From positions 1 to 22,914 of the IMG/VR virus record IMGVR_UViG_3300015263_000347: a DNA stretch of 22,914 nt. One strand, written 5' to 3'. The position numbers were made by a program, and so were the translations under genes. Shown piece by piece: positions 1 through 22,914 of this stretch. The notes under the pieces are model-generated. The model had not been told where the DNA came from. It saw only the letters and a program-made list of their open reading frames with translations, and did not search any database. Origin of the DNA: a virus. Each line of letters starts with the position of its first letter. Position 1 is the first letter of the stretch.

Positions 1-20
1 CCAAGCGCAATCGCCGGGTC

Positions 21-206
21 ATGAAGGAAAGCACCTTCGACCGGTACTTCCCGACCTTCACTGATGCCGCCCAGTTTCAGTTGCAGCGGTTTGCGGAGGA
101 GGAGCGGGCCGCCTGTGACAGGCTGAATTATGCCATCAATCGCCGGGTGGCGTTTCGCGAGTGGCTGGCGAACAAGATACGGGAGGACGCAAATGACCCG
201 CGATAA
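21..206 (+). CDS. Small hypothetical phage protein, possibly 5'-truncated by the window edge
   Basis: This encodes 61 residues if the ATG at 21 is used, but the frame is open back to position 3, so the true start may lie outside the window. The protein is charged and probably helical, with an acidic patch (FAEEERAACDRL) and a basic C-terminal half. I see no signal peptide or membrane segment, and I do not recognise the family. No good ribosome site precedes the ATG at 21 within the visible bases, which also favours a start further upstream. Its end overlaps the next gene by 14 bases, as expected in a tightly packed phage operon. Function unknown. Confidence 0.6.
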   Translation: MKESTFDRYFPTFTDAAQFQLQRFAEEERAACDRLNYAINRRVAFREWLANKIREDANDPR

Positions 207-474
207 CAGAGAGGCACGGTGGGGCAACGAGCCATCCCATGAGTACCAGACGGGCGATGATGTTACCGTCATCGACAGGTTCGGCAACCACTGGGAGGGT
301 GTCCTGATGCACAGCGTCTCGATGTTTGCGGTCCCGAAGGCGGAGCCGATCACGATCCTGTCAATTGATGCGCCGGAAAGATCGGGCAAGCAGCTCTATC
401 AGAAAAAGCGCACGATCACGATTTACGAGCCGTCCATGCTGATACGAACCGAGGTGGTGACCAAGAATGCATGA
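193..474 (+). CDS. Small beta-rich hypothetical protein, paralogue of the next gene
   Basis: This encodes 93 residues. I chose the ATG at 193 because GGGAGG (180-185) lies just upstream and the start overlaps the preceding stop; the frame is open further back but without a better site. The sequence alternates short hydrophobic strands and turns: GDDVTVIDRFGNHWEGVLM near residues 17-35, then a basic middle and an ITIYEPSMLI strand. This resembles small SH3-like barrels, though that is inference. The downstream gene carries a matching GDEVFV...RGVLM segment, suggesting an ancient tandem duplication. Role unknown; no signal peptide or membrane segment, so it is probably cytoplasmic. Confidence 0.7.
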   Translation: MTRDNREARWGNEPSHEYQTGDDVTVIDRFGNHWEGVLMHSVSMFAVPKAEPITILSIDAPERSGKQLYQKKRTITIYEPSMLIRTEVVTKNA

Positions 475-697
475 GATCGTCACACCGCTGTTCAAAGAGG
501 GCGACGAGGTGTTCGTCGGTGATGGTGCCGCCATGCACCGCGGGGTGCTGATGAAGGACGTGTTCCCGACCGGTGGCCATCGAGACTGTATCTGGCTGAG
601 ACAGGACGACGGCGCGAATAGGCACAGGGTGCTGGTGGTAATGAGACCCGTTTGCATTTCCAAGGTAATCCTGAGGGACGATCATAGATGGCCATGA
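467..697 (+). CDS. Small beta-rich hypothetical protein, paralogue of the preceding gene
   Basis: This encodes 76 residues, and its ATG overlaps the end of the previous gene by 8 bases. The N-terminal half (GDEVFVGDGAAMHRGVLMKDV, residues 13-33) matches the spacing of the preceding protein: G-D-acidic-V, then V, D, then GVLM and V. The C-terminal half (HRVLVVMRPVCISKV) reads as two further beta strands. The purine-rich GAGGTGGTGA at 451-460 could serve as ribosome site. I know no family for it. The tandem position and shared motif suggest duplicated small barrel proteins, possibly binding nucleic acid or protein, but that is a guess. Confidence 0.7.
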   Translation: MHEIVTPLFKEGDEVFVGDGAAMHRGVLMKDVFPTGGHRDCIWLRQDDGANRHRVLVVMRPVCISKVILRDDHRWP

Positions 698-945
698 TTC
701 AAGGCATGAAGGTCATACAGAGCAGTCTGCTGATGGATCGCACCGTGGAGCCCAGAAGCTGGCGGGAGCGACTGCTGTCTTGGCCGTGGAGGCCGCTGGT
801 GCGCACCAAGGTTGTTTCGCGTCCATCAAAGAAAGCGATTATAACTGATGGCGTGATATTTGTGCACCCGGTGCTATATCGGCAGTTGGAGAGGCTGGGG
901 GCTTTCTCCAACGAGAAAGACATCCAGAAGGCGCTTTTCCACTGA
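688..945 (+). CDS. Small basic hypothetical protein
   Basis: This encodes 85 residues, overlapping the previous gene by 10 bases. It is basic in its first half (SWRERLLSWPWRPLVRTKVVSRPSKK), followed by a short beta segment (AIITDGVIFVHPVLY) and a helical end. The phrase DGVIFVHP...YRQLERLG looks like a small folded alpha/beta domain. No membrane segment or signal peptide is convincing. ATG codons at 688, 694 and 706 are all in frame; 688 follows GAGGGACGATCATAG and is the best supported. Function unknown. Its stop shares a base with the next start (TGATG), implying translational coupling. Confidence 0.65.
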   Translation: MAMIQGMKVIQSSLLMDRTVEPRSWRERLLSWPWRPLVRTKVVSRPSKKAIITDGVIFVHPVLYRQLERLGAFSNEKDIQKALFH

Positions 946-1136
946 TGGGCAGACGCGGCCTGCTAATGGGGGCTTGGAACGCGGGGTTCGTTTTCACCTG
1001 CATGCGCGGCATCTACCAGATCGGCACCTTCAGCGACGGCACCATGGACATCATTTTCAAGGCCACGATATTTGCTACCATCGTGGGGCTGATATGGCTC
1101 AAGGGCCACGAGATCATAGCGAGGATGGGCGAATGA
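945..1136 (+). CDS. Small single-pass membrane protein
   Basis: This encodes 63 residues and starts inside the stop codon of the previous gene (TGATG). The N-terminus is moderately hydrophobic (GLLMGAWNAGFVFTCM), and a clear transmembrane segment lies near residues 36-53 (IIFKATIFATIVGLIWLK), followed by a short charged tail. There is no lipobox or cleavage site. Phages often carry such inner-membrane proteins for lysis timing, superinfection exclusion or unknown purposes; nothing in the sequence separates these options. Its ribosome site would lie in the end of the preceding gene and is weak, so coupling is the likely start mechanism. Confidence 0.65.
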   Translation: MGRRGLLMGAWNAGFVFTCMRGIYQIGTFSDGTMDIIFKATIFATIVGLIWLKGHEIIARMGE

Positions 1137-1378
1137 ACGCCATACCGTACAAGCACATTTTCATCGAGATCGAGGTCTGCAGGGCCCGCGCGCGAGAGCT
1201 TGAGAACGAGAACCCGCTGGCGTCGATGGTGTTCCGGCGCCACGCCAAGATCATGGAAACTCTTCTGGAGGCGACGGTGGCAGCCAATCACTGGCTGTAC
1301 GGGGAGGAGGAAACCTGCCTCGGCTGCAAACTGGAACTTGTCGAGGAACTGGACAGTGAACTGGGAGAAAATGAATGA
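1133..1378 (+). CDS. Small acidic helical hypothetical protein
   Basis: This encodes 81 residues from the ATG at 1133, which overlaps the preceding stop (ATGA). The reading frame is open much further upstream, but the upstream part is a shadow of the previous genes, and this start has the purine-rich GAGGATGGGCGA before it. The protein is acidic and mostly helical (ARARELENENPLASMVFRRHAKIMETLLEATVAANHWLYG), ending in an acidic stretch with two cysteines (ETCLGCKLELVEEL). The CLGC pair could bind metal but lacks a second pair. No membrane segment. I do not recognise the family. Confidence 0.65.
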   Translation: MNAIPYKHIFIEIEVCRARARELENENPLASMVFRRHAKIMETLLEATVAANHWLYGEEETCLGCKLELVEELDSELGENE

Positions 1379-1512
1379 ATAACTTGGCATGGCTGGACAG
1401 GCTGTGGAAAAAGAACTGGTGGATCGGTAGTGTGCACGTCTACCTGTGGCCGTTCATTTACGTGCTGGCGTTCTGCCTGATGCTGGCCGCCTACCACTTC
1501 TGGGTGCGCTGA
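1375..1512 (+). CDS. 45-residue single-pass membrane protein
   Basis: A very short gene. It starts at the ATG at 1375, overlapping the previous stop, and ends in a TGA that overlaps the next start (TGATG at 1510-1514). GGGAGAAAATG just upstream gives a good ribosome site. The product has an aromatic, basic N-terminus (LWKKNWWIG) and then one long hydrophobic segment, roughly residues 20-42, rich in aliphatic and aromatic residues, ending HFWVR. This is a membrane-anchored micropeptide. The chain of start/stop overlaps on both sides supports that it is translated. Role unknown; lysis regulation and membrane protection are possibilities only. Confidence 0.65.
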   Translation: MNNLAWLDRLWKKNWWIGSVHVYLWPFIYVLAFCLMLAAYHFWVR

Positions 1513-1838
1513 TGAGCACTCGCTGGTTCGAGCCGAAGGATAGCTCCAACATCGTGCGCGTGGAGTACTGTGACGGCGGCAACAAGGTTCTCACGGTGTT
1601 CTTCAGGACCGCCATCTACGACTACGAGAACGTGGACGCCGAAATCTACAACGAGCTGGAGACCACCTACACCGACGGCGAGTCCGTGGGTAAGGCATTC
1701 AACAGGCTGGTGCGTGGTAAGATCGACGGCGTGAAACGCTTACCGCCGCAGTGCTTCGTGCCGGTGGTTGACATCCCCGAGGGACAAGAGGATGACGGAT
1801 TGGATTCTGGCGGTCCTAGTACTGACCCAGCTGACTGA
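1512..1838 (+). CDS. KTSC-domain protein
   Basis: This encodes 108 residues from the ATG at 1512, which overlaps the stop of the 45-residue gene. The first 75 residues follow the small KTSC domain pattern: an early serine pair (DSSNIVRVEY), a strand (KVLTVFFRTAIYDYENV), a helix (AEIYNELE) and the end motif ESVGKAFNRLVRGK. KTSC domains occur alone or fused to enzymes in bacteria and phages, and their biochemical role is not established. The tail (residues 80-108) is proline- and acid-rich and probably disordered. Its last 47 bases overlap the next gene. Likely cytoplasmic. I am fairly sure of the domain and have no function to assign. Confidence 0.78.
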   Translation: MSTRWFEPKDSSNIVRVEYCDGGNKVLTVFFRTAIYDYENVDAEIYNELETTYTDGESVGKAFNRLVRGKIDGVKRLPPQCFVPVVDIPEGQEDDGLDSGGPSTDPAD

Positions 1839-2031
1839 CGGGCATATACACCCGACCATGACGGAGACCCGCCTCTCCAGCGAGTCGGCATGCCGCCTTG
1901 CCCTTCAGGATGTCGAGGAGGGCCTGCGCCAGAGGGTTGTCACCGGTCAGGAGCCGAAGATCATCGGCTACACGGTGGAGTGTCGCAAGGTGGGAATGGA
2001 ATCGCAACTGGAAGACCTCAACGAACAGTAA
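1792..2031 (+). CDS. Small exported protein with a paired cysteine
   Basis: This encodes 79 residues from the ATG at 1792, chosen because GAGGGACAAGAGG sits just upstream and because this start gives a short signal-like N-terminus (MTDWILAVLVLTQLTDG). An in-frame ATG at 1768 would add eight charged residues and spoil that. The mature part is helical and has exactly two cysteines, at residues 34 and 64, consistent with one disulfide bond in the periplasm. The n-region lacks a positive charge, so export is plausible but not certain. It overlaps the KTSC gene by 47 bases in another frame. Many phages encode such small periplasmic proteins with no known role. Confidence 0.6.
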   Translation: MTDWILAVLVLTQLTDGHIHPTMTETRLSSESACRLALQDVEEGLRQRVVTGQEPKIIGYTVECRKVGMESQLEDLNEQ

Positions 2032-2036
2032 TTCGT

Positions 2037-2080
2037 TGCCACCTTCCTGATATCATATCGCCTGACAATTCGCGGTGGCA
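2037..2080 (+). promoter_or_regulatory. Extended -10 promoter inside a hairpin that hides a ribosome site
   Basis: TGATATCAT at 2048-2056 fits an extended -10 element (TG, one base, then TATCAT) with no clear -35. It lies between the arms of a perfect 7-base inverted repeat, TGCCACC (2037-2043) and GGTGGCA (2074-2080). The right arm contains the only ribosome-site-like bases before the ATG at 2083. Transcripts from upstream could fold the site away, while transcripts starting near 2063 would lack the left arm. The sequence features are seen; the regulation is inference. Confidence 0.35.
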
Positions 2081-2082
2081 CA

Positions 2083-2346
2083 ATGGACTCCGTCTTCAAA
2101 CTGAGGTTCTCCCGACGAGGAACCACCATAGCGGTGAGAGAAATCGTCGGTATCGCACCCAGCTTCGAGGTGGCTGTCAAGACAGGCATAGCGACATTCG
2201 ACAGGGCCGTTGTTTCGGCCGGTGAGGACCCGAGCATATACTCGCTACTCTCAGTCGAGCACGTCGGAAAACTGAAGTTCATTGTTCCGCCCGCACCACA
2301 ACCAGACACGGGCGGTTTCGATTCGGAATCGATAAACATGCAATGA
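2083..2346 (+). CDS. Hypothetical protein upstream of the tail cassette
   Basis: This encodes 87 residues. It follows the largest gap so far (51 bases), which holds a possible promoter and a hairpin. The protein is alpha/beta in pattern, with a helical core (PSFEVAVKTGIATFDRAVVSAGED) and strands (KLKFIVPPAP), and a low-complexity C-terminus. It has no membrane segment, signal peptide or cysteine. The stop overlaps the next ATG (ATGA at 2343-2346). I do not recognise the family. Its position at the head of the tail-gene block suggests it is expressed late with the spike genes. Confidence 0.65.
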   Translation: MDSVFKLRFSRRGTTIAVREIVGIAPSFEVAVKTGIATFDRAVVSAGEDPSIYSLLSVEHVGKLKFIVPPAPQPDTGGFDSESINMQ

Positions 2347-2627
2347 ATTTTTCGGAAAATGTGATCGCGGCAGTACTGGGCCTGTGTCTCCACCTCATGA
2401 TCAAGTGGGCGGAGGCAAGAAAGGGCGATCAAAAACCCGGACTCATCGAGTACATCAAGACCGTACCGGCACAATCTGGGGTTGCTTTCTTTGCGGCCGC
2501 CAGCGTGTTCTGGGTTGCATATACGATGGAGTGGCTAAGCCCCGGAATGGCGTTCGCCGCCGGCTACATGGGTAACTCCTTTGCCGACAACATCGCCAAG
2601 CAGTTCTCCGTGCCGGGAGGTAAGTAA
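2343..2627 (+). CDS. Small three-segment membrane protein, holin-like
   Basis: This encodes 94 residues. Hydrophobic segments lie near residues 6-21, 46-63 and 66-82, with a basic loop (KWAEARKGDQK) between the first and second and a short charged tail. Three short helices and under 100 residues match the general build of class I phage holins, which form lethal holes in the inner membrane. However, no endolysin lies beside it, and other small phage membrane proteins look alike, so holin is a hypothesis. Translation is probably coupled to the previous gene through the ATGA overlap, and to the tailspike through TAATG at its end. Confidence 0.65.
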   Translation: MNFSENVIAAVLGLCLHLMIKWAEARKGDQKPGLIEYIKTVPAQSGVAFFAAASVFWVAYTMEWLSPGMAFAAGYMGNSFADNIAKQFSVPGGK

Positions 2628-5167
2628 TGGGCCTGATAGGTGGAAACGACGCAATTCCGAACATAGCGCCCCCAAACGAGGCGCCAGTTTGGACAAGCAC
2701 CCCAACGCCGGGATTTGTTGATGGGGTTGGCGGCACCTACGACCTGAACGCGCATGTGTTCGATGCCGAGGGAGACACCCTTACGTTCTCCCTGAACGGG
2801 GCATCTGCCGCGTTGCCAACCGGCGTTACCCTGTCATCCGCGGGCACTCTTACAGGAACCGCCAGCGTGGTTGAGGGAACAATCACCGGCATTCTGTTCG
2901 ACGTGAACGACGGTACCAACGGGGACGTGACGAGCGCCTCCGTCACCATTACTGTTACCCAGCAGGTCACCAACGCAGACCTGCGCTCGTTCGGTTACAG
3001 GTTGGTCGATGACTACGCAGGGGTAGACCCCACTGGCACGGTAGAGTGCAGCGCAGCGATCAACACCGCCATCGCCGACTCCATCGATGACGGTATTCCG
3101 CTGCTGTTCTCCGCTAATGCGGTCTATCGCTGCAACGACTCGATCCTGCTTGGAATGTTTGCCGCAAGCAATAGCACGTCCAAGCGTTTTGCGTGCTTGG
3201 GACTTGGAGGTAAGGGCACCAGTAGGGCGAGACCAAAACTCAAGCTTGATAATGGTGTAACGGCGTTCAAAAGCGGAACGGAGCGCCCGTTCGTATGTAT
3301 ACGACGTTTCACGGCTGGAGCAACCAGCTGGCCGAGCGACCCACTGAACGATTCCGGCGTGAACCAAAGTCAGGCTAACGTCCTGTTCAACTGTTACTGG
3401 CACAACATCGATATCGATTGTGGAACCGGTAACGTGGACTGCATCGGAATGTATGCGCCAGTTGCGCAGCGCTGCTTCCTGTCGGAAACAACCATTACCG
3501 CAAACGATGCAAAGGTGGGATTGCATGGTGTCGGTGGCCGCAACTCGCCGTGGATGGACCTCAAGATCATCGGCGGTGTTACCCAGATTCGCAACATGGA
3601 TATTCTGTCGCGTGACGGCTCTGGTGGATCGATGATCGCGGGTCTGGAACTTGTTGGTGACGCAAACACTGTTACGCCCATACAGACTCAGGACTTCATC
3701 CCGCTGACAATCGTTGGTTTCAAAATTACGCAGGTCAACTCGAATCCCATCTGGACCGCATACAATTTCAGCCGCACCGGTTATGGTCAGCTGGTAATGT
3801 TCGACGGACAGATCGAGACCGGCGGCGGTACGGTATTCAGCAACGCCGCCGGCAAGAACGTCTACCTGCGCAACGTGTACGTCAGCGGCAGTGACAATCT
3901 TGTACAGTCAGGTTCCGAGGCGGTGGTGACTGGTAGCGGTACGTGGAAAACCATCAATGAGTACGCGTACTGTGACCAGTCCATCGAGAATGCCGCGGCA
4001 AGCATCTACGAAACCTACAACATGCTGTCTGGCACAATCAATCGTACCAAGGAACCAGTTACGTCCATTTCCAACGCGGCTGGAGCGCCAACGGTTGATT
4101 GGGTTGCGCGTCACTCGATTATCCTGCCACGAGTCGATCAGGCCGCTTTTGAGAACATAGCCGATCACGGCGCCACAATCGGTGCAATCACACTGTCGTC
4201 GTTTGGCGCTTCCGCGGCGGAAGATTTGACAGACTCTCGGGCAGCGATTCAGGCCGCAATCACTGCGGCAGAGTCGGCCGGACACAACCGCGTGTTTTTC
4301 CCATCCGGGTGTGTGTCTGTGAGTTCTCCGGGCATTGTGATGAACGCAGACACAGTTCTGTTCGGTACGGACTTCTGGACGCCACGCATAGTTCCGCACG
4401 CAAGCTGGACGCCAACCAGTCAGGTGTATGTTGTAACAAGCGCCAACAGCGCATCTGGGGCAGCACATTACTCACAGTTGCGTATTGTCAACCCAGTCAA
4501 GAGGGCCGGAGATTCAAGCGCATCGAGCGCTGATTCAAACGACTGGTTTAGCTGGACACTATGGCAGACCGGAAAGAACTCATCCAGTGTTATGCCTCAG
4601 AGGGACAGGGAGTTCCAGACACCGTCCATTCCATGTAACCCGAAGATTGCGTACTCGTTTGCCAACAATGCCGGCGGTAAGCATTTCGGTATGAGTGACA
4701 CCGATGGCAGGCAGTTCGGTAACGTCAGTTGCAGGTCATTCAAGATAGAAAACACATTCAATCCGCTGCATCTGTATGGCTGCAACATGGAAATCTCGAA
4801 GTCAGGCGCGGTAGATGCTACAGTGAACATGGAAATCCAGAACAGCAGTAACATCAGGGTGTACAACTGTAAACGAGAGGGCCACGCAGCCACGGCGCTT
4901 ATCAACGATTCAGACAATGTGGCGTTTATGGGGTTTGGTCGTCAGGAGGCGGACGTTGCTGGATACGTGTTTCGCTTCCAAGGTGGCACTGACAACTGTC
5001 TGCTGGCGCTCGCTACTCAGGATCAGGCCGGAAAAACCACGCTAACAGGATATGGAATGCCTGAGGAAGACATCACCAGCGACCCCGGACTGAATATCAT
5101 TACATGGCCTGATGGGTGTTGCGTATACAAACGTGGCACACTCAACGATGTCGTGATGGAGATATAA
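2627..5167 (+). CDS. Tailspike: Ig-like domain plus two pectate-lyase-type beta-helix units
   Basis: This encodes 846 residues with a strong ribosome site (GGGAGGTAAG) and a TAATG overlap with the holin-like gene. Residues about 18-112 form an Ig/cadherin-like domain, with the motif DAEGDTLTFSL followed by LPTGVTLSSAGTLTGT, typical of putative Ig domains. Residues about 118-500 open with DLRSFGYRLVDDYAGVDPTG and an AAINTAIADS helix, the usual start of a pectate-lyase-3-type right-handed beta helix. A second such start occurs near residue 505 (FGASAAEDLTDSRAAIQAAI, then VFFPSG). Such proteins bind and often cut host surface polysaccharide, and work as trimers at the virion tail. No catalytic residues can be named by eye. 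Confidence 0.85.
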   Translation: MGLIGGNDAIPNIAPPNEAPVWTSTPTPGFVDGVGGTYDLNAHVFDAEGDTLTFSLNGASAALPTGVTLSSAGTLTGTASVVEGTITGILFDVNDGTNGDVTSASVTITVTQQVTNADLRSFGYRLVDDYAGVDPTGTVECSAAINTAIADSIDDGIPLLFSANAVYRCNDSILLGMFAASNSTSKRFACLGLGGKGTSRARPKLKLDNGVTAFKSGTERPFVCIRRFTAGATSWPSDPLNDSGVNQSQANVLFNCYWHNIDIDCGTGNVDCIGMYAPVAQRCFLSETTITANDAKVGLHGVGGRNSPWMDLKIIGGVTQIRNMDILSRDGSGGSMIAGLELVGDANTVTPIQTQDFIPLTIVGFKITQVNSNPIWTAYNFSRTGYGQLVMFDGQIETGGGTVFSNAAGKNVYLRNVYVSGSDNLVQSGSEAVVTGSGTWKTINEYAYCDQSIENAAASIYETYNMLSGTINRTKEPVTSISNAAGAPTVDWVARHSIILPRVDQAAFENIADHGATIGAITLSSFGASAAEDLTDSRAAIQAAITAAESAGHNRVFFPSGCVSVSSPGIVMNADTVLFGTDFWTPRIVPHASWTPTSQVYVVTSANSASGAAHYSQLRIVNPVKRAGDSSASSADSNDWFSWTLWQTGKNSSSVMPQRDREFQTPSIPCNPKIAYSFANNAGGKHFGMSDTDGRQFGNVSCRSFKIENTFNPLHLYGCNMEISKSGAVDATVNMEIQNSSNIRVYNCKREGHAATALINDSDNVAFMGFGRQEADVAGYVFRFQGGTDNCLLALATQDQAGKTTLTGYGMPEEDITSDPGLNIITWPDGCCVYKRGTLNDVVMEI

Positions 5168-6418
5168 ATGAAGGTCAGGATGGGATCGGGTGTTCTCGCT
5201 GCCGACACAACGGCCACAGATGTAACGTGGTCTGGGCTTGGTACTCCAGACGCTGCAATCGTTGTTGCGACCATCAATACCTCCCTCGATGGACAGCAGG
5301 CCGGCATTGCCGCCTCCATCGGGTACACAGACTTCACCACCCAGTTCTGCATCACGTACTCGCACGAGGACGGTCTATCAACTCGACGTGCACGCAACGG
5401 AAGTGATACGTCGCACATACTTGCAGTACATGACGACAACTCAGACGCGTTCGACAGGCAGGCTACAATCTCTGCGATCACGGATGGTATTCGACTGACG
5501 CCAACAGCATCCGGAAACGTGAAGTCGTTCATCGTGATTGCGTTCTTTGGTGGCAGCTGGAACTGTTTCCAAAAGTCGTCAACGCAGTCGGTGGCCGGCA
5601 CGGAAGTGTTTGCGCACGGACTCGGCACCAAGCCAAACTTCGGATTCTTCGCTTGCTCTGATGCCTATAACGCAGCGGGCAACGTCGGGGCAGAGGTCGG
5701 TTGGGGTATGTTCACCGATGACGGCACCATTGTGCAGCGCGCGTTCGGAATGGACTACACAGCTGGCGGTACAGGCACGGCTGGATCATACGGCATTCTC
5801 AACACGAACAGGGTATGTTCAACCATTGATAGCGCAGCTCAGGACTTCGGTTTCGAGCTTACAGGAAACGATGCAACCAACGTAACCCTTACGGTACGTG
5901 ATGTCGCAACGGTCGCCAATCTAGTTGGTGGTCTGGTGTGTCTGTCATCAGAGAGCGTGAAGCTTGCAACCGTGAACAGCCCAAACTCTGCCGCGTCAGA
6001 CTGGAACGTGAACGATACAACGTTTACGCCTCAGGCGGTCATTGGAATCCTGACTGGGCTATCTACCGCCGATTCGGTGGACCCATCCGATCCGGGCGGA
6101 TGTGTGACTCCGTTCTTCGGTATGAGCGATCAGGGCGTGGAAATATCTGCCTCAACCAGATTGAACGATGGCTCAGACCCTGCCGAAGCGGACTCATACA
6201 TTGACTCCAATGAGGTAAGATTGCTTGACGTTACCGGGTTCAATTACCTGTACCAGTGGGCGAACCCGAGTTTCACTACAGACGGATTTGACGTTGCGGC
6301 AGCGGACATAACGGCCGCGAGCGCATCAACTCACCTGTTCCCGATGCTGTTTATTGGCCAAGAGGCCGCAGGTCAGGGCGCAGCGATGTACCACCACCTA
6401 CGTAATATGGGGTCATAG
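5168..6418 (+). CDS. Virion tail or fibre protein made of three internal repeats
   Basis: This encodes 416 residues and starts directly after the tailspike stop. It is rich in Gly, Ala, Thr, Ser and Asp, with no membrane segment. Three units of about 105-115 residues can be traced, near residues 23-128, 150-256 and 285-395. Each runs from a GLG- or FTPQ-type opening strand, through GMSD or GMFTDD-like loops with an S-x-R element, to a DGF/DGIRL-like strand and a closing hydrophobic strand (VIAFFGG, GGLVCLSS, MLFIGQE). Repeated beta units like this are common in phage surface proteins. Its place between spike and fibre genes supports a virion role. Exact function, receptor binding or structural, is unknown. 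Confidence 0.75.
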   Translation: MKVRMGSGVLAADTTATDVTWSGLGTPDAAIVVATINTSLDGQQAGIAASIGYTDFTTQFCITYSHEDGLSTRRARNGSDTSHILAVHDDNSDAFDRQATISAITDGIRLTPTASGNVKSFIVIAFFGGSWNCFQKSSTQSVAGTEVFAHGLGTKPNFGFFACSDAYNAAGNVGAEVGWGMFTDDGTIVQRAFGMDYTAGGTGTAGSYGILNTNRVCSTIDSAAQDFGFELTGNDATNVTLTVRDVATVANLVGGLVCLSSESVKLATVNSPNSAASDWNVNDTTFTPQAVIGILTGLSTADSVDPSDPGGCVTPFFGMSDQGVEISASTRLNDGSDPAEADSYIDSNEVRLLDVTGFNYLYQWANPSFTTDGFDVAAADITAASASTHLFPMLFIGQEAAGQGAAMYHHLRNMGS

Positions 6419-6421
6419 AGC

Positions 6422-7327
6422 ATGAACCACCTAAGACAATCAACCGCATCGCAGGCGAGGACCATGGGTCCGTTTGTCGATGACACCGACTTCAAGACCT
6501 TGGAGACCGCCCTCACGATTGCCAACACCGATGTGAAGCTGTCCAAGAACGGTGCGTCGTCGGTCAACAAAAACTCCGGTGGTGGAACGCACATCGCCAA
6601 CGGCGAGTACTCGTTCACGTTCGATGCGACAGACACCAACACGGTTGGTGAGTTGACGGCGATCATCTCGGTCGCTGGAGCGCTGGTTGTAAAGAAGACC
6701 TTCTTCGTGCTGTCGGCTGTTGTATATGACGCCATATACGGAAGTTCGCCAACGCTGCTAACCGCAAAGGACATCGGCCAGCTGTACGAGTCAACGGTTG
6801 CAACCGTTACCTCGCAGACGGAGTTCATCATGACCGACTCCATCGTCAGCGACGGCAACTGGATCGGCCAGACGGTAACCATCGAGGACGCATCGACAGG
6901 CGAGGCTGTGGTTCGCTACGTGGTGGATGTGGTCCAGTCAACCAAGACCATCATCATCAACACTAACTGCCCGTTTACGGTGGTGGCGACAGACATACTC
7001 AGGGTCGAGAGCAGGCAGCACCCGGCCTATGCGCTAAATGCCTACGATCCGCCAACCAAGACCGAGATGGACACGGCAGAGAACAACATCCTGAGCAAGA
7101 TGCGCGCCTACACGCGACTGCTTGCAAGGAACGATACCGCCGTTACCACGGACCAAGCGGTCGAGCTGGCGGCAATCAATGCCGACGACGGCGCCGGGGC
7201 TGGAGATTACAACAACCAGACCGACTCTCTGGAGGCCATCGATGCCGGCGTGAACGTCACCGAGATCAATGGCGGAACGGTGTACGGCGCCGGAACATCC
7301 GGCGACAAGTGGCGTGGTACGCCATAG
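6422..7327 (+). CDS. Tail fibre/baseplate-type virion protein
   Basis: This encodes 301 residues. The N-terminal part (LRQSTASQARTMGPFVDDTD, then LTIANTDVKLSKNGAS, GTHIANGEYSFTFDATDT and VGELTAIISVAGA) is a pattern I know from many phage and prophage structural proteins of the tail-fibre region, where it forms an Ig-like beta domain. A central part (about 115-200) is a second beta domain (IGQTVTIEDASTGEAVVRYV), followed by a short helical stretch (TEMDTAENNILSKMRAYTRLLARNDTAV) and an Ala/Asp-rich end. It probably attaches or extends the spike. The start lies three bases after the previous stop, and the C-terminal 14 bases overlap a lipoprotein gene. Confidence 0.78.
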   Translation: MNHLRQSTASQARTMGPFVDDTDFKTLETALTIANTDVKLSKNGASSVNKNSGGGTHIANGEYSFTFDATDTNTVGELTAIISVAGALVVKKTFFVLSAVVYDAIYGSSPTLLTAKDIGQLYESTVATVTSQTEFIMTDSIVSDGNWIGQTVTIEDASTGEAVVRYVVDVVQSTKTIIINTNCPFTVVATDILRVESRQHPAYALNAYDPPTKTEMDTAENNILSKMRAYTRLLARNDTAVTTDQAVELAAINADDGAGAGDYNNQTDSLEAIDAGVNVTEINGGTVYGAGTSGDKWRGTP

Positions 7328-7637
7328 CGTAATTGTGCTGGCGCTTCTGCTCGCATCTTGCGGGCAGGGCGCCGACGATTTTTCCGATCTTGCCGGCCGC
7401 TGTGCCTACTACGACGTGAAGGCATTCGGTCTGGAGAACTGCGATGCCAGCGAGGACTGCCGGCTGACTGATTCCGAGCGCGACGACATGGAGCGGTGGC
7501 AGAAGCGAGCTATGATATATTGCTCCATGCAGTTCCGGTGGGATGCGTGGCTACACGGAGGACAGGATGACACAGGATACAGCCCAGACCCAAACACCCC
7601 GAGAGCAGAGAATACGCGATCTGCGCCGGTTCAGTAG
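7314..7637 (+). CDS. Small lipoprotein, GTG start
   Basis: This encodes 107 residues if the GTG at 7314 is used. I chose it because the next residues form a textbook lipoprotein signal: basic n-region (VRH), hydrophobic core (SVIVLALLLA) and lipobox L-A-S-C with the cysteine at residue 16. An in-frame ATG at 7269 would add 15 polar residues that shadow the fibre gene. The mature part has further cysteines (near GRCAYY, ENCDA, EDCRL and IYC), enough for disulfide pairs. It would be anchored in the host inner or outer membrane. Rz1-type spanin subunits are lipoproteins, but no Rz-like partner lies beside it. The last 71 bases overlap the next gene. Confidence 0.6.
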   Translation: MVRHSVIVLALLLASCGQGADDFSDLAGRCAYYDVKAFGLENCDASEDCRLTDSERDDMERWQKRAMIYCSMQFRWDAWLHGGQDDTGYSPDPNTPRAENTRSAPVQ

Positions 7638-7881
7638 GTGGAACGGGGAGCGCAGGGACGGGGAGTGGCACAGGGAATCGGTTGCCACGAATACAAAGCG
7701 CACGTTCGAGCACCACACACGCTCCCGCACAGAATTTGACGACGACGGCAAGCCAAAGGTCGTGAAGGCGTCCATCGAGGAGATCGTGTACATGCACCAT
7801 GGATACCGGCCGAAAATGGACAACGAGTCGGTGGTGCGCAAGGCGTTCTTCTTCCGCGGCGCGCGGGTCTGGAGGGAGTAA
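7567..7881 (+). CDS. Small basic hypothetical protein
   Basis: This encodes 104 residues from the ATG at 7567, chosen for the GGAGGACAGG just upstream; an ATG at 7543 in frame has no such site. The protein is strongly charged and basic in the first 60 residues (TPREQRIRDLRRFSRWNGERR), with many histidines and a conserved-looking end (EEIVYMHHGYRPKMDNESVVRKAFFFRGARVW). No membrane segment. The basic, arginine-rich N-terminus may bind nucleic acid, but I do not recognise a family. It shares 71 bases with the lipoprotein gene, and its stop overlaps the next start (TAATG), so translation of the two downstream genes is probably coupled. Confidence 0.65.
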   Translation: MTQDTAQTQTPREQRIRDLRRFSRWNGERRDGEWHRESVATNTKRTFEHHTRSRTEFDDDGKPKVVKASIEEIVYMHHGYRPKMDNESVVRKAFFFRGARVWRE

Positions 7882-8201
7882 TGATCGGCGTACCGAGCCT
7901 TGACCCACGCCACCGCCTGAGGGCGGCCGCAACCGCACTTGCCGGCATAGTGTCTCGCGCCGGTGTTGGCACCATAGAGGTCCCGGCAAGGCTGGCGGAA
8001 AAGTTCCTAGCCGACATACCCACTATCCTAGAACTACTCAAGGAAGCCGAGGAGGACCGCGATACGTGGGAGAACGACTACTACACCAAGGTCAGCGAGG
8101 TGAAGGAACTGAAAAAAACTCTCAAGTCATTCAAGGGGGTGGTCACCCGCCTGAAGGGCACCGTCAAGGAATTGAGGGAATCTGTCGAAGAAAAGGAGTA
8201 A
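7881..8201 (+). CDS. Small coiled-coil hypothetical protein
   Basis: This encodes 106 residues, starting within the stop of the previous gene (TAATG) with GGAGGGAG as ribosome site. The first 55 residues are helical and mildly hydrophobic (RLRAAATALAGIVSRAGVG, then EKFLADIPTILELLKEAEED). The rest is a lysine/glutamate-rich heptad-like stretch (VSEVKELKKTLKSFKGVVTR) expected to form a coiled coil. It has no cysteine, signal peptide or membrane segment. It could be an oligomeric scaffold or a regulator of a partner; nothing more specific can be said. It is followed by a 49-base gap with an inverted repeat. Confidence 0.65.
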   Translation: MIGVPSLDPRHRLRAAATALAGIVSRAGVGTIEVPARLAEKFLADIPTILELLKEAEEDRDTWENDYYTKVSEVKELKKTLKSFKGVVTRLKGTVKELRESVEEKE

Positions 8202-8231
8202 AATCGACACGTAATTACCCATATGTCGATT
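8202..8231. promoter_or_regulatory. Inverted repeat, candidate operator
   Basis: AATCGACA (8202-8209) and TGTCGATT (8224-8231) form a perfect 8-base inverted repeat separated by 14 bases. It lies in the only gap between the 7881 gene and the 8251 gene. Half-sites with this spacing, about two helical turns centre to centre, suit a dimeric repressor. The run lacks a T tract, so it is a poor terminator. The repeat is seen; the operator role is inferred. Confidence 0.45.
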
Positions 8232-8250
8232 CATCATACACAAGGACGGT

Positions 8251-8475
8251 ATGAAACTCACGAAGGCCCAGAAGGCACTGTTGGAGTGCCTTGAGGAAGG
8301 CAACGAGGTTACCCTGAGAGGGGGCTACTACACCATCGTAGACTCTGTAGGAAGACGCATCGAGCGCATGTGGCCCACGACATTCCACGGTCTGTTTGAC
8401 AGTGGGGCGGTCGTGAGGCAGGATAATGGCAACTACGTCATATCCCAGTTCGGGAGGGGGCTGATCAGCAAGTAG
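8251..8475 (+). CDS. Small protein, possibly winged-helix-like
   Basis: This encodes 74 residues, preceded by ACAAGGACGGT as a modest ribosome site. The layout is a helix (TKAQKALLECLEEG), a strand-turn-strand (EVTLRGGYYTIVDSVGRR), a helix (PTTFHGLFDSGAVVR) and a final strand pair (NGNYVISQFGRGLI). This order resembles small winged-helix domains such as those in phage regulators, and I have seen similar small phage proteins without assigned function. It lies directly after the inverted repeat at 8202-8231, which suggests it might regulate its own operon. The DNA-binding role is inference, and the fold call is weak. Confidence 0.6.
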   Translation: MKLTKAQKALLECLEEGNEVTLRGGYYTIVDSVGRRIERMWPTTFHGLFDSGAVVRQDNGNYVISQFGRGLISK

Positions 8476-8484
8476 GAGGTCGAG

Positions 8485-8667
8485 ATGACCAGAGGCCAGT
8501 ACCAGTGCCAGCGGAAGGTACGGTACGAAACGAAGAAAGCCGTGCGGTGGGCCCTGCTCAGGCTTTGGAAGAAGGGAAGGCCCGAGAGATCGTTTTACCC
8601 CTGCGAGGTGTGCGGAGGGTTCCATATCACCAGCAAGGGGCCCAATGGAGGAGATCGGGAGATATGA
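8485..8667 (+). CDS. Small basic zinc-knuckle protein
   Basis: This encodes 60 residues, with GGAGGTCGAG as ribosome site. A strongly basic helical part (RKVRYETKKAVRWALLRLWKKGR) is followed by FYPCEVCGGFHITS. Cysteines 40 and 43 and histidine 47, with cysteine 8, could hold one zinc ion. The Y-x-C-x-x-CGG-aromatic-H-x-T-S motif is one I know from many small phage proteins of unknown role. The basic helix next to a metal site suggests nucleic-acid binding. Its stop overlaps the next ATG (ATGA). I am fairly confident of the family resemblance, not of function. Confidence 0.7.
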   Translation: MTRGQYQCQRKVRYETKKAVRWALLRLWKKGRPERSFYPCEVCGGFHITSKGPNGGDREI

Positions 8668-9068
8668 AACACAGGGGCAGTGATGGCGGGTCATGGTTGA
8701 GTCTGTACCTAGCCCTGTTCGCTATCGTAATGGCGCTGATATCACTCAACAGCAAGGCCGAGGACCGGGAGATTTTCGATGAGCCCGGTGTTCCAGAGCG
8801 CATCCAAAAAGACGAGCGCATCACCAGCGTGCTGATTACGTTGGTGATGTTCAAGTCATATGCGGAAATGGTCAAATACATGGAGGACGAGGATATCGAC
8901 TTCGGTTACGATGTCGAGGGCTTCAGTGACTGCGAGCTGATACCAACCCACAACACATCCCACTGCGTGGTGTATATTGTGGAGCCCGACCTAGTGGATG
9001 GCTGGAACGAACTGGTTCTTGGACACGAGGTCCTGCACGGCGTGTTTGGAGCGGAGTACCACAAGTAA
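8664..9068 (+). CDS. Exported or membrane-anchored HExxH metalloprotease-like protein
   Basis: This encodes 134 residues from the ATG at 8664 (GGAGGAGATCGGGAG upstream). The frame is open to 8505, but that part shadows the zinc-knuckle gene. The N-terminus has a basic KHR region, a hydrophobic core (residues 12-28) and S-K-A at 30-32, a possible signal peptidase site; otherwise it is a membrane anchor. Cysteines 90 and 101 could form a disulfide. The C-terminus holds GHEVLHGVFGAEYH, a HExxH zinc motif (His121, Glu122, His125) with Glu131 and His133 as possible third ligands. Related phage proteins with GHExxH near the C-terminus are usually uncharacterised. It overlaps the SPFH gene by one base (TAATG). 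Protease activity is inferred. Confidence 0.68.
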   Translation: MKHRGSDGGSWLSLYLALFAIVMALISLNSKAEDREIFDEPGVPERIQKDERITSVLITLVMFKSYAEMVKYMEDEDIDFGYDVEGFSDCELIPTHNTSHCVVYIVEPDLVDGWNELVLGHEVLHGVFGAEYHK

Positions 9069-9622
9069 TGTTCGACTGGCTCAATGACCTGATGCGATGG
9101 ATCGGAAACCTGATCCCGAGGTGGGCGCTGCTGGAAATAGACCGCGGCGGAATCAGGTTCTCCAGAAAGGGCAGGGTTGATATTCTGGAGCATGGTGTCT
9201 ACTGGTGGTGGCCGGCCACGTCTACCGTTGCAGAGATGCCTATCAAGCGGCAGACACTGTCGATGAGCCAGCGCCTGACCACCAAGGATCACTGCTCAGT
9301 GCTGGTTGGTACCGTCATTGTGTTCGAGATCAATGACGTGATCGCGGCCATGGTCAACACCAAGGACTTCGAGGACACCGTGACGGAGGTGGCCCAGAAG
9401 TTGGTAGTACAGCCCATCACGCGCCGCACGTTCGATGAGATTCTTGTTGACCTGTCGGAGTCGAACGAGATGCGCAACGAGATAGCGCGCTTGGCCAGAT
9501 CGCTGCTGAAGGACTATGGCGTATCTGTGATTGACGCCTATATATCTGATTTTGCTGAAACTACTGTCTTCAGCCACGATGGCGAGGGGATGGCAATCGG
9601 GAGGTTCGAGGATGACGTGTGA
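9068..9622 (+). CDS. SPFH/Band 7 (stomatin/prohibitin-like) protein
   Basis: This encodes 184 residues, coupled by TAATG to the HExxH gene. An amphipathic aromatic N-terminus (FDWLNDLMRWIGNLIPRW) is suited to lie in the membrane. Then comes the SPFH pattern: GGIRFSRKGRV, HGVYWWWP, an MPIKRQTLSM strand, LTTKDHCSVLVGTVIVFEI, a KDFEDTVTEVAQ helix, RRTFDEILVD and an ending strand (YGVSVIDAYISDF). SPFH proteins build large rings or microdomains on membranes and often control proteases, as HflK/HflC do with FtsH. This copy is short and lacks the long C-terminal coiled coil of flotillins. Phage SPFH proteins are known from sequence but not, as far as I know, understood. Confidence 0.82.
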   Translation: MFDWLNDLMRWIGNLIPRWALLEIDRGGIRFSRKGRVDILEHGVYWWWPATSTVAEMPIKRQTLSMSQRLTTKDHCSVLVGTVIVFEINDVIAAMVNTKDFEDTVTEVAQKLVVQPITRRTFDEILVDLSESNEMRNEIARLARSLLKDYGVSVIDAYISDFAETTVFSHDGEGMAIGRFEDDV

Positions 9623-9944
9623 GGGATGCGAGAAGCGAAAAGCGTACCTGCAGTACATTATGGGAATAATCGCCCAGTCACTGCAGAGGGCCATTCGGAG
9701 GGTATCTGGATCGGAAAGGTACCTGATACGTCATGGTGTTGCGCTGCATCAGGTCATTGAGGCTGGGTCCGCTCTGGAGCATAAATTCTCGGACCATGAA
9801 AAGGTTACGGCCAAATGGTTGGAGAACCTTCACCAGAGAGCGAACTGGCTGGAGCAGCAAAACAGTCAGCTCAGGGGTGCCGTCGCGAAGCTTTCTGATC
9901 GCGTAAAACTGATCGAGGAAAGTACCTACGGAGGTATAGAATAG
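9612..9944 (+). CDS. Coiled-coil protein with N-terminal CxxC
   Basis: This encodes 110 residues from the ATG at 9612 (GGGAGGTTCGAGG upstream), overlapping the SPFH gene by 11 bases. A start at 9531 in frame shadows the SPFH gene and lacks a site. The N-terminus is TCEGCEKRKAYLQYIMGII, a CxxC with basic residues as seen at the start of many small phage proteins. After a basic helix, residues about 55-105 form a likely coiled coil (HEKVTAKWLENLHQRANWLE, then QQNSQLRGAVAKLSDRVKLI). SPFH proteins normally carry a coiled coil after the domain, and here one is supplied by the adjacent gene. A partnership is possible but unproven. Confidence 0.65.
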   Translation: MTCEGCEKRKAYLQYIMGIIAQSLQRAIRRVSGSERYLIRHGVALHQVIEAGSALEHKFSDHEKVTAKWLENLHQRANWLEQQNSQLRGAVAKLSDRVKLIEESTYGGIE

Positions 9945-9952
9945 GTCTATAC
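9934..9952. promoter_or_regulatory. Inverted repeat over a stop codon
   Basis: GTATAGA (9934-9940) and TCTATAC (9946-9952) form a perfect 7-base inverted repeat with a 5-base loop. The repeat spans the stop codon of the coiled-coil gene and lies 7 bases before the next ATG. It is A/T-rich, so as RNA it is weak; as DNA it could be a small operator. TATACT at 9948-9953 also resembles a -10 element without a -35. Function uncertain. Confidence 0.3.
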
Positions 9953-9959
9953 TGTTGAT

Positions 9960-10124
9960 ATGATAACCAAAGACCAGCTCATGAAGGATGTACAGAAGTC
10001 CGTTCAGGAAATGCGCCGGCATTATCCAACCGTGGTGCTGGAACAAGTTATTCCGAACGGACCAAGAACTGTTCGATTGATCGCCGTCAAGCAATCAATC
10101 AAAGAAAAGCATGGGGATAGGTGA
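9960..10124 (+). CDS. 54-residue hypothetical protein
   Basis: A short gene starting at the ATG at 9960, with an in-frame ATG at 9981 as an alternative. The product is basic, with a helix (KDQLMKDVQKSVQEMRRHYP), a beta pair (TVVLEQVIPNGPRTVRLIAV) and a lysine-rich tail. It has no membrane segment or cysteine. No clear ribosome site precedes 9960. The coding case rests on the compact fold-like pattern, on its filling the gap, and on the way its end overlaps the next small gene by 14 bases. Function unknown. Confidence 0.5.
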   Translation: MITKDQLMKDVQKSVQEMRRHYPTVVLEQVIPNGPRTVRLIAVKQSIKEKHGDR

Positions 10125-10221
10125 TACAATCACGCTTGCCGCGGCATTGCTCCTGATCGGGGCTGTCGCCCTGTATTGCTGGTGGAGCAAGTGTGACTCT
10201 AGAACAAGGCGTCCCTCGTAA
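10111..10221 (+). CDS. 36-residue membrane micropeptide
   Basis: A very short reading frame from the ATG at 10111 to TAA at 10219. The product has one hydrophobic segment (TITLAAALLLIGAVALYCWW, residues 6-25) and a short basic tail. It overlaps the gene before by 14 bases and the terminase start by 29 bases in another frame. The hydrophobic core and the packed layout suggest a real membrane peptide, though at this length chance is possible. The upstream bases AAAGAAAAGC give only a weak ribosome site. Confidence 0.42.
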   Translation: MGIGDTITLAAALLLIGAVALYCWWSKCDSRTRRPS

Positions 10222-11854
10222 CCTGACACTCGTTCAGGCCGAACTCGCAAGACGCAGTCTATTCAAGTTCTTCAAGGCGGCGTGGCCCTACATGGACCCT
10301 GCCCCGTTCTGCGATACGTGGCACCTTGAGGTCATCTGCGAGTTCCTGACCTACGTCACCATCGGCGACATCAAGCGCCTCATCGTATCGATGCCACCTC
10401 GAATGACAAAGTCCTTGTCATGTTCGGTGGCGTGGCCGGTGTGGTCGTGGATCGACACACCAGAGACACAGTTCCTGACATCCTCCTACGACCTGTCACT
10501 GTCAACCCGAGACGCGCTCAAGTCCCGTCGCCTGATTGACTCAACGTGGTTTCAGGAGAGGTGGGGCGATTGCTTTTCCCTGCGTGACGACGAGAATCTC
10601 AAGGGCAGGTACTCCAACACCATGGGCGGCCACAGGATCGCCATCACGTCGGGCGGTAAGACAACCGGTGAGGGTGGCGACATCATCCTGCTGGACGACT
10701 CCCACAACGCGCGAGAGGCCTACTCAGACACCAAGCGCGAGAACATCATCGAGTGGTACGACAACGCCATGAGGTCCCGCCTGAACAACCAGAACACTGG
10801 CAGGATCGTGCATGTCGGGCAGCGCGTGCACGAGCTGGATGTCATCGGCCACGTCATCAAGAAGCAGGGCCGCTGCACAGTGCAGGACAACGGAGAGTGG
10901 GTCCATCTGGTCATGCCGAACGAGTTCATACCAGAGAAACGATGCCGGGTGTGGATGCCTCAGGACGTGAAGCGCTACCACAACCTGAAGAAGCTCGGGA
11001 AGGACGTTGAGGAGCCAGAGCCCTTCTTCGAGGACCCGCGCACCGAGAAAGACGAGCTGCTGTGCCCCGGCCGCCTTGACCGGGAAGCAACCCTCAATCT
11101 GAAGCCGCCGCTTGGTATGAGCCAGCGCGACTACAACTCCCAGTACCAGCAGGACCCAGCCGCCGACGACGGCCTGATCCTCAAGCGCTCTTGGTGGCAG
11201 CCGTGGGAGTGGCCTGCGTGGCACCCGGAATCGCACAAGCGCCGCCCAATGCCGGAGTGCGAGGCCATCATCCAGATATACGACACCGCGTTCGAGGAGG
11301 CCGAGGAGAACGACTACAGCGCCCGCACGACGTGGGGCGTGTTCATGTACACACCGGAACGCATGCATCCCAGCACGAAGGTCCTGATCCGCGGACAGGA
11401 GAAGAGATGCCTGATCCTGCTGGAGGCTTGGCACGATAAGGTCAATTTCCCAGACCTGAGACGGGAGGCCATCCGTGCCTACGATGACTGGCATCCGGAT
11501 ATGGTGCTGGTTGAGAAGAAGGCCTCAGGCCACTCCCTGATTCAGGAGCTTCGTCAGTCAGGCGTGCCTGTCAAGTGGGTCGATCCCAAGAGCAAGGACA
11601 AGGTCATGCGTGCGCACATGTCCTCCGGGCCGCTTGAGCAGGGCTGCGTATTCGTCGTACCGGGACACGATGAGGGCCAACAGGTCATTGAGGAGTGCGC
11701 AAAGTTCCCCATGGGCGAGCACGATGACTGGGTGGATACATGCGTAATCGGCTTCGCGTTCCTTCGCAGGATAGGTTCCATCGAATACTTCGATGAGGAT
11801 GAGGGTGAAATGAACCTGTTCAAGCCGAGACGCGAACGGTCGATTTACGGGTAG
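10193..11854 (+). CDS. terL: Terminase large subunit (packaging ATPase and nuclease)
   Basis: This encodes 553 residues and begins with GTG at 10193, with GGTGGAGCAA upstream. The enzyme pumps DNA into the prohead and cuts concatemers. Walker A is the variant MPPRMTKS at residues 67-74 (the usual form is PPRHGKS), and Walker B is DIILLDD at 163-169. The C-terminal nuclease of RNase H fold shows the expected acidic residues: Asp364 in QIYDTAFE, Glu441 in LVEKKASG, and an HDDWVD cluster at 510-515. The length is ordinary for the family. No small subunit is recognisable just upstream, though one of the small genes before it might serve. The portal gene follows after one small gene. Confidence 0.95.
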   Translation: MTLEQGVPRNLTLVQAELARRSLFKFFKAAWPYMDPAPFCDTWHLEVICEFLTYVTIGDIKRLIVSMPPRMTKSLSCSVAWPVWSWIDTPETQFLTSSYDLSLSTRDALKSRRLIDSTWFQERWGDCFSLRDDENLKGRYSNTMGGHRIAITSGGKTTGEGGDIILLDDSHNAREAYSDTKRENIIEWYDNAMRSRLNNQNTGRIVHVGQRVHELDVIGHVIKKQGRCTVQDNGEWVHLVMPNEFIPEKRCRVWMPQDVKRYHNLKKLGKDVEEPEPFFEDPRTEKDELLCPGRLDREATLNLKPPLGMSQRDYNSQYQQDPAADDGLILKRSWWQPWEWPAWHPESHKRRPMPECEAIIQIYDTAFEEAEENDYSARTTWGVFMYTPERMHPSTKVLIRGQEKRCLILLEAWHDKVNFPDLRREAIRAYDDWHPDMVLVEKKASGHSLIQELRQSGVPVKWVDPKSKDKVMRAHMSSGPLEQGCVFVVPGHDEGQQVIEECAKFPMGEHDDWVDTCVIGFAFLRRIGSIEYFDEDEGEMNLFKPRRERSIYG

Positions 11855-11876
11855 TGATAAGATATCATGTGTAACC

Positions 11877-12146
11877 ATGGCCAGACAGCTCACCCCGTCA
11901 GAGGCGTGGATGATAGAAGCCCTCTGTGGAACAATAGATGCACTGCGAGCAGGAAAACTGAAATCTGTTGGTGTGTGCGCCATGCTGGATAGCGGGCAGC
12001 CCTCGTTCTTCTACATGGATCAGGCCGATCACGGCAACATGCTCCCGGCGCTAGGGAAGCTTGTTGGCCTGTACAAATCAAACCTGAACGGCTTTGGTGA
12101 CAGGGTGAACGCCCCATACACCAACCGCAGCTATGAGACGCACTAA
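11877..12146 (+). CDS. Small hypothetical protein between terminase and portal
   Basis: This encodes 89 residues, starting 22 bases after the terminase stop and joined to the portal by TAATG. The upstream gap contains TATCAT (11863-11868), a possible -10 element, but no clear ribosome site. The pattern is helical at first (TPSEAWMIEALCGTIDALRAGK), then strands (VGVCAMLDSGQPSFFYM) and a helix (NMLPALGKLVGLYKSN). There are two cysteines and no membrane segment. I do not know the family. Its position could suit a packaging factor, but the sequence does not show the helix-turn-helix of a small terminase. Confidence 0.65.
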   Translation: MARQLTPSEAWMIEALCGTIDALRAGKLKSVGVCAMLDSGQPSFFYMDQADHGNMLPALGKLVGLYKSNLNGFGDRVNAPYTNRSYETH

Positions 12147-14497
12147 TGGCAGACAACTACTTGGAAGAGATCGAGGACGATCCCATCAAGACCTCGAAGG
12201 TGGGTGGGGTGACCATCTCACAGGACGGGGAGGATATCGTATACGACGATGGTTCGGAATCCATGGAGGAGACCGAGAGCGAGCACGACGACAACCTTGC
12301 GGAGTACATGACACCCAGCGACCGCGTGGCCCTAGGCCAGCGCCTGATCGACATGGTGGATGCCGACAAGGAAACCCGAAAGGATTGGGAAAAGCGGCTC
12401 CTGAGAGGCTTGGAGATCATCGGCCTTGAAGACGTTCCCAGTGGATCGGAAGCGTTTGATGGCGCAAGTTCGGTTACGCACCCAGCAATCGCTGAAGCAA
12501 TGGTTCGGTTCCAAGCCAATGCTATGGAGGAGATTTTCCCGGCCGAGGGGCCCGTCAAGACAAAGGTGGTAGGCAAGTCCACACCCGAGAAGGTCGATCA
12601 GGCCGACCGGGTCCAGAACTTCATGAACTACCAGCTCGTCAACGAGGACGACGAGTACTTCGAGCATACAGACCAGATGCTCATGTATCTGCCGTACGCC
12701 GGCAGCGCATTCAAGAAGGTCTACTACGACATCACCGAGGGAAAGTCCCTCATTCGCTTCATCGATGGCGAGCACCTGATCGTTCCGTACGACGCCACAT
12801 CTTTGGCCAAGTGCCCGCGCTACACCCACTGGTACAACATCAGCGGAAACGAGCTGAACCAGAAGATCGAGAGCGGAGAGTTCATCGAGCCTGACAACCT
12901 GAGCCCGGACGGCACCGCGGAAGCGGCCGACGAGGGCAAGGAGATGAAGGACAAGTCCGACAGTGTCCAGCCGTCCCGGTTCGAGGAGGACGTGAACTAC
13001 GAGCTGTACGAGGTTCACATCGAGATCGTCCTAGACCAGTTCGACAAGCCGGCCGGCACGGACGAGTTCCCGGTTGCACCTCCGTACGTCATCACCGTGG
13101 AGAAGGACAGCGGTGAGGTCCTTGCGATCCGCAGGCTGTGGGACGAGGAGGACGAGAAGCGCAGGAAGCAGGTGCATTTCGTGCACTACAAGTTCCTGCC
13201 GGGTCTTGGCTTCTACGGATGGGGCTACCTGCACATCATCGGCGCGCTCGGTAAGGCCGCCTCCGGAGCGCTTCGTGCGGTGCTGGACGGTTCCGCAACG
13301 TCATCCCTGCAGGGTGGCTTCAAGTCCAAGGAATCGAAGATAGCCGGCGAGTTCGTGTTCACTCCGGGTACGTGGAAGGACGTGGACATGACCGCGGAGG
13401 ACCTCGCGAAGTCGTTCTACACGCCGCCATTCAAGGAGCCATCGCCAGCCCTGTTCAAGACCCTCGAATTGCTGGTCAACGGAATCGAGCGGTTCAGCTC
13501 AACCACCGAGGCCATGACTGGGGCCGGGGACAACAAGGGTCCCGTTGGCACCACGCTTGCGCTTATCGAGCAGGGGTCGAAGATTTACTCCGGCATCCAC
13601 AAGCGCATGCACAAGGCCGCCATGATCGAGTTCAGGCTGCTGGCCAAGCTCAACTACAAGTACATGGCGGACGAGTATCCGTACGAGGTTGACAGCGAGG
13701 ACAAGCACGTCCTGCGTAGCGACTTCGACGGCAGGGTGGATGTTATCCCGGTCAGCGACCCGAACATCTACTCCAACGTCCAGCGCATGGCTCAGGCTCA
13801 GGGCGTCATGGAACTCATTGACCGAGGAGGCTCCCTGTACGACGAGGAGGCCCGCCGGGAGGCGCACCGTGACATGCTCAAGGCAATGCGCACCCCCGAT
13901 CCGGATCGGTTCCTGCCGCGCAAGCGCGTGCGTAGGGTCGATCCCGTAACTGAGAATCAAACTCTTTTGACCGGCGGATCAGCCAAGGCGTTCATCGAGC
14001 AGGACCACGATGCCCACATGAAGGTGCACGGGATGTTCCTCATGGAGGTTCAGGGCATGGGTCTGGACGAGCAGATGCTTCAGGCGTTCATGCTGAGCAT
14101 GCAGGCCCACATCGCGGAGCACTATGCCCACGCCTACAGGCTGCGCGTCGAGCAGGAGCTTGGGGCAGAGCTGCCGCCAACAGACTTCACCGACAACCGT
14201 GACGCGGAAGATATGCCTATCGAGATCGATAATGCTGTTGCCAGAGCTGTGGCAGCGAACGTAGCTCCGCCTCCTCCCCCTCAGGGCCCTCAGGACGAGC
14301 AGGCCATGAAGGAAGAGGAGCATCAGCAGAAGATGCGTCACGACGACGAGCAGCATCAGCAAAAGATGAAGTTCGCCGAGGACGAACACAGCCAGAAGAT
14401 GAAGTTCGAGGCAGAGGATGCCGAGCAGGGTCATCGCAAGAAGGTGGCCGACAATCTGCTGGATACCGCCAACAGGGCTTCGAAGCTGGAGGGGTAG
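12146..14497 (+). CDS. Portal protein (P22-size)
   Basis: This encodes 783 residues. The portal is the dodecameric ring at one capsid vertex through which DNA is packaged, and to which tail parts attach. Recognisable portal features are the N-terminal helical part (ADKETRKDWEKRLLRGLEII), EAFDGASSVTHPAIAEAMVR (DNA-side wing region), YAGSAFKKVYYDITEGK, the stem-like FYGWGYLHIIGALGKAASGA, and TTEAMTGAGDNKGPVGTTLA. Its length is close to the P22 portal (725). The C-terminus has a proline run (PPPPPQGPQ) and then three 11-residue repeats (residues 726-758), probably helical barrel or coiled coil. Acidic, likely disordered N-terminus. It follows the 89-residue gene by TAATG overlap. Confidence 0.9.
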   Translation: MADNYLEEIEDDPIKTSKVGGVTISQDGEDIVYDDGSESMEETESEHDDNLAEYMTPSDRVALGQRLIDMVDADKETRKDWEKRLLRGLEIIGLEDVPSGSEAFDGASSVTHPAIAEAMVRFQANAMEEIFPAEGPVKTKVVGKSTPEKVDQADRVQNFMNYQLVNEDDEYFEHTDQMLMYLPYAGSAFKKVYYDITEGKSLIRFIDGEHLIVPYDATSLAKCPRYTHWYNISGNELNQKIESGEFIEPDNLSPDGTAEAADEGKEMKDKSDSVQPSRFEEDVNYELYEVHIEIVLDQFDKPAGTDEFPVAPPYVITVEKDSGEVLAIRRLWDEEDEKRRKQVHFVHYKFLPGLGFYGWGYLHIIGALGKAASGALRAVLDGSATSSLQGGFKSKESKIAGEFVFTPGTWKDVDMTAEDLAKSFYTPPFKEPSPALFKTLELLVNGIERFSSTTEAMTGAGDNKGPVGTTLALIEQGSKIYSGIHKRMHKAAMIEFRLLAKLNYKYMADEYPYEVDSEDKHVLRSDFDGRVDVIPVSDPNIYSNVQRMAQAQGVMELIDRGGSLYDEEARREAHRDMLKAMRTPDPDRFLPRKRVRRVDPVTENQTLLTGGSAKAFIEQDHDAHMKVHGMFLMEVQGMGLDEQMLQAFMLSMQAHIAEHYAHAYRLRVEQELGAELPPTDFTDNRDAEDMPIEIDNAVARAVAANVAPPPPPQGPQDEQAMKEEEHQQKMRHDDEQHQQKMKFAEDEHSQKMKFEAEDAEQGHRKKVADNLLDTANRASKLEG
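14321..14419 (+). repeat. Three 33-base tandem repeats in the portal 3' end
   Basis: Units begin at 14321, 14354 and 14387, spaced exactly 33 bases. They encode HQQKMRHDDEQ, HQQKMKFAEDE and HSQKMKFEAED, so each unit is 11 residues (a hendecad). The DNA is diverged between units, so the repeat is kept at protein level rather than being a recent expansion. The expected structure is a long helix or coiled coil. Confidence 0.85.
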
Positions 14498-14500
14498 GTC

Positions 14501-14719
14501 ATGGGCTCATCTCCGGCTGAGGTCAGGGCCGCCCGAGCGTATCTACGGAAGCGCGACATCACCACCAAGGAGGTGCCTCCGCGGAAGTTCGCGAACGCCA
14601 GCAAGGAGCTGGACAAGAGCTTCGGCGAGACCCTTCGATACCTGATGGTGTTGCGCTCCGGCGGCCAGAATCAGTCGCTGGAGAGGCGTGAGAATATCCG
14701 CCAAGAGGCGGAGAAATAA
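14501..14719 (+). CDS. Small basic protein after the portal
   Basis: This encodes 72 residues, starting three bases after the portal stop with GGAGGGGTAGGTC upstream. It is basic and helical (SPAEVRAARAYLRKRDITTK, then PPRKFANASKELDKSFGETL and an RREN tail), with no cysteine and no membrane segment. Similar small proteins often sit beside portal genes in environmental podovirus-like phages, but none has a role I can name. A 6-base hairpin (TCCGCC at 14697-14702, GGCGGA at 14707-14712) lies in its last codons, followed by an A/T-rich stretch; it may be a weak terminator. Confidence 0.65.
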   Translation: MGSSPAEVRAARAYLRKRDITTKEVPPRKFANASKELDKSFGETLRYLMVLRSGGQNQSLERRENIRQEAEK

Positions 14720-14720
14720 T

Positions 14721-14729
14721 TGCTATAGT
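14721..14729 (+). promoter_or_regulatory. Extended -10 promoter candidate
   Basis: TGCTATAGT fits the extended -10 pattern (TG, one base, TATAGT) with one mismatch from TATAAT. No -35 is visible. It lies in the 33-base gap before the gene at 14753, right after the small hairpin at 14697-14712, and could restart transcription for the co-chaperonin block. This rests on pattern only. Confidence 0.35.
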
Positions 14730-14752
14730 GCGCAAAATGCTGGGAGGCATCA

Positions 14753-14983
14753 ATGACGATACAAAGCTTTTCTGGGGTGTCATGGCTACATGATCGCCTG
14801 ATCCAGATACTGGACGAGCGCGCAACGACTCTCGCTGAGGGTGTCGCTAACGGCGTTCCAGAGGCCGAATACAGGCAGTTCGTTGGGCGCTACCGTGAGT
14901 GCAAGCGCTTTCGAGATGACGTGATACCGGAACTGTTTATCGAGTTCTACAAGAGCGACGAGGACGAGGAGGACGACGAGTGA
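14753..14983 (+). CDS. Small acidic-tailed hypothetical protein
   Basis: This encodes 76 residues with a good ribosome site (TGGGAGGCATCA). The body is helical (SWLHDRLIQILDERATTLAE, GVPEAEYRQFVGRYRECKRF, IPELFIEFYK) and the end is an acidic run (SDEDEEDDE). One cysteine; no membrane segment. The acidic codons overlap the purine-rich ribosome site of the next gene, and the stop overlaps the GTG of the co-chaperonin by four bases, so translation is probably coupled. A size and shape like this is common beside phage head genes; function unknown. Confidence 0.7.
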   Translation: MTIQSFSGVSWLHDRLIQILDERATTLAEGVANGVPEAEYRQFVGRYRECKRFRDDVIPELFIEFYKSDEDEEDDE

Positions 14984-15357
14984 GTTCTGACTACGTACCC
15001 ATCCCGGTTGGATGGAAGGTCATCATAGAGCCCAAGCAGGGCGTTACTGTCACTGAGGCAGGTATTGACATCAGCGTCACGGTAGAGTCTCAGGAACACC
15101 TGATCTACCTCGGCAAGATCGTCGCCATGGGAGAGGCTGCGTTCATGGCCAGCACCAAGGGCGGGATCGACATGTCCAAGTGGGAGCGCAGGCCGCAGGT
15201 TGGTGACTACGTCATTTATTCTCCGTACGGTGGAATCCGGATACGCCGTACCGAGCGTGACGGAAAGAAACGTCCGATCCTGCTCCTGTTCAACGACACC
15301 GACATTCACGCCATCATCGATGACCCCGACAAGTACTTCTCGTGGGTTGACGCATAG
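14980..15357 (+). CDS. GroES-like co-chaperonin (Cpn10)
   Basis: This encodes 125 residues from a GTG at 14980 with AGGAGG just upstream. The fold pattern follows GroES: opening IPVGWKVIIEPK, a mobile-loop-like GIDISVTVES with I-D-I in place of the GroEL-binding I-V-L, then LIYLGKIVAMGE, PQVGDYVIYSPYGGIRI and the end ILLLFNDTDIHAIID. GroES itself is 97 residues; the extra length lies in an insert (about 52-68) and a C-terminal tail. T4 gp31 replaces GroES so that host GroEL can fold the T4 capsid protein. The same role for this capsid, whose gene lies 2.4 kb downstream, is inferred. No GroEL gene is in the window. Confidence 0.85.
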   Translation: MSSDYVPIPVGWKVIIEPKQGVTVTEAGIDISVTVESQEHLIYLGKIVAMGEAAFMASTKGGIDMSKWERRPQVGDYVIYSPYGGIRIRRTERDGKKRPILLLFNDTDIHAIIDDPDKYFSWVDA

Positions 15358-15389
15358 TTTTGATTGGCGTCAATAACTATCATTTTCAG

Positions 15390-15419
15390 TTGCAGACGTA
15401 AGTATTTTTAAGGTCTAAT
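15390..15419 (+). promoter_or_regulatory. Sigma-70-like promoter before the scaffold gene
   Basis: The 115-base gap 15358-15472 is A/T-richer than its surroundings. TTGCAG (15390-15395) and TCTAAT (15414-15419) are separated by 18 bases, a fair host-type promoter. Transcription would start near 15426, giving a leader of about 47 bases with a small hairpin (CGGA/TCCG) ahead of the GGAGGACAAC ribosome site. No strong terminator is visible in the gap. Support is pattern only. Confidence 0.4.
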
Positions 15420-15472
15420 ACACCTGCTACCCCGATAAGGGCTGGCGACACGGACTTGATCCGGAGGACAAC

Positions 15473-16510
15473 ATGGGTAAGAAGTACGCTATAGAGTCCC
15501 AGTTTGAGGACTTGCATGGCCAACCTGATGAAGATCAGGACCTCGAAGTGGACCTCGATTCTGATAACCCGATCATAAGGGCAGCTCTCGACGGCGTGGA
15601 CGATGACTGGCAGCCGCCAGCAAAGGACGAAGCCGACGATGAGGACGAGGAAGACGACGAACTCGAAGAAGAAGGGGACGACGAAGACGACGAGTCAGAC
15701 GAGGACGATGAGTCCGAGGAAGAAGACGAGGACGACGACGGGTCCGAAGAAGAAGACGAGGACGACGAGGACGAGAAGTACAGCAAGAAAGTCCAGAAAC
15801 GGATCGACCGTGAAAGGCAGCTTCGAAAAGAGGTGGAACAGGCGTCCGAGAGACGCATTCGCCGAATGGAGAAGAAGCTCGAACTCAGAGACGCGAAGGA
15901 CGAGTTCCGCGAAGAAAAGCGGAAGCTGGAAGACAAGCTCGTTGCGCTGCGCAAGAAAAAAGCCGAGGCCATCGAAGAGCAGGACACCGAAGCCCAGCTT
16001 ACCATTGACGATGAAATCCTCGATGTAAGAGCTGAAATCCAGAAGGGCGAGTCCAAGCTTGAGACCCTCGAAAAGGAACTGGAGAAAGACGACCCGCGTG
16101 ACGACGGCGGCACAACACCCCCGAAAGGCATGCAATGGTTGGGCAAGTATCCGCAGTTCCACTCAGACGAGAAGTTCCGAAACGCAGTGCTTCGTGCCGA
16201 CAGGTCGGTTGCCGACTTGGGCTATGACAAGAACACCGACGAGTACTACGAGAAGATCGAAGAAATCGTCAGACCCCTGTTCCCCAAGATCGTGAAGCGC
16301 AAGGTTAAAATTGCCAAGGGCAAAACGAAACGGAGGAAACCAGCAGTGGGCGGTAGTCAGAAACCCGGCACGAAACAGACCCGCAAGACCTCGCAGCGTC
16401 GAGGAAAGGTTCGCCTTACCAAGGCCGACCAAGCAAATATGCGGACGTTCGGAATGGACCCAACCAACCCTGAGCACGTAAAGCACTGGGTTGAGAACAG
16501 AAGCGAGTAA
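15473..16510 (+). CDS. Acidic scaffold-like protein
   Basis: This encodes 345 residues with a strong ribosome site (CCGGAGGACAAC). Four zones are clear: a short N-terminus, a nearly pure Asp/Glu tract (about 50-103), a long charged coiled coil (about 105-205, with KLEDKLVALRKKKAEAIEEQ), a compact part (PPKGMQWLGKYPQFHSDEKF, about 220-265) and a very basic tail (about 268-320, KRKVKIAKGKTKRRK). Phage scaffolds are helical, charged, and lie just before the capsid gene, as here; they guide shell assembly and then leave. The basic tail would suit binding to the acidic inner face of the capsid or to nucleic acid. Scaffold is the best call; a head-internal protein is an alternative. Confidence 0.7.
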   Translation: MGKKYAIESQFEDLHGQPDEDQDLEVDLDSDNPIIRAALDGVDDDWQPPAKDEADDEDEEDDELEEEGDDEDDESDEDDESEEEDEDDDGSEEEDEDDEDEKYSKKVQKRIDRERQLRKEVEQASERRIRRMEKKLELRDAKDEFREEKRKLEDKLVALRKKKAEAIEEQDTEAQLTIDDEILDVRAEIQKGESKLETLEKELEKDDPRDDGGTTPPKGMQWLGKYPQFHSDEKFRNAVLRADRSVADLGYDKNTDEYYEKIEEIVRPLFPKIVKRKVKIAKGKTKRRKPAVGGSQKPGTKQTRKTSQRRGKVRLTKADQANMRTFGMDPTNPEHVKHWVENRSE

Positions 16511-16513
16511 CCC

Positions 16514-17116
16514 ATGGCAGTCACAAAGGCAGAAAGGCGTGCCGCCGGAAAGAAGGCAGCACAGACTCGGGAAAAGAATCGCCTCATCGAGAAGTCCAAG
16601 GAAGAGGACGTGCATGAGGTCGAGCAACCCGATGAGGGCAGGACATCGCACAAGGATGCGTTGGCTGCCTACGGGCTCTCCCGCGATTCCATCGCGGACG
16701 GCTGGGAGAAGCCCAACGATTTGGATGCACCCCCTTGCAGATCGGGGTACACCCAGCGATGGGTTCGCATGCGCCTCGGTAATCAGGAGGACGCAAAGAA
16801 CACCATCAAGATGTTCAGGCAAGGATGGTTGCCGCGCCCACTGGAAACAGTACCGGACGGCTTTTTACCACCGACCATCCGCCACGCCAAACTTGGCGAT
16901 GTAATCGGTGTAGACGACCTCATCTTGTGCGAAATGCCACTTGAGAAGGCCCGTCAGCGAAACGCCTACTATCAGTCGCGTATGGATCGAATGATAGAGG
17001 GTATCGAGAATGATATCCGCAAGGTGGATCGCCACGGCCCTCGTATCGACATGACAAACAAGACACGCGTTACCAAGCGCCGGTTGCGGATTCCCGACGA
17101 CCCAGCTGAGGACTAG
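16514..17116 (+). CDS. Conserved head-region protein of unknown function
   Basis: This encodes 200 residues, three bases after the scaffold stop. It has a basic N-terminus (TKAERRAAGKKAAQTREKNR), a middle with QRWVRMRLGNQEDAKNTIKM and FRQGWLPRPLE, then LILCEMPLEKARQRNAYYQS and a helical end. The combination of RWVR, GW and LC-x-MP followed by RNAYY is one I recall from proteins placed between scaffold and capsid genes in marine podovirus-like phages, where it has no proven role. It is probably involved in head assembly or is a virion component. There is no signal peptide. It is followed by a hairpin that may limit read-through. Confidence 0.65.
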   Translation: MAVTKAERRAAGKKAAQTREKNRLIEKSKEEDVHEVEQPDEGRTSHKDALAAYGLSRDSIADGWEKPNDLDAPPCRSGYTQRWVRMRLGNQEDAKNTIKMFRQGWLPRPLETVPDGFLPPTIRHAKLGDVIGVDDLILCEMPLEKARQRNAYYQSRMDRMIEGIENDIRKVDRHGPRIDMTNKTRVTKRRLRIPDDPAED

Positions 17117-17130
17117 CCCCGCATTCTCAT

Positions 17131-17156
17131 GACGGGGTTGGCTCACCAGCCCCGTC
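17131..17156 (+). terminator. Hairpin between head-assembly and capsid genes
   Basis: GACGGGGTTGG (17131-17141) and CCAGCCCCGTC (17146-17156) form an 11-pair stem with one G-U pair and a CTCA loop, followed by AGTTTCTCTC, a short weak T tract. It may be a partial Rho-independent terminator. An upstream CCCCG (17117-17121) could pair instead with CGGGG (17133-17137), giving two exclusive folds. The remaining gap (to 17198) holds only the ribosome site (TAGGAG). Confidence 0.6.
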
Positions 17157-17198
17157 AGTTTCTCTCCGGCATGTCTCAACCATGTAGGAGAACTGAGA

Positions 17199-17780
17199 AT
17201 GTCATTCACTCTCAACTTCAACGGAGCCCGCGGGTTCCAGCCCTACCAAGCCCAGAACGGCACACCGATGCGCGTTGTGGAGTACCCGATCTTGGGTACC
17301 TACGGCACGAAAATCCATCGTGGTGGACCGGTCGAACTGAACACGGACGGCACGATCATCGTTGCCGCAAACGTGGACTCGACCATCCTCGGTGTCTTCG
17401 ACGGCTGCGAGTATGTCGATTCGCAGGGCAACGTCATCTTCTCTCCGTACTGGCCGGCGCCGGGTGCCGTCAAGACTGGCACAACGCCGAAGGCTCGTGT
17501 TTACGAAGCGCAGGGCGCACTGTTCCTCGCAACGTTCGATGAAGCCATCGCTCAGGCGGATGTGGGTGAATTCTTCACGCTGACGGCTTTCTCCGGTGGA
17601 TCAGATACCACTGGTCAGTCCAGCATCCAAGTCGACGGCAACACGAACGGTACGTCCGTGGTCGATAAGGCTGTTGTCCTGCGTCGGATTCCTGACATTC
17701 TGGGCGCGACCAATCAGGGCGTTGTCCAGTTCATTCGCGTAACCAACCCGCAGACCTACGTCTGGCCGGCTACCGCGTAA
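17199..17780 (+). CDS. Capsid decoration-like virion protein
   Basis: This encodes 193 residues with a good ribosome site (GTAGGAGAACTGAG). It is beta-rich and neutral: GTPMRVVEYPILGTYGTKIH, GGPVELNTDGTIIVAANVDS, then ILGVFDGCEYVDSQGN and ARVYEAQGALFLATFDE. This order (early small strand, a V-x-L-x-x-DG turn, ILGVF, then a late VRF-type strand) is typical of small head decoration proteins that sit next to capsid genes in many phages. These bind the outside of the shell and stabilise it. The gene starts 11 bases before the capsid start and shares its operon. A capsid-protomer role is unlikely because the next gene fits better. Confidence 0.68.
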   Translation: MSFTLNFNGARGFQPYQAQNGTPMRVVEYPILGTYGTKIHRGGPVELNTDGTIIVAANVDSTILGVFDGCEYVDSQGNVIFSPYWPAPGAVKTGTTPKARVYEAQGALFLATFDEAIAQADVGEFFTLTAFSGGSDTTGQSSIQVDGNTNGTSVVDKAVVLRRIPDILGATNQGVVQFIRVTNPQTYVWPATA

Positions 17781-17791
17781 GGATAATAGTC

Positions 17792-18706
17792 ATGAGTCTC
17801 AATCGCGCAGATTTCAAGAAACAGCTCCAAGACGGGCTGAACGCCGTTTTCGGTATGGCCTACAAGTCATATCCGGAAGAGTGGCGGCAGATTTTCGCCG
17901 TCGAAACCAGCAACAAGGCGTTCGAAGAGGACGTTCTGATGGCAGGTCTCGGCGCTGCCCCGGTCAAGGGTGAGGGTTCAACCATCGCCTACGACGAGGG
18001 TGCGGAATCGTACGTCGCTCGGTACAACCACGAGACAATCGCTCTCGCCTTTGCCATCACGGAAGAGGCGGAAGAGGACGGTCTGTATGGTTCTCTCGGC
18101 AGCAAGTACGCCAAGGCTCTCGCTCGCTCCCTTCAGCACACGAAGGAAGTGAAGGGTTCCAACATCCTGAACAACGGCTTCAGCGCCAGCTTCCCCGGTG
18201 GCGATGCGGTTGCACTGTTCAGCACCGCGCACCCTCTGTGGGGCGGTGGTACCCAGAGCAACAAGCTGGCAACCCCGGCTGACCTGTCGGAGGCCTCTCT
18301 CGAAGCGGCCCTGATCCAGATCGATGACTGGGTTGACGAGCGTGGCATCCCTGTGGATGTGCAGGCCAAGTGCCTTGTCATCCCGACCGACCTCCGCTAC
18401 GTCGCGCAGAGAATTCTGTTCTCCAGCGGGCGTCCCGGCACGGCCGACAACGATCCGAACGCCATGAAGGACCTCGGTTCGTTCCCGCAGGGCATCAAGG
18501 TCAACCACCGTCTGACGGACTCGGACGCGTGGTTCATCATCACGGACTGCCCCGAAGGCCTGAAGCACATGGTTCGCAAGAAAGTGAGCCGTGGCGTGGA
18601 AGGTGACTTCGAGACAGGCAACATGCGCTACAAGGCGCGTGAACGCTACAGCTTCGGCTGGTCCGATTACCGCGGAGCGTTTGGTTCCGAAGGTGCTGCT
18701 ACGTAA
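17792..18706 (+). CDS. Major capsid protein (HK97 fold)
   Basis: This encodes 304 residues, with AAGGATAATAGTC as ribosome site. It follows the Mu gpT-like/marine podovirus capsid pattern: QLQDGLNAVFGMAYKSYPEE, then FAVETSNKAFEEDVLMAGLG, EGSTIAYDEGAESYVARYNH, FAITEEAEEDGLYGSLGSKY, FSTAHPLWGGG, PTDLRYVAQRILFSSGRPGT and a closing ARERYSFGWSDYRGAFG. Several hundred copies build the icosahedral shell. It lies between the decoration-like gene and a strong hairpin, as expected for a highly expressed gene. Its length is typical of the family, and no N-terminal delta domain or maturation-protease gene is seen. Confidence 0.9.
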   Translation: MSLNRADFKKQLQDGLNAVFGMAYKSYPEEWRQIFAVETSNKAFEEDVLMAGLGAAPVKGEGSTIAYDEGAESYVARYNHETIALAFAITEEAEEDGLYGSLGSKYAKALARSLQHTKEVKGSNILNNGFSASFPGGDAVALFSTAHPLWGGGTQSNKLATPADLSEASLEAALIQIDDWVDERGIPVDVQAKCLVIPTDLRYVAQRILFSSGRPGTADNDPNAMKDLGSFPQGIKVNHRLTDSDAWFIITDCPEGLKHMVRKKVSRGVEGDFETGNMRYKARERYSFGWSDYRGAFGSEGAAT

Positions 18707-18717
18707 GCAAGCTAAGT

Positions 18718-18743
18718 CCTCGCCCCCTCAGCAGGGGGCGAGG
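18718..18743 (+). terminator. Strong hairpin after the capsid gene
   Basis: CCTCGCCCCCT (18718-18728) and AGGGGGCGAGG (18733-18743) pair perfectly over 11 bases with a CAGC loop, followed by CAATTTG, a short T run. Placed 12 bases after the capsid stop, it is probably a transcription terminator that lets capsid outnumber downstream products, or an mRNA-protecting stem. Its left arm also matches bases in the next ribosome site (GAGGACT at 18814-18820). Confidence 0.75.
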
Positions 18744-18786
18744 CAATTTGACGACCGGGGATCACCTCCCGTTCGTATTTATGTCT

Positions 18787-18805
18787 GGTCAGGTGGTGGC
18801 TGACC
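18787..18805 (+). other. Small hairpin before the 18828 gene
   Basis: GGTCAG (18787-18792) and CTGACC (18800-18805) form a perfect 6-base stem with a GTGGTGG loop, in the 121-base gap after the capsid gene. It may present the G-rich loop or space the ribosome site at 18814-18817. It is modest, and the role is unknown. Confidence 0.4.
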
Positions 18806-18827
18806 GTCCATTTGAGGACTGACGAAA

Positions 18828-19544
18828 ATGGCTGCTGATACCCACACAATCTCACACGCAACAAACCTGCGCTCGGGCGCAGCGCAGTACAACGCCGCAC
18901 TCGGTTCGGAGCGCGGTATTCCGATGAGTCCGTTGCTTCGCATCGCTCTCGGCTCACCCGTCGTGGCTGACGCGGACGGCGTCGCCGCTGCTCAGGCCGT
19001 GGCTGGCGCCGGCAACCTGACCATCAACGGCGCTCTGGCGTCGGGTGGTGCGGTTACATTCGATGTGCCCCGCAACGTGCAGATCGTCAGCGCTGGCGCT
19101 GGCGACACCACTCAGACCGCAACCTTCACCGGTACCGACGTGTACGGCGAAGCTCTGGTCGAAACCCTGTCATTCAACGGCGTTACTCCCGTACTCGGAA
19201 AGAAGGCGTTCAAGACCGTGACTCAGGTCGCGATCTCGGCCGCTCTGGCTGGTAACGGTAGCGCAGGTTCCGGTTCCGCTCTCGGTATTCCGTACCGTGT
19301 GGACGCCGGTGGCCTGATCATGGCGCACGCTGGTAGCGCGCTGGACCTGACATCGTCTGCGGTACTGGGCACGTTCGCCCCGGCCGTTACGACCAGTCCG
19401 GCCACGGCAACCACCGGCGACGTTCGTGGTACCTACACCCCGAACGCAACGCTCGATGGCGCAACCGCAATCACCCTGACAGTACAGGTCGCAAGTGTCG
19501 CAACGAAATTGGGTGCCTACGGCGTAGACCAGTACGGCGGCTAA
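18828..19544 (+). CDS. Beta-rich virion protein after the capsid
   Basis: This encodes 238 residues with GAGGACTGACG as ribosome site. It is rich in Gly, Ala and Thr, with the patterns AGAGNLTINGALASGGAVTF, DVPRNVQIVSAGAGDTTQ, FTGTDVYGEALVETLSFNG and GKKAFKTVTQVAISA. This set of motifs is familiar from small structural proteins beside phage capsid genes; they are thought to decorate the head, or to be virion proteins seen by mass spectrometry, without a defined role. It has no cysteine, signal peptide or membrane segment. It follows the post-capsid hairpin, so it is probably made at a lower level than capsid. Confidence 0.68.
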   Translation: MAADTHTISHATNLRSGAAQYNAALGSERGIPMSPLLRIALGSPVVADADGVAAAQAVAGAGNLTINGALASGGAVTFDVPRNVQIVSAGAGDTTQTATFTGTDVYGEALVETLSFNGVTPVLGKKAFKTVTQVAISAALAGNGSAGSGSALGIPYRVDAGGLIMAHAGSALDLTSSAVLGTFAPAVTTSPATATTGDVRGTYTPNATLDGATAITLTVQVASVATKLGAYGVDQYGG

Positions 19545-19561
19545 CCTAAAGGAGCCCCGTA

Positions 19562-19888
19562 ATGGCTAACTCAAGCACAGCAATTCGCAACAAGGTTGTT
19601 GCGATATTCGACAGCACTGGTGCGTGCAGCCCGATCACGGTTGACGCGGCATTCCTTGTCGATCTCGCTATCGACATGACGGCCGGTTCATTCACTGGAA
19701 CAATCGTTCTGGAAAAATGGGCGAACGTTGGTGCGGCAAACGCAGGAGCGTGGGTGGCGGTGGAATCGTACACGACCACCATAACGAAGGTCATTCGTTC
19801 CGCATCACTCACTCGGTATCGACTAAACTGCACAGCCGTCACCGGCGGAGAAGCAAGGGCCGTATTGGAAGCTGGTAGCAGGGAGTAA
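19562..19888 (+). CDS. Small beta-sandwich virion protein
   Basis: This encodes 108 residues with AAAGGAGCCCCGTA as a strong ribosome site. The chain alternates beta strands: SPITVDAAFLVDLAIDMTAG, SFTGTIVLEKWANVG, AWVAVESYTTTITKVI and SLTRYRLNCTAVTGGEARAV. The 'fusion-strand with TGTIVLEK, then VESY, then RYRLN' arrangement is one I recognise from small structural proteins downstream of capsid genes, likely Ig-like or jelly-roll decoration modules. No enzyme motif. It lies 17 bases after the previous gene and 5 bases before a 23-residue reading frame. Confidence 0.65.
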   Translation: MANSSTAIRNKVVAIFDSTGACSPITVDAAFLVDLAIDMTAGSFTGTIVLEKWANVGAANAGAWVAVESYTTTITKVIRSASLTRYRLNCTAVTGGEARAVLEAGSRE

Positions 19889-19893
19889 CCGCC

Positions 19894-19965
19894 ATGCAGA
19901 ATGGCCCATCACTCCCTGTAACCAGAGCCACAACCAGCGCTCCAACGAAGTCGCTGACGGTGTAA
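19894..19965 (+). CDS. Possible 23-residue leader peptide
   Basis: A tiny frame (ATG 19894 to TAA 19963) with a very good ribosome site (GCAGGGAGTAACC) and only three bases between its stop and the next ATG. The product (MQNGPSLPVTRATTSAPTKS plus LTV) is polar, rich in Ser, Thr and Pro, and has no fold. The next gene, a connector, has almost no ribosome site of its own, so ribosomes finishing this frame could restart there. It may be a translational relay rather than a working peptide. Coding is plausible, not proven. Confidence 0.4.
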   Translation: MQNGPSLPVTRATTSAPTKSLTV

Positions 19966-19968
19966 CGC

Positions 19969-20721
19969 ATGGCTACCACCGGAACACACGGATTCAACCC
20001 AGCGCTTGTCGAGATGATCGATGAGGGATTCGAGCGTTGTGGCGTGTCGTCATCAGACCTGCGCGGTGATCACGTAAGGTCGGCCATAAGATCGGCCAAC
20101 CTCATGTCAACCGACTGGCAGAACTTCGGCTACAACGAATGGCAGCTTTACAACATACCGAACGCCTCTGTGTCGGCAGGAACTTCTGCGTTCTCGGGAC
20201 CAAACGGCGCTTACGATATCTTTCATGCCAGCATAGCCGACAACGCAAATCTGGAGTCGGTGCGCGAGATATACCCAATCAGCCGAAGCGATTACAACGC
20301 TCTGGCCAATCGGCTCGCCACCGGAACACCAGATAGATACTTTGTTGATCGATCTCAGTTCATTCATGCTGGAACAGTAAACCCTCGCGCGCTGATCTAT
20401 TTGTATCAGGTCCCTAACAAGACCTACTACATGAACATCTGGTACATCAGAAAGCAGATGGACGTGGGCGATCCACAGAACACCCTCGATATGAGCCCCG
20501 GATTCTATGAGGCGTTCGCCTCCGGTATGGCGTACTTCCTGTCGGTCAAGTTTGCCCCAGATAGATCGGACAAGCTCGGCATCGCTTACTATGGTGAGAG
20601 GTTCTACAAGACAGGAGAAGGCACTCCGGGTGGTGCGCTCGGTCGAGCACTAATCCAGAACAGGGAAACGTCAGACGCCGTATTCAGGGTTGACTTCAGT
20701 AGGCATAGGGGACGGCGGTAA
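19969..20721 (+). CDS. Head-tail connector/adaptor-like protein
   Basis: This encodes 250 residues. The pattern is an opening helix (LVEMIDEGFERCGVSSSDLR), HVRSAIRSANLMSTDWQNFG, NEWQLYNIPNASVSAGTSAF, ISRSDYNALANRLATGTPDR YF-type region, ALIYLYQVPNKTYYMNIWYI and SGMAYFLSVKF. This combination (two helices, LMSTDW, a beta barrel with YLYQVP and a final helix) is one I know from connector proteins in marine podovirus-like phages, comparable in position to P22 gp4 or T7 gp11-type adaptors. It should form a ring below the portal. Its start probably depends on the 23-residue frame before it. Called by pattern memory and position, not by a search. Confidence 0.7.
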   Translation: MATTGTHGFNPALVEMIDEGFERCGVSSSDLRGDHVRSAIRSANLMSTDWQNFGYNEWQLYNIPNASVSAGTSAFSGPNGAYDIFHASIADNANLESVREIYPISRSDYNALANRLATGTPDRYFVDRSQFIHAGTVNPRALIYLYQVPNKTYYMNIWYIRKQMDVGDPQNTLDMSPGFYEAFASGMAYFLSVKFAPDRSDKLGIAYYGERFYKTGEGTPGGALGRALIQNRETSDAVFRVDFSRHRGRR

Positions 20722-21128
20722 TGGCTGGCGGTCGCGGGTATGCGAGCGGCAGAAATGCGGTCGCTATATGTGACCGATGCGCTAAGAAGATACCGTACAG
20801 GGAGCTGCAATACGACGGTCAGGTTCCAGAGCTGAGCGTGTGCCCGGATTGCTGGGACCCCAAGCACCCACAAGAATACCTCCCTGACACCTTCGATCCG
20901 ATTACACTATACGATCCGACCGGAGACCCCGACAAGGCTGTGGCTGGCGGATGGGTTACCATTAGCTCGCCTTGGATATTTTCCGACCAGCCGGACTACA
21001 TATTTGGCATAGGTGTTGGTATTGCCTCAGCGGTATACGCTCCATCAAGTGGTCTGGTTGTTGGTGATGCGTTCGATCAGAACTCGTTTGATACGGTATC
21101 GTTCTCTCAGGACGCATTTGATTTGTAG
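20721..21128 (+). CDS. Zinc-ribbon virion protein with pentapeptide-like tail
   Basis: This encodes 135 residues, joined by TAATG to the connector gene. Cysteines 17 and 20 (CDRC) and 41 and 44 (CPDC), with histidine 49 in DPKHPQE, form a zinc-ribbon-type site; this CxxC-x20-CxxC-WxxKHPQE pattern is common in small proteins next to connector genes of environmental phages. The middle is Gly/Pro-rich. The C-terminus, from about residue 117, repeats every five residues with a small residue then Phe (AFDQN, SFDTV, SFSQD, AFDL), like a short pentapeptide-repeat coil. A virion role is likely; the metal site is probably structural. Confidence 0.7.
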   Translation: MAGGRGYASGRNAVAICDRCAKKIPYRELQYDGQVPELSVCPDCWDPKHPQEYLPDTFDPITLYDPTGDPDKAVAGGWVTISSPWIFSDQPDYIFGIGVGIASAVYAPSSGLVVGDAFDQNSFDTVSFSQDAFDL

Positions 21129-21136
21129 GACAGGAC

Positions 21137-21613
21137 ATGACAATCGTAACTGGAACATGCAAAAAGTTTCTTGAGGAACTACCTCTTGGGATTCATACCT
21201 TGTTCGAAGGCACTCCAGACACGATCAAGGTGGCTCTCTATGGTCCGAACGCAGTTCTGTCGCCATATAGCGAAACCTACACCTCCGATGGCGAGGTTTC
21301 TGGAGGTGGATATACAGCTGGGGGGCAGGCCTGCCCCATGACCGTGGTGGGCGCTACCGGTTCGTCAAGGTCTGGTGGAATGCAGTTCGAGCATCCATAC
21401 ATCCAGCCAACATCCGATCTGTCTATAACGGTTGCTGGGGTCGGGGTGCGTGGATTCATGATATACAACGCGAGTCAGGGAAACAGGGCAATGTTCATAG
21501 GCGACTTCGGTGAGATTAAAACACCATCGACCGGCATTCTGTTTAGCTGGGCCGTTGCCGATATCACACAATGGGGGCAAGTACTGATTCCCCTGATAGG
21601 GCTGAACTCATAA
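21137..21613 (+). CDS. Conserved virion protein, tail/neck region
   Basis: This encodes 158 residues with AGGACAGGAC as ribosome site. The sequence has KFLEELPLGIHTLFEG, DTIKVALYGPNAVLSPYSET and VSGGGYTAGGQACPMTVVGA, then a strand VRGFMIYNASQGNRAMFIGD and a closing FSWAVADITQ. The 'IKVALY...Y, GGGYTAGG, IYN, NRA, DFG' set is one I recognise in many marine phage structural proteins, probably a beta-sandwich virion component of the neck or tail. No enzymatic motif is visible. The stop shares a base with the next start (TAATG). Confidence 0.7.
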   Translation: MTIVTGTCKKFLEELPLGIHTLFEGTPDTIKVALYGPNAVLSPYSETYTSDGEVSGGGYTAGGQACPMTVVGATGSSRSGGMQFEHPYIQPTSDLSITVAGVGVRGFMIYNASQGNRAMFIGDFGEIKTPSTGILFSWAVADITQWGQVLIPLIGLNS

Positions 21614-22275
21614 TGGCTGCATTCACTCTCACATACAGCTCTTTGTTCGATGCCATGAAACTGTGGGCATCAGACACCGATGCCGAGTACGTTGCTGAAA
21701 TTCCAAACATGATCGGCAGGGCCGAACTCAGAATACTGAGGGACCTCGATCTGGAGATATGGGAGCAGGACCTTCCGGTTGCGATCTCCGCTGCAGATCG
21801 GTCTGTGGCAAAACCGACCGACGCAATATATGTGAACTCTTTGTTCATCAGGGACCCTGCAACCCTGAAATGGAAGTATTTGCCAAAAAGAAGCGCCTCG
21901 TTCTGCAGGATGTATGCCCCAACAGAGTCAGAGCAGGCCGAACCGGAGTTCTTTGCCGAGGCAAACGAATCAACCATAACTGTCGTGCCCACTCCGTTCA
22001 AAACATACAGTACGAGCAACGCGAAGGCGCTGTGCACGATCAGGCCTTCCGCACTCACGGCCAGCAATACATCAACGTGGCTAAGCACGAACCAGCCAGA
22101 CCTACTATTCGAGGCCTGCATGATCGAAGCATATGACTTCCTAAAGCATCCAGCGAAGCTACAGGAAGCAGCATCAAAATACCAGAGCCTGTTGCCCGGT
22201 ATCCAGAAAGAGATCGAGGACACCGTTCGCAAACGTTACAGGGCTCTCAATTCACAGACAGGAGCCGATAGCTAA
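21613..22275 (+). CDS. Portal-adaptor-like protein (SU10-adaptor type)
   Basis: This encodes 220 residues. The ATG at 21613 overlaps the previous stop; an in-frame ATG at 21571 shadows that gene. It opens with a helix set (SLFDAMKLWASDTDAEYVAE, IPNMIGRAELRILRDLDLEI) ending in a beta region (DAIYVNSLFIRDPATLKWKY, ITVVPTPFKTYSTSNAKALC) and two final helices. This layout, a helical hairpin followed by a beta barrel and C-terminal helices, resembles adaptor proteins under the portal in podoviruses such as SU10. It would form a second ring in the neck. Called by pattern, with moderate confidence. It ends in TAATG with the fibre gene. Confidence 0.65.
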   Translation: MAAFTLTYSSLFDAMKLWASDTDAEYVAEIPNMIGRAELRILRDLDLEIWEQDLPVAISAADRSVAKPTDAIYVNSLFIRDPATLKWKYLPKRSASFCRMYAPTESEQAEPEFFAEANESTITVVPTPFKTYSTSNAKALCTIRPSALTASNTSTWLSTNQPDLLFEACMIEAYDFLKHPAKLQEAASKYQSLLPGIQKEIEDTVRKRYRALNSQTGADS

Positions 22276-22914
22276 TGGCCAGCTCATACTCGAACCTGCT
22301 TGCCTTGGAGATTCAGGCGACCGGTGAAAACGAAAACACATGGGGCGACAAGACCAGTGACAACCTCGAAAAGCTGGAACAGAAAATCTCTGGCAAGCTG
22401 GCGATCACTCTTGCGTCATCCGACTACACCCTGACCTCGGTCAATGGTGGTGACGGGTCCGGATCAACGAACCCAGCCAACATGATTCTGAGCCTGAGCG
22501 GTACGCTCACGGCAAACGTGGCTGTCATAGTCCCAGACCTGTCGGGCTTCTACATCGTGCGTAACGGGTGCACGCAGACGGTCGCAGAGACGGTTACGCT
22601 AAAGCCATCGGGTGGCAGTGGTGTCGTTATTCCAACCGGAGAAACATACCTCGTGTATCTCGATGGTGCCGGCAACGCGTACACCATCGAGGCTCAGGTC
22701 TCAGGAACGGTTGCAGAAGCAACCAACGCCCTGCAGCTTGGTGGTGTTGTCGCCGCCAGCTACGCACAGCTGGCCGTGAAACAATCATGGACCAAACCAC
22801 AGCGTATCACGCCGACCCACGTTACCCTGACGGCCAGCGCGTATACCCCGAACGCCGATACGGACTCGCACATAGTGGTTGATCAATCAGAGATCGGGGC
22901 GTCCGATGTAACCA
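22275..22914 (+). CDS. Tail fibre-type virion protein, 3' end beyond the window
   Basis: The frame is open from the ATG at 22275 to the last base, at least 213 residues, so only the N-terminal part is seen. It begins SSYSNLLALEIQATGENENT and WGDKTSDNLEKLEQKISGKL, a start I know from many marine phage fibre and structural proteins, followed by a beta domain (LSGTLTANVAVIVPDLSGFY, ETVTLKPSGGSGVVIPTGET, YLVYLDG). A helix with ALQLGGVVAASYAQL resembles the shaft of tail-fibre proteins, and phage shafts often continue after it. It likely sits at the tail and helps attach to the cell. Its product may be much longer. Confidence 0.75.
   Translation, partial: MASSYSNLLALEIQATGENENTWGDKTSDNLEKLEQKISGKLAITLASSDYTLTSVNGGDGSGSTNPANMILSLSGTLTANVAVIVPDLSGFYIVRNGCTQTVAETVTLKPSGGSGVVIPTGETYLVYLDGAGNAYTIEAQVSGTVAEATNALQLGGVVAASYAQLAVKQSWTKPQRITPTHVTLTASAYTPNADTDSHIVVDQSEIGASDVT

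Follow-up and report, generated by a model that had tools for sequence, protein, structure and literature searches.

Adjacent genes for an exported HExxH protein and an SPFH-only protein in a lineage of tailed phages: probably two accessory genes, not one system

An environmental virus fragment of 22,914 nucleotides (22.9 kb; hereafter the window) carries two overlapping genes, one for a small protein with an HExxH zinc motif and one for a protein of the SPFH/Band 7 group. The pair appears to belong to a cluster of small genes just upstream of the gene for the terminase large subunit (terL, 10193..11854), which serves as the synteny anchor across relatives, in a lineage of uncultured tailed phages. 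The locus raises the question of whether the two products form a single protease-SPFH system, as a preliminary description of the sequence had proposed, or are neighbours only. The answer favoured here, with some reserve, is that they are probably two separate accessory genes, adjacent by inheritance and not parts of one machine.

The gene of the HExxH protein (P0001, 134 aa) occupies 8664..9068, and that of the SPFH protein (P0002, 184 aa) occupies 9068..9622; both lie on the plus strand, as do their subfeatures, the flanking genes and terL. The stop codon of the first (9066-9068) and the ATG of the second (9068-9070) share one base in the TAATG at 9066..9070, exactly as the preliminary description gave the coordinates, lengths and overlap. 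This one-base overlap is ordinary for the window genome and the coupling is not special, because 13 of the 33 adjacent gene pairs in the window overlap or abut. Overlaps occur also at both flanks of the pair. The upstream gene for a 60-aa Cys/His protein (CxxC...H; 8485..8667) runs 4 bases into the HExxH gene at 8664, and the downstream gene (9612..9944), whose 110-aa product carries an N-terminal CxxC and probably a coiled coil, shares 11 bases with the end of the SPFH gene at 9622.

P0001 has the features of a small exported protein. A hydrophobic signal or anchor helix is found at residues 10-28 (8691..8747), with a maximum Kyte-Doolittle score of 2.18, followed by a possible signal-peptidase I site, SKA/ED, which was judged by eye; the mature protein would comprise residues 33-134. 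The C-terminus reads GHEVLHGVFGAEYH and the protein ends as G120-HEVLHGVFGAEYH-K. Both the signal or anchor segment and the C-terminal GHEVLHG with E122 (residues 120-126) were correctly named in the preliminary description. The putative zinc site HEVLHGVFGAEYH, a conserved motif, spans residues 121-133 (9024..9062), where H121, H125 and H133 would be the ligands and E122 the base. Among the 34 predicted proteins of the window, HExxH occurs in P0001 only, with 0.16 occurrences expected from composition. As P0001 ends just past the third His, the active site may be incomplete.

Profile and sequence searches place P0001 in no described family. Pfam gave none at E up to 1, NfeD and SprT/WLM included, NCBIfam gave no match, and PADLOC gave no defence match for P0001 or P0002. 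P0001, P0002 and P0004 had no tblastn match among 50,697 phage records, and a scan of viral contigs with the single P0001 sequence found no relatives. The AF2 model of P0001 (mean pLDDT 84.8) consists of the helix 10-28 and a compact core at residues 52-132, with a strand at 55-63, a helix at 66-75, strands at 86-93 and 98-106, and the HExxH helix at 114-128. The predicted core is thus beta-alpha-beta-beta-alpha(HExxH). Foldseek of this model against the PDB gave no match with E below 0.001, and only GTPase-like matches at chance level. VIA-align gave weak matches to the peptidase domains of collagenase T (Z 4.1) and collagenase H (Z 3.8), and to selecase MJ1213 (Z 2.7, rmsd 3.5 over 59 aligned residues). 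Selecase MJ1213 is also the top match of the HExxH-family profile against PDB sequences (E 0.06), with GHEllHClYGsYH aligned with AHELLHLKYGKYH. That two different methods, one applied to a model and one to sequences, name the same small metallopeptidase is suggestive, though short of proof. P0001 is best read as a minimal zincin with three His and one putative catalytic Glu, nearest to the selecase, SprT and WLM-type folds, and would be expected to act as a peptidase. Because all fold matches of P0001 are weak (Z under 5), this reading rests mainly on the motif. Mini-zincins of ~110 residues that lack a Met-turn exist (PMC3890501), and WLM/SprT domains have been described as resembling minigluzincins (PMC4559962).

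Compared with selecase and the minigluzincins, and with the SprT/WLM zincins, P0001 has the same small single-domain scale, a similar motif (HELLHLKYGKYH vs GHELLHCLYGSYH), and the weak independent profile and structure matches given above. In contrast, the phage proteins are predicted to be exported or lipoproteins, end right after the third His, and have no significant family match. A secreted phage-derived metzincin of Listeria, part of a metzincin/TIMP-like pair, raises sensitivity to phage lysins (PMC8235301). It resembles P0001 in its phage origin, its secretion and the third His after HExxH, but is of a different family. Metzincins have HExxHxxGxxH and a Met-turn, whereas the phage family has HExxHx6H or HExxHx7H, a spacing one or two residues longer, and stops at the third His or shortly past it, which leaves no room for a Met-turn. 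A pelagiphage gene directly upstream of terL (HTVC023P gp28; L143 9287-9733) encodes a protein of a different family with the zinc-protease-like motif HELGHSVFNLPHDKKCKLM, in HExxHx6H spacing.

The SPFH pattern named for the second protein is solid. P0002 scores 57.1 bits (E 3.1e-15) with Pfam Band_7, whose cut-off is 23.6, over residues 30-162 (9155..9553), and its AF2 model (mean pLDDT 70, built from 7 sequences) matches stomatin, HflK/C and prohibitin in Foldseek, with stomatin the best at E 7.7e-10. An N-terminal amphipathic helix is predicted at residues 3-14 (9074..9109). Neither a signal nor a transmembrane segment is predicted, and KD19 is at most 0.84 in the first 45 residues. The protein ends ~20 residues past the last SPFH strand, in a tail with no predicted structure, and its homologues are alike. 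The C-terminal wall/cap helices or coiled coil expected after SPFH2 are absent from the model and from the homologues; P0002 stops where the wall/cap helices and barrel of stomatin start, parts described as central to oligomerisation (PMC12344292). As modelled, P0002 is an SPFH-domain-only form that lacks the C-terminal oligomerisation region.

This form sets P0002 apart from known SPFH systems. It has the SPFH fold in common with HflK/HflC and stomatin/NfeD (QmcA-YbbJ), but it has no cage-forming C-terminus, it falls well under the NCBIfam HflK/HflC equivalog cut-offs (25.2 vs 159.4 and 21.5 vs 134.4 bits), and its gene neighbour is neither NfeD nor FtsH. P0002 matches PHROG 200 ('lipoprotein'), the SPFH proteins of T4-like phages, at 1.5e-4. 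In one of these, Aeh1p069 (315 aa), the N-terminal segment is hydrophobic and a long C-terminal region follows the SPFH domain; P0002 has neither feature. Phage SPFH genes have been reported before with no role given (PMC1524935; PMC13239085), and the SPFH domain-only form would be a simple tool for studying their function. In Aeromonas phage Aeh1 (L157 32466-33347, 33794-34741), a SHEVAH-motif protein, apparently the SprT-family one of the 2006 paper, is encoded two genes from the SPFH 'lipoprotein'. This is another metallopeptidase near SPFH in a phage, but the families are different and it was not counted as support for the pair.

The first close relatives of the pair were reached through the SPFH gene. 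The relative of P0002 in L001 (52% identical) came from a protein scan, and the one in L003 (60% identical) from a two-row profile. In both, the gene immediately upstream of SPFH encodes an HExxH protein, complete in L001 (P0003) and a C-terminal piece in L003 (P0008), with the motifs GHEVIHCVYGPNYH and GHEVLHGVYGPDYH, respectively. GHEVxHxVxGxxYH is conserved in the two, and this is a fair test of conservation because neither was found through the motif. The possibility raised in the preliminary description, that homologues might not keep the HExxH residues, is contradicted by these two proteins and by the wider family. A pattern scan added L009, whose contig ends within the SPFH gene, and L011, which holds the whole pair. 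The HExxH/SPFH junctions vary little: the genes overlap by 1 base in the window and by 4 in L003 and L011, abut in L001, and lie 2 bases apart in L009. Within the lineage, terL identity is 72-77%. Adjacency of the pair is found in five of the six informative close relatives (the window, L001, L003, L009 and L011) and not in L149; L152, which starts within the SPFH gene, was left out as uninformative. L001 (3312-4118), L009 (2556-3413) and L011 (6186-6980, minus strand) encode a protein with the calcineurin-like phosphoesterase motifs GNHE and GHTHH a few genes ahead of the pair; in the window, none was seen among the genes predicted immediately before the pair.

The HExxH protein belongs to a much wider family than this lineage. 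Weak tblastn matches of P0003 to the Alteromonas phages PT11-V22 and PT15-A5 and to phage C48C1 opened it, and a degenerate DNA pattern scan of viral contigs gave at least 120 stretches, or 66 representatives at 70% identity, 52 of which have a lipobox. The PT11-V22 homologue is ORF25, in a phage that is available as an isolate with its host. The family profile A4 recovers P0001, itself a member of A4, at E 4.6e-21. Loci from the pattern scan carry the motif by construction, and a scan with only the sequence upstream of the motif is the fairer conservation test. It found 21 loci with 17 distinct proteins, and the motif is intact in 17 of 17; the seeds came from the earlier motif scan, so that this tests for motif-less relatives in a sample that is not fully independent. 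The family motif is GHExxHxxxGx(2-3)H; 92 sequences have the spacing HExxHxxxGxxH, and the five of the lineage are one residue longer there. Pfam gave no convincing match, with SprT-like at 0.032 in one of 63 members, and PHROG matches are few and weak. For one member there is a match to the Cor superinfection exclusion PHROG (6e-5), over a stretch that may be the signal peptide only. The neighbourhoods have no single theme: some members lie beside endolysin, holin or tail-fibre genes, and most lie away from lysis genes, with nucleases, helicases and tail genes as neighbours. A gene for an HslV-like peptidase lies near or next to the HExxH gene in L049, L051 and L114, with PHROG 1040 in two neighbours. 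Bacterial and archaeal genomes, when scanned, yielded three MAG contigs only, too few to point to a host. No published description of the HExxH family was found in the open-licence literature. Many unrelated phages thus appear to export a protein of ~100 residues with an intact protease signature; Pfam has no family for it, and its PHROG matches are marginal. If the family is a protease, the host envelope would be a common destination of minimal phage metalloproteases, and the substrate would make a tractable, informative question.

The next question is whether the two genes go together. A profile built from five SPFH sequences found L149, a 74.7-kb record with a terL 72% identical to that of the window. 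Its Zn-ribbon gene, the homologue of the 60-aa Cys/His gene, directly abuts SPFH (stop 4989-4991, ATG 4992), where elsewhere the HExxH gene lies between. The HExxH profile detected no family gene anywhere in the record, which is possibly an incomplete genome; the same profile detects one in the window, G003, G004 and G085. SPFH does not, therefore, require the HExxH gene, and the independence in related phages that the preliminary description had named as counting against its proposal is found for SPFH. As the terL tree is a star, gain and loss of the HExxH gene at L149 are not distinguishable. The unrelated phage G085 carries an SPFH gene of the window's subfamily (45% identical) in its replication region, and its HExxH gene lies ~16 kb away. 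Overall, six of the seven informative records of this SPFH subfamily have an HExxH gene somewhere. Outside the lineage, only four of the 96 HExxH-family records (G017, G033, G083 and G085) have a Band_7 gene above the cut-off, the other 92 have none, and an SPFH gene adjacent to or near the HExxH gene was seen in none of the 96, many of which are fragments. Together with L149, these records speak for independence of the two genes. The distant terL relatives CRP-901 and HTVC023P have neither SPFH nor an HExxH-family match.

In a joint protease-scaffold module, SPFH would organise the membrane and the anchored HExxH protein would act on the substrates gathered there, as a minimal analogue of HflKC-FtsH or stomatin-NfeD. 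If true, this would be a novel way in which phages control the quality of the host membrane. Such a module would account for the conserved adjacency, with an overlap or at most 2 bases between the genes, and for the presence of both families, though unlinked, in G085. However, it is quite improbable. L149 has no detected HExxH gene, and most of the HExxH family occurs without SPFH. P0002 is without the cage-building parts of stomatin (PMC12344292), and gene coupling is ordinary in the window genome. Moreover, the predicted sites are opposite: P0001 would lie outside the inner membrane, and P0002 has no export signal. A complex of the two is argued against by these predicted sites, the periplasm and the cytoplasmic membrane face. 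Of the joint reading, then, the two real proteins and their adjacency stand, and the single system is unsupported. Adjacency is weak evidence for partnership because gene order is conserved in the lineage and overlaps are common; even so, a weak or loose functional link could explain both the adjacency and the co-carriage, and L149 could carry a non-homologous substitute for the HExxH protein. A combined form, in which the exported zincin family acts on the host envelope and, in this lineage, works with an SPFH-only protein that enters and disables host SPFH cages, the two together altering host membrane proteolysis, is the most doubtful of all the readings.

Under the preferred reading of two separate accessory genes, P0001 would be an exported minimal zincin that crosses the inner membrane, with zinc presumably held by H121, H125 and H133 and E122 as the likely general base. 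It would most likely clip host envelope proteins late in infection, possibly to make lysis easier or to remove or modify a receptor. P0002 probably uses its amphipathic helix to sit at the cytoplasmic side of the inner membrane and, with its C-terminal oligomerisation parts lost, may join or block host SPFH rings. Their adjacency would reflect inherited gene order and tight packing, with no required partnership. A narrower form of this reading takes the HExxH protein as a lysis factor that breaches the envelope by cleaving lipoproteins or peptidoglycan-bound proteins, in keeping with the members beside endolysin or holin genes and with the Listeria metzincin that enhances phage lysis (PMC8235301). 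This is unlikely, as the majority of the family is not beside lysis genes and the window pair adjoins terL. To a similar degree it is unlikely that P0001 binds metal without being a protease, serving in the envelope as a small (lipo)protein that keeps out a superinfecting phage or blocks a receptor, with HExxHxxxGxxH as a structural zinc site. Its size and the lipobox resemble those of phage exclusion lipoproteins, the Cor match points the same way, and a confident peptidase fold match is absent. On the other hand, every relative seen, including those found without the motif, retains the HExxH Glu, which a structural site would not need.

Several other genes of the locus and the window deserve mention. 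The 60-aa protein at 8485-8667 has the Cys/His pattern YxCxxCxGFH and weak matches to PHROG 3424/15216, which have no assigned function, and its gene is kept upstream of the pair in L011 and upstream of SPFH in L149. The CxxC/coiled-coil gene that follows SPFH (9612-9944) has homologues in L001, L003 and L011, and could provide the parts missing from the SPFH-only protein. In L003 and L011, an extra coiled-coil-like gene lies between the two. Elsewhere in the window, 2627-5167 encodes a tail-spike-like protein with a pectate-lyase fold and an Ig-like domain (Pfam). A GroES/Cpn10-like co-chaperonin gene is found at 14980-15357 upstream of the capsid gene (Pfam 4.6e-6, above cut-off), and a GroES gene is annotated too in the terL relatives CRP-901 and HTVC023P.
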